From: Hyphomicrobiales bacterium
GTDB taxonomy: Bacteria; Pseudomonadota; Alphaproteobacteria; Rhizobiales; Aestuariivirgaceae
Reading direction: 5' to 3'
Length of the DNA: 64,000 bases
NCBI GenBank assembly: GCA_025363755.1
Contig: JANYLQ010000029.1
Location: 186,001-250,000, forward strand
A program made the translations under genes and the position numbers. Under the pieces are notes generated by a model. It made no database searches and was not told the origin of the DNA. It worked only from the letters and a program-made list of their open reading frames with translations. Position 1 is the stretch's first letter, and every line of letters begins with the position of its first letter. Below are positions 1 through 64,000 of this stretch, in pieces.

Positions 1-146
1 AGCGGGCCATCGAGTCCCACGGCGATTGAATGTTGGCCCATTGGGTTGGTGACCACCCAATGTTTTTCGTTGGTATTTTTTGGCAAGGTTTGCAGCTTTG
101 AATTAATGCCGCGAATGCCTTCTTTTTTGAGGTCGAGTTCGTTCAT
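1..146 (-). CDS. glxC: GlxC/MgsB-like GXGXG subunit of N-methylglutamate synthase, 5' part only
   Basis: The gene runs off the left edge of the window, so only the first 48 codons are visible. It starts with ATG at 146, whose first bases overlap the TGA of the upstream glutamine amidotransferase gene (ATGA), which points to translational coupling. The visible peptide begins MNELDLKKEGIRGIN and continues into a segment with HWVVTNPMGQHSIAVG. I recognise this as the start of the GlxC/MgsB family, the GXGXG-fold middle subunit that resembles the C-terminal domain of glutamate synthase. With GlxB and GlxD (MgsA, MgsC) it makes N-methylglutamate from methylamine and glutamate, or has a related amidotransfer role in rhizobia. 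The assignment rests on the short N-terminus and on position. Confidence 0.72.
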   Translation of the reverse strand, partial: MNELDLKKEGIRGINSKLQTLPKNTNEKHWVVTNPMGQHSIAVGLDGP

Positions 147-1045
147 GCGTTTCCGCCCCAGCTGTAAACTTTGGATGGTTCTGGTTCCCAGATTTTGGCT
201 TTGTCGGCGCCTGGCAAATGGGCGATGGCGCGATATTCCGTGGCCATGGCCACCCAGTCATCGGTTTCAGCCATAACCGCGTGTTTGCAGGCAATAGGAT
301 CACGCACCACGGCAAAACCATCACCCGTGCCCACGAGGAATGTGAAGAAGCCGTCCAAATCTGTGAGGCTGGATTCGAGGGCTTGTTTCAGTGTCGAACC
401 GGTGCGCAGCTTATGCGTCATGTAAGCGGCAGCGACTTCGGTATCGTTTTCAGTTTGGAATTCCATGCCTTCCTTGCGCAAGGTTTCGCGCAGGCGGTTA
501 TGATTGGAGAGTGAGCCGTTATGCACAAGGCAAAGGTCAGCGCCGGTCGCAAATGGATGCGAGCCCGCGGTGGTGACCGCGCTTTCAGTGGCCATGCGGG
601 TGTGGCCGATGATGTGGGTGCCTGAAGCATGATCAAGATCGAACTTTTCATAGACATTGGCGGGAAGACCCGTCTCTTTAAAGATTTCGATAGAGTGGCC
701 AGAGCCCACGACCCGCACGGCTGCGTGGTGTTGCTTGAGCCAAGCGACTGCTGCGGCTTCCTTGGCGGTGGTGACCAAGATGAAGTGGTTGCCGATTTTT
801 TTGCCCGAAGATTTGGCTTTCAGCGCTTTGTTTAGACCGGAAACAACGCTTTTCCAATTATAGTTTGCATCATCATGGGCAAGGGAGAATTTAGTTTCGG
901 CCTTTTTTGTGGGGTTGCGGTAAATGGCAACGCCCGCAGAGTCTGGTCCGCGATTGGTCATTTCAATCAGCATGGGCTTGAACATTGCCCCCAGCTTTGA
1001 CTTCAACTTGGGGTTCTTGAGATATAGTCCGACAATACCGCACAT
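143..1045 (-). CDS. glxB: Class II glutamine amidotransferase, GlxB/MgsA type
   Basis: 300 residues. The protein starts MCGIVGLY, so removing Met exposes Cys2, the N-terminal nucleophile of class II (Ntn) glutamine amidotransferases. The NRGPDSAG motif near residue 31 is the glutamine-site signature. I chose the ATG at 1045 rather than the upstream frame extension because Cys must follow the start and an AGAGGTG ribosome site precedes it. The length matches the stand-alone amidotransferase GlxB/MgsA rather than full-length glutamate synthase or PurF. It overlaps the following glxC start by four bases and follows the XRE-cupin regulator at 1763 on the same strand. Inferred role: first subunit of N-methylglutamate synthase. 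An alternative is an uncharacterised rhizobial Glx amidotransferase of unknown substrate. Confidence 0.86.
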   Translation of the reverse strand: MCGIVGLYLKNPKLKSKLGAMFKPMLIEMTNRGPDSAGVAIYRNPTKKAETKFSLAHDDANYNWKSVVSGLNKALKAKSSGKKIGNHFILVTTAKEAAAVAWLKQHHAAVRVVGSGHSIEIFKETGLPANVYEKFDLDHASGTHIIGHTRMATESAVTTAGSHPFATGADLCLVHNGSLSNHNRLRETLRKEGMEFQTENDTEVAAAYMTHKLRTGSTLKQALESSLTDLDGFFTFLVGTGDGFAVVRDPIACKHAVMAETDDWVAMATEYRAIAHLPGADKAKIWEPEPSKVYSWGGNA

Positions 1046-1130
1046 GGTGGCACCTCTTTGTTGATTGCAGCCTAGCAGTGTGTTTTGGAACATTCAACTG
1101 TTAGGAACAATTTTTTCACAAGGGGAATGA

Positions 1131-1763
1131 TCATTCTTCGCGGCGATAGCTTATGATTGATAGGTAACGTGCGGGGAGTTTACGCATTTCCTCGGGGCCA
1201 TGAGGGGCTTCGGCGTCGAAAAACAGTGCGTCGCCTGCATGCATATCGTAGGTTTTCTCGCCATGGCGATAAACTACGTTGCCGTCAAGCATATACAGAA
1301 ACTCCATTCCCGGATGTTGGAACGATGGGAACACATCGGTTTCGGAGGTGAGCGTGATGAGATAAGGCTCGACCATCGTTGGGCCATGGGTTGAGTGGCC
1401 TAACAGTTGATACTGGTGCCCTGCTCTGGTTCCGCGCCGTTCAATGGTTAGGCCTTGGCCGGATTTAACGAAAGTGGCATCGCGGATTTCCTCATAGGTT
1501 TTGAAGAAGGCAGTGAATGGCACAGCCAAGGTTTTGCTTAAGGCTTGCAGCGAAGAGAGCGACGGTGAGGTTGCACCGTTTTCAATTTTCGATAACATGC
1601 CTGCAGACATATCGGCAGCTTTGGCGAGTTCGGAGATGGTGAGGCCGAGTTTTTCACGATAGCGCTTTACTTCGCGGCCAATGGCCTCTTCGAGGAAGCG
1701 TGTTTGACTATTAGCACTGCGGTGTGGATTTTGAAATTTTGGTTTCTTCTTTTTGTCCAGCAT
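1131..1763 (-). CDS. XRE-family regulator with C-terminal cupin
   Basis: 210 residues from the ATG at 1763, which has a GGGGGAAG ribosome site; the open frame continues to 1817 without a better start. The N-terminal third carries a Cro/CI-type helix-turn-helix (LGLTISELAKAADMSAGMLS). The C-terminal half is a small cupin barrel with a GMEFLYMLDG strand and a GDALFFDAEAPHGP turn carrying the usual His. Proteins of this layout sense small metabolites, often amino acids or polyamines. It lies 85 bases upstream of glxB on the same strand, so it may be cotranscribed with and control the N-methylglutamate synthase genes. The ligand cannot be read from the sequence. Confidence 0.85.
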   Translation of the reverse strand: MLDKKKKPKFQNPHRSANSQTRFLEEAIGREVKRYREKLGLTISELAKAADMSAGMLSKIENGATSPSLSSLQALSKTLAVPFTAFFKTYEEIRDATFVKSGQGLTIERRGTRAGHQYQLLGHSTHGPTMVEPYLITLTSETDVFPSFQHPGMEFLYMLDGNVVYRHGEKTYDMHAGDALFFDAEAPHGPEEMRKLPARYLSIISYRREE

Positions 1764-1874
1764 TTTCGCACTTCCCCCCATCAGGCTTATGTTTCCTGTT
1801 AGGACACAAAGTTGCATTTTAGCGAGCTCAAGACAAGGGTGTGCGTCGAGTTTGCAAATTCTTTAAATCTGAGA

Positions 1875-1903
1875 TTGACTAAGATTTCACATTTTGATGT
1901 AAC
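1875..1903 (+). promoter_or_regulatory. Candidate sigma-70 promoter for the LacI-family gene
   Basis: TTGACT at 1875-1880 and TGTAAC at 1898-1903 are separated by 17 bases. That is a fair -35/-10 pair, and it places transcription start just before the operator palindrome at 1913. Seen directly; promoter activity is inferred. Confidence 0.45.
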
Positions 1904-1912
1904 AGGGGTAAG

Positions 1913-1926
1913 TGACAACGTTGTCA
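1913..1926. promoter_or_regulatory. LacI-family operator palindrome
   Basis: TGACAACGTTGTCA is a perfect 14-base palindrome with the central CG and TG...CA ends of the LacI/GalR family consensus (TGNNANCGNTNNCA). It sits about 30 bases upstream of the LacI-family start codon and just after the candidate promoter, a roadblock position, so it probably mediates autorepression. It could also act on the divergent XRE-glxB transcript. Confidence 0.75.
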
Positions 1927-1956
1927 ATGACAGGTTGCGTGTGCGGGAGAGCCATT

Positions 1957-2976
1957 ATGGTAACTTTACGGGAAGTCGCTGAGCGTGCTGGCGTTTCTAT
2001 TAAAACGGTATCCCGCATCGTAAACGGCGATCCCGCAGTTAATGCAAAAACTCGTATTGCCGTTCAACACCATCTCGAATCTCTAAATTATGTGCCAAAC
2101 CACGCTGCACGCATGATGCGAGGTGGATCATCGTCGGTATTCGGATTTATGACGGATGCCGTGGCTACAACACCTTACTCGGTGGATATTGTGCGCGGTG
2201 CGCAGGCCGCATTGAATGAAAAAAACCAAACGCTTTTAATTGCCAATACTGATGGTGATGAAAAACTTGAAAAAGAATATTGGCGTATGTTCCGTGCGCA
2301 CCGCGTTGCAGGTGTCATCTATGCCTCAATGTTCCACCGCCCACATATTGTTGGTCAACCTGATTTCAAAGACCCGATCGTACTGGCCAATTGTTTTGCG
2401 GCCCTTGGCGACAAACCTTCGCTTATTCCAGATGATGAGGGTGGGGGATACGCACAAGCAGAATATTTGCTCAAACTGGGCCACCGCCGCATTGGCGTTT
2501 TAACTCTTATTCCTGATATTGTAGCCACAACGCTACGTGGGGCCGGAATTCGCCAAGCTTTTCGCGATGCGGGGCTAAGTTTTGATGAGAGCCTTGAACA
2601 ACGTGGCATGGATGGGCCGGTGCATTTTGAACGCATGATTGCATTTGATGCTGCTGTGAAGATGCTATCTGCGAAGGATAGACCTAGTGCTATTATTTGC
2701 GGCAATGACCAAGTGGCCTTGCAAGTCTATTCTGCTGCGGCACATTTGGATTTGCACATTCCACGCGATTTATCAGTGATCGGATTTGATGATCAAAAAG
2801 TTATTTCAGAAAATTTGCGGCCGTCCCTCACCACTGTAGCCCTGCCTTATTTTGAAATTGGCAGGCAGGCAGTGGAGACGATGCGCGAGGCCAAACAAAA
2901 CGACGCAAACTGGGCGCCAAAAATTCTGGTGCCGTGCCCTGTTGTGGAACGGGAATCGTGTTGCGCTATTTCTTAA
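1957..2976 (+). CDS. LacI-family transcriptional regulator
   Basis: 339 residues. The N-terminus (MVTLREVAERAGVSIKTVSR) is the classic LacI helix-turn-helix, followed by the hinge (LESLNYVPNHAARMMR) and a periplasmic-binding-protein-like sugar domain that includes IICGNDQVALQVY and LSVIGFDDQ. The ATG at 1957 is preceded by GGGAGA; upstream in-frame codons lack a ribosome site. A perfect family-type operator lies 30 bases upstream. The gene sits head-to-tail with the glycosidase at 3068, so a sugar or sugar-conjugate inducer is likely. No transporter gene is adjacent, so the inducer remains open. Length is normal for the family. Confidence 0.93.
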   Translation: MVTLREVAERAGVSIKTVSRIVNGDPAVNAKTRIAVQHHLESLNYVPNHAARMMRGGSSSVFGFMTDAVATTPYSVDIVRGAQAALNEKNQTLLIANTDGDEKLEKEYWRMFRAHRVAGVIYASMFHRPHIVGQPDFKDPIVLANCFAALGDKPSLIPDDEGGGYAQAEYLLKLGHRRIGVLTLIPDIVATTLRGAGIRQAFRDAGLSFDESLEQRGMDGPVHFERMIAFDAAVKMLSAKDRPSAIICGNDQVALQVYSAAAHLDLHIPRDLSVIGFDDQKVISENLRPSLTTVALPYFEIGRQAVETMREAKQNDANWAPKILVPCPVVERESCCAIS

Positions 2977-3067
2977 GATCGCAGTTAAGGGGAAGAAACC
3001 GAGGGCATAACGCTTTCATCCTTTCGAATTTTTGCATTATCAATAGAGTTTAGTCGGAGTCTTATTT

Positions 3068-4039
3068 TTGGTTCTTTCACTTCACGATAAATGGATTTGG
3101 GATTTTTGGCTAGTGAGGGATCATGGCGACTGGCATATCTATTTCCTGCAAGCTGATAACACATTAGCTGATGCTGAAATGCGCCACCGCAATGTGACGC
3201 AAGGACATGCGGTTTCCAACGACCTTGTGAACTGGAACCATTTAGGCACATGTTTTAAACCTTCCAAGGGGCCAGCCTTTGATGATTGGACAACGTGGAC
3301 TGGCTCAGTGGTCAAAGGGCCAGATGAAACTTGGCATTTATTTTATACGGGCACACCGCATGCTGAAGGAGGCGTGAGGCAGTGCATTGGGCATGCCACT
3401 TCCCAGGACATGCATTCATGGGTGCGGGTGGGCAATGGTTTGTGTCTCGATCTTGCTGGGCCAAACGCAAAATATTACGAAGAATACACGCCGGGCCATT
3501 GGAGTGACCGTGCAATGCGCGACCCTTGGCTGATCCAGAATCCAGATGGTGAAGGCTGGCTGATGTATTTTACCGCGCGCGTGCCGGACCGTACGGAACC
3601 CAATGCGGGAGGTGCAGTTGGTTTTGCAACATCGCCGGATTTAATGAATTGGACTTTGCAGAAACCAATTTATGACGGTGGAGATTTTGGCCAATTGGAA
3701 GTGCCGCAAGTTTTTAAATTTGGCAAGAAGTGGTACATGACGTTTTGCACGGCGGCCGAACATTGGTCGGAAGGTTACCGCTCGAGGAACAAAGAGACAC
3801 CTGTTACAGGTTCGCATTATTTGATTGCAAATAGCCACCTTGGGCCATGGACGGCACCAACGAATAAATTTCTTGATGGTCGCAATCCTTGCGAGCGTTA
3901 TGCGGGCAAGATTGTGGAGAAGGACGGCGAGCTGTTTATCATGGGGTTTCTGTATTATGACATCGCAGGGAATTTTATCGGAAAGGTCAGCGATCCGGTT
4001 CCGCTTGCGGTAGATGATGACGGTCTGCTTTCGCTTTAG
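3068..4039 (+). CDS. GH32/GH68-like five-bladed propeller glycosidase
   Basis: 323 residues with no signal peptide, so cytoplasmic. Three motifs fit the clan of fructan- and sucrose-active enzymes: WDFW with Asp12 as candidate nucleophile, RDP at 151-153 as transition-state stabiliser, and EVPQ with Glu211 as candidate acid/base. WTGS at 77-80 resembles the clan's WSGS motif. The start must be TTG at 3068: a stop lies upstream in frame, GGAG is eight bases before, and the next ATG would remove WDFW. It could equally be a GH43-like or uncharacterised GH32-clan enzyme. It lies 91 bases after the LacI gene and may be its target. Its stop overlaps the convergent glycerate kinase gene by four bases. 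Confidence 0.78.
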   Translation: MVLSLHDKWIWDFWLVRDHGDWHIYFLQADNTLADAEMRHRNVTQGHAVSNDLVNWNHLGTCFKPSKGPAFDDWTTWTGSVVKGPDETWHLFYTGTPHAEGGVRQCIGHATSQDMHSWVRVGNGLCLDLAGPNAKYYEEYTPGHWSDRAMRDPWLIQNPDGEGWLMYFTARVPDRTEPNAGGAVGFATSPDLMNWTLQKPIYDGGDFGQLEVPQVFKFGKKWYMTFCTAAEHWSEGYRSRNKETPVTGSHYLIANSHLGPWTAPTNKFLDGRNPCERYAGKIVEKDGELFIMGFLYYDIAGNFIGKVSDPVPLAVDDDGLLSL

Positions 4040-5304
4040 TCTACAAGGATCACGCGAAAGTCGTTGACGTTGGTCAAAGTTGGGCCAGTGATAATTTGTG
4101 AATTGATGCTCTGAAAAAAGTTATGCGCATCATTTTTGCTGAGTGAGGCCCATGGATCGATTTTCAACCTGCGTGCCTCGCCCAGACTCGTCGGCGTGAT
4201 GTATGCGCCTGCTACTTCGCGCGCGCCATCAACACCATCGGTATCGCCAGCAAGCGCGTGAATTCCTTCTGCGCCACCCAGTTTGATTGCAAGCGACAAT
4301 AGAAATTCAACATTCCGTCCCCCTGCTCCGTTGCCCTTAACAGTAACAGTGGTCTCGCCGCCCGAGATGATGGCGCAGGGTGTTTTGATTGGTTGGCCAA
4401 AGCGCTTGGCTTGCATTGCAATGCCGGCCATCATAATGCCAACTTCGCGGGCTTCGCCTTCGATCGCATCACCTAAAATGATTGGCTCATAACCTGATGC
4501 CTTGGCAATTGCTGCTGCGGCTTCAAGCGATTTTTGTGGTGAGGCGATGCAAGTGGCTTTGGTGTTTGCCAATCTAGGATCATCAGGTTTTGGTGTTTCA
4601 TCTTGCGCTTCGGCCAAATGTTTTGTGACCGATGCCGGCACGTCGATTTCATATTTTGCGATGATCTGGCGGGCTTCAGCAAAAGTCGTTGAATCGGCTA
4701 CAGTTGGGCCTGATGCGACGGAGCCTAAATCATCACCAGGCACATCGGAAATTACTAATGTGACGACACGAGCCGGGAATGCCGCAACGGCCAATCTGCC
4801 ACCTTTGATGGCCGATAGGTGTTTGCGCACGCAATTCATTTCACCAATCGGTGCACCTGATTTCAGAAGCGCTTTATTCACTGCACGCTTGTCTTCAACG
4901 CTGATGCCACTGGCGGGTAGGCTGAGCAAAGCCGAGCCGCCGCCAGAAATCAGCGCAACTATCAAATCGTCTTGGGTCAATCCATCAAGCATTTTTAACA
5001 TGCGAGCGGCGGCGCGCGTTCCTGCACCATCGGGAACGGGGTGGGCGGCTTCAACGATTTCGATATTTTTGCAAATGGCGCCGTGACCATAACGAGTGAC
5101 CACAAGCCCTTCGAGCGGGGCATGCCAGTTATTCTCAAACACTTGCGCCATGGCCGCCGAGGCTTTGCCTGCGCCCACAATAATGGTGCGGCCTTTTGGA
5201 AGAGATGGCATGTGAGCGGGTATGCAGTTTAACGGCAATGCGGTTTTCACGGCGGCATCAAACATGGCGCGCATCAGTTGGATTTGTTTTTCAGAATTTT
5301 GCAT
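4036..5304 (-). CDS. Glycerate 2-kinase, GckA/TtuD (MOFRL) family
   Basis: 422 residues from the ATG at 5304. The glycine-rich LISGGGSALLSLP, the KHLSAIKGGRLA segment and DVPGDDLGSVASGPT are signatures of the two-domain glycerate kinase/MOFRL family, often mislabelled hydroxypyruvate reductase. It phosphorylates D-glycerate to 2-phosphoglycerate. In organisms using the serine cycle or glyoxylate-derived glycerate, this feeds C1 or C2 carbon into central metabolism, which would suit the methylamine and formate genes elsewhere in the window. Its 5' end lies 42 bases from the divergent M20 gene. The start is uncertain because no strong ribosome site precedes 5304 or the next ATG at 5274. Confidence 0.88.
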   Translation of the reverse strand: MQNSEKQIQLMRAMFDAAVKTALPLNCIPAHMPSLPKGRTIIVGAGKASAAMAQVFENNWHAPLEGLVVTRYGHGAICKNIEIVEAAHPVPDGAGTRAAARMLKMLDGLTQDDLIVALISGGGSALLSLPASGISVEDKRAVNKALLKSGAPIGEMNCVRKHLSAIKGGRLAVAAFPARVVTLVISDVPGDDLGSVASGPTVADSTTFAEARQIIAKYEIDVPASVTKHLAEAQDETPKPDDPRLANTKATCIASPQKSLEAAAAIAKASGYEPIILGDAIEGEAREVGIMMAGIAMQAKRFGQPIKTPCAIISGGETTVTVKGNGAGGRNVEFLLSLAIKLGGAEGIHALAGDTDGVDGAREVAGAYITPTSLGEARRLKIDPWASLSKNDAHNFFQSINSQIITGPTLTNVNDFRVILVD

Positions 5305-5346
5305 TCTGGCACTGTACTTGATTGTGAATTTTTGACAATGAGGGGC

Positions 5347-6498
5347 ATGACCCAATCTCTCGCGATTTTAGAAAAACTGATTTCATTTCCAACCGTCAGC
5401 AAAGACAGCAATCTGGCTTTAACTGATTATGTGCAGCAGTTCCTCAGCGCATTGGGCATCCAATCGTCAATTGTCTACAATGAAGAAAAGACCAAGGCAA
5501 ATTTATGGGCTGCGGTTGGGCCTGCGAATATGGGTGGCGTGGCACTTTCAGCGCACACTGATGTGGTGCCCGTGATCGGACAGAACTGGAGTTCTGATCC
5601 ATTTGTGATGGCGCGGCGCGACGGCAATTTATACGGTCGCGGAACGGCGGATATGAAAGGATTTATCGCTTGCTGTTTGGCGATGGTGGCGCGTATTGAC
5701 CAGTCCAAATTGAAGACGCCTCTTCATTTTGCGTTTTCATATGATGAAGAAATTGGCTGCATCGGCGTAAGGCGATTGTTGGATATGTTAAAGACTTTAC
5801 CATTTCGCCCGCGCTTTTGCATCGTGGGCGAACCTACCATGTTACAAGTTGTAACAGCGCATAAGGGAAAGCTGGGTTTTCGCGTAACGGCGCATGGGCT
5901 GGAGGCGCACTCCAGTTTGGCGCCCATAGGGGCCAATGCGATTTATATGGCCTGCGATTTGATTTCCGAAGTTCGTCGCATTCAAGATGATCTGGCAGTA
6001 CATGGTGCTCGCGATGGGGATTATGAGGTGGCGTACACGACGCTTCATGTGGGGAAAATGGCGGGCGGTGTGGCGATGAATATCGTTCCTAATGATGCCA
6101 GCTTTGATTTTGAAATTCGCTATCTGCCGCAGGATGATCAGCATGCCATTGTTACACGGATCAAGCAGGCAGCAGAGGATGTGGCCAAGCGCTATCGCGG
6201 TGTTTTTGCTGATGCACGATTTGTGTTCGCAGATTTGCAGAGCTATCCGGCGCTTGATACTCCCGTCGATAGTGAAGTTGTAAATTTCGTCCGCGCACTA
6301 ACGGGTGGGAACTCAACGGGCAAGATTACGTTTGGCACTGAAGGTGGTTTATTTCAAAAAGAGCTTGGTATTCCTGCTGTGGTTTGCGGCCCGGGGAATA
6401 TTGCTGTGGCACATAAGCCTGATGAATATGTTTCTGAAGCACAAATGGCGCTTTGCGATGCGATGTTAGATAGGTTGGTGGAGCGGCTTTCGGTTTAA
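5347..6498 (+). CDS. M20-family deacylase resembling acetylornithine deacetylase (ArgE)
   Basis: 383 residues. The metal-site motifs of the M20A family are present: ALSAHTDVVPV, GRGTADMKGF, the YDEE general base/metal pair, GEPT, and a C-terminal His within GNIAVAHKPDEY. The closest subfamily I recognise is ArgE, which removes acetyl from N-acetylornithine, but M20 paralogues also hydrolyse other N-acyl amino acids. The gene is convergent with, and overlaps by four bases, the DUF1028/RidA/monooxygenase operon, so a catabolic role in that pathway is possible. Two close ATGs (5338 and 5347) could start it; GAGGGG lies just before the second. Confidence 0.84.
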   Translation: MTQSLAILEKLISFPTVSKDSNLALTDYVQQFLSALGIQSSIVYNEEKTKANLWAAVGPANMGGVALSAHTDVVPVIGQNWSSDPFVMARRDGNLYGRGTADMKGFIACCLAMVARIDQSKLKTPLHFAFSYDEEIGCIGVRRLLDMLKTLPFRPRFCIVGEPTMLQVVTAHKGKLGFRVTAHGLEAHSSLAPIGANAIYMACDLISEVRRIQDDLAVHGARDGDYEVAYTTLHVGKMAGGVAMNIVPNDASFDFEIRYLPQDDQHAIVTRIKQAAEDVAKRYRGVFADARFVFADLQSYPALDTPVDSEVVNFVRALTGGNSTGKITFGTEGGLFQKELGIPAVVCGPGNIAVAHKPDEYVSEAQMALCDAMLDRLVERLSV

Positions 6499-7172
6499 GG
6501 ATCGCCCGGCACGCCGTAGCTGGGGGCTTGTGTTGGATCAAGGGCGCGTTGGAGGTAAGCACTCATTTGCGGTTGGTATTCAGTCCACAGCTTACGCAAG
6601 AACGCCACTGGGTTTTCGTCATCCCAATCAACTCGCAAATTTACAAGTGGAAAGTCTTGTTCATGATAGACGAGAAGGCAAGCGGAATGCACAGGCCCTT
6701 CCTCACCGCCAGAAGTAATCCCCGCTTCTAATGCACGGAGCAGTCGTTCAGCCAAATGTTGATCCACGTTGGCAGCAAAAGCATCGGTCATCACTTTTGG
6801 TAGCTCTGATGACTTCAATAGATTGCCCGCGGCAACGCAATTTTTCTGTTCGCTCACAGAATGTGTGCCGAGGATTTCGTCACCCGAGTAAGACGCTGAA
6901 TTTCCGAATTGATCTACAGCAGTGAGCTGGCGGAAATTTACATTCTTGCGATTGCGCGTGACCGCCATGATGGCTTCGCCTGCGCTCAAACCGTCTTGCA
7001 TGTAATCAAGCAACAAAGGACCAAGCCGAGGGTCGGTTACATTCTGCGTTGAAACTGCACCAACACCGACACGCGCGTGTGGACAGCGCGCGCCGACAGC
7101 GATCGAAGAGGTGGTGATGGCAACACCGAAGGCTCCAGTTTTGGCACAGCGGCCTGCAATTGAGAATGTCAT
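6495..7172 (-). CDS. DUF1028 family protein, probable Ntn-hydrolase
   Basis: 225 residues. It starts MTFSIAGR, with Thr2 available as N-terminal nucleophile after Met removal, and continues GAFGVAITTSS and VGVGAVSTQNVTDPRLGP, typical of DUF1028. The family is thought to have the Ntn-hydrolase fold, but I know of no firmly assigned reaction. The start codon overlaps the RidA stop (ATGA), so it is the last gene of the reductase-monooxygenase-RidA operon. By context it may hydrolyse an amide, or process an imine- or lactam-type product. Its stop overlaps that of the convergent M20 gene. Confidence 0.85.
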   Translation of the reverse strand: MTFSIAGRCAKTGAFGVAITTSSIAVGARCPHARVGVGAVSTQNVTDPRLGPLLLDYMQDGLSAGEAIMAVTRNRKNVNFRQLTAVDQFGNSASYSGDEILGTHSVSEQKNCVAAGNLLKSSELPKVMTDAFAANVDQHLAERLLRALEAGITSGGEEGPVHSACLLVYHEQDFPLVNLRVDWDDENPVAFLRKLWTEYQPQMSAYLQRALDPTQAPSYGVPGDP

Positions 7173-7591
7173 TTCGGATCGGGTATCACAGCGGTGACTT
7201 CGATTTCGACTAGCCATTCTGGCCGCGCCAAAGCCGTGATCACCAAGCCCGTTGAACAGGGAAACACGCCTTTCAGCCATTTGCCCATTTCACGGTAAAC
7301 ATCTTGGCGGTAACGCACATCAGTTAGATAAACCACAATGCGACAGATGTGATCCATATGGCCACCTGACTCCTCCATCAGCAATTTAATGTTGGCCATG
7401 GTCTTGGCGGTTTGAGCTGTTGCGTCACCAACATGCAAGCTTTCACGTGAGTCTAAATCCTGGGAGACTTGGCCACGCACAAACACCATCGTGCCACGCG
7501 CAACAACTGCCTGGCATAGGTCGTTGTCGAGTTTTTGTTCGGGATATGTGTCCTTCGTGTTGAAGGAGCGAATGCGGGTGTGGGCTGTCAT
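7169..7591 (-). CDS. RidA/YjgF/Rut-C family protein
   Basis: 140 residues. The family core is visible: VFVRGQVSQDLDSRE near the start, ANIKLLMEESGGHMDHICRIVVYLTD in the middle, and a C-terminal ARPEWLVEIEVTAVI. The Arg and Glu of ARPEWLVEIE are the residues that bind carboxylate and activate water in imine deaminases. RidA proteins hydrolyse reactive enamine/imine intermediates. It is the third gene of a tight operon, three bases after the monooxygenase stop and overlapping DUF1028, which suggests a dedicated role in one catabolic pathway rather than general housekeeping. Confidence 0.92.
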   Translation of the reverse strand: MTAHTRIRSFNTKDTYPEQKLDNDLCQAVVARGTMVFVRGQVSQDLDSRESLHVGDATAQTAKTMANIKLLMEESGGHMDHICRIVVYLTDVRYRQDVYREMGKWLKGVFPCSTGLVITALARPEWLVEIEVTAVIPDPK

Positions 7592-7594
7592 GAT

Positions 7595-9061
7595 TTACTG
7601 CGCTGCTTTCTTGGTTTCGCTCCAGATGCGGTCTGACATTCCGCCCGCTTTTTGGGCGAAGGACATGGCTTGGTTCCAATCGAAGTTGCGATAGACTGCC
7701 GCGGACTGTGCGAAGGGGGCGGATTGAGCGAACAGTTGGAAGGTAAGGCGGTGGCCTGCATAATCGGAGTTTAATAAATCGCGCGCAAGGGCCAGTAATT
7801 TCCGCCTGTCTTCGGCCAACCATTGGTCGTTGATGGTGTAATATTTATCCATCCATTTTTTGGTTTCCGGGTGGTCAAACACTGCTGAGTCTGGCGTTAC
7901 ACAAATCTGACCACCACAAAGTTCACGGGCAATGTGCATCATTTTTGGCAAGTTGTTGAGAGCATGCACACGGCCTGTCATTAGCAAGGATTGGTTGGGC
8001 ATCAACAGACCATTCGGGCTTTTCTCGGCGGTGTAGATCGAAGCGGTGAGATGCGCATTGATGCCTTCGCGCCAGACTGCGAGCTCGGAAAGCTTTTCCT
8101 GCACAGCTTGTTGCTTATCAAGCCCGGTTTGTTTGGCATTCCACATGGCCGCGCCAATAATGAGATCAGCATAGGAAAGCGTGCGCTGAACAAATGGAAA
8201 AGCCGAATAACGGTGCAGTGTTTGGCGAATAAAGGCTGCGGCTTTGGTGTGTTGATAGAACAACACATCCTCCCACGGAATCAGAACATTATCCAAAATC
8301 ATGATGGTGTCGACTTCGTCGAACTTGTTCGAGAGTGGATAATCACGCGCAGGTGCGCGATTTGTGAAACCGGTGCGGCAGATATGTTTCACACCCGGCG
8401 CATTCATGTGCACAATGCAGCCCAGTGCATAACTCGAAAGTTTACTATCGCCCCAATTGGCAATGGTAGGTTTTAGAAAAGCTTGATTGGCATAGGCCGC
8501 GGCGGTTTCATACTTAGCACCTCGGATGATGATACCAGCATCGGTTTCTTTGACCACATGCACCAGCATATCTGGATCTTGGTCTTGCGGTGGTTTGGAA
8601 CGATCACCCTTGGGGTCTGTGTTGGCCGATACGTGAAAGGGGTCATCATGCAGCGCCTTCATGATATGGCGTTCAATATTGGAGGCAAAGCGCGGATCGA
8701 TTTCATTGAGAATATCTTTACCATCCCAAAGTGACCACATTTCGCCGATGGTTTCGTCGCCCATGCGGGTGACGACACCGCCAATATCTTTCATCACCGT
8801 GTCAACGGCATTGCGCTTATCGTGCCAATCTTGCTGAACGCGTGGCAGTTTGTTGCCGATCGCAAAACGTTCCCCGCCTTCCTCATAGGTCATCACATTC
8901 TGCTTGGCCTTTTCGTGCTGCATGTCATAGATGCGAGCGCGGATATCTATAGCTGGTTTGAACAACGGATGGCGGGTTACATCCTTTACGCGTTCGCCGT
9001 TGATCCAAACTTCACGGTCATCTCTGATTGACTCGCGATATTGTTCGCCTGTCCTAATCAT
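7595..9061 (-). CDS. HpaB-type FADH2-dependent monooxygenase
   Basis: 488 residues, the usual size of the two-component 4-hydroxyphenylacetate 3-monooxygenase family, whose fold resembles acyl-CoA dehydrogenase. The N-terminus (RTGEQYRESIRDDREVWINGERV) is the family hallmark. Internal segments such as FTNRAPARDYPLS and LIPWEDVLFY fit the flavin-binding middle domain. The start is ATG 9061, directly after an in-frame GTG, with GAGGA upstream. The flavin reductase gene nine bases upstream would supply FADH2. The substrate need not be 4-hydroxyphenylacetate: the partners RidA and DUF1028 suggest a nitrogen-containing, possibly heterocyclic, substrate. The related radical enzyme 4-hydroxybutyryl-CoA dehydratase is unlikely given the reductase partner. 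Confidence 0.9.
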   Translation of the reverse strand: MIRTGEQYRESIRDDREVWINGERVKDVTRHPLFKPAIDIRARIYDMQHEKAKQNVMTYEEGGERFAIGNKLPRVQQDWHDKRNAVDTVMKDIGGVVTRMGDETIGEMWSLWDGKDILNEIDPRFASNIERHIMKALHDDPFHVSANTDPKGDRSKPPQDQDPDMLVHVVKETDAGIIIRGAKYETAAAYANQAFLKPTIANWGDSKLSSYALGCIVHMNAPGVKHICRTGFTNRAPARDYPLSNKFDEVDTIMILDNVLIPWEDVLFYQHTKAAAFIRQTLHRYSAFPFVQRTLSYADLIIGAAMWNAKQTGLDKQQAVQEKLSELAVWREGINAHLTASIYTAEKSPNGLLMPNQSLLMTGRVHALNNLPKMMHIARELCGGQICVTPDSAVFDHPETKKWMDKYYTINDQWLAEDRRKLLALARDLLNSDYAGHRLTFQLFAQSAPFAQSAAVYRNFDWNQAMSFAQKAGGMSDRIWSETKKAAQ

Positions 9062-9070
9062 CACTGTTCC

Positions 9071-9592
9071 TCATGTCTTCGTCATGCGACCATAGTTGTG
9101 GTTGGAATAAACCATGGGCTCGGTATCGCCGCGCAATGCCGAGATCACGCGGCCCAAGAATATGCGGTGGGTGCCCGCGTCATGATAGCTTTCGAGTTCG
9201 CATTCGAAACTCGCGGTAGCAGTTTTCAGGATGGGAAGACCAAGTGCTTGGCCTTCTGTCCACCCATGTTGGTCAAAATCATAGTGTTTACCACCTACCG
9301 CGCGCCCTGCAAAAACCTGTGCAATCTCTTGGCTCTCCACATTCAGTATGTTGATCGCAAAACGATGATTTCGATTAATCGCCGAAACGGCAACATTTTT
9401 ACGATTTAAGCAGGCCAATAAAATTGGCGGCTCGGCGGAAACCGAGGTGACCGCACTCACTGTGAGGCCGAATTTTCCAGCTGGCCCATTTGTAGTCACT
9501 ATGCTCACACCATTGGCCAAAGCTGCCATGGCGTCAACAAAGCGCTCTTTTGTTTCGGAGGGGAACGAAGGTGGAATGATTTGCATGTTCAT
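9071..9592 (-). CDS. Flavin reductase, HpaC-like
   Basis: 173 residues, one split-barrel flavin reductase domain. Seen: MAALANGVSIVTTNGPAG, the GLTVSAVTSVSAEPPILLACLNR core that contacts flavin, and a C-terminal HRIFLGRVISA. It would reduce FMN or FAD with NAD(P)H for the monooxygenase encoded nine bases downstream. It is first in a four-gene operon reading leftward and divergent from the LysR gene at 9664. The ATG at 9592 lacks a clear ribosome site; a second ATG two codons on is possible. Confidence 0.91.
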   Translation of the reverse strand: MNMQIIPPSFPSETKERFVDAMAALANGVSIVTTNGPAGKFGLTVSAVTSVSAEPPILLACLNRKNVAVSAINRNHRFAINILNVESQEIAQVFAGRAVGGKHYDFDQHGWTEGQALGLPILKTATASFECELESYHDAGTHRIFLGRVISALRGDTEPMVYSNHNYGRMTKT

Positions 9593-9650
9593 GGTGCTTT
9601 ACATCGCATAGATCTTTGATTAGAAAAAATAGATAATTATTAGGCAGAGT

Positions 9651-9665
9651 ATAGTTTTAAACTAT
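9651..9665. promoter_or_regulatory. LysR-type T-N11-A operator overlapping the lysR start codon
   Basis: ATAGTTTTAAACTAT is a perfect inverted repeat of seven bases around one central base and contains the T-N11-A pattern recognised by LysR-type regulators. It lies in the 71-base divergent gap and its last two bases are the AT of the regulator's ATG. Binding there should block the regulator's own expression while allowing control of the reductase-monooxygenase operon. Confidence 0.68.
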
Positions 9666-10572
9666 GTTAAAATTTACGCTTCGACAATTGGAATATGCTG
9701 TTCAAACTGCTGATAGCGGATCAGTTGCCGCTGCGGCAGAAATATTACGAGTTGCGCAACCTTCCATCTCGGCCGCGCTGAAAAAGCTTGAAGACACCAT
9801 TGGTATGCAGATCTTTATTCGACATCATGCGCAGGGTCTCACACCGACGTCTCGTGGTAATACATTTTTGGCGGATGCGCGGCGACTGCTGACCCAGAGT
9901 GAGGAATTGGCACGCCAATCTGACTCGGAAATAGGGCCGCTCAAAGGGCGTTTGCAGGTCGGAAGTTTTGTCACTTTAGCACCCACCTACGCACCAATTC
10001 TTATAAGCAAATTCAATGCATTATACCCTAATGTTGAGATTATTCTCGGAGAAGGTGTTCAAAGCGAATTGTTGAGCGGCTTGAGGAATGGGCAGCATGA
10101 TCTGGCTCTCCTTTACGATGTTGATCTGCCCGCAGATGTTGAAGCGTTGGAAGTGGTGTCACTTAAACCTTACGTGTTATTATCGGCATCGCACAAGCTT
10201 GCACGTTTCAAAAAAATATCGCTTTTTAATTTGGTAAATGATAAACTTATCCTGCTCGACATCCAGCCTAGCCGAACCTATTTTTTACGGCTGTTAGAAG
10301 CACAAGGTGTAAAGCCAATCATCGGGTTTTCATCTGCCTCTCTCGAACTTGTGCGCGGCATGGTAGCGCAGGGGTTGGGGTATTCGCTTTTGATCACGCG
10401 GCCCGCGGGCGATTTGTCTTATGATGGTGAGAAACTCAGCGTTCACGAAATAGCAGGGCAAGCTGAACGCGGGGTGATCGCCATTGCACATCTGAAAACC
10501 GTGCGTCAGACGCGGGTTGCGCAGGTCTTTGAAAAATTCTGTATTGATTATTTCAAGACTGTGCGAAAATGA
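9664..10572 (+). CDS. LysR-family regulator of the monooxygenase operon
   Basis: 302 residues, the normal length. The N-terminal winged helix-turn-helix is clear (LRQLEYAVQTADSGSVAAAA then VAQPSISAALKKLEDTIG), followed by a substrate-binding domain starting at about GPLKGRLQVGSF. It is divergent from the flavin reductase gene, the standard arrangement for a LysR activator and its target operon, and a palindrome at 9651-9665 overlaps its start codon. There is little ribosome-site sequence upstream, so initiation may be weak. The inducer is unknown but probably the substrate or an intermediate of the adjacent pathway. pepN follows after 28 bases and may share the transcript. Confidence 0.92.
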   Translation: MLKFTLRQLEYAVQTADSGSVAAAAEILRVAQPSISAALKKLEDTIGMQIFIRHHAQGLTPTSRGNTFLADARRLLTQSEELARQSDSEIGPLKGRLQVGSFVTLAPTYAPILISKFNALYPNVEIILGEGVQSELLSGLRNGQHDLALLYDVDLPADVEALEVVSLKPYVLLSASHKLARFKKISLFNLVNDKLILLDIQPSRTYFLRLLEAQGVKPIIGFSSASLELVRGMVAQGLGYSLLITRPAGDLSYDGEKLSVHEIAGQAERGVIAIAHLKTVRQTRVAQVFEKFCIDYFKTVRK

Positions 10573-10600
10573 CGTTCAGAAAAATCATGGAAAGTAGATT

Positions 10601-13246
10601 ATGCGCGCTGATGTTCCACCAACCATTCGTCTCAAGGATTACAAAGTTGCTCCCTTTAAAATTGAGAGTGTAGAGCTGAAGTTTGAGCTTGCTCCACATG
10701 CAACGCGCGTTACATCGCATATCAGATTGAAGCGCAATCAGAAGTCTGCCGAGAAAAACGCGCCTCTGATTTTTGATGGTGAAAAACTGAAACTGATTAC
10801 AGTCGAGATTGACGGGCGCAAGTTGTCACCTGCCGAATATGAATTGGGGGCAGCGAGTTTGATGATCGCGCACTTGCCCAAGGGTGAGTTCTCCTTGGTG
10901 ATTGTTACCGAGTGCGATCCGCAGGGTAACACGGCGTTGACTGGCCTTTACATGTCAAACGGCATGTATTGCTCGCAGTGTGAGGCGCAGGGGTTCAGGC
11001 GGATTACCTATTTTTATGATCGCCCGGATGTGATGACGGTTTTTAAAGTGCGGATTGAGGGGCCATCCTCGTTGCCGGTTCTGCTGTCCAACGGTAATCC
11101 CATTGAACATGGGCCGCTTGATGGAGATCGCCATTATGCGGTTTGGGATGATCCGCATCCCAAGCCCAGCTATTTGTTTGCCTTGGTTGGCGGGGACTTG
11201 GCTCATGTGAGAAGTAAATTCAAAACCATGAATGGCCGTGACGTTGAGCTTGGCATTTACGTTGAGAAGGGCAAGGAGGGCCGCTGTTCTTGGGCGATGG
11301 ATGCACTTAAAGCCTCTATGATCTGGGATGAGACAGCATTTGGCCGCGAATATGATCTCGATGTTTTTAACATTGTTGCAGTTTCTGATTTCAACATGGG
11401 GGCCATGGAGAACAAGGGCCTAAATATTTTCAACGACAAGTATATTTTAGCATTGCCCGAGACCGCCACCGACACCGATTATATTCTGATTGAAGCCATC
11501 ATCGCCCACGAATATTTCCACAATTGGACAGGTAACCGCATTACGTGTCGCGATTGGTTTCAACTTTGCTTGAAAGAAGGCCTGACGGTTTTCCGTGATC
11601 AAGAGTTCACATCCGATATGCGCTCGCGCCCGGTTAAGCGGATTGAGGATGTGAAGCGGTTGCGCTCAAGCCAATTTCCGGAAGATCAAGGCCCATTGCA
11701 GCATCCAGTGCGACCTTCTTCATACATCGAGATCAATAATTTTTACACCCCAACGATTTATGAAAAGGGTGCTGAGCTTTGTCGGATGATTAAGACGTTG
11801 ATTGGCGATAAGGCCTTTGCAAAAGCGATGAAACTTTATTTCAAGCGTCATGATGGTGAGGCCGCGACTGTTGAAGATTTTGTTGCGTGTATGGCTGATG
11901 CATCAGGCCGCGACATGACGCAGTTTTTCCGGTGGTACGAACAATCAGGAACGCCAACGGTTTCGGCGCGCGGAACATATGACAAGAAGAAGAAAACGTA
12001 TGAGCTGACGGTCACGCAATCGCAGCCTCGCCTCAGAGGCCAACCAAAAAAATTGCCGTTGCACTTTCCGTTGAGCGTAGGATTGGTGAACCCCAAAGGC
12101 AAGGACATGCCATTGATATTAAAGGGTAAAAATAATCTCAAATCTGGCGTTGTTGAAATTGTTGAGAGCAAGCAGTCGTTCAAGTTCAAGGATATTTCTG
12201 AAGCCCCTGCTCTTTCAATCAATCGCGGATTTTCTGCACCCGTGATTTTGAAAAGCAACGTTACTGCGGATGAGCAATTGTTTTTGATTGGTCATGATTC
12301 CGATAATTTTAATCGCTGGGAAGCCGCGCAAACAATTGGCAAAGCTTTGATTGTAAGGGCCGTCAAGGCACTCTCTTTGGGTAAAAAGATTCCGAATATA
12401 TCTGCATTCGCGGATGCGTTGGGCAAGTGTTTGGAAAGTTCTAAATTAGATGACGCGTTCAAAGCACTCATTCTTGTTCTGCCGAGCGAGGCTGATATTA
12501 CTGCGGCTATTGGCAAAGATGTCGATAGCGATTTGGTTTACGTCGCAAGAGAGGCAGTTCGTTCAGGTATTGCAAAGCAATTGCTGAACGCGCTGTTGGT
12601 GGCATTTGAACAGACGAATGATGCGGGTTCCTATAAGCCCGATACGCGTGGCACCGCGCGGCGCTCGTTGCGATTGACGCTGTTGACGATGATTGCGGCG
12701 GCTGACGGCGATATGGGCATCAAGTTGGCGCAAAAGGAATTCGCAAAGCCCGATAACATGACCATTGAAATGGGCGCATTGGTTTGCCTTAGATCGCTCC
12801 ACCGGCCAAAAGGCGAAGCGATGTTGGAGCAGTTTTATCAGCGTCACAAAGATGATCATCTGATTTTGGATAAGTGGTTTGGGTTGAACGCCGCAGTTCC
12901 CGGCGTTGACGCTGCACAACGAATTGAAAGACTGTTGAAGCATCCTGATTTCAAACTCACAACGCCCAACAGGGTCTATGCTCTGGTCGCAAATTTTGCA
13001 AATGGCAACTCGACTGGCTTTCATTCTGCGAGCGGCGAAGGATACCGCGTTGTGGCTGATGTGATCATCGCGCTCAACGCGATTAACCCGCAAGTTGCTG
13101 CAAGGTTGGCTACGGCATTTCGCAGTTGGAAACTTTATAACGTGCAGCGCCGCACTCATGCGCAGAAAAATATGCAGCGCATATTGGCAACGCCTGCTCT
13201 TTCCAACGATGTATTCGAGATCATATCAAGAACATTGAAAGCATAA
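10601..13246 (+). CDS. pepN: Aminopeptidase N (M1 zinc metallopeptidase)
   Basis: 881 residues, matching bacterial PepN. The substrate-binding GAMEN motif lies near residue 267. The zinc site HEYFHNW begins at His303 (His303, Glu304, His307), with the distal Glu in LKEGLT. The N-terminal beta domain, catalytic domain and long C-terminal helical domain are all present. PepN removes N-terminal amino acids in the cytoplasm during peptide turnover. The ATG at 10601 is preceded by GGAAAG. Context with the LysR gene upstream appears incidental. Confidence 0.97.
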   Translation: MRADVPPTIRLKDYKVAPFKIESVELKFELAPHATRVTSHIRLKRNQKSAEKNAPLIFDGEKLKLITVEIDGRKLSPAEYELGAASLMIAHLPKGEFSLVIVTECDPQGNTALTGLYMSNGMYCSQCEAQGFRRITYFYDRPDVMTVFKVRIEGPSSLPVLLSNGNPIEHGPLDGDRHYAVWDDPHPKPSYLFALVGGDLAHVRSKFKTMNGRDVELGIYVEKGKEGRCSWAMDALKASMIWDETAFGREYDLDVFNIVAVSDFNMGAMENKGLNIFNDKYILALPETATDTDYILIEAIIAHEYFHNWTGNRITCRDWFQLCLKEGLTVFRDQEFTSDMRSRPVKRIEDVKRLRSSQFPEDQGPLQHPVRPSSYIEINNFYTPTIYEKGAELCRMIKTLIGDKAFAKAMKLYFKRHDGEAATVEDFVACMADASGRDMTQFFRWYEQSGTPTVSARGTYDKKKKTYELTVTQSQPRLRGQPKKLPLHFPLSVGLVNPKGKDMPLILKGKNNLKSGVVEIVESKQSFKFKDISEAPALSINRGFSAPVILKSNVTADEQLFLIGHDSDNFNRWEAAQTIGKALIVRAVKALSLGKKIPNISAFADALGKCLESSKLDDAFKALILVLPSEADITAAIGKDVDSDLVYVAREAVRSGIAKQLLNALLVAFEQTNDAGSYKPDTRGTARRSLRLTLLTMIAAADGDMGIKLAQKEFAKPDNMTIEMGALVCLRSLHRPKGEAMLEQFYQRHKDDHLILDKWFGLNAAVPGVDAAQRIERLLKHPDFKLTTPNRVYALVANFANGNSTGFHSASGEGYRVVADVIIALNAINPQVAARLATAFRSWKLYNVQRRTHAQKNMQRILATPALSNDVFEIISRTLKA

Positions 13247-13358
13247 ACCAATCTCGTTCAGCTTTTACTTGGCAAATCAGATTCGCAGGCGGTAATTCTA
13301 TTACACGGAAGCCGAGGCTGATTCGTTTGTAAACGGCGTTGCATTTGAAGTCCGGCAT

Positions 13359-13373
13359 TTAACTTCATATTGA
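13359..13373 (+). promoter_or_regulatory. CtrA-like half-conserved site upstream of the pleC-like gene
   Basis: TTAA-N7-TTGA differs by one base from the CtrA consensus TTAA-N7-TTAA and sits just before the pleC-like start. Two GANTC sequences (CcrM methylation sites) lie in the same 136-base gap, near 13279 and 13319. Cell-cycle control is plausible for a PleC/PdhS-type kinase, but single near-matches occur by chance. Confidence 0.3.
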
Positions 13374-13382
13374 ACTGGGCGC

Positions 13383-15695
13383 ATGTTGGCCAACGCACAT
13401 ATTAAGGAACTGTTTTTCCGCGACCGAACTTTACACTTGCCAATTCCTTGGCCGGGCCACGCCGGATTTAATGTTTCTGAACGCGCCATGCGCAGGCTCA
13501 TTACTATTCTTACCGCGTTGTTTTTGTTGACGCTTGCAGCTGCGCTGATTTCTCAACTGCTTCTCAGCCGTGCGCAACACCTTGCAGATCAAGGCGAAGT
13601 CTCACTGCTACAGACTGACCGTGTTGCGCAAAGCTTGAAAGTGAAACTGTTGAGTGATGCAGCTTCGGGCAAGACTATTTCCAATCTATCGCAGACTTTG
13701 CTCGAACAGGCAGTGCCTGCTGACGCTATGGGTTTGAACCGGGTTTATCTTTTGCTTTCGTCAGAAGGGCGCATCGTGGGGAGCATTCCCACCAACAGCA
13801 CTTATAACGGCAGTAGTATTGACAGTGTCATGGGGCCGGGATTTGTTTTGGATGCGGCGGTGAATGCACCCAGCATGACGCCGACGAAATTGGCCAATGG
13901 TGATGATGCATTGATGGCGTCGCGAGATCTATCGCCATTCCCGGGAAGCTTATTGGCATTTCAAAAAAAATCGGATGTGCTTTCAGTTTGGCGAAACGGC
14001 GTGATGGAGCTTGCGGTTTTATTTGCTGTTACATTTTTGGTTTTGATGATGTTGTCAGGGGCTTTTCATTGGCAGGCCGCGAAGGCCTCTGATGCTGATG
14101 AAATGCTAACCGTGGCCACCACGCGGCTTGATAAGGCGCTTGATGGTGGCGAGTGTGGATTGTGGGATTGGAATTTGGCTGAAGGGCATATTTTCTGGTC
14201 AAAATCCATGTTTGAAATTCTGGGGCTGCCACCAAAAGGAGATTTCCTAAGTTACGGCGAAGTGGCATCCCTTATCCATCCTGATGATGCCAAGCTTGAT
14301 AATTTGATCGAAGATCTGCTCAGTGGTCACCGCAAGGTATTCGATCAAGAATTTCGGATGCGTCATGAAAAGGGCAATTGGGTTTGGCTGCGCGCGCGTG
14401 CCGCCTTGGCGCCTGGGCAGGGCGAGAGTGAGCCACATTTGGTGGGAATTGTTTTTGATATTTCACGTCAAAAGAAACTCGACAAGATGAACCGCGAGGC
14501 GGAAGTCCGCCTTAAAGATGCGGTTGAAAACATCTCTGAGGCGTTCGTGTTGTGGGACACAGAAAGCAAATTGGTTTTATGTAATTCAAAATATCAGCAA
14601 TTCCATTCATTGCCGTCTGCCGTTTGCCAACCGGGTACGCCATATGGTGATGTAGCGGCGGCCTCCAAAGAACCAGTGGTTCGGCAGTTTGTGCCTGGGC
14701 AAGCCAATGACACATCTGGGGCACGTTCAATGGAAGTTCAACTTGCTGATGGCAGGTGGCTGCAAATCAATGAACGACGCACGAAAGATGGTGGCTTTGT
14801 TTCGGTGGGCACAGACATTACGCCGCTAAAACAGCAGGAAGAACGCCTCATTCACTCTGAGCGCAACTTGATGATAACAGTTCGTGATTTGCAGAAAGAG
14901 CGTCAACTTGCTGAGGAGCAATCGCAGAGGCTGGCGGAGCTCGCAGATAAATATGCCAGTGAAAAAACCCGTGCTGAATCTGCCAATCGATCGAAGTCTG
15001 AATTTCTGGCTAATATGAGCCATGAACTGCGCACGCCACTCAATGCCGTAATTGGCTTTAGCGAAATTATGTCGCAGGAAATGTTCGGGCCTTTGGGGGC
15101 CGCAAAATATAGCGAATATGCTTTTGATATTGGTAAGAGCGGGCAATTTCTGCTCGATGTGATCAATGATATTCTTGATATGTCGAAGATTGAGGCAGGC
15201 AGGGTTGAACTTGAACTTTCAGATGTTGATCTGCGCAGCGTTTTGGAAGATGTGTTGCGCTTGGTGGGGCCACGGGCTGCCGAGGGTAAAATTAATTTGA
15301 AACTGGACTTGAACGAGGGGCCGCATATTCATGCTGATCGCCGCGCCCTAAAACAAGTCTTCATCAATTTGATCTCCAACGCCATAAAATTTACGCCTGA
15401 GCATGGGTCCGTGACCGTCAAAGCCAGCGCCACACAACAAGGCGTCAATATTCAAATTATTGACACGGGAATTGGTATTCCCCAGCGCGACATTCAGAAA
15501 TTGGGGCGACCGTTTGAGCAAGTTGAGAACCAGTTCACCAAGAGCAAGGGCGGATCTGGCCTTGGCTTGGCGATTTCAAAATCACTGATTGATCTTCATG
15601 GCGGACATTTAAGCATTACGAGCAAAGAAGGCCATGGCACTACGGTGCATGTCGATCTTCCGATAAATGCGGTGCCCGTAGCACTATTGGCTTAG
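13383..15695 (+). CDS. PAS sensor histidine kinase of the PleC/PdhS type
   Basis: 770 residues. A transmembrane segment at about 38-60, a periplasmic region, and a second membrane segment at about 205-230 are followed by two PAS domains (GLWDWNLAEGHIFW onward, then AFVLWDTESKLVLCN), a coiled stretch, and the kinase core. The phosphorylatable His547 sits in ANMSHELRTPLNAVIGFSE followed by MFGPLG, the signature of the PleC/DivJ/PdhS family. The ATP-binding domain has NLISNAIKFTPE, DTGIGIP and GSGLGLAISK. Such kinases set DivK phosphorylation and cell polarity. Being near glnE matches the rhizobial order I recall. The start (13383 or 13488) is uncertain. Confidence 0.85.
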   Translation: MLANAHIKELFFRDRTLHLPIPWPGHAGFNVSERAMRRLITILTALFLLTLAAALISQLLLSRAQHLADQGEVSLLQTDRVAQSLKVKLLSDAASGKTISNLSQTLLEQAVPADAMGLNRVYLLLSSEGRIVGSIPTNSTYNGSSIDSVMGPGFVLDAAVNAPSMTPTKLANGDDALMASRDLSPFPGSLLAFQKKSDVLSVWRNGVMELAVLFAVTFLVLMMLSGAFHWQAAKASDADEMLTVATTRLDKALDGGECGLWDWNLAEGHIFWSKSMFEILGLPPKGDFLSYGEVASLIHPDDAKLDNLIEDLLSGHRKVFDQEFRMRHEKGNWVWLRARAALAPGQGESEPHLVGIVFDISRQKKLDKMNREAEVRLKDAVENISEAFVLWDTESKLVLCNSKYQQFHSLPSAVCQPGTPYGDVAAASKEPVVRQFVPGQANDTSGARSMEVQLADGRWLQINERRTKDGGFVSVGTDITPLKQQEERLIHSERNLMITVRDLQKERQLAEEQSQRLAELADKYASEKTRAESANRSKSEFLANMSHELRTPLNAVIGFSEIMSQEMFGPLGAAKYSEYAFDIGKSGQFLLDVINDILDMSKIEAGRVELELSDVDLRSVLEDVLRLVGPRAAEGKINLKLDLNEGPHIHADRRALKQVFINLISNAIKFTPEHGSVTVKASATQQGVNIQIIDTGIGIPQRDIQKLGRPFEQVENQFTKSKGGSGLGLAISKSLIDLHGGHLSITSKEGHGTTVHVDLPINAVPVALLA

Positions 15696-15697
15696 TT

Positions 15698-16207
15698 CTA
15701 TTTGCCCCTGCGGGCTGCTCGTTCACGAATATTAGCTGCAAGATTTTTACGTTCGTCGGGGGTTAGCTTTGCAACGATATCAAGAATCACGTCTTGGCCC
15801 TGCGTGGCAAAGCTGGTGACGCCTGATGTGAAGTCATTGATCACGGCTTTGATTTTGATTTGGTCAAAATCTGGCTGCTCCAATAGTTCAGCAAACTTGA
15901 GTGATATAGCATCTGCAGCCTCGCGGCCTTGAGCGAATTGATCCTTCTTTGCTTTAAACATATCCATCAATTCGCGCCGCCGCTCATGGGGTAATTCGGC
16001 AAAGAATTTGCGCGGCAGAAGCTGTGCACGATTTTCCATGAGCGCCATCTGCCAACCGCCACCCTTCATCCTTGCTCCAATAGCAGCGCCACCAATCACC
16101 AGATTAGCCATCAAAGACAAAACCAATAGTGCGGCCCACCACGGCGAACGCAGTTCGGGAATGAACCTGCTTTTAGGAGGCGTGGTTACCAAAGTTGGTT
16201 CAGTCAT
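15698..16207 (-). CDS. Periplasmic metal-sensor-like (CnrX/CpxP/Spy-type) protein
   Basis: 169 residues with one N-terminal membrane anchor (about 24-46, LLVLSLMANLVIGGAAIGA) and a helical periplasmic domain rich in charged residues, ending LTPDERKNLAANIRERAARRG. This is the pattern of the metal-resistance/Spy-like family that includes CnrX. The motif LPHERRRELMDMF is typical of its first helix. The gene is translationally coupled (ATGA) to the anti-sigma-like gene, which is coupled to the sigma factor, so the three probably form one signalling unit like CnrYXH, with this protein as periplasmic sensor. No Cys-rich or His-rich metal site is evident, so the signal may be misfolding or another stress. 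Confidence 0.68.
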   Translation of the reverse strand: MTEPTLVTTPPKSRFIPELRSPWWAALLVLSLMANLVIGGAAIGARMKGGGWQMALMENRAQLLPRKFFAELPHERRRELMDMFKAKKDQFAQGREAADAISLKFAELLEQPDFDQIKIKAVINDFTSGVTSFATQGQDVILDIVAKLTPDERKNLAANIRERAARRGK

Positions 16208-16566
16208 GACACATTATCCTCAGTCAAAAAGTCAAGTTCATCGGTGCTCTGCGCTCCGAGCAATGCGGTGTCGTTTTGGGAAACGCTTTCCGTCGTGAAG
16301 GGCAAAAATTCAGCCGCTGTTCCATTCGCCCCCAACCAAACCCCTAAAACCAATGAAGCAGCAAGAGGCAGGCTAGCTAACCACAGCGAGGTTTTCTTTC
16401 TGCTAGGAAATGCAATCACGTTATTCGGAATCGGAGCGAGAGTTAGTTTTGCCAACAAGCGTTCCTCAAAATCATTGTGCGGCAAAGGGATTGATGCATG
16501 TTGGAGCAAGCTGTCAAGTTCTGCATCACTCAGTCCTGTGTCTTTGTCAAAATTAGCCATCTTCAT
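16204..16566 (-). CDS. Probable membrane anti-sigma factor
   Basis: 120 residues with a cytoplasmic N-terminus (LSDAELDSLLQHASIPLPHNDFEERLLAKL), one membrane span at about 62-82 (LWLASLPLAASLVLGVWLGA), and a short periplasmic tail. It has no confident sequence signature, but size, topology and position between an ECF sigma gene and a periplasmic sensor gene, with ATGA overlaps on both sides, are what an anti-sigma factor would show. It should hold the sigma factor inactive at the membrane. Confidence 0.62.
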   Translation of the reverse strand: MKMANFDKDTGLSDAELDSLLQHASIPLPHNDFEERLLAKLTLAPIPNNVIAFPSRKKTSLWLASLPLAASLVLGVWLGANGTAAEFLPFTTESVSQNDTALLGAQSTDELDFLTEDNVS

Positions 16567-17171
16567 TCCCCTTGTGTGGCCAGCGTAGCGAGCAGTTGCC
16601 TGCCACTCGGCCCTAACTTTTCTTTCAAGCCACGCCTGGCGCGCGCCAGAAGCGACTCTAATGCGTCAACACTGATTTCCATTGCTGCGGCGGCGGCGAT
16701 ATTGGTCATATGTTCAAAATGTACCAGTGCCAATGCCAGCTTTTGCCTATCAGGCAAACTCGCAATCGCTGCATCAATCATTTTGGTGACGTAAGATTGG
16801 TCAATCATAGCGGGTGCGGACATTGCAGCATCAGCAACATCTTCCGCATGTTCGAGTTCCAACATTGGTTTGCGTCGATATCTGTCCATCACCAAATTTG
16901 AAGCCACACGCATAAGCCATCCCTTTAAAGCCGCAGCCTCGCGCAATTGGCCGGGGTTATTCCATAATTTCAAAAATGTTTCCTGCGCGATGTCGTCCGT
17001 ATCAGCATGGCCACCGTTTAGACGCCACGCGACGCGGTAAACAGGCACATGATAGCGCTGCACAAGCACGGCAAAGGCCTGTTGATTGCGCTCTGCCGAT
17101 GCCGCTAAAAGTGCTGCGTCTGTCGCGGTTTGCCAGTTCGCGTTTTGTGGCGTCAACGGCCGGTCAATCAT
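16563..17171 (-). CDS. ECF-type RNA polymerase sigma factor
   Basis: 202 residues from ATG 17171. Region 2 is clear (ERNQQAFAVLVQRYHVPVYRVAWR, then DTDDIAQETFLKLW and LKGWLMRVASNLVMDRYRR), and region 4 follows (SLPDRQKLALALVHFEHM, with a helix-turn-helix at ISVDALESLLARARRGLKE). GTG at 17189, with AGAGGG six bases ahead, is an equally good start. It is the first gene of the sigma/anti-sigma/sensor trio and lies between pleC-like and glnE genes. The target promoters are unknown. Confidence 0.88.
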   Translation of the reverse strand: MIDRPLTPQNANWQTATDAALLAASAERNQQAFAVLVQRYHVPVYRVAWRLNGGHADTDDIAQETFLKLWNNPGQLREAAALKGWLMRVASNLVMDRYRRKPMLELEHAEDVADAAMSAPAMIDQSYVTKMIDAAIASLPDRQKLALALVHFEHMTNIAAAAAMEISVDALESLLARARRGLKEKLGPSGRQLLATLATQGE

Positions 17172-17257
17172 CAAAACTGCTTCCGGCACCAAGCGCCCTC
17201 TTTCGTTGCTTGATCAATAGGACGCATGCCGTTTCAATTTCCGTCGCTGGGTGCACT

Positions 17258-20155
17258 TTACCTGCCGATGACATCATTAAAAATTGAGGCGACACGGCTC
17301 TGTGTTTCAGCCAGCAATGCCTCCGTGGCCGCAATATCTGGCATACCAGCCGCCCTCGCCACCGCTTCGTTCAGGCTTTTGGCACTTTGTTCAGGCTTAT
17401 ATTGATCTGCAACACAGAGGCGCAATATTTGGGTTAGGCGCTGAAAGAGCTGGCAGGCAGTGGATAATTCTGATGCTGCACCAGCAGCTAAGACGTTCTT
17501 CTCGGCTATTTTTTTAACCGATTTCAATGTGTTAGTATCCAACATTTCTGGATTATTGGCGATCAGTTGCAAATATTGGACAATGAACTCGATTTCAACG
17601 AGGCCTCCCTTGGCACGTTTAATATCCCATAATCCTAATTTTGCATGTTCGGCCAACATCAGATTTCGCATATCGCGCACATCATTCAAAGTCTTCGCTT
17701 GGTCGCGTGGTTCGCAGAGCGTGTTTTTGATGGCGCGTTCTAACTTAACTCGAAGTTCTGCTTCACCTGCCACAACGCGAGCGCGGGTTAAGGCGAGTTT
17801 TTCCCAAGTCCAAGCTTCATCTTTTTGGTAAGAAACGAAACTCAAAAAACTAACCGCAACTGGCCCCTTGCTGCCGGACGGGCGCAAACGCAAATCGACC
17901 TCATAGAGCGTACCTTCGGCTGTGGGCGCAGATAAAGCCGTGATCAATCGTTGCGTTAGCCTGGCATAATATTGATTGGGACTTAACGGTTTTTGGCCAC
18001 TCGAAAGCTCGGCGCTTAGATCATGATCATAGATCAACATCAAATCCAAATCGGAACTTGCAGTCATCTCCCTGCCGCCCAGTTTTCCCATAGATATGAC
18101 AGCGCATTGCCCTCCAACAACTGAGCCGTGATTTTGTTTCATCTCGTAAACACACACGGCAAGCAACTTGGCTATTGCTTGCTCTGCGATGTTTGAAAAC
18201 CCTAAGCCTGCCTCCTCTGCGGTGATGGTTTCTGCGAGTAGCCTGACACCAACGCGAAACTGATGCTCGCGCACCAACACGCGCGTGCGGTCCATTGCCT
18301 CATCGCGCGCAGTTGCATTGGGGATGATGGTATCAAATTCTTCGGCTAACTCTGCCATGGAAAGAAGTGGCCGCATGAAATCAGCGCCAACCACAGCTTC
18401 TAAAGTTCTGGGCTGGCGCTTCAGTTGTTCGGCTAGTCTTGGCGCTTGCCCCAATATTTGAGCGATGAGCTCAAGCAAATTAGGATTGGCCTTCAACATT
18501 GAAAAGAGCTGTACGCCAGACGGCAGGCCCCTCATAAACTCATCGAAGGCCAAGAATGCTTGGTCGGGGTCACCGCGCTTTGCAAGTGTTTGCAAAAGTG
18601 TGGGCATCAACTCAGTTAATATTTCCCGCGCGCGCGCGGTTCGCGTGGCGGCATAGCGGCCAAAATGCCAGCCCCTAATCGTGGCCGAAATTTCTGAAGC
18701 TTGCCTGAATCCCATGTGCTCCAAAGTTTCAATGGTGGCTGGGTCGTCTTCTCCACCGGTGAAAACCAAACTGCCTGATTCAGATGCAAGTGCCCCTGCA
18801 TCTTCAAACAGAGCTGCATAGTGGCGTTGTACAGTTTCAAGGGTTGCGCGTAACTTCACAGACAGATCAGTGCCGCTTTGAAAGCCACAGAAGCGTGCAT
18901 ATTTTTCGAATGCTTCTGCACCAGCGGGCACAAGATGGGTTTGTTGGTCATCAACCATTTGTGCGCGATGCTCGAGCATGCGCAGAAAAACATATGCATC
19001 TTTTAGTTCGTCGGCGGTTTGGCGTTCAATCCACTTGGCCTCAACGAGAGCATCCAGCATTTCCAACGTTGAACGCCCGCGCAGTTTTGGGTTTCGCCCA
19101 CCTGCGATCAATTGTTGGGTTTGCACGAAAAACTCAATCTCGCGAATGCCACCGCGACCGAGTTTGAGATTGTGGCCCTGAATAGCAATTTCGCCGTGGC
19201 CTTTTACCGCGTGAATTTGCCGTTTCAGCGATTGCACATCGGCAATGGCCGCATAGTCTAAATATTTGCGCCAAATATAACTGGTCAGGCGTTTGAGAAA
19301 CTCTTCACCAAGGGCTAAATCACCAGCAACTGGGCGGGCCTTGATCATGGCGGCGCGTTCCCAGTTTTGGCCTTGGTTTTCATAATAAATCGCAGCGGCC
19401 TCAAGTGCGATTGCCATTTGGGTAGCGCGTGGATCAGGGCGCAGGCGCAGATCAACGCGAAATACATAGCCCTCTTCTGTAATGTCTTGAAGCAAGCTTA
19501 CCACATCACGCGTGAAGCGGACGAAGAACATTGATGGTTCAATATCCTCAGCTAACGGCGCTGTTTCAGGATCGTAGAGAACGATTAAATCGATATCGCT
19601 AGAATAGTTAAGTTCGAACGTGCCATGTTTGCCCATGGCAAGCACCACATAGCCACATTGTTGAGATGGGTTTTCAGCGTGGCGCAGCGTGAGTTTTTGC
19701 TTAGCTGCATTTTCACGCAACAAAAAATTGACACTTGCATTCAAGCAAGCATCAGCAAACAGGGTCAGTGCATGCGTCACTTCCATCACCGACCAAACAG
19801 CGCATAGATCGGCGAGGCCTATAAAAAGGGCGGCCTTTTGCTTGGCAATGCGCAAGCTTGCGGAGATTTCATTTCTGGTTTCTAAATGTTCAAGTATCAG
19901 AACTTCTACATTCAATTTTGCCAATACATCATTGGGTTCGGCATTCATTAAATTGATAACGAAATCACTGTGCCTTAAAATCAATTTGGTCAAATAGGGG
20001 GAACCTAAAACAGCAGAGTCGATTAGTTTGCGAACTGGCAACAGTTTTTCTGTCAGAGCAGCACCGCAATCTTGCCAAAAACCTGCTGTCACGCCTGCCT
20101 CAGCGCTTTGCAGATTTTCCAAATTCATTCGGGCAATAAAGCTGCTCTTGTTCAC
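17258..20155 (-). CDS. glnE: Bifunctional glutamine synthetase adenylyltransferase/removase
   Basis: 965 residues, the usual GlnE length. Two nucleotidyltransferase domains are visible. The N-terminal removase has GTFELNYSSDIDLIVLYDPE near residue 185; the C-terminal transferase has GGREMTASSDLDLMLIYDHD near residue 693. Each carries the paired Asp of the active site. GlnE adds AMP to, or removes it from, glutamine synthetase in response to PII, coupling ammonia assimilation to nitrogen status. The frame opens with GTG at 20155; ATG at 20128 is an alternative. It follows the histidine kinase gene by nine bases, probably in one transcript with the kinase, regulator and degP. Confidence 0.96.
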   Translation of the reverse strand: MNKSSFIARMNLENLQSAEAGVTAGFWQDCGAALTEKLLPVRKLIDSAVLGSPYLTKLILRHSDFVINLMNAEPNDVLAKLNVEVLILEHLETRNEISASLRIAKQKAALFIGLADLCAVWSVMEVTHALTLFADACLNASVNFLLRENAAKQKLTLRHAENPSQQCGYVVLAMGKHGTFELNYSSDIDLIVLYDPETAPLAEDIEPSMFFVRFTRDVVSLLQDITEEGYVFRVDLRLRPDPRATQMAIALEAAAIYYENQGQNWERAAMIKARPVAGDLALGEEFLKRLTSYIWRKYLDYAAIADVQSLKRQIHAVKGHGEIAIQGHNLKLGRGGIREIEFFVQTQQLIAGGRNPKLRGRSTLEMLDALVEAKWIERQTADELKDAYVFLRMLEHRAQMVDDQQTHLVPAGAEAFEKYARFCGFQSGTDLSVKLRATLETVQRHYAALFEDAGALASESGSLVFTGGEDDPATIETLEHMGFRQASEISATIRGWHFGRYAATRTARAREILTELMPTLLQTLAKRGDPDQAFLAFDEFMRGLPSGVQLFSMLKANPNLLELIAQILGQAPRLAEQLKRQPRTLEAVVGADFMRPLLSMAELAEEFDTIIPNATARDEAMDRTRVLVREHQFRVGVRLLAETITAEEAGLGFSNIAEQAIAKLLAVCVYEMKQNHGSVVGGQCAVISMGKLGGREMTASSDLDLMLIYDHDLSAELSSGQKPLSPNQYYARLTQRLITALSAPTAEGTLYEVDLRLRPSGSKGPVAVSFLSFVSYQKDEAWTWEKLALTRARVVAGEAELRVKLERAIKNTLCEPRDQAKTLNDVRDMRNLMLAEHAKLGLWDIKRAKGGLVEIEFIVQYLQLIANNPEMLDTNTLKSVKKIAEKNVLAAGAASELSTACQLFQRLTQILRLCVADQYKPEQSAKSLNEAVARAAGMPDIAATEALLAETQSRVASIFNDVIGR

Positions 20156-20164
20156 ACCAGTGTT

Positions 20165-21556
20165 TTAAGATGCTTCGGTGTAAAGGGGAAGACGCAGTAT
20201 GACCCGAAGCCCCGGCCTGTTATTCTCAAGCTGGATTTGCCCACTGTGCAAAGTCATCACGCTGGCGACGAGGCTTAATCCCAAGCCATTGCCCGGCTTT
20301 GAGCGGCTTTCATCAAGCCGGACAAACCGACCCAGCACGCGCTCACGGTCTTCCAAATTTACCCCTATGCCGTGGTCTGCCACTTCAATGATCACGGTTT
20401 GAGCATCGACGCGACCGATCACTTCAATATCGGCGGGTTTATCAGCGCTGGTCTGGCCATACTTCATTGCATTGTCGATCAAGTTGTTCAGCACTTGTGC
20501 CAAAAGTTGCCGGTCACCGCGCACACGCAAGCCGGGCCTTGCTTCAAGCTTTAACGAGCCTCCCGCTTCATCAGCCAAAGGTTCATAGAGTTCTACAACA
20601 TCTCGCAGCGTGTCAAAGAGATCAAGCGGTTGTAAGCCTTGCCGCATTTGGCCGGATTCGGCTTGGGCAATAGAAAGAAGTGCGTTAAAAGTACGCAATA
20701 GCTTGTCACATTCTTCAATCGTTTGGTCGAGCGCCGTTTTATACTCTAGGGCGTTGTCTTGACGCAAAGCATCCTCGATACGCGCTCGCATGCGCGTGAG
20801 CGGTGTTTTCAAGTCATGAGCAACGTTGCTTGACACCTCTTTCATGCCATCCATCAACCGCTCGATTTGTGAGAGCATATCGTTGAGCGAACCAGATAAA
20901 CGATCAAGCTCATCATTGGCACCGCTCACAGGCATGCGCCCAGAAAGATCACCTGCCATGATGAGGCGAGTGGCACCGGTAATTGCGTCAACGCGCCTTA
21001 AGAAATTTCGGCTCATGAAATAGCCCCCGCCGAGGCCTACAACCAACGACATACCAACAGCCCAAAAAATTGCTTCGCGGATCACATCGCGAAATTGGCG
21101 CAACTCGTTCACATCGCGGCCGACGAGAAGGTCATAACCATTTGCAAGTTCAACTTGAAAACCGCGCGCTGTATGCTGGACTGCAACTGGCTCTTGTCCA
21201 ACAGTAATCGGGAAATCTATCCATATTTGATTTTGAGTTACCCCAGGCGGCATCGCATCGAGATTACCGGCAATACGCGCTTGGTTCGGGCCTTCTAATA
21301 AATATATTGCGCCGCCTGCATCGCGGCTGCGGCGCTGTACCGTGTCAACCAACCCGGCAACGCCCAGAAGTCGATATTGATCTGCCAGACCAAGTATTTC
21401 GGCATGAATTGTGTCCTCGGTTTGGCGTTCGAGGAGACCAACGGTCGTGTAGTAAACATAACCTAAAATTCCAGCTGCCGAAGCCGCGAAAACCAAGAGA
21501 TAAATAGCGGCAAGCCGAAACGTCGAAGTCTGAAATATACTGTTATTAACGGGCAC
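20165..21556 (-). CDS. Sensor histidine kinase, EnvZ/HAMP type
   Basis: 463 residues. Membrane spans at about 13-36 and 163-182 flank a periplasmic sensor domain of about 125 residues, followed by HAMP (about 185-240) and a dimerisation domain with His247 in NVAHDLKTPLTRM. The ATPase domain has NNLIDNAMKYG, DHGIGV and GNGLGLSLV. GTG 21556 is the only plausible start and overlaps the response regulator by 11 bases, so kinase and regulator are coupled. Lying between degP and glnE matches the alphaproteobacterial order I recall. The signal is unknown; an envelope-stress role is suggested by the adjacent degP. Confidence 0.93.
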   Translation of the reverse strand: MPVNNSIFQTSTFRLAAIYLLVFAASAAGILGYVYYTTVGLLERQTEDTIHAEILGLADQYRLLGVAGLVDTVQRRSRDAGGAIYLLEGPNQARIAGNLDAMPPGVTQNQIWIDFPITVGQEPVAVQHTARGFQVELANGYDLLVGRDVNELRQFRDVIREAIFWAVGMSLVVGLGGGYFMSRNFLRRVDAITGATRLIMAGDLSGRMPVSGANDELDRLSGSLNDMLSQIERLMDGMKEVSSNVAHDLKTPLTRMRARIEDALRQDNALEYKTALDQTIEECDKLLRTFNALLSIAQAESGQMRQGLQPLDLFDTLRDVVELYEPLADEAGGSLKLEARPGLRVRGDRQLLAQVLNNLIDNAMKYGQTSADKPADIEVIGRVDAQTVIIEVADHGIGVNLEDRERVLGRFVRLDESRSKPGNGLGLSLVASVMTLHSGQIQLENNRPGLRVILRLPLYTEAS

Positions 21557-22220
21557 GGATCATGTAGCCGGCTCCGCGCACGGTTTGCAGCAAGGGTTCA
21601 GCAAAACCTTTGTCAAGCTTCCCACGCAACCGCGAAACATGCACGTCAATCACATTGGTTTGCGGATCAAAATGATAATCCCAAACATTTTCAAGAAGCA
21701 TGGTGCGGGTTACAATATGGCCCGCGTTGCGCACAAGATATTCAAGCAATTTAAATTCGCGGGGCTGGAGCACGATGGGCTTGCCGCCTCTGGTGACCGT
21801 GCGGCTCATCAAATCAATCTCCAAATCCAAAGCTTTGAGCTTGGCATCTTTTGGATCAAGCAATTTACGGCTGCCCAAACCTTCGACACGCGCTAGAAGC
21901 TCTGCGAAAGCATAGGGCTTTGCCAGATAATCATCGCCTCCGGCGCGAAGACCCTTGACGCGTTCGTCGACATCACTCAGTGCGCTTAAAATCAGCACTG
22001 GCGTTTTTAAATCTGAACTCCGCATCTTTTGGATAACCGTCAGGCCGTCCATCAAGGGCAGCATTCGGTCAATGATGCACACGTCATGAACACCTTCAAG
22101 AGCCATGGTGAGCCCTTGCAAACCTTCAGTGGCGAGGTCAACGATATGACCGCTTTCCCGTAGACCTTTCACCAGCCAAGACGCTGCTTCACGATCATCT
22201 TCGATTACCAGAATGCGCAT
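21546..22220 (-). CDS. OmpR-family response regulator
   Basis: 224 residues from ATG 22220. The receiver has the acidic pair in VIEDD, phospho-acceptor Asp51 in CIIDRMLP, the Ser of ILSALSD and Lys in AKPYAFAELLARV. The C-terminal winged helix includes LQPREFKLLEYLVRNAGHIVTR and DVHVSRLRGKLDKG. An upstream in-frame ATG at 22271 has AAGGG nearby and could add 17 residues, but they are not conserved in the family. It overlaps the cognate kinase gene. The degP gene upstream on the same strand is separated by a terminator-like hairpin, so the pair probably has its own promoter. Confidence 0.93.
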   Translation of the reverse strand: MRILVIEDDREAASWLVKGLRESGHIVDLATEGLQGLTMALEGVHDVCIIDRMLPLMDGLTVIQKMRSSDLKTPVLILSALSDVDERVKGLRAGGDDYLAKPYAFAELLARVEGLGSRKLLDPKDAKLKALDLEIDLMSRTVTRGGKPIVLQPREFKLLEYLVRNAGHIVTRTMLLENVWDYHFDPQTNVIDVHVSRLRGKLDKGFAEPLLQTVRGAGYMIRAR

Positions 22221-22292
22221 AGATGATTCTGTGCCCTGCTCAGGCCCACTTGTCAATTCAGCGTGTTGCATATCATTGCCCTTTGTGGTTTT

Positions 22293-22358
22293 GAAAAAAT
22301 GTGCGCGGAGACCAGTTCATCGGGGGAACGCCGGGGGGGTGGCGACCAGTCTCCGCGC
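22293..22358 (-). terminator. Probable rho-independent terminator after degP
   Basis: Ten-base arms (22303-22312 and 22349-22358, GCGCGGAGAC with its perfect complement) are followed on the minus strand by ACATTTTTT. The 36-base loop is unusually long and G/C-rich and may fold further. It lies between degP and the response regulator gene and would end degP transcription. Confidence 0.55.
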
Positions 22359-22440
22359 TATCAAGTGTAGGCCAGCCAGCGGGGACGGCGGCCAAACACC
22401 TGTTCTCAAAAGATTGGCCGCGATCCTGTTCACTGGCCAA

Positions 22441-23904
22441 TCAACCTTTTGCGTGTGGCAAGGCCAAATAACGTTGGCCGTCTGCCGTTCTTACCAACAT
22501 CAAGATCTTCTTGCCTGTTGCACCTTTTAACGCAGAGGCAAGGGTTGCTGGATCATTCACAGGTGTTCCGGCAACTTCGAGGATCACGTCACCCTCTTTT
22601 ACTCCGCGTTCGGCAGCAGCTGAGTTGGGATCAACTTTTGTCACCTTCACACCCGCGCCGTCATCTGCCGCTGTCACGTCCAAGCCATAAGCTGAAAGCG
22701 ATCCGGCTTTTGGTTCTTCAACCTTTGCCGAGGCCATTTTAGGGTCTGTCGGCATTGCATCCAAAGTCACTGGCACTGTCTGGGCCTTGCCACCACGAAT
22801 GATGGACAATTGCACCACTTTGCCTGGGGCCACGTGAGAAATGACTTTTGCCAAATCACGCGCGTCAGCGATGTCTGTGCCGTCAACTTTTAAAATCGTA
22901 TCGCCAGACTTCAAACCTGCTTTCAAAGCTGGTGATCCATCGGTTAACTCAGAGATAATAGCACCTTTTGCGTTTTCAAGGCCTAAGCTCTCTGCAATAT
23001 CAGGCGTTACAGGTTGAATCTGAACACCCAGCCAGCCACGTGTCACTTTGTGGTTGGTTTTCAAGCTCTCAATGACACCTGTTGCGGTGGACGCTGGAAT
23101 TGCAAACCCAATGCCCACCGATCCGCCTGATGGAGAGAAGATCGCCGTATTAATACCCACGACTTCGCCACTCATATTGAATGTGGGGCCGCCGGAATTA
23201 CCTTTATTGATGGAAGCATCAACCTGAATAAAGTCATCGTAGGGCCCAGAACCAATATCACGACCACGTGCTGAAACGATGCCAGATGTCACCGTGCCGC
23301 CCAAACCGAATGGGTTACCAACGGCCATGACATAATCACCAACCTTAGCTTCGGTTTTGGTAAAATCAACGTGTGGAAAGCTCTTATCTGATTTGATCTT
23401 GAGCAAGGCCAAATCGGTCTTTGGATCGGTGCCAATGACTGTTGCATCAAATTTATCGCCATTTTGGAAGGCGACCTTAACTTCATCAGCATGATCGACA
23501 ACGTGATTGTTGGTCACAACATAGCCGTCAGACGAAATCACAAAACCAGAACCTAACGCGCCACCGCCGCCATGTGGGGCCTGTGGTGGCATGCGATTTT
23601 TAAACTGGGGAAATTGGTCGAAGAACTCTTTCATGCCGGGTGGCAGTTGGTCAGGGCCAGTGTCTTCACCACTGTCAGCAACTGCTGCATTCGAAAACTT
23701 GACTTCAACGCTGACCACGGAGGGCATTACTTTTTCGACCAAGGGAGCGAGGCTTTGATGTGGATCAAACACCGCAGCTTGTTCGGCGTGCACAATAGAA
23801 GGTGGCAATGCAACAAACGTTGAGGTGAGCACCGTGGCACCCAGAAGGCCTGCGGTGAAAAGTCCAAGAACAGTTTTTTTCGTCAGAGCAAAAGTCGAAG
23901 GCAT
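22441..23904 (-). CDS. degP: Periplasmic serine protease/chaperone DegP (HtrA, Do family)
   Basis: 487 residues. A signal peptide of about 40 residues ends at VHA-EQ. The trypsin-like domain has the triad His134 (TNNHVVD), Asp164 (KTDLALL) and Ser237 (GNSGGP). Two PDZ domains follow (from about GWLGVQIQPV, and from LDVTAADDGAGVKV). DegP degrades or refolds misfolded envelope proteins. GGAG lies nine bases before the ATG. It is flanked by ccmE upstream and the two-component pair downstream, all on the minus strand, a known rhizobial association. Confidence 0.97.
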   Translation of the reverse strand: MPSTFALTKKTVLGLFTAGLLGATVLTSTFVALPPSIVHAEQAAVFDPHQSLAPLVEKVMPSVVSVEVKFSNAAVADSGEDTGPDQLPPGMKEFFDQFPQFKNRMPPQAPHGGGGALGSGFVISSDGYVVTNNHVVDHADEVKVAFQNGDKFDATVIGTDPKTDLALLKIKSDKSFPHVDFTKTEAKVGDYVMAVGNPFGLGGTVTSGIVSARGRDIGSGPYDDFIQVDASINKGNSGGPTFNMSGEVVGINTAIFSPSGGSVGIGFAIPASTATGVIESLKTNHKVTRGWLGVQIQPVTPDIAESLGLENAKGAIISELTDGSPALKAGLKSGDTILKVDGTDIADARDLAKVISHVAPGKVVQLSIIRGGKAQTVPVTLDAMPTDPKMASAKVEEPKAGSLSAYGLDVTAADDGAGVKVTKVDPNSAAAERGVKEGDVILEVAGTPVNDPATLASALKGATGKKILMLVRTADGQRYLALPHAKG

Positions 23905-24059
23905 GATTTAATCTCCATTAAGTCGATAATGAAGATATACGCGTGGTCAAATTACATGGTTCTTACGCCGTAATGAAACTTTGGTTAGTCTCGCGGCGGT
24001 TTGGTGGCAAATGGCCTTAAATGTGGCTATTCATAGGCTTAATCACGCACATTCACGCA

Positions 24060-24506
24060 CTATTGATCAGCAGTCTTGCCCAGTTTCACACCCTTGGCCT
24101 TCAAACTCGAAGCGAGTTCTTTGGGCATATATTTTTCGTCATGCTTGGCAAGTACTGAGTCGGCCAAAAATGTGCCGTCGGCCTGCATCACGCCTTCAGC
24201 CACAGCGCCTTGACCTTCGCGGAAAAGATCGGGCACTGCCCCGCTGTAATTCACTTTGGTGGTTTTGATTGTGTCGGTTAGAACAAAATCCTGGTGAATG
24301 CCGTCACCTTTGTTCCAAGTGCCTGCCGCGACCATGCCGCCCAAACGAATGCGCTGGCCCGGCTTTAATGTCTTGGCTGCAATCTCACTTGGCGTATAAA
24401 AAAACACCATTGTATCACCCAGAACTTGAAACATCAGAAACGCAGCAACGCCTAAAACGGCCGCGGCTGAGAAAATCATTGTGGTTCTTCTTTGCTTTCG
24501 GGTCAT
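24060..24506 (-). CDS. ccmE: Cytochrome c maturation haem chaperone CcmE
   Basis: 148 residues with one N-terminal membrane anchor (about 9-30) and the periplasmic OB-fold domain (RIRLGGMVAAGTWNKG, VNYSGAVPDLFREGQGAVAEG). The haem-attachment motif HxxxY is present as HDEKY in LAKHDEKYMP. CcmE carries haem covalently and delivers it to apocytochrome c. In related genomes it sits with ccmI, ccmF and ccmH; here none of them is adjacent, since the next genes rightward encode sarcosine oxidase. The gene itself looks intact. Confidence 0.96.
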   Translation of the reverse strand: MTRKQRRTTMIFSAAAVLGVAAFLMFQVLGDTMVFFYTPSEIAAKTLKPGQRIRLGGMVAAGTWNKGDGIHQDFVLTDTIKTTKVNYSGAVPDLFREGQGAVAEGVMQADGTFLADSVLAKHDEKYMPKELASSLKAKGVKLGKTADQ

Positions 24507-24636
24507 GGATTAATCTATCAATTGGGATGAATTTTATGGGGTGTTTGATTGTCGCATGGTGGATAGTTGGTGTCGGAAAGGATTGGAGGGGGCAGATTCA
24601 ATCTGTTAGATAGTGATCATTCACGGGATACACCAT

Positions 24637-25890
24637 ATGAAACCTCGTTATTCCATATTTTCAATCGCCCGAAACGCGATGAACTATCACAAGGATTGGG
24701 AGCGCGCTTGGCGTTCTCCAAATCCTAAGGCCGAATATGACGCCGTGATTGTGGGCGCTGGTGGGCACGGGCTGGCCACGGCTTATTACCTGGCCAAAAA
24801 TCATGGGCTGACGAATATTGCCGTAATCGAAAAGGGTTGGCTGGGCGGCGGCAACACGGGGCGCAACACCACGATCATCCGGTCCAACTATTTGCAGGAT
24901 GCGTCAATTGCAATTTATGAATTGGCGCGTTCACTTTATGAGGGCCTGTCCCAAGAGCTGAACTACAATATGATGTTCAGCCCGCGCGGATTGATGATGC
25001 TCTGTCAAACTGAGCATGAACTTCGCGCCATGAAGCGTACATCACATGCCAACCGACTGGCGGGTCTTGATTGCCGCATGATTTCACCAAATGAAGTGAA
25101 AGAGATTGCGCCGATTATCAATACTGATGCTGAATGCCGCTATCCTATTTTGGGCGCATATTATCAGCCACGCGGCGGCACAGGGCGGCATGATGCTGTG
25201 GCTTGGGGCTATGCGCGCGGTGCGGATGCGATGGGTGTTGATATTATCCAGCAATGTGAGGTCACAGGCATTCTGCGCGATGGCGGCAAAGTTGTTGGTT
25301 TGCAAACCAGCAAAGGTGAAATTAAAACCAAAAAGATTGGTGTGGTCACTGCGGGCCATGTGTCCACCATTATGGACATGGCTGGGGTTCGTATGCCGAT
25401 TGAATCGATGTGCTTGCAAGCACTGGTGTCTGAGCCGATCAAGCCGGTGCTTGATTGTGTGGTGATGGCAAACACTGTGCATGGCTATATGAGCCAGTCT
25501 GACAAGGGCGAGTTGGTGATTGGCGGCGGCACGGATCCTTATAATAATTACTCCCAACGCGGCTCTTTCACAGCACTCGAACATACTGTCACGGCGCTGG
25601 TTGAAACTTTCCCGATCATCTCCCGCCTGCGCATGTTGCGGCAATGGGGCGGCATTGTGGACATGACGGGTGACCGTTCGCCAATTTTATCGAAGACTGA
25701 CGTTGAAGGGCTGTATGTGAATTGTGGTTGGGGCACGGGTGGTTTCAAAGCCATTCCGGGATCGGGGTTGGTGTTTGCAGATACAATGGCAAATGACCGG
25801 CCGCACCCGATTGCAGCACCTTTTAGTTTGAACCGTTTCAAAGAAGGACGACTGATTGATGAATCTGTTGCCGCCGCCGTTGCGCATTGA
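24637..25890 (+). CDS. soxB: Sarcosine oxidase subunit beta (tetrameric type)
   Basis: 417 residues from ATG 24637; GGGA lies eight bases ahead, and the upstream GTG at 24613 is less likely. The N-terminus (MKPRYSIFSIARNAM) is typical of the beta subunit, followed by the FAD-binding GxGxxG in VIVGAGGHGLATAYYLA and the C-terminal NCGWGTGGFKAIPGSG. Beta carries covalent FMN in known enzymes and oxidises sarcosine to glycine plus a methylene group passed to tetrahydrofolate. It is the first gene of soxBDAG. A long palindromic element separates it from soxD. Confidence 0.96.
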   Translation: MKPRYSIFSIARNAMNYHKDWERAWRSPNPKAEYDAVIVGAGGHGLATAYYLAKNHGLTNIAVIEKGWLGGGNTGRNTTIIRSNYLQDASIAIYELARSLYEGLSQELNYNMMFSPRGLMMLCQTEHELRAMKRTSHANRLAGLDCRMISPNEVKEIAPIINTDAECRYPILGAYYQPRGGTGRHDAVAWGYARGADAMGVDIIQQCEVTGILRDGGKVVGLQTSKGEIKTKKIGVVTAGHVSTIMDMAGVRMPIESMCLQALVSEPIKPVLDCVVMANTVHGYMSQSDKGELVIGGGTDPYNNYSQRGSFTALEHTVTALVETFPIISRLRMLRQWGGIVDMTGDRSPILSKTDVEGLYVNCGWGTGGFKAIPGSGLVFADTMANDRPHPIAAPFSLNRFKEGRLIDESVAAAVAH

Positions 25891-25896
25891 TCGTAA

Positions 25897-26050
25897 GTCC
25901 TCGCCCGTTTCTTTAACGGGAGAGGAAGGGGACCCAATGCGCAGCATTGGGGGAGGTGAGGGACCACAGGCCCTGAGCCAACTTCCCCTCACCTATCCCA
26001 CTCACTTCGTTCGCGGGCCCCTTTCCTCTCCCGCTAAAGCGGTAGAGGAC
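25897..26050. repeat. Long intergenic palindromic element inside the sox operon
   Basis: The arms at 25897-25935 and 26015-26050 are nearly perfect complements (GTCCTC...GGGAGAGGAA). The loop holds two further nested inverted repeats: CCAATGC-GCA-GCATTGG at 25934-25950, and GGGAGGTGAGGG pairing with CCCCTCACC around 25951-25995. It resembles mosaic palindromic elements of rhizobial genomes. The RNA would form a very stable branched hairpin between soxB and soxD; there is no U-tract, so it is not a simple terminator. Confidence 0.85.
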
Positions 26051-26067
26051 GCAGAAAGGTATTTCCA

Positions 26068-26415
26068 ATGATCATCGTCACCTGCCCCGTCTGTAACGCC
26101 TCTGGTGATGAGACTGATTTTCATTATGGTGGGCAGGCGCATGTGCGCAGACCAGCCACCACTGATGCTGCAAATATAACTGACGAAGAGCAGCGCGATT
26201 ATTTGTTTATTCGCCACAACCCAAAGGGCCTGCATTTCGAACGTTGGCGCTGTGATCGTGGTTGTGGAAAATGGTTCCATGCAGCGCGCGATACTGTTTC
26301 GCTCGATTTTAAAGCCTATTACGGGATCACCGAACTGCCACCAGCCGAAATCATTGCGCAAGCAAAAGGTCCGTGGGCGGATTATTTTAAAGAACGCATG
26401 AAGGCAAAGAAATAA
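26068..26415 (+). CDS. soxD: Sarcosine oxidase subunit delta
   Basis: 115 residues. The zinc-ribbon ligands are visible: CPVC at the N-terminus and CDRGC in the middle (WRCDRGCGKWFHAARDT). The delta subunit is a small zinc-binding structural subunit of heterotetrameric sarcosine oxidase. Its TAA overlaps the soxA ATG by one base (TAATG), indicating coupled translation. Length is normal. Confidence 0.96.
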   Translation: MIIVTCPVCNASGDETDFHYGGQAHVRRPATTDAANITDEEQRDYLFIRHNPKGLHFERWRCDRGCGKWFHAARDTVSLDFKAYYGITELPPAEIIAQAKGPWADYFKERMKAKK

Positions 26416-29400
26416 TGGCCAGCAAACCTTATCGTTTAGCGCAAGGCGGCAGCCTGATTGATCGTTCGCGCAAAGTGACATTCAGCTTTGATGGCAAGGA
26501 TGTTTCGGGTTTTGCTGGTGACACATTGGCTTCGGCCGTGCTCGCATCAGGCCAAAAGATTTTCGGACGCAGTTTTAAATATCACCGTCCGCGCGGGCTC
26601 GTGGGCCTCGGCTCAGAAGAAATGAACGCGCTCATCGGTGTGGGCCAAGGTAACAAGCACGAGCCAAATTTGCGCGCCACGCAGATTGAAATTTTTGACG
26701 GTCTTTCTGCGGAAAGCCAAAACCGTTGGCCGTCCCTCAAATATGATATTGGTGCGATCAATTCGAAATTCTCGCGCTTCCTGCCCGGTGGCTTCTATTA
26801 TAAAACCTTCATGTGGCCGCGTTCTTTCTGGAAACATGTTTACGAGCCATTCATCCGCAAAGCCGCAGGCCTTGGCAAAGCGCCAGAAGGCCGCGATACC
26901 GACACTTACGAACACATGCATATTCATGCTGATGTTATTGTCGTCGGCGCGGGCATTGCTGGACTTGCCGCCGCAGAAGCTGCAGCCCTTGCTGGTGCAA
27001 AAGTTTTGCTGTGTGATGAGAATCCAGTTTTGGGCGGCATTGCCGATCTCACGGCTGGTATGATTGATGGTGAATGTGTTGAGGATTATGCAAAGGCCTT
27101 GGCAGCACGGTTGAGCGCAATGCCAAATGTGCATGTGCTTTCGCGCACGACAGTCGTCGGCCATTTCCACCAAAACTATTTGATGGCGTTTGAACGCGTT
27201 GGCGATCACGACCCCCTAATCCTCGCATCTGGTGCACCAAAGCACCGCCTTTGGAAAATTCGTGCACATCATGTGATTGTTGCGACGGGCGCTCTCGAAC
27301 GCCCCATCGCTTTTGCAAACAATGATCGCCCTAACATCATGCTCGCCTCTGCTGTGCGCGGCATGATTGGTCGCTATGGTGTGACGCCAGGCAACACTGG
27401 CATTGTGTTCACCAATAATGATGACGCTTATCTCACGGCATTCGCGCTCAAGAAAGCTGGCATCAATGTCCGTGTGGTCGATTCACGTTCGCGGTCGGAC
27501 GGTGCTCTGGTCAAGCGCGCGATTGCCGATGGTATTGATGTTTCACTGGGCTCCGTGATCTCCGCCGTAGAAGGCACGTTGGAAGTGAAAGCCGTGAAGA
27601 TCGCCGCATACCGCAAAGGCCAAGGCCGGGTGATCACTGAGCGCCGCGTTGAATGCGATTTCATCGCCATGTCAGGCGGCTGGAATCCTGCGCTTCATCT
27701 CTGGTGTCACAATGGTGGTAAGATACAGTTTGATGATGGATTGCAAAGTTTCCGTCCGCAGTCTCACACTGATGCCATCACCGCCATCGGTGCTGCCAAT
27801 GGTACGATGAGTGTCGCTGATACATTAGTTGAAGCGCAAGTTGCGGGTGAAGCAGCCGCTAAGTCGGTTCTGAAAAAAGCCAAAACTATAAAAGCAACTA
27901 AGTTTAAAATCGAAGAACCAATACGTGGCGCACTCGAATCCATGTGGTTCGCGCCTGCCACTGGTCTTTATAATGAAGGTAATAAACACTTCATCGATTT
28001 CCAGAATGATGTGACTGCTGCTGACCTCGAACTCGCTCAACGCGAAGGTTATGAATCAATCGAGCATACCAAGCGCTACACCACATTCGGCATGGCCACT
28101 GATCAAGGCAAGACATCAAACGTCAATGGTTTGGGGGTTCTCTCTGAAGCCACAGGCAAAACCATACCGGAAATTGGTACAACAACCTTCCGCCCGCCCT
28201 ACACGCCTTATTCATTCGGTTCGATTGCGGGTGCGCATACTGGCGCGTTGTTCCTGCCTATTCGCCAGACGCCGATTTTCAATTGGCACAAGTCGCATGG
28301 TGCAACCTTCGAGCCTGTTGGCCAATGGCGCAGAGCCTACACTTATTCACAAGTTGGCGAAGATAAACACGCATCGATCACCAGAGAAATCCTTTGTGTA
28401 CGGAATAAAGTGGGTATGCTTGATGCATCAACGCTCGGCAAGATAGAGATCAAGGGGCCAGATGCTGCTGAGTTTCTTGACCGCATGTACACCAACACAT
28501 TCTCCACCCTCAAAGTAGGCCGCTGCCGTTACGGCCTGATGATGAATGAGTTGGGCTTCTTGACGGATGATGGTGTGACGGTGCGTCTCGCTGATGATCA
28601 CTTCCTCATGCACACAACATCAGGCGGAGCAGACCGCATCGCTGCTTGGCTGGAAGAATGGCTGCAAACGGAATGGACACACTATAAAGTATTCGTCACT
28701 CCTGTTACCGAACAATGGGCGCAGTTTGCGGTGGCTGGGCCGAAGGCTCGCGACGTGTTGGCCAAGCTTGATCCCGATTTCGATTTGTCCAGCGAAGCGC
28801 TGCCCCATATGTCGTTCAGCCAAGGCCACATCGGAGGCTATCCGATCCGCATTTACCGCATCAGCTTTTCTGGTGAGCTTTCATATGAAGTAGCCACCCC
28901 CGCCAATTTTGGCCAAGGCTTGTGGAATGCGATCATGGAAGCAGGCGAAGAATTTGACCTTACGGCTTATGGCACTGAGGCGCTGCACGTGCTTCGCGCT
29001 GAAAAAGGCTATATCGTTATTGGTGATGAAACCGATGGCACCACCACGCCAATTGATGTGGGAATGGACGGCATGGTTTCAAAAAAGAAACCTGATTTCA
29101 TCGGCAAGCGCTCGCTGGAACAATCTTTCCTCAAAGGGCCAAACCGTAAGCAACTCGTGGGCCTTCTCACCGAAGAACCAAATGATGTGTTGCCCGATGG
29201 TGCCTATGCGGTGCGCGTGTTGAAAGATAAGCCGCCGATGGAAATGATTGGCCAAGTGACTTCCACTTATATGTCACCAACATTAGGCCGCTCTATTGCC
29301 ATGGCACTGATAGAGAATGGCCGCGACCGAATGGGTGAAGTTTTGTCATTCCCGCTGGAAGGCGGCAAGGTGATGAAGGCCACAATCACAGGCACAGTAT

Positions 29401-29435
29401 TTTATGATAAGGACGGAGCGCGCATAAATGGCTGA
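26415..29435 (+). CDS. soxA: Sarcosine oxidase subunit alpha
   Basis: 1006 residues. Domain order: an N-terminal ferredoxin-like domain (KVTFSFDGKDVSGFAGDTLA, about 17-100), an FAD/NAD-binding domain with IVVGAGIAGLAAAEAAALAG near 175, a cofactor-binding middle, and a C-terminal GcvT-like folate domain from about 620, ending with the aminomethyltransferase barrel. It holds FAD and NAD in the native enzyme and passes the methylene unit to tetrahydrofolate, giving 5,10-methylene-THF. It overlaps soxD and soxG at its ends. Confidence 0.97.
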   Translation: MASKPYRLAQGGSLIDRSRKVTFSFDGKDVSGFAGDTLASAVLASGQKIFGRSFKYHRPRGLVGLGSEEMNALIGVGQGNKHEPNLRATQIEIFDGLSAESQNRWPSLKYDIGAINSKFSRFLPGGFYYKTFMWPRSFWKHVYEPFIRKAAGLGKAPEGRDTDTYEHMHIHADVIVVGAGIAGLAAAEAAALAGAKVLLCDENPVLGGIADLTAGMIDGECVEDYAKALAARLSAMPNVHVLSRTTVVGHFHQNYLMAFERVGDHDPLILASGAPKHRLWKIRAHHVIVATGALERPIAFANNDRPNIMLASAVRGMIGRYGVTPGNTGIVFTNNDDAYLTAFALKKAGINVRVVDSRSRSDGALVKRAIADGIDVSLGSVISAVEGTLEVKAVKIAAYRKGQGRVITERRVECDFIAMSGGWNPALHLWCHNGGKIQFDDGLQSFRPQSHTDAITAIGAANGTMSVADTLVEAQVAGEAAAKSVLKKAKTIKATKFKIEEPIRGALESMWFAPATGLYNEGNKHFIDFQNDVTAADLELAQREGYESIEHTKRYTTFGMATDQGKTSNVNGLGVLSEATGKTIPEIGTTTFRPPYTPYSFGSIAGAHTGALFLPIRQTPIFNWHKSHGATFEPVGQWRRAYTYSQVGEDKHASITREILCVRNKVGMLDASTLGKIEIKGPDAAEFLDRMYTNTFSTLKVGRCRYGLMMNELGFLTDDGVTVRLADDHFLMHTTSGGADRIAAWLEEWLQTEWTHYKVFVTPVTEQWAQFAVAGPKARDVLAKLDPDFDLSSEALPHMSFSQGHIGGYPIRIYRISFSGELSYEVATPANFGQGLWNAIMEAGEEFDLTAYGTEALHVLRAEKGYIVIGDETDGTTTPIDVGMDGMVSKKKPDFIGKRSLEQSFLKGPNRKQLVGLLTEEPNDVLPDGAYAVRVLKDKPPMEMIGQVTSTYMSPTLGRSIAMALIENGRDRMGEVLSFPLEGGKVMKATITGTVFYDKDGARING

Positions 29436-30027
29436 TCTTCATTTTCAAAGCGCGCTCGCTCATCGCTCCATGCCAGATAACACCAGCATCTCAATGCGAG
29501 AAATTTCTGAGCGTGGCATGATTGATTTGCGCGGGCTCACCACCGACAAAAAATTCGTGGCCGCTGCGAAAGCAGCTTTAGGTGTTGAACTTCCCAAAGT
29601 CCCGCGTACTTCAACAACATTCGGCGACGTTCAAGTGCTTTGGCTTTCAACTGATCAATGGCTGGTGCTTACTGGCCGCGCCCGCGTCACAGCGTTACTG
29701 GCCGATCTGCGCAAAGCTCTCGGCACAATCCATTCGCTGGCCGTAGACGTCTCCGACATGCGCGCCATTATTCGTCTCGAAGGTGATGGCGTTCGTGAGA
29801 CTCTGATGAAAGGCTCAACCCTCGATTTGATCAGCGATGACTACGCCCCAGGCACTGTGCGCCGCATGCGCTTTGCCGAAATTGCAGCGCTGCTTCATGT
29901 GGTCGAGCAGAACATGATCGATATTTATGTGTTCCGATCTTACGCCGATTATGCGTGGGAGTTTTTGGTGAAGTCCGCGCGCAGGGGCAGCGAAGTGAAA
30001 TTATTTCCAAATTTAATAAAAGACTGA
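29428..30027 (+). CDS. soxG: Sarcosine oxidase subunit gamma
   Basis: 199 residues. It resembles a GcvT-type fold (ERGMIDLRGLTTDKKFVAAA; LWLSTDQWLVLTGR; VDVSDMRAIIRLEGDGVRETLMKG). The start overlaps the soxA end by eight bases. The gamma subunit completes the soxBDAG heterotetramer. No obvious terminator follows directly; the next gene begins 175 bases later. Confidence 0.94.
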   Translation: MADLHFQSALAHRSMPDNTSISMREISERGMIDLRGLTTDKKFVAAAKAALGVELPKVPRTSTTFGDVQVLWLSTDQWLVLTGRARVTALLADLRKALGTIHSLAVDVSDMRAIIRLEGDGVRETLMKGSTLDLISDDYAPGTVRRMRFAEIAALLHVVEQNMIDIYVFRSYADYAWEFLVKSARRGSEVKLFPNLIKD

Positions 30028-30201
30028 AGCTCTGGTAGGTGCAATCAAATCAATTTTTTCCACACGCTTGTGTGATTGATATTCACGACATCGTTGAGTG
30101 AAAATCAAAACCAGCACTCATATCTCTACGTTTAGACTACATCAACGAACTGAAATAAATCAGCTCGTGAGAATTGATCTAGTTTTAAATGGAGATATAT
30201 T

Positions 30202-30441
30202 ATGAACAAGTTTGCAATCACACTTTTGGCATTAGCCGCAGTTTCGACAACCGCTTTTGCAAGTGATAATCGCGATAGCCGTGGCTACACTGACTCACTC
30301 GGAATGTTTACATTGTTAGACAACAATGCATCCATCACGACTAATTCCAACGTCGGTCAATTGAACTACAGAGGCGTATTGACAAAAAAAGAAATGACCC
30401 GTTTGTTTGAAAAAAATAACGACATGGGTTCCAGCTACTAA
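30202..30441 (+). CDS. Small secreted protein of unknown function
   Basis: 79 residues. A signal peptide (MNKFAITLLALAAVSTTAFA) is followed by a hydrophilic mature part of about 59 residues rich in Asn, Asp and Ser, with no Cys. TNSNVGQLNYRGVLTKKEMT is the most distinctive part. GGAG lies nine bases before the ATG, and a strong terminator follows the stop, so it is a real, separately expressed gene. I do not recognise the family. It lies between soxG and the convergent metF-like gene, but nothing ties it to sarcosine metabolism. Confidence 0.78.
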   Translation: MNKFAITLLALAAVSTTAFASDNRDSRGYTDSLGMFTLLDNNASITTNSNVGQLNYRGVLTKKEMTRLFEKNNDMGSSY

Positions 30442-30464
30442 TTTTCCCTGAAAATCTGAAAAAT

Positions 30465-30499
30465 AGCCGGCCGGAAATATCCGGTCGGTTTATTTTTTT
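30465..30499. terminator. Bidirectional rho-independent terminator
   Basis: A ten-pair stem, including two G-U pairs, with a six-base loop (AGCCGGCCGG AAATAT CCGGTCGGTT) is followed by TATTTTTTT on the plus strand. On the minus strand it is followed by CTATTTTT, so it can stop both the small secreted gene and the convergent metF-like gene, whose stop codon lies within it. Confidence 0.88.
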
Positions 30500-31386
30500 C
30501 GGCTGTTCAACCAATCAAACAACTTATCAAATCCGCCAAACGGATAGAGATGTGGAGCAGCAATGCCCAGCTCTGGCTTATCAAAATGTAGGAGCGCAAG
30601 TTGATCTACAAATTCTGTCGGCTCGGAAACCGATAGTAGCTTAGTGATGTTCAGCGCTTGCTTGCGAATAAATCGTGCTGAGTTGCCAACACCACACATT
30701 GCAGCATAGCGCACCAATGTTTTAATCGTGGCAGGCCCAGGCACGCCCACATGAAGTGGCAGATCAATGCCCTGTTCGCGCAGGTGCAAAGCCCATAGTG
30801 CCAATGGCCCAGCATCAAACAAAAATTGCGTGGCTATGAAGCCATCGATGTTTTTTTCTTTCAACCAAGCCTGTTTCGATTTCAGCGCCGCCAAGAGTTC
30901 AGGCTCGCCGTGAATTTTGGTGATGTCTGGGTTGCCTTCTGGGTGGCCCGCAATACCAATTCGCTTCAATCCATTGGCTTCAAACACGCCCGATTCCATC
31001 AATTGAATCGCCGAGGTGTATTTACCGATTGGCTCCGGTGCACCGCCACCCAAGCACAATATCATAGTCACTTTCGCTTGATCAGCAAAAGCGCCGATGC
31101 GCGATTTCAAATCCTCCAGATCGCGCAAAAAGCGGGCGGGCACATGCGGGATCGGCTCAAAGCCAGCTTCTCGCAGAGCAACACAAGCATTTATTTGCGC
31201 AGGAACTTCGGCGGGATCAATCAGAGCTATAAACACGCTCGTGCCTTTGGCCAGATTGGCACTCAACAACGGCAATTTTTCAATTTGCTTTGGCGTTATT
31301 TCAATCGACAGCTTTTCAAGAAATACTTTGCCCGGATTTTCCATCGTCGCCGAGGTGGCTTTGCTGTGCAAATGGGGGGCATTCAT
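30490..31386 (-). CDS. Methylenetetrahydrofolate reductase-like protein
   Basis: 298 residues. The (beta/alpha)8 MTHFR core is recognisable from LSIEITPKQIEKLPLLSANL, ILCLGGGAPEPIGKY, IGIAGHPEGNP, ATQFLFDAGPL and HVGVPGPATIKTLVRYA. Start ATG 31386 has GGAG nine bases before; the earlier GTG is less likely. It may reduce 5,10-methylene-THF to 5-methyl-THF, or run in reverse during methyl-group catabolism. Sitting beside the sarcosine oxidase operon, whose product is methylene-THF, supports a role there rather than in methionine synthesis. It diverges from the GlxA-type regulator. Confidence 0.88.
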   Translation of the reverse strand: MNAPHLHSKATSATMENPGKVFLEKLSIEITPKQIEKLPLLSANLAKGTSVFIALIDPAEVPAQINACVALREAGFEPIPHVPARFLRDLEDLKSRIGAFADQAKVTMILCLGGGAPEPIGKYTSAIQLMESGVFEANGLKRIGIAGHPEGNPDITKIHGEPELLAALKSKQAWLKEKNIDGFIATQFLFDAGPLALWALHLREQGIDLPLHVGVPGPATIKTLVRYAAMCGVGNSARFIRKQALNITKLLSVSEPTEFVDQLALLHFDKPELGIAAPHLYPFGGFDKLFDWLNSRKK

Positions 31387-31571
31387 CGATTTAGACTCCG
31401 AATTGATCACTAGAATATTGCCCCAAGCCCTTCAAATCGCTCAGTCATTAACGACAAGCCTTGCCGGAATACGACTGTTAACGATGGCATAAGTCGTTTT
31501 TAAACAATTGAGTGGCGCTAGTGGACAATGGCTCCACATTAGCGCAAAATGAATCCAATGGAGTTTTTTTA

Positions 31572-32552
31572 ATGTTTGGCGACAAAGCAAAAGAACTGCC
31601 GCAAACTGTGGCATTGGTTCTCATTCCTGAATTTACGATGATGCCGGTAACCTCCGTCATTGAGCCATTGCGGATTGCAAATCGGCTTTCAGAAAAAAAC
31701 CTCTATAAATGGACTCTTCATTCCCTCGACGGCCAGCCCGTGTCGGCATCAAGCCAAATTCTCACTATGGTGAATGGCGATCTTGAGACGATCCACCAAG
31801 ATGCCACTATCGTCGTTTGTGCTGGCCTCAATGTGCAGCGTCACACGGATAAGCGCTTGCTCAGTTGGTTGCGTAAAACGGCGCGGCGCGGCGCTGTAAT
31901 TGGTGCTGTTTGTACGGGTGCGCATATCTTGGCTGAAGCCGGCTTGCTGGATGGTTATCGCTGCACCATTCACTGGGAGAATTTGCCGGGCTTTTCGGAA
32001 GCATTCCCGGATATAAAAGCCACTGGCGGATTATTCGAAATTGACGGGGAACGTTTTACCAGCGCGGGTGGCACCACAGCCATAGATATGATGTTGACCA
32101 TGATCGCCAGCCAGCATGGTGTAGATCTGGCTGCCTCTGTTGCGGAAGCAATTTTGCATTCGCCTATTCGCCATCATAGCGAAAATCAACGCATGTCATT
32201 GCCAGCCCGCATCGGGGCGCGGCATCCGAAGTTGGTTTCTATTATTGAAAAAATGGAAGAGAATCTCGAAGATCCGTTATCGCCCAGCCTGTTGGCAAAA
32301 CAGGCGGGACTTTCAACACGACAACTCGAACGTCTATTTCGGCGCTATCTCGATCGCTCGCCAAAGCGCTACTATTTGGAGTTGCGGTTAAAGAAAGCGC
32401 GATCACTTCTCTTGCAGACCGACCTGTCGGTCATCAACGTAGCACTGGCCTGTGGGTTTTCTTCGCCTTCGCATTTTTCAAAATGTTACCGGGCTTTTTA
32501 TGGCAGAACACCTTACCGCGAGCGTGGCGTTCCCGTTTCTGAAGCAGCATAA
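31572..32552 (+). CDS. glxA: GlxA-family AraC regulator (GbdR/SouR-like)
   Basis: 326 residues from ATG 31572, preceded by AATGGAG. The N-terminal DJ-1/PfpI-like domain has GAVIGAVCTGAHILAEAGLL with the nucleophile-elbow Cys. The C-terminal AraC helix-turn-helix pair has LAKQAGLSTRQLERLFRRYL and VALACGFSSPSHFSKCYRAF. Members such as GbdR and SouR control glycine betaine, dimethylglycine and sarcosine catabolism, and rhizobial glxA lies with glxBCD. The divergent metF-like gene and nearby soxBDAG make one-carbon amine catabolism the likely regulon. Confidence 0.9.
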   Translation: MFGDKAKELPQTVALVLIPEFTMMPVTSVIEPLRIANRLSEKNLYKWTLHSLDGQPVSASSQILTMVNGDLETIHQDATIVVCAGLNVQRHTDKRLLSWLRKTARRGAVIGAVCTGAHILAEAGLLDGYRCTIHWENLPGFSEAFPDIKATGGLFEIDGERFTSAGGTTAIDMMLTMIASQHGVDLAASVAEAILHSPIRHHSENQRMSLPARIGARHPKLVSIIEKMEENLEDPLSPSLLAKQAGLSTRQLERLFRRYLDRSPKRYYLELRLKKARSLLLQTDLSVINVALACGFSSPSHFSKCYRAFYGRTPYRERGVPVSEAA

Positions 32553-32556
32553 AATC

Positions 32557-32584
32557 GGGGAGCAAGCCTTACAGCTCGCTCCCC
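32557..32584 (+). terminator. Terminator-like hairpin after glxA, no U-tract
   Basis: An 11-pair stem with one mismatch (GGGGAGCAAGC pairing with GCTCGCTCCCC) and a six-base loop begins a few bases after the glxA stop. No T-run follows, so it may be rho-dependent or a 3'-stabilising structure. In the rest of the 240-base gap to feuQ I see nothing convincing. Confidence 0.4.
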
Positions 32585-32823
32585 CGGCTAGCACAAATTG
32601 CGACTGGGGGCAGTAAACAAGATGTGCCCGCCGATCTCTTGCAATTAAAGATTGCGGACAATTCTAAAGAATACAAAGCACATTCTCATAACTCTGGTCA
32701 ATAGTATTCACTAAATTTGTTAAGTTATGCCTAAAGTGATCGCATGAGTTGAATTATAGTCGCTTACAACAAGAAACTGTAATGTTGCAGGTTTCGATTA
32801 ACGACATCGTTGTATTCAGGCGT

Positions 32824-34200
32824 TTAAGCGATAGACGGCAACTTAAGATTGAAGCTTAAGCCCCGCCACTCGGAATCAGAAAGCTCAATTGTTCCGCCAT
32901 ACATTGAAGCAGTCTCCGAAATAATCGACATCCCAAGGCCGGAACCAGGTTTGCTTTCATCCAAACGCTCACCACGCTTTAATGCTGCGGCTCTATTTCC
33001 AGCTGGAATTCCCGGGCCGTCATCATTGATAGTTAGCATCAACCAAGACCTGCCATCGTCGCCATTGGAAGCGAGTTGAACGGCCTTTACGAGAATCTGG
33101 GATTTCGCCCATTTGCAAGCATTATCCATTACATTGCCAACCATCTCTTCCAAGTCTTGCCGCTCGCCGCGAAATCGTAAATTTGCCGGAGCATCGACTG
33201 TAATTTTTAAATCGCGATCACGGTTTATCCTCATTAATGTTCGCGCCAGCGATTGCAGCACGGGCTCAACATCAGTGGCAGACCCAATGGTTTGTGCCCT
33301 CGCTGCTCTGCGCGCGCGATCGAGATAGAGATTAACTTGGTCACGCATCACATCGATCTGTTCTTTCACCTTATCAGCAAGAGGTCCTTTGTTGTCGCGG
33401 GCTTCGTTTGTCAGAACACTGATGGGTGTTTTGAGCGCATGAGCGAGATTTCCAACCTGCATGCGCGCCCGTTCGATCACTTCAAAATTTGCCTGCACCA
33501 AAAGGTTAAGCTCATCGGCCACAGGTTGAATCTCACCTGGAAAATTATCATGCAGCATTTCAATTTTGCCGCTGCGAATATCATTAAGTGCGTGTTGCAT
33601 TTCGGTAAGTGGTCGCAAACCAAACCGCACCTGCGCCAACAGTGCCAACAATAGACCAGCACCGAGAAGTCCTAGCACTGTTAAAAGCGTCTGCCGAAAT
33701 GAGGCAACTTCAGTTTTCAACTCATCAAAGTTGCCTGCAACTAGAAATGAAAAATCCTGTGGGCTGCCAAACAATTTCAATCGTTGCTCAATCACCCGCA
33801 GCTGTTTGCCTTCTTTGTCGATTGCTGAAAAACTAGCAACACCGTCAGCATCGCGTTTATTAAGCGCATCGGCTGGCACAGCAATATGTTGCTCGAGGAG
33901 AGAATCCGAAGCCAATAGTCTTTCATGCTTGTCCATTGAACTCACCTGCCAATACCAACCAGACAGCGGCAGTGAAAACCGCGTATCAGCAATTGGTCCC
34001 TGGAGCTTGGGCGTTCCATCCGCAGTGAGTTCGACATTGGCGAGAATGCCGTCCAATGCCGCTTTCAACCGCTGGTCAAAATTTCTTTCCAACGCCTGTT
34101 GAAAAAGCGTGTTCAACAAAAATGCAGCGGCGGCCAATAAAACGATGGCAATTAAAGCCGATGACGCAAGCAGCCGAAACGAAAGTGAATTAACCCGCAT
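32824..34200 (-). CDS. feuQ: Sensor histidine kinase, FeuQ/PhoQ-like
   Basis: 458 residues. Membrane spans at about 10-32 and 170-190 flank a periplasmic sensor domain. HAMP follows, then His254 in NLAHALKTPISVL, the Ala-Leu variant typical of PhoQ/FeuQ-type kinases. The ATPase domain has GNVMDNACKWAKS, DDGPGIP and GSGLGMSI. It overlaps the regulator gene by 11 bases. In Sinorhizobium FeuQ works with FeuP to control cyclic-glucan export genes; the small secreted protein gene upstream strengthens this identification. Confidence 0.84.
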   Translation of the reverse strand: MRVNSLSFRLLASSALIAIVLLAAAAFLLNTLFQQALERNFDQRLKAALDGILANVELTADGTPKLQGPIADTRFSLPLSGWYWQVSSMDKHERLLASDSLLEQHIAVPADALNKRDADGVASFSAIDKEGKQLRVIEQRLKLFGSPQDFSFLVAGNFDELKTEVASFRQTLLTVLGLLGAGLLLALLAQVRFGLRPLTEMQHALNDIRSGKIEMLHDNFPGEIQPVADELNLLVQANFEVIERARMQVGNLAHALKTPISVLTNEARDNKGPLADKVKEQIDVMRDQVNLYLDRARRAARAQTIGSATDVEPVLQSLARTLMRINRDRDLKITVDAPANLRFRGERQDLEEMVGNVMDNACKWAKSQILVKAVQLASNGDDGRSWLMLTINDDGPGIPAGNRAAALKRGERLDESKPGSGLGMSIISETASMYGGTIELSDSEWRGLSFNLKLPSIA

Positions 34201-34861
34201 TCCCTTGCTCGCTCATGCAATAGCCCATGCCGCGAATGGTTTGCAAAACATCAACACCAAGTTTCTTGCGCAAGCGGCCGACAAATACTTCCACTGTGTT
34301 GGAGTCACGGTCAAAGTCTTGATCATAGAGATGTTCAACCAATTCCGTGCGCGAAACCACCTTGCCATTATGGTGCATCAGATAAGACAAAAGGCGAAAT
34401 TCGAGCGACGTCAACTTAACGGCATTGCCGTTCACCGTAACTTTTGCGTTGGCCGTATCAAGCGCCACAGGCCCGCACGTTAATTCGCTTGTGGCATGGC
34501 CCGCACTGCGCCGCAGCAGTGCTCTCACGCGCGCCAAAACTTCTTCCATGTGGAATGGCTTGGTCACATAATCATCGGCACCGGCATCAAAGCCCGCCAC
34601 TTTGTCGCTCCAGCGGTCGCGCGCTGTGAGAATGAGAACAGGTGTCTTTTTGCCCGAGCGCCGCCATTTTTCCAAAACGCTCACCCCGTCCATCACGGGT
34701 AAGCCGATGTCGAGAACAATCGCATCATAAGGTTCGGTATCGCCGAGGAAGTGGCCTTCTTCGCCATCAAAAGCTTTGTCAGCCACATAGCCCGCATCGG
34801 TCAAAGCCGTCACCAGTTGGCGGTTCAGGTCAACATCGTCTTCCACCACAAGAATGCGCAT
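34190..34861 (-). CDS. feuP: OmpR-family response regulator, FeuP-like
   Basis: 223 residues. The receiver has VVEDD, Asp51 in AIVLDIGLP, and Lys in VTKPFHMEEVLARV. The winged helix has LTSLEFRLLSYLMHHNGKVVS and a C-terminal LQTIRGMGYCMSE, close to the PhoP/FeuP subgroup. AAGGAC lies before the ATG. It is the partner of the overlapping FeuQ-like kinase gene. FeuP in Sinorhizobium activates genes for periplasmic glucan export. Confidence 0.85.
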   Translation of the reverse strand: MRILVVEDDVDLNRQLVTALTDAGYVADKAFDGEEGHFLGDTEPYDAIVLDIGLPVMDGVSVLEKWRRSGKKTPVLILTARDRWSDKVAGFDAGADDYVTKPFHMEEVLARVRALLRRSAGHATSELTCGPVALDTANAKVTVNGNAVKLTSLEFRLLSYLMHHNGKVVSRTELVEHLYDQDFDRDSNTVEVFVGRLRKKLGVDVLQTIRGMGYCMSEQGNAG

Positions 34862-34900
34862 AAATCCGGTCCTTCTGCGTTGCGGCAGCGCGAACTGGAA

Positions 34901-35191
34901 TTAGGTGACGGCACCCGATGTTGCGTCAACCATGACTCGTGTCACGCTGCCCCCAACCTTAAGAGTGACAGCATAAACGCCGGAGGGCAAGAGCTTCACA
35001 TTCAAAACCTTGGAACCTGGTACAGAGTCCTTGGCAATCACCGCTGCTTCAGACGGTGCAATCGGAAATTGACCAACATCTTCAACAAGTTGGATCATCG
35101 GCAAATGCAGAGATTGGGCGCTTGCTGGGACGACGCCACAGGCCAAAACGCCACTCATCAAAACACCAAAAACCAACATCATCTTGTTCAC
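34901..35191 (-). CDS. Small periplasmic PepSY-like protein, FeuN-like
   Basis: 96 residues from GTG 35191, with GGGGG eight bases ahead; the frame upstream has no good start. A signal peptide (MNKMMLVFGVLMSGVLACG, cleaved near SAQ) precedes a domain of about 70 residues resembling a PepSY repeat (PGSKVLNVKLLPSGVYAVTL, ending MVDATSGAV). In Sinorhizobium a small periplasmic protein, FeuN, is encoded just upstream of feuPQ and restrains FeuQ. Size, location and export signal match, so this is its probable counterpart. Direct homology was not tested. Confidence 0.68.
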   Translation of the reverse strand: MNKMMLVFGVLMSGVLACGVVPASAQSLHLPMIQLVEDVGQFPIAPSEAAVIAKDSVPGSKVLNVKLLPSGVYAVTLKVGGSVTRVMVDATSGAVT

Positions 35192-35260
35192 GTCAATAAC
35201 CCCCGAAAAGTTCAGGCTGCAGCTATAGCCGAGGCAAGCTGAATGCAAGATGAACAATCA

Positions 35261-35485
35261 TCACTCGCCCTTCGGCCTACCTCGAAACGGATCTTGGCCT
35301 TTGGCAATTTTGTCTAATTGCTCTTTGGTAAAGTTCTTGGGCTTAATGATCTTCCAGATATGTGGCCTCAATTGCCCCAAAACAATCTCAACCAACCCAA
35401 CCCAAAAGCTGGGTGAACGCGCGACCATAAAGGCCGCGGCGCACACGCCGATCATCGTCGCAATCAGCAACAATGAATCTGTCAC
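35261..35485 (-). CDS. Small membrane protein of the packaging/lysis cassette
   Basis: 74 residues. Starts GTG 35485, overlapping the previous TGA (GTGA). A membrane span at about 4-22 (LLLIATMIGVCAAAFMVA) and possibly a second hydrophobic stretch precede a basic tail (FTKEQLDKIAKGQDPFRGRP). I do not recognise the family. Its position after a holin-like gene and an M15 peptidase suggests a role in lysis, such as an antiholin or spanin-like protein, but this is inference from context. Confidence 0.6.
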   Translation of the reverse strand: MTDSLLLIATMIGVCAAAFMVARSPSFWVGLVEIVLGQLRPHIWKIIKPKNFTKEQLDKIAKGQDPFRGRPKGE

Positions 35486-35664
35486 TTGATCACCTTGCCA
35501 GTTGTGTTAGTGCGCACCGACCATACAGCCGTGACCAATGCCACAAGCCCTGTGATCACAGAACCATAGTCGCCGGAAGGCAGCACGCCTTTGCCGATCA
35601 TATAAGCAATCACTGGGGGCAAGACAGCGCGGATCACGCCGCCAATCATATCGGTGTTCATCAT
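35482..35664 (-). CDS. Holin-like small membrane protein
   Basis: 60 residues with two hydrophobic segments (about 7-24 and 36-52) and a short positive tail, the size and topology of small phage holins. AAGGAA precedes the paired ATG start. It follows the M15 endopeptidase gene by 42 bases on the same strand, the order expected for an endolysin-holin pair. No family signature is recognised. Confidence 0.55.
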   Translation of the reverse strand: MMNTDMIGGVIRAVLPPVIAYMIGKGVLPSGDYGSVITGLVALVTAVWSVRTNTTGKVIK

Positions 35665-35706
35665 TCATGTTCCTTGATTACCGTGGTTCCGCCACGGCGG
35701 CGGATT

Positions 35707-36228
35707 TTAGCCCAGAAGGGCAAATTGAAAATGCATGCCGTCGGCGCGGCGTTCGTCAGCCGATGAGCCATCACCATTCCAGTCCCCGCCCCACACGCCA
35801 CCCAGTTTCAAAAATGGTTCAACCACTTCCTGGCGCAGCGTTGCAAAATGCGGTGTCTGGTCATGCAGCCCGTTACGTGGCGCATCAAAATCCATCGCGC
35901 AGCCATAAGCATGCATCGAAAGATGTTGCAGGCCGCGCATCGGGCGGAAGCAATAAGAACCCGAAAAAACGCTCATGCCCCAATCATCTATGACACGTTG
36001 ATCGTACCCGGCATTTTTCCAAACTTCGTTGAGCCATTCGAGAGTGGCCGCAGCGCATGCCCTGTGAATCGGAAACTTCACCACAGGCTTGATCATGCGC
36101 ATAAAAAAAGGCGGCGCGATGTGGATGATATGCGAGCGATACCAATCCTGAGAAACCACAGCAGCGCCATGCCGCCGCGGATTACCATAAAAAAATTCCG
36201 CCCCGCTTTGTTTAGGCCAAGTCGTCAT
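35707..36228 (-). CDS. M15 family peptidoglycan peptidase (endolysin-like)
   Basis: 173 residues with no signal peptide. The zinc-site motif of M15 peptidases is present: SMHAYGCAMDFD (the S-x-H...G-x-A-x-D pattern), plus a C-terminal GMHFQ containing the last His ligand. Upstream LEWLNEVWKNAGYDQRVIDD is a helical domain typical of phage-associated members. AAGGA lies six bases before the ATG. Lack of an export signal and the adjacent holin-like gene favour a phage-type endolysin rather than a housekeeping carboxypeptidase. Confidence 0.82.
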   Translation of the reverse strand: MTTWPKQSGAEFFYGNPRRHGAAVVSQDWYRSHIIHIAPPFFMRMIKPVVKFPIHRACAAATLEWLNEVWKNAGYDQRVIDDWGMSVFSGSYCFRPMRGLQHLSMHAYGCAMDFDAPRNGLHDQTPHFATLRQEVVEPFLKLGGVWGGDWNGDGSSADERRADGMHFQFALLG

Positions 36229-36324
36229 GGACTATCCTTTGAAGGTTTGATCTATCATTCCCCCCTACTACAGGGGAGGAGAGTCTGAGCAGCAGACAAG
36301 AGGGCTTTCGCGTGTGGCTAGCAA

Positions 36325-36454
36325 GTGCCCTCATCCCCCTTCGGGATCTTCTCCCATTGGTAAGGACCAACGGGCGAAGGCGCATATGATTATGGCCTTC
36401 GCCCGTTTCGCAAAGCGGAATGGGAGAAGGTGCCCGAAGAGCGGATGAGGGCGC
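36325..36454. repeat. Intergenic palindromic element between terL and the M15 gene
   Basis: A long hairpin with near-complementary arms of about 57 bases (36325-36381 and 36394-36454; GCCCTCATCC... against ...GGATGAGGGC) around a short AT-rich loop. The arm sequence TTCTCCCATT / AATGGGAGAA is of the type seen in rhizobial palindromic elements. A smaller hairpin, CCCCCC-TACTACA-GGGGAGG, lies near 36260. The element occupies the place where structural phage genes would be expected. Confidence 0.82.
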
Positions 36455-36461
36455 TTACTTT

Positions 36462-37760
36462 TCAAAGCACCCTCACCCGTGGCCCAGCTCTCGGCTTTTG
36501 CATCAAATCATGCACGGCCCACACCAGCGCATCCAACCTATCGGGACTCTTTGCCCCCTGCCCCAGCCCTGCGCACATTTCGTCTTCCAATTCCGGAAAC
36601 AGACCCACATGGCTCACACGGCCTTGCTCGTATAAAGCCGCAATCGGTTCGGCGCGTGCAGATTTTCCTGTGCTGGCATGCACAGCACGAAACGAAAGAT
36701 TGCGGTCAACTTCGCGGAGCACCTGTTCAACCATTGCGCCACCTTGGTTCACTTCAGCCACAACACGCGCAGCTTTGCGTTCATGATAAAGTGTCACCAC
36801 ACGCTTGGCCCATTGCGCGGGCCTAAGACCTTGTACCGAACGATCAGCCAAAACATAAAACCGATCATCGCGCCCTAAACCAACACATACAATTCCGCAT
36901 GCATTGCTTTTCTTGCCCACACTCGCAGGCGGATCAACCGCCACCACAATGCGTTTCAATAATGGCGCTTCCAACATGCGGTATGTCTCAAACATATCTC
37001 GGTTGAACAGCGCATCTGGATCGTCTTCGATCAATTCACCGTTCAGTTCTTGCTTGCCTAATCTGGTTCCAGCGTAACGCGCCGTCACATCTTTGATAAA
37101 TCCACCAGACAAGTTCATAGCATTATCGAATGTCGTCGAATGACTGGTCACAGTTCCTGCCGCATTGATCAATTTTTTCAGAATCGGAACGGGCCGCGGC
37201 GTCGTGGTGATCACCGCCACTGGGTTCTCCCCCAATCTCAATCCAAACTGCAACATATCCCACACACTCTCAGCCTGTTTCCATTTTGCCAGCTCGTCAC
37301 ACCAAGCTGCATCGAATTGCGGCCCGCGCAGACCATCGGGTTCTTCCGCGCTGAACACATGCGCCACAGCCCCATTGGGCCAGCTCACCATGCGTTTGGA
37401 TGGCTCAAATAGTGGTTGCTCATTTGTTCCGTGCACGGATAATAATCCGGACTGTCCTTCAATCATCACCAAGCGTGCTTCATCAAAAGTTGGTGCCAAC
37501 AAAGCAATGCGCTTTGCTGAAGCTCCCCATTCCCCCAAGGCGATGGCCTTTACCCATTCGGCCCCGGCTCTGGTTTTGCCAGAACCGCGACCACCCAAAA
37601 GCAGCCAGCGCCGCCAACTTAAACCGTCATGTGGAAGTTGGTCCCGCCTCGCCCAATAGCGCCACTCCCTCAATAGGCTCCGAACCTGGTAAGGCTTGAG
37701 TGTTGCCGCGAATGAATTCGCTTTCTTCCGGTAAATTCGCAATGCGGCGCGCAAGTTCAT
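36462..37760 (-). CDS. terL: Terminase large subunit (DNA-packaging ATPase/nuclease), GTA-like
   Basis: About 432 residues from ATG 37760. Walker A (LGGRGSGKTRAGAEWV) and a Walker B-like segment with AAWCDELAKW define the packaging ATPase. The C-terminal nuclease begins at VVAVDPPASVGKKSNA. The N-terminal REWRYWARRDQLPHDGLSWRRW closely resembles gene-transfer-agent and related alphaproteobacterial terminases. Homologous N-terminal sequence runs far back into the terS gene, so the two genes overlap by more than 100 bases in different frames. The exact start is uncertain (37760, other upstream codons, or TTG 37673 with GGAG). No portal gene follows. Confidence 0.85.
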   Translation of the reverse strand: MNLRAALRIYRKKANSFAATLKPYQVRSLLREWRYWARRDQLPHDGLSWRRWLLLGGRGSGKTRAGAEWVKAIALGEWGASAKRIALLAPTFDEARLVMIEGQSGLLSVHGTNEQPLFEPSKRMVSWPNGAVAHVFSAEEPDGLRGPQFDAAWCDELAKWKQAESVWDMLQFGLRLGENPVAVITTTPRPVPILKKLINAAGTVTSHSTTFDNAMNLSGGFIKDVTARYAGTRLGKQELNGELIEDDPDALFNRDMFETYRMLEAPLLKRIVVAVDPPASVGKKSNACGIVCVGLGRDDRFYVLADRSVQGLRPAQWAKRVVTLYHERKAARVVAEVNQGGAMVEQVLREVDRNLSFRAVHASTGKSARAEPIAALYEQGRVSHVGLFPELEDEMCAGLGQGAKSPDRLDALVWAVHDLMQKPRAGPRVRVL

Positions 37761-38184
37761 CACGCTCTGCATTGTGGAGCTTTCTAGTTTCGTGACCTCC
37801 GCGTTGTCTGCGATCTTTTTGCTCAAGTTGTAAAACCTTTTCCAATGTGCGCACTAAAGTGTTGGTGGCCCGAATATCGCGTTCATTTGCCAATGCTGAA
37901 ATGTCTTCGCCGATCTCATTCATTTCGCGTTCCAGATTTGCGAGGCGCTTTTGCAGAATTTCCTTTAAGCGTTTGATCGTGTCGCGCGTGCTTTCAATCT
38001 TCTGCTTCTTGTTTGCAGCACCGCGCATCAACCAGCCTTCGAGCTTGGCTTTTTTGCTAAGCGTGATCGCGGACATGCCGATGCTCTCAGCAATCTGAGT
38101 CACGGTTTCCACCGTCTGTTCATAGCGCATACGAATATGCGCCCAAGCGTCCGCATCGGGCGCAGGCTTAGCGTCTTCACTCAT
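37627..38184 (-). CDS. Terminase small subunit-like protein
   Basis: 185 residues. The N-terminal ETVTQIAESIGMSAITLSKKAKLEGW is a helix-turn-helix of the type found in small terminases. A highly charged coiled-coil region follows (KRLKEILQKRLANLEREMNE). It starts at ATG 38184, with AAAGAGA ahead. It would recognise DNA for packaging together with the large subunit. The last part of the gene is also read in another frame as the terL N-terminus. Confidence 0.75.
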   Translation of the reverse strand: MSEDAKPAPDADAWAHIRMRYEQTVETVTQIAESIGMSAITLSKKAKLEGWLMRGAANKKQKIESTRDTIKRLKEILQKRLANLEREMNEIGEDISALANERDIRATNTLVRTLEKVLQLEQKDRRQRGGHETRKLHNAERDELARRIANLPEESEFIRGNTQALPGSEPIEGVALLGEAGPTST

Positions 38185-38240
38185 TTCAAATCTCTTTCGT
38201 TGGAGCAGTTTGGTCTATTCGGAACAAACCCAACTCAATC

Positions 38241-38314
38241 CGTCATTCTCGCGAAAGCGGGAATCTCTGTTTTCTGTTTTTTAAACGCAGATCCCCGCTT
38301 TCGCGAGGATGACG
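38241..38314. repeat. Palindromic repeat, copy 1 of 2
   Basis: Arms 38241-38269 and 38286-38314 are close complements (CGTCATTCTCGCGAAAGCGGG... / ...CCCCGCTTTCGCGAGGATGACG) around a T-rich loop. This belongs to the widespread GTCATTCCCGCGAAAGCGGGAATC-type intergenic family. A second copy lies 241 bases to the right. The region lies between terS and fdsR, in a 550-base stretch with no gene. Confidence 0.88.
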
Positions 38315-38385
38315 AGTCGGGGGTGAACTTGTTTTTATCTAAATCAATTATTTCAGGGGTTAAATTCGAGCCCCGAAATTCCGGG

Positions 38386-38454
38386 CCCATTTGTGGAGTA
38401 TGACGAGAACTAGCAGGCTCACCGTACAGTGTCAATAGTTATTTTCGCAATATA
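38386..38454. repeat. Diverged direct repeat, copy 1
   Basis: About 69 bases, beginning CCCATTTGTGGAGTATGACG, match the block at 38613-38682 with moderate divergence, including a shared TCACCGTAC. With the palindromes they form a tandem duplicated unit of roughly 240 bases. No coding frame of note lies inside. Confidence 0.7.
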
Positions 38455-38481
38455 GGATTTATTTATTACTTTTGGTAATTC

Positions 38482-38554
38482 CGTCATTCCCGAGAAGGCA
38501 GGAATCTCTGTTGTCTTACGATAAACGCAGATCCCCGCTTTCGCGAGGATGACG
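38482..38554. repeat. Palindromic repeat, copy 2 of 2
   Basis: Same family as 38241-38314. The right arm (38526-38554) is identical in its core to copy 1, while the left arm has decayed (GAGAAGGCAGG in place of GCGAAAGCGGG). It lies about 180 bases before fdsR. Confidence 0.85.
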
Positions 38555-38612
38555 AAAAAATTGGTTCTGTAAAGGTTTTGAGTTCGCTCATGTCAGTTGG
38601 TTAATTTTCAAA

Positions 38613-38682
38613 CCCATTTCTGGAACATACCAAGAACATGCATCATCACCGTACGCATGTCAAGAACTATTTCCTGTTATAG
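38613..38682. repeat. Diverged direct repeat, copy 2
   Basis: Partner of the block at 38386-38454, starting CCCATTTCTGGAACATACCA and sharing TCACCGTAC. It ends about 50 bases before the fdsR start, so it may contain or overlap the fdsR promoter. Confidence 0.68.
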
Positions 38683-38734
38683 TCATTATTTTTTTTAACG
38701 AGCTTCTAAATCCTACTTAAGTTATTGTAACGCA

Positions 38735-39631
38735 ATGGACATTCGGCAGTTACAATATCTAGCGGCTTTGGCCCGCGAAAAGCATTTCACGCGCGCGGCG
38801 GCGGCTTGCAACATCACCCAGCCTACTTTATCAGGCCGGATTCGTCAGTTGGAACAAGAACTTGGCGTGCCCATTGTGGAGCGTGGGCAGCGTTACATCG
38901 GATTGACGCCAGAGGGCGAGCGCGTTTTGAAATGGGCGCATCTCATTTTGGACAACTGGCAAAACTTGCAACAAGAGCTGGTTCAGATCAAAGGCAAGAA
39001 GGGCGAATTGGTCGGCCGTATGGTTTTGGGCGTCATTCCTTCTGCCCTGCCCATGGCCTCATTTCTCACCAAAGCCATGAACGCCATGCATCCGGCTGTT
39101 GATTTCACCATCCTCTCGCACAGTTCCGAAGAAATCATCCGTGCACTGAGTGATTTTTCGATTGAAGCCGGCATCACCTATCTCGACAATGAGCCGGTTG
39201 AAGGTTTGATGAGCGTTGAACTTTACCGCGAAAACTATTGCCTATTCATTTCAAGCGCCCATGAATATGCAACGCGCGATTTCGTCACTTGGTTCGAAGC
39301 GGCTCAACAGCCCTTGGCCTTGCTCACACCCAACATGCAAAATCGTCGCATCATCGACCGCGCCTTTGCCGCCGCCAAAGTTCACCCTTCACCCAGGCTT
39401 GAGACAAATTCAATCATGAATCTCATTTCGTCAGTGCGCAGCATGAACCTCTGTTCGATCATGCCCGATTATTTCCGCAATGCCATGGGCGCGCTTGAAG
39501 GTGTGGTGGCAGTTCCACTCAGTGAACCGACTGTTAGTCATGCAGTTGGATTGGTCGGTGTCGATCGCGATCCGCTATCGCCCGCTGTTGCGGCACTGTT
39601 TCAGGCTGCCAAGAATTTTAAAGTACACTGA
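38735..39631 (+). CDS. fdsR: LysR-family regulator of formate dehydrogenase
   Basis: 298 residues. The N-terminus is MDIRQLQYLAALAREKHFTR with helix-turn-helix ACNITQPTLSGRIRQLEQELG, and the effector domain starts near GRMVLGVIPSALP. Sequence and position upstream of the fds operon match FdsR, the LysR regulator of NAD-linked formate dehydrogenase. Unlike the usual arrangement, a secreted protein gene lies between it and fdsG, 18 bases after the fdsR stop. No ribosome site is obvious before the ATG. Confidence 0.85.
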   Translation: MDIRQLQYLAALAREKHFTRAAAACNITQPTLSGRIRQLEQELGVPIVERGQRYIGLTPEGERVLKWAHLILDNWQNLQQELVQIKGKKGELVGRMVLGVIPSALPMASFLTKAMNAMHPAVDFTILSHSSEEIIRALSDFSIEAGITYLDNEPVEGLMSVELYRENYCLFISSAHEYATRDFVTWFEAAQQPLALLTPNMQNRRIIDRAFAAAKVHPSPRLETNSIMNLISSVRSMNLCSIMPDYFRNAMGALEGVVAVPLSEPTVSHAVGLVGVDRDPLSPAVAALFQAAKNFKVH

Positions 39632-39649
39632 CCGACAGGATTTTGACGA

Positions 39650-40909
39650 ATGAAATTACTAATCAGTATACTGATTATAATTATTAGCTTCCAATTCAAT
39701 TTCGCAAACGCAGAACCCCGTTCTTTCGTAATGTCGGTCGCCGGAATTCAAACTAAGCCGGGCAGCGATGTGTTTTATGGCCTGAATGTCAGCGGCCCTG
39801 ATCTTGCTAAAGATGCCGACATGGTCACCGCAGTTGTCGAAGCATATGGTGTTCCGTGGAATGCTTTTGCTGAATCTGAAACGCCCCCACCCAATCACGT
39901 GTGGACAAAGACGATGACCAGCATGGCCGCCAATTTGCGCAGTGGGGGAAAGCCCATTATTCTGCAATTATTCTTGACCCGTGAAAGACTAACTGGATTG
40001 GCAATGGCTGATGATAGTTTGAAACCCGATGATAATTGGGCTTCAAAGTGTTTTAATTTCAGCGGTGATAATTCAAAATATATTTTAGCATATGCCAGAT
40101 ACGCAGCATGGATGACGCGCACTTTCAAGCCGCGCCAAGTTGTCGTCGCGGTTGAAGTCAATGAATATCTGCATACCTGTGGCAAGGGCGATGGATGGAA
40201 CAGCGTGGTTGAAGTCAGCAACAAGGCCTATGACGCTGTGAAGTCCGTCGATCCTAAAATTATCGCCTATCCCTCTTTCACAGCAGGGCCGCTTTATCTT
40301 GATCACGTAATTGGATTTGATCCCAGCACCTACAAATTGCTGAGTGCTTTGAAGCGTGATCGTTTCGGCTTATCAATATACCCCAAAATATTAAAACGTG
40401 CCGATGACAAGCCGCCGCTGCCCAGTGATCTGCCAGCAGATTTACTCACGCGGGTTCGCATTCAAAATCCGCTGGAGAAACTGATTGCGATCACTGAGAC
40501 AGGTTGGAACTCAAACTCTATTTCATATGGCACTCCCGCCCAGTGTATATCCAATGCTGTTGTTTCTTCAGAAGACGAAGCGACATCTTATCTGCGTTGG
40601 CTCCTCAAAACATCGCAGTCCAATAATGTGAAGCTGGTCACCTGGTGGTCTAAGCGCGATCTATTGCCAAAAGCCGTGATGGGCACTTGCTACCCCACAA
40701 TTGGCCTATTTTCATTAGGGGCCTGCAAAGGCGACATACAATGCGCAGCCGTTAACATCTTTCGCAAAGCCTTTGGCGGCGATGGAGTGCTGGGGGAGCT
40801 GATTTACAAGGTTTTCGGAACAATGGGGTTCTATGACTATAACGGAAAACCAAAACCCGCCTTGCTTGCCCTGTGGAAAAAGGCATTGGCGCAAACCTAC
40901 CTTGAATGA
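39650..40909 (+). CDS. Secreted GH-A-clan-like (beta/alpha)8 barrel protein
   Basis: 419 residues. A signal peptide of about 21 residues (MKLLISILIIIISFQFNFANA) precedes a barrel-like protein. NE at 171-172 (VEVNEYLH) and ETGW at 283-286 (IAITETGWN) match the acid/base on strand 4 and the nucleophile on strand 7 of clan GH-A glycosidases; ETGW is especially like GH17 and GH53. YAYPSF and GLSIYPK fit other strands. Substrate unknown, perhaps beta-glucan or galactan. AGGA lies nine bases before the ATG, 18 bases after fdsR, so it is probably cotranscribed with fdsR. Nothing links it functionally to formate. Its more AT-rich 5' end suggests possible later insertion. Confidence 0.66.
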   Translation: MKLLISILIIIISFQFNFANAEPRSFVMSVAGIQTKPGSDVFYGLNVSGPDLAKDADMVTAVVEAYGVPWNAFAESETPPPNHVWTKTMTSMAANLRSGGKPIILQLFLTRERLTGLAMADDSLKPDDNWASKCFNFSGDNSKYILAYARYAAWMTRTFKPRQVVVAVEVNEYLHTCGKGDGWNSVVEVSNKAYDAVKSVDPKIIAYPSFTAGPLYLDHVIGFDPSTYKLLSALKRDRFGLSIYPKILKRADDKPPLPSDLPADLLTRVRIQNPLEKLIAITETGWNSNSISYGTPAQCISNAVVSSEDEATSYLRWLLKTSQSNNVKLVTWWSKRDLLPKAVMGTCYPTIGLFSLGACKGDIQCAAVNIFRKAFGGDGVLGELIYKVFGTMGFYDYNGKPKPALLALWKKALAQTYLE

Positions 40910-40984
40910 AGTTCATAGGCCGCGCCTATAACGGTATTGACCCGCGCAATTGGTAAAGGACTAGCTGATCTGCGATAATCGCAT

Positions 40985-41476
40985 ATGGCAAAAAAAACCA
41001 CATTAATTGATCTCCAGTTCGGCAAGTCCGATCCGGCCACACCCATTTGTGCAAAGCATGACAACAAGCCTGATGCACTTCTCGAGATTTTGCATGATGT
41101 GCAACATGAATTGGGCCATGTGCCTGAAACATCGCTGCCCGCAATTGCTCACGCCTTGAATCTTTCGCGTGCAGAAGTTTATGGCGTTGCCACATTTTAT
41201 CATGATTTTCATTTGAAACCGACGGGCAAACACCACTTGAAGCTTTGCAGCGCTGAAGCCTGCCAATCGATGGGTGGGCGGGATTTGGTGGCAGCGGTTG
41301 AAAAATTCTTGAACGTGAAAATGGGCCAAACGACCTCTGATGGCCTCATCACATTGGAAGCAACTTATTGTTTAGGCCTTTGCGCTTCAGCACCTTCGAT
41401 GATGTTTGATAACAAACCAATGGCTCGCGTGAATGCGGATACAGTAAAATCAATTGTTGAAGGACTTCGCGCATGA
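40985..41476 (+). CDS. fdsG: NAD-dependent formate dehydrogenase gamma subunit
   Basis: 163 residues, a NuoE-like thioredoxin-fold protein. The four [2Fe-2S] ligands are Cys88, Cys93, Cys129 and Cys133 (LCSAEAC and YCLGLCA). EVYGVATFYHDF is the family motif. It forms the diaphorase part with FdsB and passes electrons from formate to NAD. Its stop overlaps the fdsB ATG (ATGA). It lies 75 bases after the secreted barrel gene. Confidence 0.96.
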   Translation: MAKKTTLIDLQFGKSDPATPICAKHDNKPDALLEILHDVQHELGHVPETSLPAIAHALNLSRAEVYGVATFYHDFHLKPTGKHHLKLCSAEACQSMGGRDLVAAVEKFLNVKMGQTTSDGLITLEATYCLGLCASAPSMMFDNKPMARVNADTVKSIVEGLRA

Positions 41477-43026
41477 TCAAAATTTATGTGCCACGAGATA
41501 GTTCCGCTAAAGCCGTTGGTGCTGATGAAGTGGCAAAGGCTATTGCTGTTGAGGCGGTAACGCAAAACATCAGTATACAGATCATTCGTAATTCCTCGCG
41601 CGGCATGGCTTGGCTGGAAACTTTTGTCGAAGTTGAAACATCGAAGGGCCGTGTGGGTTACGGCCCGATTGAAGCGGGCGATGTGAAGCGTCTTTTTGCG
41701 GCAAAGTTTTACGAAGGCGGGAAACATCAGCTTGCCCATGGGTTGGTCGACGAGTTGCCCTATCTCAAAAATCAAGAGCGACTCACATTCGCTCGTGCTG
41801 GCATCACCGATCCGGTTTCGCTGGGCGATTATATTTCACATGGCGGTTTTGAAGGCTTGAAGAAAGCTTTGGTCATGACGGGTGCTGCCATCGTTGCCGA
41901 GGTCACCGAATCTGGCCTTCGCGGGCGTGGTGGCGCTGCATTCCCAACGGGCATCAAGTGGAAAACCGTCCACGATACAAAAGCTGATCAAAAATATGTC
42001 TGCTGCAATGCTGATGAAGGTGACTCAGGCACATTCGCCGACCGTATGGTTATGGAAGGTGATCCCTTCATGCTGATTGAAGGCATGACAATTGCCGGTC
42101 TTGCAAGTGGTGCAACGAAAGGCTTCATCTATATACGATCAGAATATCCCGATGCTATTGCCACGATGAAAGAAGCAATTGGCATTGCGACTGCTGAAAA
42201 ATGGCTCGGCAATAATATTCAGTCTACGGATCATTCTTTCACCCTCGAAGTGCGCCGTGGTGCTGGCGCCTACATCTGCGGCGAAGAAACCGCGATGTTG
42301 GAAAGTTTGGAAGGCAAGCGCGGCATGGTTCGCGCTAAGCCTCCGATTCCGGCGCTCGTTGGGCTATTCGGTGAGCCAACAATAATTAACAACGTTCTCA
42401 GCTTTGCCGCCGTTCCATTCATTCTCGCCAAAGGCAGCACCGCTTATAAAAATTATGGTATGGGTCGTTCACGTGGAACTCTGCCCTTCCAACTTGCTGG
42501 TAATATCAAGCAGGGCGGATTGGTTGAAAAAGCGTTTGGCATAACGCTCCGTACACTGATTAATGATTTTGGTGGCGGCACATTCACGGGCCGCAAACTT
42601 CGCGCCGTGCAAGTGGGTGGGCCACTGGGTTCTTATCTTCCTGAATCACAACTTGATCTTCCAATGGATTATGAAACTTTCGCAGCAAACGCCGCAATGG
42701 TCGGCCACGGCGGCCTCGTGGTGTTTGACGATTCGGTTGATATGGCCGCGCAGGCGCGTTTTGCCATGGAATTTTGCGCCATTGAATCTTGTGGCAAATG
42801 TACGCCTTGCCGCATTGGTTCGACACGTGGCGCTGAAACGATTGATAAGATCGTGGCCGGTATTGATCGCGATGCAAATCTCATACTACTCGAAGATTTA
42901 TGTCAAACAATGACAGATGGCTCGCTCTGCGCCATGGGCGGATTAACGCCGATGCCGGTTATGAGTGCAGTTAAACATTTCCCTGAAGATTTCGATAAAC
43001 CTGCGCGCCTTCAAGCCGCGGAATAG
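41473..43026 (+). CDS. fdsB: NAD-dependent formate dehydrogenase beta subunit
   Basis: 517 residues, NuoF-like. The N-terminal part, about 110 residues, is a thioredoxin-like extension. NADH- and FMN-binding loops follow (GLRGRGGAAFPTGIKW, CNADEGDSGTFADR, RRGAGAYICGEETA), then the [4Fe-4S] cluster motif ESCGKCTPCRIGSTRG. It transfers electrons through FMN to NAD. It is coupled to fdsG and followed nine bases later by fdsA. Confidence 0.96.
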   Translation: MIKIYVPRDSSAKAVGADEVAKAIAVEAVTQNISIQIIRNSSRGMAWLETFVEVETSKGRVGYGPIEAGDVKRLFAAKFYEGGKHQLAHGLVDELPYLKNQERLTFARAGITDPVSLGDYISHGGFEGLKKALVMTGAAIVAEVTESGLRGRGGAAFPTGIKWKTVHDTKADQKYVCCNADEGDSGTFADRMVMEGDPFMLIEGMTIAGLASGATKGFIYIRSEYPDAIATMKEAIGIATAEKWLGNNIQSTDHSFTLEVRRGAGAYICGEETAMLESLEGKRGMVRAKPPIPALVGLFGEPTIINNVLSFAAVPFILAKGSTAYKNYGMGRSRGTLPFQLAGNIKQGGLVEKAFGITLRTLINDFGGGTFTGRKLRAVQVGGPLGSYLPESQLDLPMDYETFAANAAMVGHGGLVVFDDSVDMAAQARFAMEFCAIESCGKCTPCRIGSTRGAETIDKIVAGIDRDANLILLEDLCQTMTDGSLCAMGGLTPMPVMSAVKHFPEDFDKPARLQAAE

Positions 43027-43035
43027 GAACTTATC

Positions 43036-45900
43036 ATGTTGATCAAAGAAACCGATTTCGGTACGCCTAAATCTGAAGCCACACAGATGGTCACGCTGGA
43101 GATTGATGGCCATTCCATCACTGTGCCAGAAGGCACATCGATTATGCGGGCAGCGATGGAGCTGGGCACCAAGATCCCAAAGCTCTGCGCAACAGACACG
43201 CTGAATTCATTTGGCTCATGCCGTTTATGCCTCGTTGAAATCGAAGGCCGCAAGGGCACGCCTGCATCCTGCACCACTCCTGTTGCCGCCGGCATTAAAG
43301 TCAAAACCCAATCTGATCGCCTAGGCAATTTGCGCAAGGGCGTGATGGAGCTCTATATTTCTGACCATCCGCTTGATTGCTTAACCTGTGCCGCAAACGG
43401 CGATTGCGAATTGCAGGACATGGCAGGCGCTGTTGGCCTTCGCGATGTGCGCTATGGTTATGAGGGAGACAACCACGTTTCGGCAAAACGGGAAGGTGTT
43501 GGCGAAAATTTCCGTTTCAAAGAAAAAGACGAGAGCAATCCATATTTCACGTTTGACCCTGCCAAGTGCATCGTGTGCTCGCGCTGCGTGCGGGCCTGCG
43601 AGGAAGTACAAGGCACATTCGCGCTCACCATTGATGGGCGCGGATTTGCATCGCATGTTTCTGCGGGTATGGATGAAGGCTTCATGGCGTCGGAATGTGT
43701 TTCTTGTGGTGCTTGCGTGCAAGCTTGCCCCACGGCCACACTCACTGAAAAATCAGTGATCAAGAAAGGCCAACCGGAACATTCTGTCGTCACCACCTGC
43801 GCCTATTGTGGTGTTGGCTGCTCGTTCAAAGCCGAGATGAAGGGCGATGATGTTGTGCGCATGGTGCCTTATAAAGATGGCGGCGCTAATGAAGGCCACT
43901 CATGCGTGAAGGGTCGTTTTGCTTGGGGCTATGCCACGCATAAGGACCGTGTTACAAAACCAATGATCCGTACACGGATTACTGACCCGTGGAAAGAAGT
44001 GAGCTGGGACGAAGCCATTGCCCACGCGGCAGGCGGGTTCAAAGCCATTCAGAAAAAATATGGTCGTGGTTCCATCGGCGGTATCACATCATCACGCTGT
44101 ACCAATGAAGAAGTTTATGTTGTGCAGAAGATGATCCGCTCGGCATTTCATAACAACAATGTCGATACATGTGCCCGCGTTTGTCATTCGCCAACGGGTT
44201 ATGGCTTGTCAAAGACATTCGGTACATCAGCAGGCACACAAGATTTCAAATCAGTTGAGAAAGCCGACGTGATCTTGATTATCGGGGCCAACCCAACAGA
44301 CGGACATCCCGTTTTCGCATCACGTATGAAGAAGCGTATTCGCGCGGGTGCAAAGTTGATAGTGGCCGATCCACGGAAAACAGATTCAGTTCGCTCGCCA
44401 CATATTGAAGCCAGCTTCCATCTGCCATTGCGCCCCGGCACGAACGTGGCCATCGTGAATGCACTCAGCCATGTGATCCTCACCGAAGGATTGGAAAACA
44501 AGGCCTTCATCGCAGAGCGTTGTGACACTGTAGAGTTTTCCCGTTGGACGGGATTCATTCGTGAAGAGCGTAACTCTCCTGAAGCGCTTGAATCCGAAAC
44601 TGGCGTGAATGCTAATGATATACGCGGTGCAGCGCGTTTGTTTGCCACAGGTGGCAATGGCGCCATCTATTATGGTTTGGGCGTTACTGAACACAGCCAA
44701 GGTTCCACCATGGTGATGGGCATGGCGAACTTGGCAATGCTGACGGGAAACATTGGTCGCGAAGGTGTTGGTGTTAATCCGCTGCGTGGTCAAAACAATG
44801 TGCAAGGCGCATGCGATATGGGTTCGTTCCCGCATGAATTGCCAGGCTACCGCCATATCTCTGATAATGTCGTGCGCGATCTATTCAACAAAGTATGGAA
44901 CACCACGCTTGATTCCGAACCCGGCCTTCGCATTCCAAATATGTTGAGCGCTGCGGTTGAAGGCACATTCAAAGGCATCTTCATTCAGGGCGAAGACATC
45001 GCGCAGTCTGATCCCAATACCAATCACGTGACGGCCGCATTAGAAGCCATGGAGATGGTGGTGGTGCAAGATTTGTTCCTCAATGAAACTGCCGCCTTCG
45101 CGCATGTATTCTTCCCCGGCACATCGTTCCTCGAAAAAGACGGCACATTTACCAATGCTGAACGCCGCATCAACCGCGTGCGCCAAGTGAAAGCGCCGAT
45201 GCAAGGCAAGCATGAATGGCAAGTGGTGGCTGAGCTTGCTCAAGCCATGGGCTATGACATGAAATATACTAACGCCGCCGAGATCATGGATGAGATCGCC
45301 TTGGTCACACCGACATTTGCTGGCGTGTCTTTCAAGAAGATCGAAGAAATGGGTTCGGTGCAATGGCCTTGCAACGAGAAGGCGCCTAACGGAACGCCGA
45401 TGATGCATGTGGGTGGCTTCGTCAGAGGCAAGGGCCGCTTCATGATCACCGAATATGTGCCCACACCTGAACGCGCCAACCGCGACTTCCCGCTGATCCT
45501 CACCACGGGTCGTATTCTATCGCAATATAATGTGGGTGCGCAAACGAGGCGCACAGAGAATTCAAGCTGGCATCCTGAAGATGTGTTGGAAATTCATCCG
45601 CATGATGCAGAGCTGCGCGGCATTGCCGATGGGGCCATGGTATCTCTCACCAGCCGCATTGGTGGCACAACGCTCCGTGCACTGATTACCGAACGCATGC
45701 CACAAGGTGTGATCTACACCACGTTCCACCATCCGGTGACGGGTGCCAATGTGATCACTACTGAATATTCAGATTGGGCCACAAATTGCCCCGAATATAA
45801 AGTAACCGCCGTGCAAGTGCGCCCTTCCAATCAGCCATCAGAATGGCAGAAGGATTGGGAAGCACGCGAGGAAGAAAACAAGCGCGTGGCGGCGGAGTGA
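43036..45900 (+). CDS. fdsA: NAD-dependent formate dehydrogenase alpha (catalytic) subunit
   Basis: 954 residues. Domain order: a [2Fe-2S] ferredoxin domain at the N-terminus (FGSCRLCLVEIEG), a His/Cys cluster region, two [4Fe-4S] clusters (CIVCSRCVRACEE and CVSCGACVQACPT), then the molybdopterin domain with its own cluster (CAYCGVGCSFKA). Cys383-His384 in CARVCHSPT is the catalytic pair: Cys binds molybdenum, so this is the cysteine, not selenocysteine, enzyme. It oxidises formate to CO2. GGAAC precedes the ATG. Its final TGA overlaps the fdhD start (GTGA). Confidence 0.97.
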   Translation: MLIKETDFGTPKSEATQMVTLEIDGHSITVPEGTSIMRAAMELGTKIPKLCATDTLNSFGSCRLCLVEIEGRKGTPASCTTPVAAGIKVKTQSDRLGNLRKGVMELYISDHPLDCLTCAANGDCELQDMAGAVGLRDVRYGYEGDNHVSAKREGVGENFRFKEKDESNPYFTFDPAKCIVCSRCVRACEEVQGTFALTIDGRGFASHVSAGMDEGFMASECVSCGACVQACPTATLTEKSVIKKGQPEHSVVTTCAYCGVGCSFKAEMKGDDVVRMVPYKDGGANEGHSCVKGRFAWGYATHKDRVTKPMIRTRITDPWKEVSWDEAIAHAAGGFKAIQKKYGRGSIGGITSSRCTNEEVYVVQKMIRSAFHNNNVDTCARVCHSPTGYGLSKTFGTSAGTQDFKSVEKADVILIIGANPTDGHPVFASRMKKRIRAGAKLIVADPRKTDSVRSPHIEASFHLPLRPGTNVAIVNALSHVILTEGLENKAFIAERCDTVEFSRWTGFIREERNSPEALESETGVNANDIRGAARLFATGGNGAIYYGLGVTEHSQGSTMVMGMANLAMLTGNIGREGVGVNPLRGQNNVQGACDMGSFPHELPGYRHISDNVVRDLFNKVWNTTLDSEPGLRIPNMLSAAVEGTFKGIFIQGEDIAQSDPNTNHVTAALEAMEMVVVQDLFLNETAAFAHVFFPGTSFLEKDGTFTNAERRINRVRQVKAPMQGKHEWQVVAELAQAMGYDMKYTNAAEIMDEIALVTPTFAGVSFKKIEEMGSVQWPCNEKAPNGTPMMHVGGFVRGKGRFMITEYVPTPERANRDFPLILTTGRILSQYNVGAQTRRTENSSWHPEDVLEIHPHDAELRGIADGAMVSLTSRIGGTTLRALITERMPQGVIYTTFHHPVTGANVITTEYSDWATNCPEYKVTAVQVRPSNQPSEWQKDWEAREEENKRVAAE

Positions 45901-46658
45901 ACAGCGTTGCCGCTCAAGGCACGCTCAACGGCGTATCAACAATATGGCAACTACCGGAAGAAGTTCCGGTTGCGATCATGATCAACTCCACCTCTCACGC
46001 CGTGATGATGGCCACGCCTGCTGATTTGCAGGATTTTGGGGTGGGCTTTGCTTTGTCTGAAGGCTTGGTAGCCCATTCAAGCCATATCGACAACGTGCTG
46101 GTGATGACATCAGGTGGAGGATTTAGCGTTGACCTTTCAATCAATGAGTCTAAATTGATCCGTGAACGGATTGTTTCGCGTTCAATGGAAGGTCGGGTCG
46201 GTTGCGGGCTTTGTGGAATTGAGGAAATGGCAGATGCAATTCGGATGCCGAACCGCAAACTTCATGCCCCCGAAATTTCTTCGGACTCATTGGCAAAAGC
46301 ATTCAAAGCCCTGCCCTCGTTCCAACCGATGAACGAACTCAATCGCACAGTTCATGCCGCTGCATGGTGCTCAGTGGATGGATCAATTCTGCTCGCACGT
46401 GAAGACGTGGGGCGGCACAATGCACTGGATAAATTGATCGGGGCGATGGCGCGCGGGCTTATTAAGCCAGAAAATGGCTTTGTTCTCATGTCGTCGCGTT
46501 GTAGTTTTGAGCTTGTGCAAAAATGCGCCACAGTTGGTATTGGCGCTCTCGCCACGATTTCAGCACCCACTGCACTAGCGCTCAAATTGGCGAAACAGGC
46601 CGGACTGAAACTTGCCGCTTTATCAAAGCAAGGCATTATGATTTTTGACGGAGTATAA
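45897..46658 (+). CDS. fdhD: Formate dehydrogenase accessory sulfurtransferase FdhD
   Basis: 253 residues from GTG 45897, which overlaps the fdsA stop. The CGLCG motif (RVGCGLCGIEEM) holds the two cysteines that relay sulfur from a cysteine desulfurase to the molybdenum cofactor. REDVGRHNALDKLIGA and SSRCSFELVQK are conserved family blocks. It is required for active FdsA. In fds operons this gene is also called fdsC. Confidence 0.95.
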   Translation: MNSVAAQGTLNGVSTIWQLPEEVPVAIMINSTSHAVMMATPADLQDFGVGFALSEGLVAHSSHIDNVLVMTSGGGFSVDLSINESKLIRERIVSRSMEGRVGCGLCGIEEMADAIRMPNRKLHAPEISSDSLAKAFKALPSFQPMNELNRTVHAAAWCSVDGSILLAREDVGRHNALDKLIGAMARGLIKPENGFVLMSSRCSFELVQKCATVGIGALATISAPTALALKLAKQAGLKLAALSKQGIMIFDGV

Positions 46659-46659
46659 A

Positions 46660-46923
46660 ATGGAATCCAAAGATATGGTGCGCATGGCAAATCAAATTGC
46701 CACTTTCTTCAAAAGCTACGGCGCTGAGGAAGGCACCAAGGAAATCGCTACCCACATCAATAATTTTTGGGAACCGCGCATGCGTTCGCATTTTTTTGAT
46801 TTTGTGGCCAAGGGCAATACTGGTTTTGATCCCATGGTGCTCGCCGCCGTGCCGATGATCAGGAAGCCTGCTGATCATGATACACATCAAGGCAATTTGC
46901 CAAAGCATGGCGAAGAGAGCTAA
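46660..46923 (+). CDS. fdsD: Formate dehydrogenase delta subunit
   Basis: 87 residues. VRMANQIATFFKSYG and IATHINNFWEPRMR are the family hallmarks. GGAG precedes ATG 46660, right after fdhD. Role: stabilising subunit of the Fds complex, with no cofactor motifs. Its stop overlaps that of the convergent chaC gene by four bases, leaving no room for a separate terminator. Confidence 0.94.
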   Translation: MESKDMVRMANQIATFFKSYGAEEGTKEIATHINNFWEPRMRSHFFDFVAKGNTGFDPMVLAAVPMIRKPADHDTHQGNLPKHGEES

Positions 46924-47597
46924 AGTTTCTCGATCTCTTTAGCCACCAGCTTTTGCAACTCCCATAAATTACGATCTTCGATTCCGAGTTGCTCCAGATG
47001 ACTGACCGTGTTGAAAAGATATTCAGCCCCGGTTCCCCAATGTCCTGCTGCCCGCGATAAAATTTTGGCCACTTTGGGCAGAGGCAAGTCTTTCACAAAA
47101 TTAAGAGCATCGGGATTTGATGTGAAAGCAATGACGCGCAGCATTTTACCGTCTACATTGGCTTTCAAAACGCGCGGCATATTGGTGGGTGGTTTGTTGG
47201 TCATTTCGCGGCGCAAAATTTTTTCGATCTGGGCCTTTTTGTTTTCTTCCGATAATTCATAGACCATGCCATTGCAGCTGCCCTTGCTGTCGAGTGCCAT
47301 CATCAAGCCGGGCACGGCCCTGGTTCCACGCCAACGTTCAATCTTCATGCAAAACGCGCGGTGCCAGCCATGCAGCCAGCCGCGCGATGCTGCAACATAG
47401 TCAAACTCGGGCTTCCAGATCAGCGAGCCATAGCCGAAGATGCGCAGCGACGTTCCAGTAAGCTCTTCCAACAAATCATCCGCCCACTGACTATAATCAG
47501 CATCGTTCATCTGCTCGCAGCCAGGGTGCGGACCTTCGTCAGGCTCGGTGCGCTGAATTTTGGCGATGTGTTCGGCCGTCAGTGTTAGTTTTCTCAT
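46920..47597 (-). CDS. chaC: ChaC-like gamma-glutamylcyclotransferase
   Basis: 225 residues. The N-terminal strand FGYGSLIWKPEFDY is the ChaC signature, followed by RGWLHGWHRAFCM and GTRAVPGLMMALD. ChaC cleaves glutathione to 5-oxoproline and Cys-Gly in the cytoplasm. ATG 47597 overlaps the TGA of the XRE regulator gene, so the two are translated together. Slightly extended N-terminus relative to E. coli. With Ggt at 51815 it gives two glutathione/gamma-glutamyl degrading activities in the window. Confidence 0.93.
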   Translation of the reverse strand: MRKLTLTAEHIAKIQRTEPDEGPHPGCEQMNDADYSQWADDLLEELTGTSLRIFGYGSLIWKPEFDYVAASRGWLHGWHRAFCMKIERWRGTRAVPGLMMALDSKGSCNGMVYELSEENKKAQIEKILRREMTNKPPTNMPRVLKANVDGKMLRVIAFTSNPDALNFVKDLPLPKVAKILSRAAGHWGTGAEYLFNTVSHLEQLGIEDRNLWELQKLVAKEIEKL

Positions 47598-48337
47598 TTG
47601 ATGATCATCACAAAGGGTTCTTCCACAGCACGGTTCAACAGTTTCCGGTAGCGATCATACATAGTCGATGATGCATCAATTTTTCCAAACTGAATAGCAT
47701 CACCAAAATCTTTCACCGGGGCCAATACTAACGGCGTTGAAACAGGGGTCAACTGCGTGCCCCGGCCTGATTGCAAGGTGGTGATCAAACCATACATTTC
47801 TCCCGATATCATCGGGCGCGATAGAATGATCATCCGGTATTGGCCCTGTTTGTTGGTGACCAAATAGATATAGCCCGATTGATGTGGAACGGAGACAGAA
47901 CCATCTTGCTTGAACTGCGCATCGATGCGCTCGGATTCACGAAAGGCTAGATGTGAAAGCGCAGTGTCCCAGCGGATTTCGGTGAGATAGGAGTAAATTG
48001 AGTTTTGATCGCTGAAAGATGTGCGCAGCGTGAGATAATCACCTTCGAGCCAAGACACTGCGGGGCGTGAGTAAGAACCGAGAGATTGCGGGGCGAGCGC
48101 TGATTCGCCATTTGAGGGTTTCAATTTGCGCAATTGATATTGAAGTGCCTCTTCAATGCGCACCACGGTGGCCAAGGTGAATGGCCTTTGACCAGAAAGC
48201 GCTTTTTCAATTGTCGATAAGCTGATTTTGGCTTTGTCAGCCAAATGTTGCCTCGTCAAACGACGCCGCGCCAGTTCCTCGCGGATCAATCCGCTGATGG
48301 CGCGGTTTTCTTCAGGCGATAAATCGTCGTCACTCAT
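47594..48337 (-). CDS. XRE-family regulator with unknown C-terminal domain
   Basis: 247 residues from ATG 48337. The N-terminal helix-turn-helix is clear (LTRQHLADKAKISLSTIEKALSGQRP). The C-terminal 150 residues (SYLTEIRWDTALSHLAFRES, SGYIYLVTNKQGQYRMIILS) form a domain I do not recognise by name, probably a ligand- or signal-sensing beta-rich fold. It is coupled to chaC and divergent, across 164 bases, from the sortase-target gene, so it might control either. Inducer unknown. Confidence 0.8.
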   Translation of the reverse strand: MSDDDLSPEENRAISGLIREELARRRLTRQHLADKAKISLSTIEKALSGQRPFTLATVVRIEEALQYQLRKLKPSNGESALAPQSLGSYSRPAVSWLEGDYLTLRTSFSDQNSIYSYLTEIRWDTALSHLAFRESERIDAQFKQDGSVSVPHQSGYIYLVTNKQGQYRMIILSRPMISGEMYGLITTLQSGRGTQLTPVSTPLVLAPVKDFGDAIQFGKIDASSTMYDRYRKLLNRAVEEPFVMIIK

Positions 48338-48501
48338 GTTTCCGGAATCCGTACAAAACCGTACAATTCCACAAGAAACAGTCACAAGCAACAAATCTGC
48401 GGCGGAAGCCTGACAAACATTACAGTTCTTCACATTGGCAGCGCGGCATTACACGAGGGTAGTCTTGGCGCTGGGGCAACTTAACCCAACGGAGGAATGA
48501 A

Positions 48502-50694
48502 GTGAACGCCATAACGCTGCACCGCAGCCTGAACTACAAAAAGACACTCTACAAACTGGTCATTACCATGATCGCCACTTGCATGACGGCACAAGCCGCA
48601 TTTGCATCGGCCAGATTGGTCACGCCAAACGACATGACGGCGGGCAGCCTGCTGCTCAAATCCAGCGAGGCAGGCAAATACATCGCCGCCCCCGCTGTTG
48701 CGTCAGATTACACCGTTACCATTTCAGGCCCAACAGGCCGCACGGTGGTGACGCAGCAATTCTACAATCCATCGGAAAGCTGGGTTGAAGGCGTTTATGT
48801 TTTTCCGTTGCCGGATAATTCTGCTGTCGACACTTTGAAAATCGTTTCTGGCACACGCGTCATCGTTGGTGAGGTGAAGGAAAAGCAAGAAGCCAAAGCG
48901 ATTTATGAAGAGGCCAAGGACAAGGGGGAAGCTGCGGCACTTTTAGAGCAAGACCGCCCCAACATGTTCACTAACTCAGTGGCCAATATTGGCCCGCATG
49001 AAAAAATCTTGGTGCAGATTGAATATCAACAAACCATTGCACAAAGCAGCGGCACTTATGATTTGCGCCTGCCGCTGGTTGTGGCGCCTCGCTATAATCC
49101 GGCACCGATTGTTCAAACCGTCGATTTCGGTGCGAGCAAAAATGGTTTGGCGACCACACAGAATGAAGCGCCACAGCCACCTGTTCTCAACCCGTCTGAA
49201 TCAGCACCTGTTAATCCAGTTTCAATCACCGTCAATCTCGACGCTGGCTTTGCTTTAGGCGAAGTGAAGAGCGCTTATCACAAGGTCGATATTGTCGAGA
49301 AAGGTGCCAATGCCCGCGTTGTAACGTTGTCGGGTGTTGTTCCAGCAGATAAGGATTTTGATTTGACGTGGACGGCAGCTGGCACTGCGCCACAAGCTGG
49401 CTTGTTCAAAGAGACCGTGAATGGCCATGACTATATGTTGGGCTTCGTCACGCCTCCTGTTTTGGCAACTAATAACGCTGCTCATCCCCGCGAAATCACC
49501 TTCGTGATTGATAATTCTGGATCAATGGAAGGTGCATCCATGCCGCAAGCCAAAGATAGTTTGCTTTATGGTTTGGCCCAGCTCACTCCGGCTGATCGCT
49601 TCAATGTGATCCGCTTTGATGACACAATGGATAATTTGTTTGGCTCGGCAGTTCAAGCCGACGCTCAACATATTGCACAAGCTAAAGCTTTCGTCTCAGG
49701 CTTGAACGCCAGTGGCGGAACCGAAATGCTGGCGCCCATGAAGGCAGCACTCATTGATTCAACCCCAAATGATAAAACCTATCTGCGCCAGATTGTATTC
49801 ATCACTGATGGTGCCATTGGTAATGAGCAAGAACTGTTTGACGCCATAGCCAAAGGCCGTGGACGCACGCGTGTGTTTATGGTTGGCATCGGTTCAGCAC
49901 CAAATTCTTATCTGATGACGCGCGCTGCCGAACTTGGGCGTGGCACGTTCACGCAGATTGGTGAAGGCACACAAGTGACCTCCAAGATGAAAGATCTGTT
50001 CGGCAAGATTGGCAATCCTGTGATTACTGATATTCATGCGCAGATTTTTGGTAGCACGGCCAAGATCACGCCAGAACAGCTGCCTGATCTCTATCGCGGC
50101 GAACCTGTGATGTTGATGGCTGACTCTGGTTCATTGTCTGGCGTTCTGAAAATCACGGGTATGATTGGTGATCAACCTTGGGAGGTAAAACTGCCATTGG
50201 TTGACGCTGCGCAAGGCAAGGGCATTTCCAAGCTTTGGGCGCGTCGCAAAATTGCTGAGCTAGAAGTGGCTTCCACCTTGGGTCAGATCACCCAAGCTGA
50301 TGCTGATAAGTCTGTGCTTAAAACAGCTTTGGATCATCAGATCGTTTCAAGCTTGACCAGTTTGGTGGCAGTTGATCATTCACCCAAACGCCCACCAGGC
50401 TATGTTTTGACGCGCGCTGATGTTCCGCTGAACTTGCCTTCGGGCTGGGTTTGGGAAGCTGTGTTTGGAAATGATGTACCGGCGCAGAATGTTCCGCATA
50501 CAGATCAAAAGGCTGAAGCTGAGTTCTTACAATTGGCAAAGTTTGATCCTGCAAAGCCCCCTGCTCCGGCAACTCAGGTAAATCTGCCGCAAGGTGCAAC
50601 AGATGCGGAATTGATGGCAATCATTGGTTTCATTCTGGCGATGCTGGCCGTGACCCTGCAATTCTTTGCGCGCCGCAAAGCGGTGCTGGCATGA
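48502..50694 (+). CDS. Sortase target protein with VIT and VWA domains (marine proteobacterial type)
   Basis: 730 residues from GTG 48502, with a very good GGAGGA six bases ahead. A signal peptide of about 35 residues precedes a VIT domain (about 45-180, with SWVEGVYVFPLPDNSAVD) and a VWA domain with MIDAS DNSGSM near residue 337. The C-terminus is a sorting signal: LPQGATDAEL (about 695-704), a hydrophobic span, then ARRK. This matches the sortase target family known from marine proteobacteria. Its stop overlaps the sortase start (ATGA). It is probably an envelope-attached adhesion-type protein. Confidence 0.93.
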   Translation: MNAITLHRSLNYKKTLYKLVITMIATCMTAQAAFASARLVTPNDMTAGSLLLKSSEAGKYIAAPAVASDYTVTISGPTGRTVVTQQFYNPSESWVEGVYVFPLPDNSAVDTLKIVSGTRVIVGEVKEKQEAKAIYEEAKDKGEAAALLEQDRPNMFTNSVANIGPHEKILVQIEYQQTIAQSSGTYDLRLPLVVAPRYNPAPIVQTVDFGASKNGLATTQNEAPQPPVLNPSESAPVNPVSITVNLDAGFALGEVKSAYHKVDIVEKGANARVVTLSGVVPADKDFDLTWTAAGTAPQAGLFKETVNGHDYMLGFVTPPVLATNNAAHPREITFVIDNSGSMEGASMPQAKDSLLYGLAQLTPADRFNVIRFDDTMDNLFGSAVQADAQHIAQAKAFVSGLNASGGTEMLAPMKAALIDSTPNDKTYLRQIVFITDGAIGNEQELFDAIAKGRGRTRVFMVGIGSAPNSYLMTRAAELGRGTFTQIGEGTQVTSKMKDLFGKIGNPVITDIHAQIFGSTAKITPEQLPDLYRGEPVMLMADSGSLSGVLKITGMIGDQPWEVKLPLVDAAQGKGISKLWARRKIAELEVASTLGQITQADADKSVLKTALDHQIVSSLTSLVAVDHSPKRPPGYVLTRADVPLNLPSGWVWEAVFGNDVPAQNVPHTDQKAEAEFLQLAKFDPAKPPAPATQVNLPQGATDAELMAIIGFILAMLAVTLQFFARRKAVLA

Positions 50695-51299
50695 ACGCTA
50701 GTTTCACAATCAAGACTCCGGCGCATTTATCGCGCCGGGGTATTTTGAATGCCGTATCAGGCTTGCTGATTGCTGCGTCCCTCGTGTTCTTTGGTCAATC
50801 CATCTGGATTTTTGCCAAAGCGCAATTGGCGCAAGTTTTGTTGGAACGGGCGTTCACGCAAACCATCTTAACTGGAAAGCCTGTAAAAGCTTGGAACTGG
50901 GCCGACACTTATCCTGTGGCGCGGATCAAGATAAACCGCATCAATGCCGAGGCGATTGTGCTGCAAGGTTCGTCAGGCGAAGCGATGGCTTTTGGGCCAG
51001 CATTGGTCAACGAAACTTCGCGCCCCGGTACGCGTGGCACATCGGTGATGGCTGCGCACAGGGATACACATTTTTCATTTTTAAAGAATGTGAAACTAGG
51101 CGACTTAATTGAGGTCGAGCGTGATGATGGATTGTCATTCACCTACCGTGCCACGAACATGCGCGTGGTTGATTGGAACAAGTCTGGCATTGATGCACAT
51201 GCCGCTGGATTTAATCTGGTGTTGGCAACGTGCTATCCCTTTGATGCCATCACCCATGGGCCGCAGAGATTTGTGGTGGAAGCGGAGTTGGTTCGGTGA
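50691..51299 (+). CDS. Class GN (marine proteobacterial) sortase
   Basis: 202 residues with an N-terminal membrane anchor (about 18-42). The catalytic His123 (AAHRDTH), Cys181 (LATCYPFD) and Arg193 (GPQRFVV) of the sortase barrel are all present. Its ATG overlaps the stop of the target gene. It should cleave the LPQGA-type signal of the adjacent protein and attach it to an unknown nucleophile in this Gram-negative envelope. No other LPxGA-bearing protein is visible in the window, suggesting a dedicated pair. Confidence 0.94.
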   Translation: MNASFTIKTPAHLSRRGILNAVSGLLIAASLVFFGQSIWIFAKAQLAQVLLERAFTQTILTGKPVKAWNWADTYPVARIKINRINAEAIVLQGSSGEAMAFGPALVNETSRPGTRGTSVMAAHRDTHFSFLKNVKLGDLIEVERDDGLSFTYRATNMRVVDWNKSGIDAHAAGFNLVLATCYPFDAITHGPQRFVVEAELVR

Positions 51300-51301
51300 A
51301 A

Positions 51302-51763
51302 CTATAATTGCTTCCGCTTGGCCTTTGGCAGTTTCCAGATGTGATCCACCAGTTCGGTGATTTTGATTCCAACTTCGGAATAGGCTTCATCTTCAACTGA
51401 AATGCCTGCCTGACTCACAGTCTCAGGATCGCCTGAAACCAATGGATGCCACCACGCCAAACCCCGCCCTTCATTGAGACGGCGGTAAGCGCAGGAGCTG
51501 GGCAGCCAACCGAGCTCTGGAACATTGGCCGGTGTCAGTGTCACGCAGTCTGGAACGCGCTTGGCGCGGTTTTTATAATCTGAACACTGGCACGTATCGA
51601 GGTTCAGCAGTTTGCAGGCAGCACGGGTATAGAGATATTCGCCGGTGTCTTCGTCTTCCAATTTATTCAAACAGCACCGCCCACAGCCATCGCACAGGCT
51701 TTCCCATTCGGGTCTGGTCATTTCGGTCAGGGTTTTGGTTTTCCAAAAGGGCTTATCAGTCAT
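51302..51763 (-). CDS. YcgN-family cysteine-cluster protein
   Basis: 153 residues. The cysteine pattern [16 protein letters not shown] and [16 protein letters not shown] is the UPF0260/YcgN signature (CxxCxxCC-type metal or Fe-S site). Length is normal. The function of the family is not firmly known. It is convergent with the sortase gene, with only two bases between stops. Confidence 0.92.
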
Positions 51764-51814
51764 GGCGGGCTTCTAACTGGCAATTGAGGCTGGTAAAAGC
51801 AAAAACTCTCAGGT

Positions 51815-53578
51815 TCAGAAACCCTCTGCTAATCCAGATGGTCGCCTGTCATCATTTGCGCCATAGAGACGCCCTGGAATTGGTTTTCCTGAGGCCGCTG
51901 CATCATTGCCTGAGCTTGCTAAATTTGACGCGCTTGCCAGCTTTGGCGCAATGAAGATTGCCTCTGCCGCGCCCCATGGAACTTGCTCAACAATCTTGTG
52001 CCCCATATTGCTCAGTATACGAAACGTATCCGGGGAAAGAGCATAAGGCTCAACGGTAATTTGGTCAGGCAACCATTGGTGATGGATGCGCGGTGCATCA
52101 ACCGCCTCTTGGATATTCATACCGTAATCCACCACATTTATAAGTGTATTGACCACGATGGTTATGATGCGCGAGCCGCCCGGACTGCCCACCACCATGA
52201 TGGTCTTGCCATCTTTGGTCACGATCGTCGGACTCATCGAACTTAAAGGTCGCTTTCCGGGTGCAATCACATTGGTCTTGCCTTGCACCAGTCCAAACAG
52301 GTTGGGAACGCCGGGCTTAGTGGTAAAATCATCCATCTCGTCGTTCAGGAAAAAACCAGTGTCGCCTGCAATGACGCGCGCACCGAAAAAACCATTGATC
52401 GTATAGGTAACTGAAACGGCATTTCCGGCTGGATCAACGATCGAGTAGTGCGTTGTCTCTGTTCCTTCGTGGGGAGCAGAACCGGGTTGTACAGCTTTTG
52501 ACGGCGTTGCTTTACCTTGATCGATCTTCGAGCGAATTTCCTCGGCATATTTATCGGACAACAAATGTTCCACCGGGTTCTTTACAAAATCCGGGTCACC
52601 CAATTGAAAGTTCCGGTCCACAAATGTGTGGCGCATGGCCTCTGCCATTAAATGCACACTGGCTGCAGAATGGTAACCCAGCTGAGACATCGGATAACCC
52701 TTAAGAATATTCAATATCTCACAAATTGCCGTTCCACCCGAGGATGGTGGTGGAGCTGAAATCAAGTCATAACCACGATAACTGCAATGGACAGGTGCGG
52801 TTTCGGTGACCGTGTAGTCGGCCAAATCCTGCTTTGACAAAATGCCGCCGCTGGCAGCACTGGCCGCCACAATGGCATCGGCGATCCGGCCTTTGTAAAA
52901 CGCATCAGGTCCATCCTTGGCAATCAGTTGCAGTGTGTTCCCGAGATCTTTTTGCACAAAGCGCTCGCCCACAGCCCATGGTTTCTCGCCATTGAGAAAA
53001 ATGGCGGCGACATTCGGCTGTGCAGCAAACGACTTGGCACCATTCTTCATGATGTCAACGTCACCCTGATTGAGAATGAAGCCTTCAACTGCCAGCTTGA
53101 TGGCAGGAGCCATGACTTGTTCGCGCGTCATGGTTCCATATTTTTTTAAAAGCGTATCGAGCCCCATCACTGAGCCTGGCACACCAACGGCAAGATAGCC
53201 TTTCAAACTCAGATCTGGAACAACGTCGCCTTTAGCATCCAGAAACATTTTTTCAGTGGATGCCAATGGTGCCTTTTCGCGGAAGTTCAAAAACACATCG
53301 CGGCCACCCGCCAAATGCAATGTGGCAAAGCCACCGCCCCCGAGGTTCCCGCAACAAGGATTGGTGACAGCCATAGCGTAACCAACGGCGACGGCCGCAT
53401 CGACAGCATTACCACCCTGCTTCATGATTTCGACACCGACATCGGTTGCCAGATGTTGCGATGTCACAACCATCGCCTTCTCAGCAGACACAGGCAGCGG
53501 AGACGCAGCGAAACTCGCAGCGCTCAATGTTAAGGAAAGGACAGTGGTGAGAGCCAAAAGCAATCTGGTTTTCTTCAT
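51815..53578 (-). CDS. ggt: Gamma-glutamyltransferase (glutathione hydrolase)
   Basis: 587 residues. A signal peptide (MKKTRLLLALTTVLSLTLSA, cleaved near AAS) shows periplasmic location. The self-processing nucleophile Thr is in ETTHYSIVD near residue 373, with GFFLNDEMDDF and the PLSSMSPTIV loop that follow it in Ggt. It hydrolyses glutathione or transfers gamma-glutamyl groups, and matures by autocleavage into two chains. It is also seen as a source of glutamate or cysteine from extracellular peptides. Confidence 0.96.
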   Translation of the reverse strand: MKKTRLLLALTTVLSLTLSAASFAASPLPVSAEKAMVVTSQHLATDVGVEIMKQGGNAVDAAVAVGYAMAVTNPCCGNLGGGGFATLHLAGGRDVFLNFREKAPLASTEKMFLDAKGDVVPDLSLKGYLAVGVPGSVMGLDTLLKKYGTMTREQVMAPAIKLAVEGFILNQGDVDIMKNGAKSFAAQPNVAAIFLNGEKPWAVGERFVQKDLGNTLQLIAKDGPDAFYKGRIADAIVAASAASGGILSKQDLADYTVTETAPVHCSYRGYDLISAPPPSSGGTAICEILNILKGYPMSQLGYHSAASVHLMAEAMRHTFVDRNFQLGDPDFVKNPVEHLLSDKYAEEIRSKIDQGKATPSKAVQPGSAPHEGTETTHYSIVDPAGNAVSVTYTINGFFGARVIAGDTGFFLNDEMDDFTTKPGVPNLFGLVQGKTNVIAPGKRPLSSMSPTIVTKDGKTIMVVGSPGGSRIITIVVNTLINVVDYGMNIQEAVDAPRIHHQWLPDQITVEPYALSPDTFRILSNMGHKIVEQVPWGAAEAIFIAPKLASASNLASSGNDAAASGKPIPGRLYGANDDRRPSGLAEGF

Positions 53579-53795
53579 CCGAGAAAGTTCCTCTGTTGTG
53601 GTTTTAAGCTAAATTACTTTCCGCGCTTAGGCAAGTGAGAGAGGCTGAAGCCATTGCCTTGCATAGTCATCAATCCTCGAAATTGCGCCACAGATTTCAA
53701 CAACCAGACTGTCACTAAGGGCCGGAGTTAAAGCTCAATTCATATTGTAAAACTCTACAGTGGCATTTCCTAACGTCTGTACTCAAAAAATATTT

Positions 53796-54209
53796 TTAAG
53801 CAACTCGGTAAGCCGCATTGATTTCAATCAAATGACTATCTGGATCCATTACATAAAGCTGTGAATAGCCTGCCATGCTTTTACGTTTTACAATCAGCCG
53901 CTTCTTGTTTGATTCATCCAAGTCATCCCTATAACCATGTTGGTTAAGCTTGCGGATAATATTTTCGAAGTCTTTCACGCGCATGGCAAAATGAATGTCG
54001 TCAGTTCCAACGAGTTTTGTGTTGCGAAATGAACCTTGCGGAAAATCGATAAGATGAAGTTCAACCTTTCCCGCCCTGAGCCAAGCACCACCTAAAGGAA
54101 ACAGAGGGCGTTCAATCTGCGAGAACCCTAAAACATCCCCATAAAAAGAAATGGCGCGGGACAAGTCCTTAGTTGTTATTGAAATGTGATGTAGAAAAAC
54201 ATCTTCCAT
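53796..54209 (-). CDS. VOC (glyoxalase/bleomycin resistance) superfamily protein
   Basis: 137 residues with two beta-alpha-beta-beta-beta modules: LHHISITTKDLSRAISFYGDVLGF at the N-terminus and DDIHFAMRVKDFENIIRKLN then QLYVMDPDSHLIEINA. A metal site with His8 and Glu near the C-terminus (LIEIN) is likely. Substrate unknown; members include glyoxalases, dioxygenases and resistance proteins. It stands alone and is separated from ggt by 217 bases in which I see no signal. Confidence 0.88.
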   Translation of the reverse strand: MEDVFLHHISITTKDLSRAISFYGDVLGFSQIERPLFPLGGAWLRAGKVELHLIDFPQGSFRNTKLVGTDDIHFAMRVKDFENIIRKLNQHGYRDDLDESNKKRLIVKRKSMAGYSQLYVMDPDSHLIEINAAYRVA

Positions 54210-54301
54210 AAATTACCTCTCACAACACTCCGTTTACGCTCATAAAAGATCACTGGCAAATGAAACTCAAAACGTTCGACCATCCCCGCATTTCGCCATA
54301 A

Positions 54302-56701
54302 TTGCCGGGCAGCTTGCATCCCGGCGTCACAACGCTTAATTCTGCCGCAAACGAGCTGAACCAATTGACCAAACTGCCTACCCGCAATGCCTTTTACCGC
54401 GCGATATGGATCGGTGACTCCTATGTGAGTTCGACCTTGTTCGAGGTTTGGGATTTCATCTGGCGTGCCAGCTCGGCTTATTCTTCTTTTCTTTATCGCT
54501 ATTTCAGAATGTCGGGGCCAAAGCGCATTATCATCGATCTTATCGATGATTTTTTTACGTTTGGGGTTGTGGCCTTGTTCGGTTTGCTCGCTTTCGCGCT
54601 GCCGCCGTTTTCTGGAACGGGCGACATTTGGAATCGGGGCCGTGAATATGCCGTCACTTTTACGGATGCCAATGGCGAGATTATCGGGCGGCGCGGCATC
54701 AGGCAGGATGATGCTATTCCGCTTGATGAAATTCCGCCGACTTTAATCAAAGCTGTTTTAGCCACCGAAGATGCGCGGTTTTATGATCACTTTGGTGTTG
54801 ATGTGATCGGCACTTTGCGCGCCATGGTGCATAACGCCAAGGGAGGCGGCAGCAAGCAAGGCGGCTCGTCGATCACTCAGCAAGTGGCTAAGAATCTTTT
54901 TCTTTCGCCAGAGCGCACCATTCGCCGCAAGGTGAATGAAGCGTTTCTGTCCATGTGGATTGAAGCGCGCCTCTCCAAAGATGAAATCTTAAAGCTTTAT
55001 TTGGATCGCTCCTATCTTGGTGGTGGCACTTACGGCGTGGAAGCCGCGTCGCAGTTTTATTTTGGAAAATCAGTACGCGATATTGATCTTTCAGAATCGG
55101 CCGTTCTGGCGGGCCTGTTCAAAGCACCCACCCAATATGCGCCTCATGCAAATCCTGAAGCTTCAAAGGCCCGCACCAATGTGGTGCTTTACCGGATGTT
55201 GGATGCGGGCTTCATCAATCAGGGCGAGTTGTTGCAAGCGCGACGCGCGCCTGCGGTTATCGTCAAGCAAGACATATTAGCTAGCCCCAACTGGTTTCTT
55301 GATTGGGCTTATCAAGACACGCTTGATGTTATGCAATCACACGGCTTGATGGGCAATTATGTGGTTGAAGTTAAAACCACCATCAACACCAAACTTCAAG
55401 ACGCAAGCCAGCTTATTGTCAACGACGTCGTGGACACACAAGGGCCAGACCGGAATTTCAGCCAAGCGTCATCGATCACCATGTCACCCGACGGTGCAGT
55501 GCGCGCCATTATCGGCGGCAGGGACTATGGTGATAGTCAATTCAACCGCGTTACTTCGGCCAAGCGGCAAGTCGGTTCGGCTTTCAAGCCGTTTGTCTAT
55601 CTCACAGCGCTTGATCATGGTTACACCCGCAACACCATTGTTGATGATGGGCCGGTGTGTGTTGTCGATTGGTGTGTGCATAATTTCGAACCGAGTTTTC
55701 GGGGGCGCATTCCGCTTTGGGTTGCACTCACTCATTCGATCAACACGATTGCAGTCAAGTTGATGAAGGAATTTACAAGACAGGAGATTGAAGCGACAGT
55801 TCACCGCGTTGGCATTCAGGGAACCATCGATCCCTATCCCACAATGGCTATTGGCACCAGCGCGCTTACCCTGATGGATTTGGCGACGGGTTATGCGACT
55901 TTGGCGGCGGGCGGTAAGCTGGCGAAACCCTACGCTGTGTTGGAAATTCACCGCACTAATGGTGACTTACTCTATGCCCACGGTACCAACTCCGTAGAAC
56001 AGCCTCAAGTGGAGCCCTATGAAAAAGTGGCTGAACTGAATTCCATGTTGCATGATGTGGTGATGCAAGGCACGGCTACGCGAGCACAACTTGGCTATGC
56101 ACCCGTTGCTGGAAAGACTGGAACGAATGCAAATTTTCGTGATGCCTGGTTTTTGGGCTTTAGCGCCCATTATGTGACGGGTGTATGGGTTGGCAATGAC
56201 GATAACACGCCGATGGATGGTTCAAAAGCATTTGCCGTGACAGGTGGGCGCGTTCCAGCACCTGCTTGGAAGCGGATTATGGACGTGGCCGAAGAAGGGC
56301 TTACACCAGAAGGATTGCCTGGTGTGCCGATGGATGACACATATAAGGTGGCACCGCCTGTTGCTGCTAATCCAGCTGATCCGGTTACACCAGCGACTGA
56401 CGAGACCGTTCCAGCCGCTGCTGTTGACCCCGCTCTTCCCGATCTCACCGCAGAAGGTTATGGCGCAAGCGCTGATGATAAAAATATTCTGGACGGCATG
56501 TTCAATCTTTTTGATACAAATGGCAAAGTGGCCGACCCCGTACGGCCAGCATCTCGTCCGAAGGTCAATACGGTTTCAAACTCTACAGGATTGGTTCTGC
56601 CAAAGCCCAACACAACGTCGAAACAACGTCGTACATTGATGGATATTTTGTTTGGCAATCAAGGCCCCAAGAAAAAACAAAAAAATCTGTTTGGATTTTG
56701 A
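54302..56701 (+). CDS. PBP1A-family bifunctional penicillin-binding protein
   Basis: 799 residues. A membrane span at about 80-100 is followed by the transglycosylase domain (ATEDARFYDHFGVD, GGSSITQQVAKN) and transpeptidase domain, with SxxK in GSAFKPF near residue 427, SIN, and KTGT. It polymerises and cross-links peptidoglycan. The first 69 residues (RNAFYRAIWIGDSYV... to FRM) precede the first ATG but resemble rhizobial homologues, so the real start is probably TTG at 54302 or 54365; a stop precedes 54302. The C-terminus is a Pro/Ala-rich tail with a basic end. Confidence 0.94.
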   Translation: MPGSLHPGVTTLNSAANELNQLTKLPTRNAFYRAIWIGDSYVSSTLFEVWDFIWRASSAYSSFLYRYFRMSGPKRIIIDLIDDFFTFGVVALFGLLAFALPPFSGTGDIWNRGREYAVTFTDANGEIIGRRGIRQDDAIPLDEIPPTLIKAVLATEDARFYDHFGVDVIGTLRAMVHNAKGGGSKQGGSSITQQVAKNLFLSPERTIRRKVNEAFLSMWIEARLSKDEILKLYLDRSYLGGGTYGVEAASQFYFGKSVRDIDLSESAVLAGLFKAPTQYAPHANPEASKARTNVVLYRMLDAGFINQGELLQARRAPAVIVKQDILASPNWFLDWAYQDTLDVMQSHGLMGNYVVEVKTTINTKLQDASQLIVNDVVDTQGPDRNFSQASSITMSPDGAVRAIIGGRDYGDSQFNRVTSAKRQVGSAFKPFVYLTALDHGYTRNTIVDDGPVCVVDWCVHNFEPSFRGRIPLWVALTHSINTIAVKLMKEFTRQEIEATVHRVGIQGTIDPYPTMAIGTSALTLMDLATGYATLAAGGKLAKPYAVLEIHRTNGDLLYAHGTNSVEQPQVEPYEKVAELNSMLHDVVMQGTATRAQLGYAPVAGKTGTNANFRDAWFLGFSAHYVTGVWVGNDDNTPMDGSKAFAVTGGRVPAPAWKRIMDVAEEGLTPEGLPGVPMDDTYKVAPPVAANPADPVTPATDETVPAAAVDPALPDLTAEGYGASADDKNILDGMFNLFDTNGKVADPVRPASRPKVNTVSNSTGLVLPKPNTTSKQRRTLMDILFGNQGPKKKQKNLFGF

Positions 56702-56784
56702 ATTTGAGGCATCTTCGTATATTTCTCCTACTTCCGCATAAAAACGTTAGATTGCCAAAATGATTTGCGAGTAAACTTTAGATT

Positions 56785-57324
56785 ATGAGCAGAGTATCCT
56801 TCTCCGCAGTTGTACTTTTGGCTGGCGTTCTTTTGGGCGTTATATCGGCGATCAATGCTTTAGGCTCGGTGGGGTTGAAGCCTGTCACGCCCGCATCCAA
56901 GTGGAATGAATGGCAATTGAACAGCGCCAACACCACACTGGTTTATTCCTTGGGTCATTTCTTGAGTGATGGGCAATTGCCGCCACCAAAATCGGTTCGC
57001 TATTTTGTGCGCAGCTTAGATGAAGATGGAAATAGCTTGCGGGTTGATTGCGTCTATGTTGTTGAAGGCAAGGTGACGCCCGCACGTTGGTGGACGATGA
57101 GTGTGGCACCCGCTGGAACGGCAGCACCACGGTCAGAATTATCGGCAGGCGAGGCCGTGTTGTCACAAGACAAAAATTTGAAAATGACAATATCTGCGCA
57201 TCCTGCTCCGGGGAACTGGATTGTTCCCGCTGATAACGGCAGCTTGTCTTTGCGCTTCATTGTCAATGAACCTGTTCTGGGAGAAGATATTATCCTCCCC
57301 ACCATTACCAAGAGTGGGTGCTGA
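56785..57324 (+). CDS. DUF1214 domain protein
   Basis: 179 residues with an N-terminal signal-anchor (about 7-28) and a beta-rich periplasmic domain (SVRYFVRSLDEDGNSLRVDC, TPARWWTMSV, LSLRFIVNEP). These match the DUF1214 family, whose proteins often occur with DUF1254. The next gene starts one base after its stop. Function unknown. It follows the PBP1A gene by 83 bases, hinting at an envelope role. Confidence 0.8.
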   Translation: MSRVSFSAVVLLAGVLLGVISAINALGSVGLKPVTPASKWNEWQLNSANTTLVYSLGHFLSDGQLPPPKSVRYFVRSLDEDGNSLRVDCVYVVEGKVTPARWWTMSVAPAGTAAPRSELSAGEAVLSQDKNLKMTISAHPAPGNWIVPADNGSLSLRFIVNEPVLGEDIILPTITKSGC

Positions 57325-57325
57325 G

Positions 57326-57886
57326 ATGGGGCGTTCATTTTGGATTGTTGCAGCTTTGTTGATGGGTGTCATTGTTCATATTTCCTATGTTTTGTTTGCA
57401 CCCGGGTTCCTGTTTGCGCGCCAACTTGAGCAATCAACAAAGGGTAAGCCCTATAATAGCTTTTTCATTTCTAGTCCCGCCAATCAAAGCGCATTATTGC
57501 CAGTGGCCAGCTCCAAATCGGTTGTCGGAATTTGTAAGTTTGATTTAGGCAATGGCTCCGTTGAGTTAAACGCAAAATTGCCCCGTTCTTACTGGACGCT
57601 TTCGATATATTCACAATCAGGTCGCCAAGTTTATGCTTTGAATGATGTGCAGGCCGGGACATCGGAATTTAAAGTTGAGCTTGCGAAGACCAAGACATTT
57701 TTTCAACAGCTGATGGGCAATGGTCGCGCTGATGATGCAACGCAGATTGAAAATTTAGGCTGGCATGCTGAAACTTCAGAACCGCGCGGTATTGCGGTGA
57801 TTTGGATCCCCATTGCTGATGAATTGATGCGGCCTCAGATCGAATCAATCATGGCGGGCAGCACCTGCAAAGTGCAAGCGCCTTAA
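57326..57886 (+). CDS. DUF1254-like domain protein
   Basis: 186 residues from ATG 57326. An N-terminal membrane anchor (about 4-22) is followed by a domain with VVGICKFDLGNGSVELNAKL, YWTLSIYSQSGRQVYALN and IAVIWIPIADELMR. It resembles the short stand-alone rhizobial DUF1254 proteins that accompany DUF1214. It is directly coupled to the upstream gene. Function unknown. Confidence 0.75.
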   Translation: MGRSFWIVAALLMGVIVHISYVLFAPGFLFARQLEQSTKGKPYNSFFISSPANQSALLPVASSKSVVGICKFDLGNGSVELNAKLPRSYWTLSIYSQSGRQVYALNDVQAGTSEFKVELAKTKTFFQQLMGNGRADDATQIENLGWHAETSEPRGIAVIWIPIADELMRPQIESIMAGSTCKVQAP

Positions 57887-57887
57887 A

Positions 57888-58130
57888 TTATTCGAGTTCT
57901 ATTGCTGTTGCCTGATTGTGTCTGCGGGGTAATCTTGCTGTTCGAACAACCTGCTGTATATCATCACGCAATCTTTCAAAGCGCACACCATTAAATATCA
58001 AAACTTGCGCGGACCCTTCATGCGGTTCGCGAATTTTTGTCTGTTTCGGCCAATCTGCCAACGCAATCACCGACGTCATCCTTAGTCCCTCATCAATCAA
58101 CATCTTGATGTGCTGATAAAGAACGGACAT
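57888..58130 (-). CDS. Short conserved hypothetical protein
   Basis: 80 residues, start ATG 58130. It is basic and soluble-looking, with VLIFNGVRFERLRDDIQQVV the most structured part. No ribosome site is evident, and it lies nine bases after the DUF1491 stop on the same strand, so it is probably the last gene of that short operon. I do not recognise the family. Confidence 0.5.
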   Translation of the reverse strand: MSVLYQHIKMLIDEGLRMTSVIALADWPKQTKIREPHEGSAQVLIFNGVRFERLRDDIQQVVRTARLPRRHNQATAIELE

Positions 58131-58139
58131 GGTTAATAA

Positions 58140-58487
58140 TCAGCTAAAGTTTTCTGTCTCAATTGTAATACCTGCAAATCCGTTCCGATCTTCAATTTCG
58201 ACGGCCCACAAATCAGGATCAAACTTGCGCCGTTTTTGAACAACTTCATTAGCTTTGTCCCAGTCCACGGGGGAATCAAATTGCTTAATAAAACGCCGTT
58301 CACCATTTTCGTCATAGGCGGGGCCAGGCGGTGGGGACAAAAGGTCATAAGTACCGTCGAGGTGATTGATATAAATAAAAATCACACCGGCTTCATCTGC
58401 ACCGTGATGAATGACTGCACCAAAGTGTCCCTGTGCTGAGCAGCGCCTGAGCAAGGCTGCAACCCAAATGTCTGATTTGAGCCGCAT
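58140..58487 (-). CDS. DUF1491 family protein
   Basis: 115 residues from ATG 58487; the earlier TTG is unlikely. MRLKSDIWVAALLRRCSAQG, DEAGVIFIYINHLDGTYDL and KFDPDLWAVEIEDR fit DUF1491, a small family common in Alphaproteobacteria with unknown function. It follows the peptidoglycan-binding protein gene by 18 bases, on the same strand. Confidence 0.85.
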   Translation of the reverse strand: MRLKSDIWVAALLRRCSAQGHFGAVIHHGADEAGVIFIYINHLDGTYDLLSPPPGPAYDENGERRFIKQFDSPVDWDKANEVVQKRRKFDPDLWAVEIEDRNGFAGITIETENFS

Positions 58488-58505
58488 GGGTGTCAACCAA
58501 GTTGG

Positions 58506-59264
58506 TTATTTGCCGCTGCCCAAGGCAGCCAGCAATGTTGAATCAACCACGCCGTCCATCGCCAAGCCGTTTTCCAATTCATATTGCAAGATGGCGGCGC
58601 GGGTTTCGGCATTCATTTTTCCGGTAACGCCGCCCACAGGATAGCCCTTGGCACTCAGCGTTTTTTGAACACTCAGGATATTGTTGGATGCTGGTTTCTT
58701 TGGCATTGCTGCAACGGGCGCAGCCGCAGCTGATTCTGGCTCCGGTACTTCGGCCACTGGAGCTACTGCAAATGGCAAGCTCTGAGTTTGTGGAATGGCT
58801 GCTGGAGCGGGATCAACGCTGCCTGTATACTCAGAGGCTGCTTTTACTTTTCGGGTATATTGAATGCGACTTACCAAATCAGCGGTGATTTCGCCAGTGA
58901 CGGGTAAGCCGATTTCTTGTTGAAATTGCTCTATGGCAAGTTTGGTCTTCTGGCCATTCACGCCATCAACCAAACCTTTAAAATGGCCTGTTGCCAATAG
59001 CTCGCGCTGAACCTCTTCAACATTTGCATCATATTTAAATACGACAGTGTTGGAAAGTTCTGCAGGCGCTGGCACTTCTACGTGTGTTGAAGCGCCAGCT
59101 GCCATGGCCACATTGGTTCGGCCAAGTCCATTTTGGGTTTGGCCAAGTGTCACATTATAAATGATCATGCCGCTTAACACGGTGGCGGTGGTCAGCATGA
59201 GCAGCCCCAAGGGCTTTACTCTGCTTTCATCGTCATCCAAAATATCACGCATCAAAAAATCCAT
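58506..59264 (-). CDS. Membrane-anchored protein with two peptidoglycan-binding domains
   Basis: 252 residues. A membrane span at about 20-42 is followed by two PG_binding_1 domains: EEVQRELLATGHFKGLVDGV and AIEQFQQEIGLPVTGEITAD, then LSVQKTLSAKGYPVGGVTGK and AAILQYELENGLAMDGVVD. A Pro/Ala-rich linker separates them. It should bind the cell wall from the inner membrane. ATG 59264 or the preceding GTG starts it. It heads a small operon with DUF1491. Confidence 0.88.
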   Translation of the reverse strand: MDFLMRDILDDDESRVKPLGLLMLTTATVLSGMIIYNVTLGQTQNGLGRTNVAMAAGASTHVEVPAPAELSNTVVFKYDANVEEVQRELLATGHFKGLVDGVNGQKTKLAIEQFQQEIGLPVTGEITADLVSRIQYTRKVKAASEYTGSVDPAPAAIPQTQSLPFAVAPVAEVPEPESAAAAPVAAMPKKPASNNILSVQKTLSAKGYPVGGVTGKMNAETRAAILQYELENGLAMDGVVDSTLLAALGSGK

Positions 59265-59499
59265 CACTCAGAACAAACACGGCAACCTCGTATTCCTATG
59301 CCCCAATTTGCCTTTGTTTAGGTTAACAGCCCCTTTCAACACTGGGGATAAGACTCAATACCCGCCAAGGTGAATAGTCAGGGTTAATGGTCTCCTAAAG
59401 TGCGATACAAAAATTGACACTAAATTAGCCACGCAATTTCACGGGCTGGAAACTTAACTAGGGTAAAGACTCAGGAGGGACGACAATTTAGGTGCCGTG

Positions 59500-59940
59500 A
59501 TGGGACTACTTCGAAAAGCGATATTGGTGGGTGGCGTTATATTTGCCATGCCGTCGCCCCCTGTTGTTTTGCAGCCCGGGCAAACAGTCCAGTCCATGCC
59601 CAACTCAACGAGTTGGACATATATTGCTGCAGCGGCTGATGCGGTGGCAGATATGAAAAGTTTTTGTGGACGCAAACCACAGGTTTGCAGTACGGCGCAA
59701 TATTTAGCTGTGACGATGGAAGGCAAAGCCAGATACAGTGCTAAGCTGCTTTATGAATGGGCCAACGAGTCAACGCAGGGCCAAACGGCAGCACTGCCGC
59801 AAAATCTCGCAGCGAGCGACCCGATCAATACAGGTACAATAAAAATAAAACTGCGTGGCTCGCTTGCCGAAAACTCAACATTGAAAATCGAAGACTTGGT
59901 GCCCGAATGGCATGGCACGTTGACGCCTGATAAGGGTTGA
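59500..59940 (+). CDS. DUF5330 family protein
   Basis: 146 residues from ATG 59500, with AGGTG six bases ahead. A hydrophobic N-terminus (LLRKAILVGGVIFAMPS) acts as signal or anchor. The core AAAADAVADMKSFCGRKPQVCSTAQ, with its paired cysteines, matches DUF5330, found in Hyphomicrobiales. Function unknown. Confidence 0.82.
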   Translation: MGLLRKAILVGGVIFAMPSPPVVLQPGQTVQSMPNSTSWTYIAAAADAVADMKSFCGRKPQVCSTAQYLAVTMEGKARYSAKLLYEWANESTQGQTAALPQNLAASDPINTGTIKIKLRGSLAENSTLKIEDLVPEWHGTLTPDKG

Positions 59941-59982
59941 GTTTCGGCATATAATCACAACGCTGATGCAAATTTAACAGAA

Positions 59983-60147
59983 TTAGATGCGGCCTGTTAG
60001 TAACAAGACGACGATAATAATCAGCAGGATTCCACCAACACCAATTCCGGTGTGGCCCATACCATAACCGTAGCCGCCAAACCGACCGCTGAACCCACCG
60101 AGCAAGTAGATGATGAGTAGAATAACAAGAATGAGCCCAATTGACAT
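59983..60147 (-). CDS. DUF3309 family small membrane protein
   Basis: 54 residues, shorter than most gene calls would keep. It begins MSIGLILVILLIIYLLGG, then a Gly/Tyr-rich loop (FGGYGYGMGHTGIGVGG), then a second hydrophobic stretch ending LLTGRI. This is the DUF3309 pattern. GGAG lies eight bases before the ATG. It is probably a two-span membrane or stress-related protein; function unknown. It fills most of the gap after the DUF5330 gene. Confidence 0.87.
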   Translation of the reverse strand: MSIGLILVILLIIYLLGGFSGRFGGYGYGMGHTGIGVGGILLIIIVVLLLTGRI

Positions 60148-60242
60148 AGTGTTTTCTCCATTTTGAGTGTAACGAAACTATAAGTCGGTCTTCCTGCAGA
60201 CCGCGTTGAATTTCAATGAATTTTCAACTGAATTAACTGGCA

Positions 60243-60455
60243 TCATCCAATTTTTCGGCCTTGGTCAGAGCCCAATTTTGCGTGATCTTTTGGCTGCGTG
60301 CCAAATGCAGCATCGACCTCATCCTTGCCAATGCGCGCAGCAGGATTACCCTTCTGATTCAGATTCTGCTCTTCCGTACCATCGCCCATCATGCCGGGAT
60401 GGGAAACCTTGGCCGGTTTGCGCGTGGTTTCAGGCGCTGCCTTTTTTGTTTTCAT
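60243..60455 (-). CDS. Small basic disordered protein
   Basis: 70 residues from ATG 60455, with GGAG eight bases ahead. Lys-, Pro- and Gly-rich with no predicted membrane span: MKTKKAAPETTRKPAKVSHP and a C-terminal AFGTQPKDHAKLGSDQGRK. I do not recognise the family. It resembles stress-associated disordered proteins in style only. Confidence 0.6.
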   Translation of the reverse strand: MKTKKAAPETTRKPAKVSHPGMMGDGTEEQNLNQKGNPAARIGKDEVDAAFGTQPKDHAKLGSDQGRKIG

Positions 60456-60609
60456 GTGTGGTACTCCGTAGCTCGATTTGAACTTTAACGCCCGAAGCGT
60501 CTCCAAGTTCCTTCGGTTCGCAACTATTTTGCGGAACCGCGATGGTTCACCGCAGCCTCAAGTTTTGCGAGGGTTGAGTTTCGCTGGCCCAACGACTATC
60601 TGCTGTTTC

Positions 60610-61026
60610 ATGAATGTTGATATCGAAAATCTTATTTCTGATTTTGAATTACTTGATGATTGGGAAGACCGTTATCGGCACTTGATCGAGCTTGGCCGGG
60701 CTTTGCCGGAGATGGACCAGGCTTTTAAGACACCTGCGACAAAGGTGAACGGCTGCGCCAGCCAAGTGTGGATTCACTCTCGTGTGACAGGCAACGGGGT
60801 AGACAAAAAATTGGCGCTGCAAGGTGATAGTGATGCGTTGATTGTCAAAGGTTTGATTGCGGTTGTCTTCACATTATTTGGACCAATGAATGTATCAGAA
60901 ATTCAGAACACCGATGCTGTGGCGGTTCTGGCGCGACTGGGTTTGAAAGACCATTTGACACCACAAAGGTCAAATGGTCTTGCGTCGATGGTGGCGCGCA
61001 TCAAGGCTGATGCTGCTGCGGCATAA
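60610..61026 (+). CDS. sufE: Cysteine desulfuration protein SufE
   Basis: 138 residues from ATG 60610. IENLISDFELLDDWEDRYRH, then VNGCASQVWIHS, with the catalytic Cys in NGCASQVW, is the SufE signature. SufE accepts sulfur from SufS for Fe-S cluster assembly, which the Fe-S-rich Fds complex would need. No other suf genes are in the window. It overlaps the convergent DUF6456 gene by 26 bases. Confidence 0.95.
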   Translation: MNVDIENLISDFELLDDWEDRYRHLIELGRALPEMDQAFKTPATKVNGCASQVWIHSRVTGNGVDKKLALQGDSDALIVKGLIAVVFTLFGPMNVSEIQNTDAVAVLARLGLKDHLTPQRSNGLASMVARIKADAAAA

Positions 61027-61540
61027 GCATTGGCTTGTAATCATCTCGCGCCCAATGGCTGATCGAATCCCTAGGTGTGGGGTTTTGGCTTTTGATGATA
61101 CCATAATGCCGCGCCAAACGCGTCAGTGCCAAGGCCAGCACGGCTTTTCCACTGCGGGGTGGAAGAGCTAAAACCAACTCTGCATTTTCAAAACCCGATG
61201 AAACACAGCAGACTTGATAGAGAATTCCTGAAAGTTCCAAGCCCACTGCGACAAAGGCATGATGGAGGCGCTCGCGCGCTGCAATAGCGTTATCACTCAA
61301 TCTTGAAACAGCATTGTCGCTCATCTGCCAATGTCGCCCGCCAGAACCTGAAGATTCTTCATAGGCGCTGGTAACGCGTTGGGCCATATGTGCAGTTTCA
61401 TAATCTTTGCGCAAACGCTCGCCCGCGAGAAACTGCCTGCCGTCGATATAGGTTTTTCCGTTTGCGTCTTTGCGCAGAAATAATCTGCTGAGCGGGCTTT
61501 CGCTGGCTTCGATTTTTTGTGGGTTATTCGTGCTGCTCAT
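61001..61540 (-). CDS. DUF6456 family protein
   Basis: 179 residues from ATG 61540, with GGAG seven bases ahead. The core AGERLRKDYETAHMAQRVTS, then LSDNAIAARERLHHAFVAVG and AVLALALTRLARHYG, match DUF6456, a family near-restricted to Alphaproteobacteria. Function is not established to my knowledge; a DNA-related or phage-derived regulatory role is possible. Its last 26 bases overlap the end of sufE. Confidence 0.82.
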   Translation of the reverse strand: MSSTNNPQKIEASESPLSRLFLRKDANGKTYIDGRQFLAGERLRKDYETAHMAQRVTSAYEESSGSGGRHWQMSDNAVSRLSDNAIAARERLHHAFVAVGLELSGILYQVCCVSSGFENAELVLALPPRSGKAVLALALTRLARHYGIIKSQNPTPRDSISHWARDDYKPMLMPQQHQP

Positions 61541-61609
61541 TGCAATTCTCCTGTTAGGAGATATTGCATAGCAATTCATTCATACAGAATCAATACCTAT
61601 TTTGGGATT

Positions 61610-62119
61610 TCACGCACCAGAAGCAAGCCTTTGATCTTCCAACCTTTCTGAGGCAGGCATGAAATAATCATAACAAAGCAGGATTTTTATTTGATCAGAA
61701 TTCTCGGTGCACAATGGCAGCTTCAACCAATATTGCACGAGATGTTCTTTATGGTTCCGAGGCCCGCGAAGAATGCCTTGGGTTGGGACACCATCTTCAA
61801 CTGTGCGGCGATACGAGGCCAGCCAATAGTCGCGCTTATCGCCCCAATCTAAATCCTCAATGCACATGCCTGTAATTTCGCGATCATAAATCTCGCGCAG
61901 TCTGGTGCCAGCCAGACGAATGCGACTTTGGCCTAGCTCCGGATTGATATCGACAAGGCTGATGCTGGGAAGTATGCGTGGAATTTGAGTTGGATTTATG
62001 TCAGTGCGCGACGGCATTTTTCTGCCTGCCGCTTTTTCCAGCCAGTAATCATAAAGTTGGCGTTGTTCCGGCACAACCAATTGTGCCCGGAACGCCCCAG
62101 TTTCCGGTCTGTTTAACAC
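61610..62119 (-). CDS. PAS_5-type single PAS domain protein
   Basis: 169 residues from GTG 62119, with GGGGCGG just upstream. A single PAS-like domain is visible: LYDYWLEKAAGRKMPSRTDI, then IPRILPSISLVDINPELG, IRLAGTRLREIYDREITGM and TQGILRGPRNHKEH. It belongs to the PAS_5 group (MopJ-like) of Alphaproteobacteria, which act in signalling, often linked to motility or cell-cycle control. No output domain is present, so it must work through a partner. Confidence 0.85.
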   Translation of the reverse strand: MLNRPETGAFRAQLVVPEQRQLYDYWLEKAAGRKMPSRTDINPTQIPRILPSISLVDINPELGQSRIRLAGTRLREIYDREITGMCIEDLDWGDKRDYWLASYRRTVEDGVPTQGILRGPRNHKEHLVQYWLKLPLCTENSDQIKILLCYDYFMPASERLEDQRLASGA

Positions 62120-62235
62120 TGCCGCCCCTTAACAATTTCGAATCGGTGCGCCTCACCGCTTGTCTTTGTTATGAATCCACATTTGCTGATCCGCAAGAGT
62201 CAAAGGTTAAAAATTATTACTCTTCGTCAGTGAAC

Positions 62236-63771
62236 CTAATTGAGCGGCGCGTAAGGGCCAGTTCTCATCGTCGCCCAATCCCAATAGGTGAGCAATATGC
62301 GTGCCTTGTTAAAGGAGAACGAATCAAATGTTGATTGCAGTTCCTCAACTTCACGCGTGGAGTCAATCAAGCCAGAAGCTGATAGTTTAAGCTTTTCAAA
62401 AATCTCAGTCACTTGCCCGCGTGAAACGCCTGCGGCCTTTAACAGTGCAGCCAAAGGTTCACCCTGCTTATCGGACAAAATGCGACTCACAGTGGCATGA
62501 TTGACGTTTGCATATTCGGCTAATGCTGTTGAAGCACCCTCCAAATTACCTTCGCCTGCCATATCCAATGCCGCGACAATTTTTTCAGGGTCAGCAAATT
62601 GAGCATCGTTTTGTTCTTCGCCATCTGTGACACGAGTGATTTTCAAAATCTTGGTCAAGGTTTCAGAGTCGGTGAGGAAACGATTGAGTAAATAACGGCG
62701 CAGAGGAACCGGCGCCAACCAGAATAGCTCGAACGCCATCGGGACAGGTAAATCAGGTCTTGTGCAAAGTGGCGCCAAGAGGTCGGGATAATCTTTGGCG
62801 AATTCCAGCAAATCCAAGAATGACTCTTGTGGAATTTCAGCGCCAAGGTTTCTCACCAGTGTCAGCAGAACAGAGTCGTCACCTCTATTGACCAATTCGC
62901 TGGTGATGGCTCTTGATAATCTGCGCCTCCGAGCAATCATACGAATTTTTGCCAGATCACCTTCGCCGACCACCATGATCAAATCTTCATCAGTGATGTG
63001 CATGCAGTCTTCAAGAAGTGGCCCGGCGACAACGATGTTTGGATCGGCAATCAACTTGGCCATCAAAAGCGCTGGGGGATTGTCCATCAGGCGAACACGC
63101 TCTGCCAACATCACTAAAGACTTAATCGGCAAGCGCGGCAGCATGCGCAGCAGTGTATCAGCAGCCAAGGCGCGTTCTTGCGGCAGGCCGGCCGAATTGC
63201 TCGATGCCATCATATCCAACAAACTGCGTGCGAGCTCGGCGGCTTCTTGTTCTTGTTCCGGTGTTTGCAGAATAGGTTGTGCGGGCTGTCTTTGCGGTAA
63301 AATTCCCGGAGACACAGCAAAAGCGTCGCGCGGCCTTTGTCTTACTACTGGTTTTTTGACTACAACAGATTCAGTAGCAATTTCTATTTCTGTCTCTTCG
63401 ACATTTTCTGGCGTCGAAATATCTGGTGAATAGACATGGTCTTCTGGTCGACTTTCTACTGAGGTCTGTTCTGCGAGGTCAGCCTGCTGAGTCGCTGCTT
63501 CTATCTTTTGAACAGATTCGGCCGGCGCACTCTGTCCAAAAATTTCGGCCAATATCGCTGGAGCAGCTTCGGGCGCTTCCGCCTTCACTTTGATCTTTGG
63601 TACAATAATTGATGGAACCGCTGGCTTCTTCAAAAGCGCAGTTAAGCGGCGGAATGATTCAGCCGAAACCTGCCTGCGCAATTCTGCCGACGAATCAGCC
63701 ATCCTTGCCCCTTGTATCGAGGCAGGCGTGGTCACAGAACTTTGTCCCTGCGAAGCTGAAATATCCGTCAT
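62236..63771 (-). CDS. DUF2336 domain protein
   Basis: 511 residues from ATG 63771, with GGGAC ahead. An N-terminal variable and Pro-rich part is followed by the DUF2336 helical repeat core (from about 190), with LADTLLRMLPRLPIKSLVML-type repeats and the run of Arg/Lys in IRMIARRRRLSRAITSELV. Members are HEAT-like proteins of Alphaproteobacteria with unknown function. It is divergent, across 194 bases, from the gene at 63966. Confidence 0.85.
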   Translation of the reverse strand: MTDISASQGQSSVTTPASIQGARMADSSAELRRQVSAESFRRLTALLKKPAVPSIIVPKIKVKAEAPEAAPAILAEIFGQSAPAESVQKIEAATQQADLAEQTSVESRPEDHVYSPDISTPENVEETEIEIATESVVVKKPVVRQRPRDAFAVSPGILPQRQPAQPILQTPEQEQEAAELARSLLDMMASSNSAGLPQERALAADTLLRMLPRLPIKSLVMLAERVRLMDNPPALLMAKLIADPNIVVAGPLLEDCMHITDEDLIMVVGEGDLAKIRMIARRRRLSRAITSELVNRGDDSVLLTLVRNLGAEIPQESFLDLLEFAKDYPDLLAPLCTRPDLPVPMAFELFWLAPVPLRRYLLNRFLTDSETLTKILKITRVTDGEEQNDAQFADPEKIVAALDMAGEGNLEGASTALAEYANVNHATVSRILSDKQGEPLAALLKAAGVSRGQVTEIFEKLKLSASGLIDSTREVEELQSTFDSFSFNKARILLTYWDWATMRTGPYAPLN

Positions 63772-63965
63772 AAGTCCCAAGCCAATCCCATACTGCCCCC
63801 AAAACAGCAATGCAGGGTTCCGCTTCAAACTTGATTAACGCAGCCGATTAAGCATGCTGGAAATAGATTTCCTTTAGAGTCATGGTTAACATTCGGTAAA
63901 AATTACGTGTTCATGCCTTCACAAATCAACGACTTATTCACATATTGGGGTTCGAGGAGAATAAA

Positions 63966-64000
63966 ATGAGCAAAATTACGAAGCCCGAAGCAGAATGGAA
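63966..64000 (+). CDS. msrB: Probable peptide-methionine (R)-S-oxide reductase, 5' end only
   Basis: Only the first 11 codons lie in the window: MSKITKPEAEW, then it runs off the right edge. GAGGAG lies before the ATG. This start is like alphaproteobacterial MsrB, which reduces methionine-R-sulfoxide. The call rests on a very short peptide. Confidence 0.5.
   Translation, partial: MSKITKPEAEW

Follow-up and report, generated by a model that had tools for sequence, protein, structure and literature searches.

What pathway is encoded where a flavin reductase and an HpaB-fold oxygenase stand in one tight run of genes with RidA and DUF1028 proteins? Such a run lies in the 64,000-nucleotide stretch of Hyphomicrobiales DNA analyzed here (contig JANYLQ010000029.1, positions 186,001 to 250,000; hereafter the window). 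Four genes read leftward, with gaps of 6 nt (FlvR/HpaB) and 3 nt (HpaB/RidA) and a 4-nt ATGA overlap (RidA/DUF1028). A LysR gene diverges from them, and an M20 gene converges on the DUF1028 gene with a 4-nt tail-to-tail overlap.

5347 (or 5338)-6498, + strand: M20 ArgE-like deacylase, HinG-type; PF01546 (M20), 123 bits against a cut-off of 24.6
6495-7172, - strand: DUF1028 protein, HinH-type; PF06267, 210 against 26.2 bits
7169-7591, - strand: RidA family protein, HinL-type; PF01042 (Ribonuc_L-PSP), 57.7 against 27.3 bits
7595-9064, - strand: HpaB-fold oxygenase; PF11794 (HpaB_N), 277 against 35 bits, and PF03241 (HpaB), 200 against 25 bits
9071-9592, - strand: flavin reductase (FlvR), proposed supplier of reduced flavin to HpaB; PF01613 (Flavin_Reduct), 130 against 27 bits
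9652-9664, no strand: perfect T-N11-A dyad, possible LysR box from the motif match alone; it extends to the LysR gene's first base
9664-10572, + strand: LysR regulator, HinK-like; PF03466 (LysR_substrate), 111 against 28 bits, and PF00126

A sequence-only reading of this DNA had described the tight leftward four-gene run and the divergent LysR gene, which the open reading frames, the gaps and Pfam scores over the cut-offs confirm; the span it gave, 7169-10572, leaves out the DUF1028 gene (6495-7172). HpaB may start at GTG 9064 or, because homologues align from residue 2, at ATG 9061, and the M20 gene at ATG 5338 or ATG 5347. A promoter scan returned 10 matches against 4.9 expected, none of them in the divergent FlvR/LysR region, and terminators were found at chance level.

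Sequence features of the oxygenase

The window pair shares its Pfam families, its combination of oxygenase and reductase, and Arg100 with HpaBC, the two-component, FAD-dependent 4-hydroxyphenylacetate 3-monooxygenase, but has other neighbors and scores far below the HpaB equivalog cut-offs (230.3 of 480.2 bits for HpaB-1, and 171.1 of 885.2 bits). The reductase falls below the NCBIfam cut-offs for RutF and HpaC. PMC10537072 gives Arg100-Tyr104-His142 as the catalytic set of HpaB. In the clade of the window oxygenase we find instead an invariant Arg100/Glu104/Ser146 (Arg100 and Glu104 in 53 of 53 rows with data and Ser146 in all 55 rows of an alignment in which at least two rows repeat a place). 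Judged from these alignments, the Tyr and His with which true HpaB activates phenols are missing from the window oxygenase. A profile search of its own genome detected no HpaD over the cut-off (best 23.6 of 321.4 bits); a standard 4-hydroxyphenylacetate hydroxylase with the complete hpa pathway elsewhere in the genome, which the sequence-only reading had named as counting against it, is not what these results show.

The Rut pathway was considered and rejected. RidA and the reductase resemble RutC and RutF at the superfamily level, but score 39.7 of 169.1 bits (RutC) and 117.2 of 254.75 bits (RutF), both below cut-off, and the window oxygenase has the HpaB fold whereas RutA is luciferase-like. 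That the enzymes differ from those of Rut had been held before and stands. A literature search for trigonelline-type two-component oxygenases yielded nothing useful.

The RidA, DUF1028 and M20 proteins and their regulator

Comparison with four Pseudomonas HinF loci revealed that the window RidA shares 59-61% sequence identity with their RidA, the DUF1028 protein 51-52% with their DUF1028, and the M20 protein 46-48% with their ArgE. In the literature, hinFLHG is described as converting imidazole-4-acetate to aspartate under HinK (PMC8231116), and Table 3 of PMC6467879 lists HinF as an FAD-monooxygenase (EC 1.14.13.5), HinL as an enamine deaminase, HinH as an amidase, HinG as an amidase (EC 3.5.1.8) and HinI as an aspartase. 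The label order HinF-RidA-DUF1028-ArgE, judged after ordering the open frames by upstream end, occurs in 65 of 80 HinF-like loci (the best 80 of 563 confirmed stretches), and DUF1028 would therefore be HinH by position. Among the 15 uncounted loci, L117, L157, L161 and L171 differ by sorting alone, L149 has no RidA label and the others are cut or rearranged; L172, which is counted, has its ArgE about 4 kb further on.

The window thus appears, as in the lower histamine pathway of P. putida U and P. aeruginosa, to hold adjacent HinL-, HinH- and HinG-type genes, as judged against the four Pseudomonas HinF loci. It shares with that pathway a LysR that is probably HinK-like, a flavin-dependent oxygenase as the proposed first step and an aspartase-like protein in the genome, but has HpaB and a flavin reductase in the place of HinF, and its M20 gene is convergent rather than inside the operon. 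HpaB and HinF have no NCBIfam family in common. By homology and gene order, each of the three downstream enzymes has an equivalent in the histamine/imidazoleacetate pathway already in the literature (HinL, HinH and HinG). The "undescribed pathway" of the sequence-only reading consequently gives way, since RidA, DUF1028, M20 and probably LysR correspond to HinL, HinH, HinG and HinK. The reading's grouping of a two-component flavin-dependent oxygenase with three partners (RidA, DUF1028 as an Ntn-type enzyme and M20 as a deacylase) is supported, as is its nitrogen-containing substrate, most likely a nitrogen-containing ring.

The structure model of the DUF1028 protein (pLDDT 79) matches PDB entry 2imh (Z 28.7), taspase-1 (Z 17) and HslV (Z about 11). 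In several rows of the HslV alignments model residue 2 pairs with chain residue 1 at the start of the aligned range, and Thr2 is present in 43 of 43 rows of the DUF1028 alignment. The model suggests that the protein is likely an Ntn hydrolase with Thr2 as its nucleophile. SPO2555 of Silicibacter pomeroyi (2imh, itself DUF1028) has the same family and fold (82 bits) but only 28% identity to the window protein over the structural alignment. Alignment A3 comprises the window and 29 of the 79 DUF1028 rows from named loci. The word DUF1028 had no mention in the open-licence literature searched.

The M20 protein passes the cut-off of NF005710 and that of the acetylornithine deacetylase equivalog TIGR01892 (367 of 297.7 bits), which the ArgE of a HinF cluster likewise passes (414 bits). 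The best solved chains for the LysR protein are 3fzv (253 bits) and 6m5f (252 bits), both labelled just "Probable transcriptional regulator", which we take to be HinK. Three of the four Pseudomonas loci have a LysR close to HinF-RidA-DUF1028-ArgE that is 41-45% identical to the window LysR, which is probably the counterpart of HinK; the fourth yielded no matching LysR. A single-sequence structure prediction of LysR was uninformative (pLDDT 37); alignment A2 holds the window and 28 of the 48 LysR rows from named loci.

Distribution of HpaB and HinF

An HpaB orthologue (at least 65% identity) occurs in 37 of the 297 genomes of the order, the window genome included. Around the other 36 HpaB genes, neighborhood labels given at set identity thresholds locate RidA in 31 stretches, DUF1028 in 28, LysR in 25, ArgE in 20 and the flavin reductase in 18, with several stretches cut by contig ends. 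The window gene layout is not a chance arrangement, and the module recurs widely, as the neighborhood comparison proposed by the sequence-only reading bears out. In some HpaB genomes RidA is located elsewhere.

This RidA type is present in 36 of 37 HpaB genomes, and 64 of its 67 carriers in the order have HpaB or HinF (28 HpaB only, 28 HinF only, 8 both and 3 neither); conversely, 64 of 66 carriers of HpaB or HinF have the RidA. Within RidA carriers the two oxygenases tend to exclude each other (Fisher p 1.7e-8, phylogeny not corrected). Across the order HinF is absent from 28 of 37 HpaB genomes and present in 9, slightly above chance (p 0.03). The HinF survey scored at most five candidates per genome, with the cut-off placed by visual judgement between 53% and 49%; G154 (53%), which has the weakest match kept, is without RidA. 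From 39 HpaB matches G027 (42%) and G245 (38%) were excluded, and the search took 36 HpaB genomes, the window genome being searched separately. The HinF copy of one double carrier, G037, has an internal stop. The three RidA carriers with neither oxygenase (G002, G126 and G251) lack a DUF1028 of this type next to RidA, so RidA may do something else there; in G251 a DUF1028 label (38%) lies at a distance of 8 kb.

The two oxygenases occupy the same position in otherwise similar clusters. Rieske-LysR-ABC clusters contain HinF in L094-L107, but FlvR-HpaB in Caballeronia SBC2 and G516, and between Caballeronia SBC2 and Caballeronia M1242 LysR is 81% and the Rieske protein 80% identical. Clusters of the GhrA-DHQase-GST-QOR-ABC type carry a HinF-like gene on a Klebsiella plasmid and HpaB-FlvR in Aminobacter, Halomonas and G340. 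The G010 cluster joins HpaB, FlvR, RidA, DUF1028, ArgE and LysR with a histamine dehydrogenase (6de6, 1182 bits), in a genome where the search for a HinF orthologue gave a 42% relative at best. Of the enterobacterial and Rhodobacterales plasmid clusters, the three viewed over a longer stretch (from Klebsiella, Roseivivax and Roseinatronobacter) each have a HinF-like gene (60-65%).

In a RidA+DUF1028 tree of 89 rows (the window and 129 two-gene loci, minus every second HinF locus) we count four changes between HpaB and HinF labels, with 24 of 86 inner branches weak. For the most part each label keeps to its own groups, and the limited interleaving does not amount to frequent switching. Three of the five rows labelled "none" do carry a HinF-like gene.

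Candidate pathway and its rivals

The cluster probably encodes the lower histamine (imidazole-4-acetate) pathway in variant form, with an HpaB-fold oxygenase in the place of HinF. This reading draws on the observed gene content, homology, gene context, co-occurrence, altered active site and modelled Ntn fold, and takes the Hin functions from their published labels. FlvR would make reduced flavin, and the oxygenase would use it together with O2 to add oxygen to the ring of imidazole-4-acetate or of a closely related imidazole acid, the step done elsewhere by the unrelated FAD oxidoreductase HinF. DUF1028 (HinH) and RidA (HinL), in an order that we can only propose, would open the oxidized ring and hydrolyze the imine to give N-formylaspartate, which the M20 enzyme (HinG) would deformylate to aspartate. 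An aspartase encoded elsewhere would convert aspartate to fumarate, and the HinK-like LysR would turn the cluster on. The genome has an unclustered aspartase-like (HinI) protein (54% match at C37:323176). Searches of the same genome detected no HinF (best-scoring match 27% over part of the protein), no histamine dehydrogenase (28%) and no HinD-like aldehyde dehydrogenase (best-scoring match 38%, next 40%); lacking the latter two, the host would need acid uptake or another source. Against the variant stand the moderate identities to Pseudomonas and the M20 score over the acetylornithine deacetylase cut-off.

HpaB could instead act on another N-heteroarene (an N-methylated imidazole acid, imidazole lactate or another ring acid) upstream of the same RidA-DUF1028-ArgE module, in parallel to HinF. 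The nine genomes with both oxygenases speak for this, as do the HpaB and HinF genes that lie close together in G228, Parasedimentitalea, Pseudohalocynthiibacter and G467, the HinK-like LysR alongside the separate HinF copies of double carriers G079, G038 and G114, and the histamine-dehydrogenase-like gene (55%) by HinF in G068. Such co-residence, with a HinK-like LysR of HinF's own, means that HpaB may do a different, related job. Rieske-type and HDAC-like genes within the L032 and L033 clusters, both of them relatives of the window cluster, and the missing histamine dehydrogenase and HinD-like genes, point the same way. However, HinF has no neighboring RidA or DUF1028 label in any of the eight fetched loci that hold it apart from HpaB (L197-L204, two of them on short contigs), so that one module would serve both, and the near exclusion in RidA carriers and the shared place in alike clusters suggest the same step. 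We regard a parallel pathway as rather unlikely.

A pathway for N-heterocycles that is wholly undescribed and has nothing to do with imidazoles would fit our finding no literature that joins these genes, and the substrate proposed here is itself inferred; the shared module, the HinK-like regulator and the histamine dehydrogenase link make it very improbable. In 2026 an operon for homarine (N-methylpicolinate), homABCDER, was described from marine bacteria, reportedly SAR11 among them; its reported five enzyme genes plus one regulator gene equal the window cluster in number. Gene neighborhoods pointed to histamine instead: the module is common to HinF and histamine-dehydrogenase clusters, and the nine matches in 398 genomes of the phylum, a sample not known to include SAR11, all come from genomes of at least 3.2 Mb, none SAR11-sized. 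We consider homarine extremely improbable. A conventional hydroxylase of 4-hydroxyphenylacetate or phenol, standing among neighbors unrelated to it, would account for the HpaB fold, the HpaC-like reductase and the retained Arg100, but is scarcely credible given the low equivalog scores, the clade-wide changes of Tyr104 to Glu and His142 to Ser, the lack of HpaD over the cut-off and the near-constant company of RidA.

For the variant histamine pathway, the new point seems to be its first enzyme: the oxygenase looks undescribed, the other genes having published or probable counterparts. We know of no HpaB-fold enzyme with demonstrated activity on imidazoles. We lean towards a broader account in which an HpaB-fold, FADH2-dependent clade (Arg100/Glu104/Ser146) moved from phenols to imidazoles and repeatedly replaced, or was replaced by, HinF. 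The exchange would have taken place ahead of a single conserved module that opens the ring and has DUF1028 as its Ntn amidohydrolase, across three gene contexts and three proteobacterial classes (alpha, beta and gamma). If true, a "domain of unknown function" would gain a pathway step, one enzyme would have been exchanged for an unrelated one within a catabolic route, and imidazole-acid use would be predicted in bacteria where a hinF search misses the pathway. A substrate class would also be assigned to a conserved HpaB-like branch, members of which plasmid records annotate as 4-hydroxyphenylacetate 3-hydroxylases.

The cluster and the lower histamine pathway

The sequence-only reading had proposed a candidate undescribed catabolic pathway of a flavin reductase, a monooxygenase, RidA and DUF1028. 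All of its genes are there and correctly named; its coordinates (7169-10572) left out DUF1028.

9071-9592, minus strand, flavin reductase (FlvR), leftward unit
7595-9064, minus strand, HpaB-fold oxygenase (HpaB), leftward unit
7169-7591, minus strand, RidA, leftward unit
6495-7172, minus strand, DUF1028, leftward unit
9664-10572, LysR, divergent from the flavin reductase gene
ending at 6498, M20 (ArgE-like deacylase), overlapping the end of the DUF1028 gene

The leftward unit is spaced by a 6-nt gap, a 3-nt gap and a 4-nt ATGA overlap, 71 bp separate it from the divergent LysR gene, and the M20 and DUF1028 gene ends overlap by 4 nt. A perfect T-N11-A dyad lies at 9652-9664, its last base being the first of the LysR start codon. 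Divergent from M20 is a glycerate 2-kinase-like (MOFRL) gene (4036-5355), whose longest open reading frame runs over the M20 start.

The observation behind the earlier reading is confirmed and its logic is good, but the cluster probably encodes a variant of a known pathway. The Pseudomonas genes hinFLHG convert imidazole-4-acetate into aspartate under the control of HinK, a LysR protein responsive to imidazole-4-acetate (PMC8231116). Table 3 of PMC6467879 lists HinF as an FAD-monooxygenase (EC 1.14.13.5), HinL as an enamine deaminase, HinH and HinG as amidases (the latter EC 3.5.1.8) and HinI as an aspartate ammonia-lyase. We scanned the named genomes with a HinF-like alignment and took the best 80 of 563 loci, from Paraburkholderia, Caballeronia, Burkholderia, Pandoraea, Trinickia, Zobellella and Pseudomonas, including P. 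putida. Since the label order HinF-RidA-DUF1028-ArgE is found in 65 of these 80, DUF1028 is assigned as HinH by its position in that order. LysR, aldehyde dehydrogenase and aminotransferase labels lie near some of the loci (e.g. L142, L163 and L171). The window proteins share 59-61% (RidA), 51-52% (DUF1028) and 46-48% (M20 with ArgE) identity with those of four Pseudomonas loci, and 41-45% (LysR) with three of the four. M20 scores above the acetylornithine deacetylase equivalog cut-off (367 versus 297.7 bits), but this model cannot separate the two functions, because the M20 protein of the Caballeronia M1242 HinF cluster also passes (414 bits). In Paraburkholderia tropica (L116), a HinF-type cluster contains a choline-dehydrogenase-like (GMC) oxidoreductase and an aldehyde dehydrogenase, which suggests an alcohol precursor.

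The new part is likely the exchange of the oxygenase together with the role of DUF1028; we found no paper joining these in the open-licence library searched.

HpaB in the position of HinF

Three gene contexts hold HpaB at the position occupied elsewhere by HinF. A Rieske-LysR-ABC context surrounds HinF in fourteen loci (L094-L107; Paraburkholderia, Caballeronia, Pandoraea) and FlvR-HpaB in Caballeronia SBC2 (L078) and genome G516 (L209), whose LysR and Rieske proteins are 80-81% identical to those of the HinF carrier M1242. A GhrA-DHQase-GST-QOR-ABC context holds a HinF-like gene (65%) on a Klebsiella plasmid and HpaB-FlvR in Aminobacter, Halomonas (HpaB match in two pieces) and genome G340 (RidA and DUF1028 outside the fetched stretch). 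In the third, genomes G105 and G229 combine a histamine-dehydrogenase-like gene (76%) with HinF, RidA, DUF1028, aldehyde dehydrogenase, LysR and ArgE; G010 has HpaB, FlvR, RidA, DUF1028, ArgE and LysR with a histamine dehydrogenase (1182 bits to the solved chain 6de6), and a search of G010 found no HinF orthologue. Parasedimentitalea and Pseudohalocynthiibacter carry both oxygenases, the latter also a histamine dehydrogenase (6de6, 1265 bits).

A genome of the window's genus lacking HpaB (G264, L215) groups HinF (match with an internal stop), RidA, DUF1028, LysR, ArgE and a histamine-dehydrogenase-like gene (76%). Enterobacterial plasmids carry RidA-DUF1028-ArgE clusters (Klebsiella pneumoniae L080 and L228, E. 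coli L079); 250 plasmid records match DUF1028 at E ≤ 1e-20, 105 from Klebsiella. On the one Klebsiella plasmid traced beyond this cluster, a HinF-like gene, an ABC transporter and an alpha-hydroxy acid oxidase are also present.

Distribution of the two oxygenases

In the order, 37 of 297 genomes have an HpaB orthologue (65-87% identity), own genome counted, the next-best matches being at 42% and lower; in the phylum, 9 of 398 have it at E ≤ 1e-100, own genome again counted. HinF was not found in the window genome, where the top-scoring match is 27% identical and covers part of the protein. Of the 297 genomes, 38 have HinF (at least 53% identity) and 67 have the RidA type (E ≤ 1e-28). HpaB or HinF is present in 64 of the 67 RidA carriers (HpaB only in 28, HinF only in 28, both in 8, neither in 3), and RidA in 64 of the 66 carriers of either oxygenase. 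Within RidA carriers the oxygenases tend to exclude each other (Fisher p = 1.7e-8, its significance overstated by treating genomes as independent), whereas across all 297 they overlap in 9, slightly above chance (p = 0.03, significance likewise overstated), because both accompany the RidA-DUF1028-ArgE module. Eight loci were fetched in which the HinF of a genome with both oxygenases is separate from HpaB (L197-L204, two of them on short contigs). In none of them does a RidA or DUF1028 label adjoin HinF, so a single module probably works for both enzymes there, leaving room for different substrates. A HinK-like LysR is present at three of these loci, and L197 has a histamine-dehydrogenase-like gene (55%).

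HpaB or a relative is found on 16 plasmid records, 13 at 60-80% identity; carriers include Paracoccus, Aminobacter, Caballeronia, Halomonas and, at 55%, Bacillus badius. We examined 11 of the 16 neighbourhoods, 3 of them without annotation there. HpaB, RidA and DUF1028 occur together in 7 of the 8 annotated records, counting CP021373, where DUF1028 is annotated 'FimA' and was identified by sequence; in the eighth, from Pseudohalocynthiibacter, HpaB lies ~6 kb from RidA and DUF1028.

HutD is repeatedly near HpaB clusters (L071, L072, L074, L217, L219), some of which also have an adenylyltransferase or FAD-synthetase-like gene; the window has neither. Two clusters of the window's genus (L032, L033) include a Rieske-type and an HDAC-like gene, both missing from the window copy; these two genes may prepare N-methylated or N-acetylated substrates.

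Active sites and proposed route

FAD-dependent HpaB uses Arg100, Tyr104 and His142, the last of which deprotonates the phenol (PMC10537072). At these positions, a phmmer alignment places Arg100, Glu104 and Ser146 in the window protein. Across the 55-row HpaB clade, in which at least two rows duplicate a place, Arg and Glu are found in 53 of 53 rows with data and Ser in 55 of 55; all three are also common to three more distant relatives. Replacement of Tyr104 and His142 by Glu104 and Ser146 makes a phenol an unlikely substrate, judging from the alignment. HpaD was searched for in the own genome, and none scored over the cut-off. The HpaB substrate would be imidazole-4-acetate itself or a relative of it.

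A structure model of DUF1028 (30 rows, pLDDT 79) matches the solved DUF1028 protein SPO2555 from Silicibacter pomeroyi (2imh, Z 28.7), followed by taspase-1 at Z 17 and, at Z ~11, HslV/proteasome beta chains. Several alignments begin with model residue 2 against chain residue 1, the catalytic Thr1. Thr2 is conserved in 43 of 43 and in 30 of 30 rows; with the Ntn-type matches, this predicted site fits an amidase.

Searches of the own genome found neither a histamine dehydrogenase (top-scoring match 28%) nor a HinD-like aldehyde dehydrogenase (top-scoring 38%, next 40%), so the organism may use imidazole acids directly. FlvR-HpaB would oxygenate the ring, DUF1028 and RidA would open it and hydrolyse the imine, and M20 would deformylate the product to give aspartate, which an aspartase-like protein, present in the genome (54%), could turn into fumarate.
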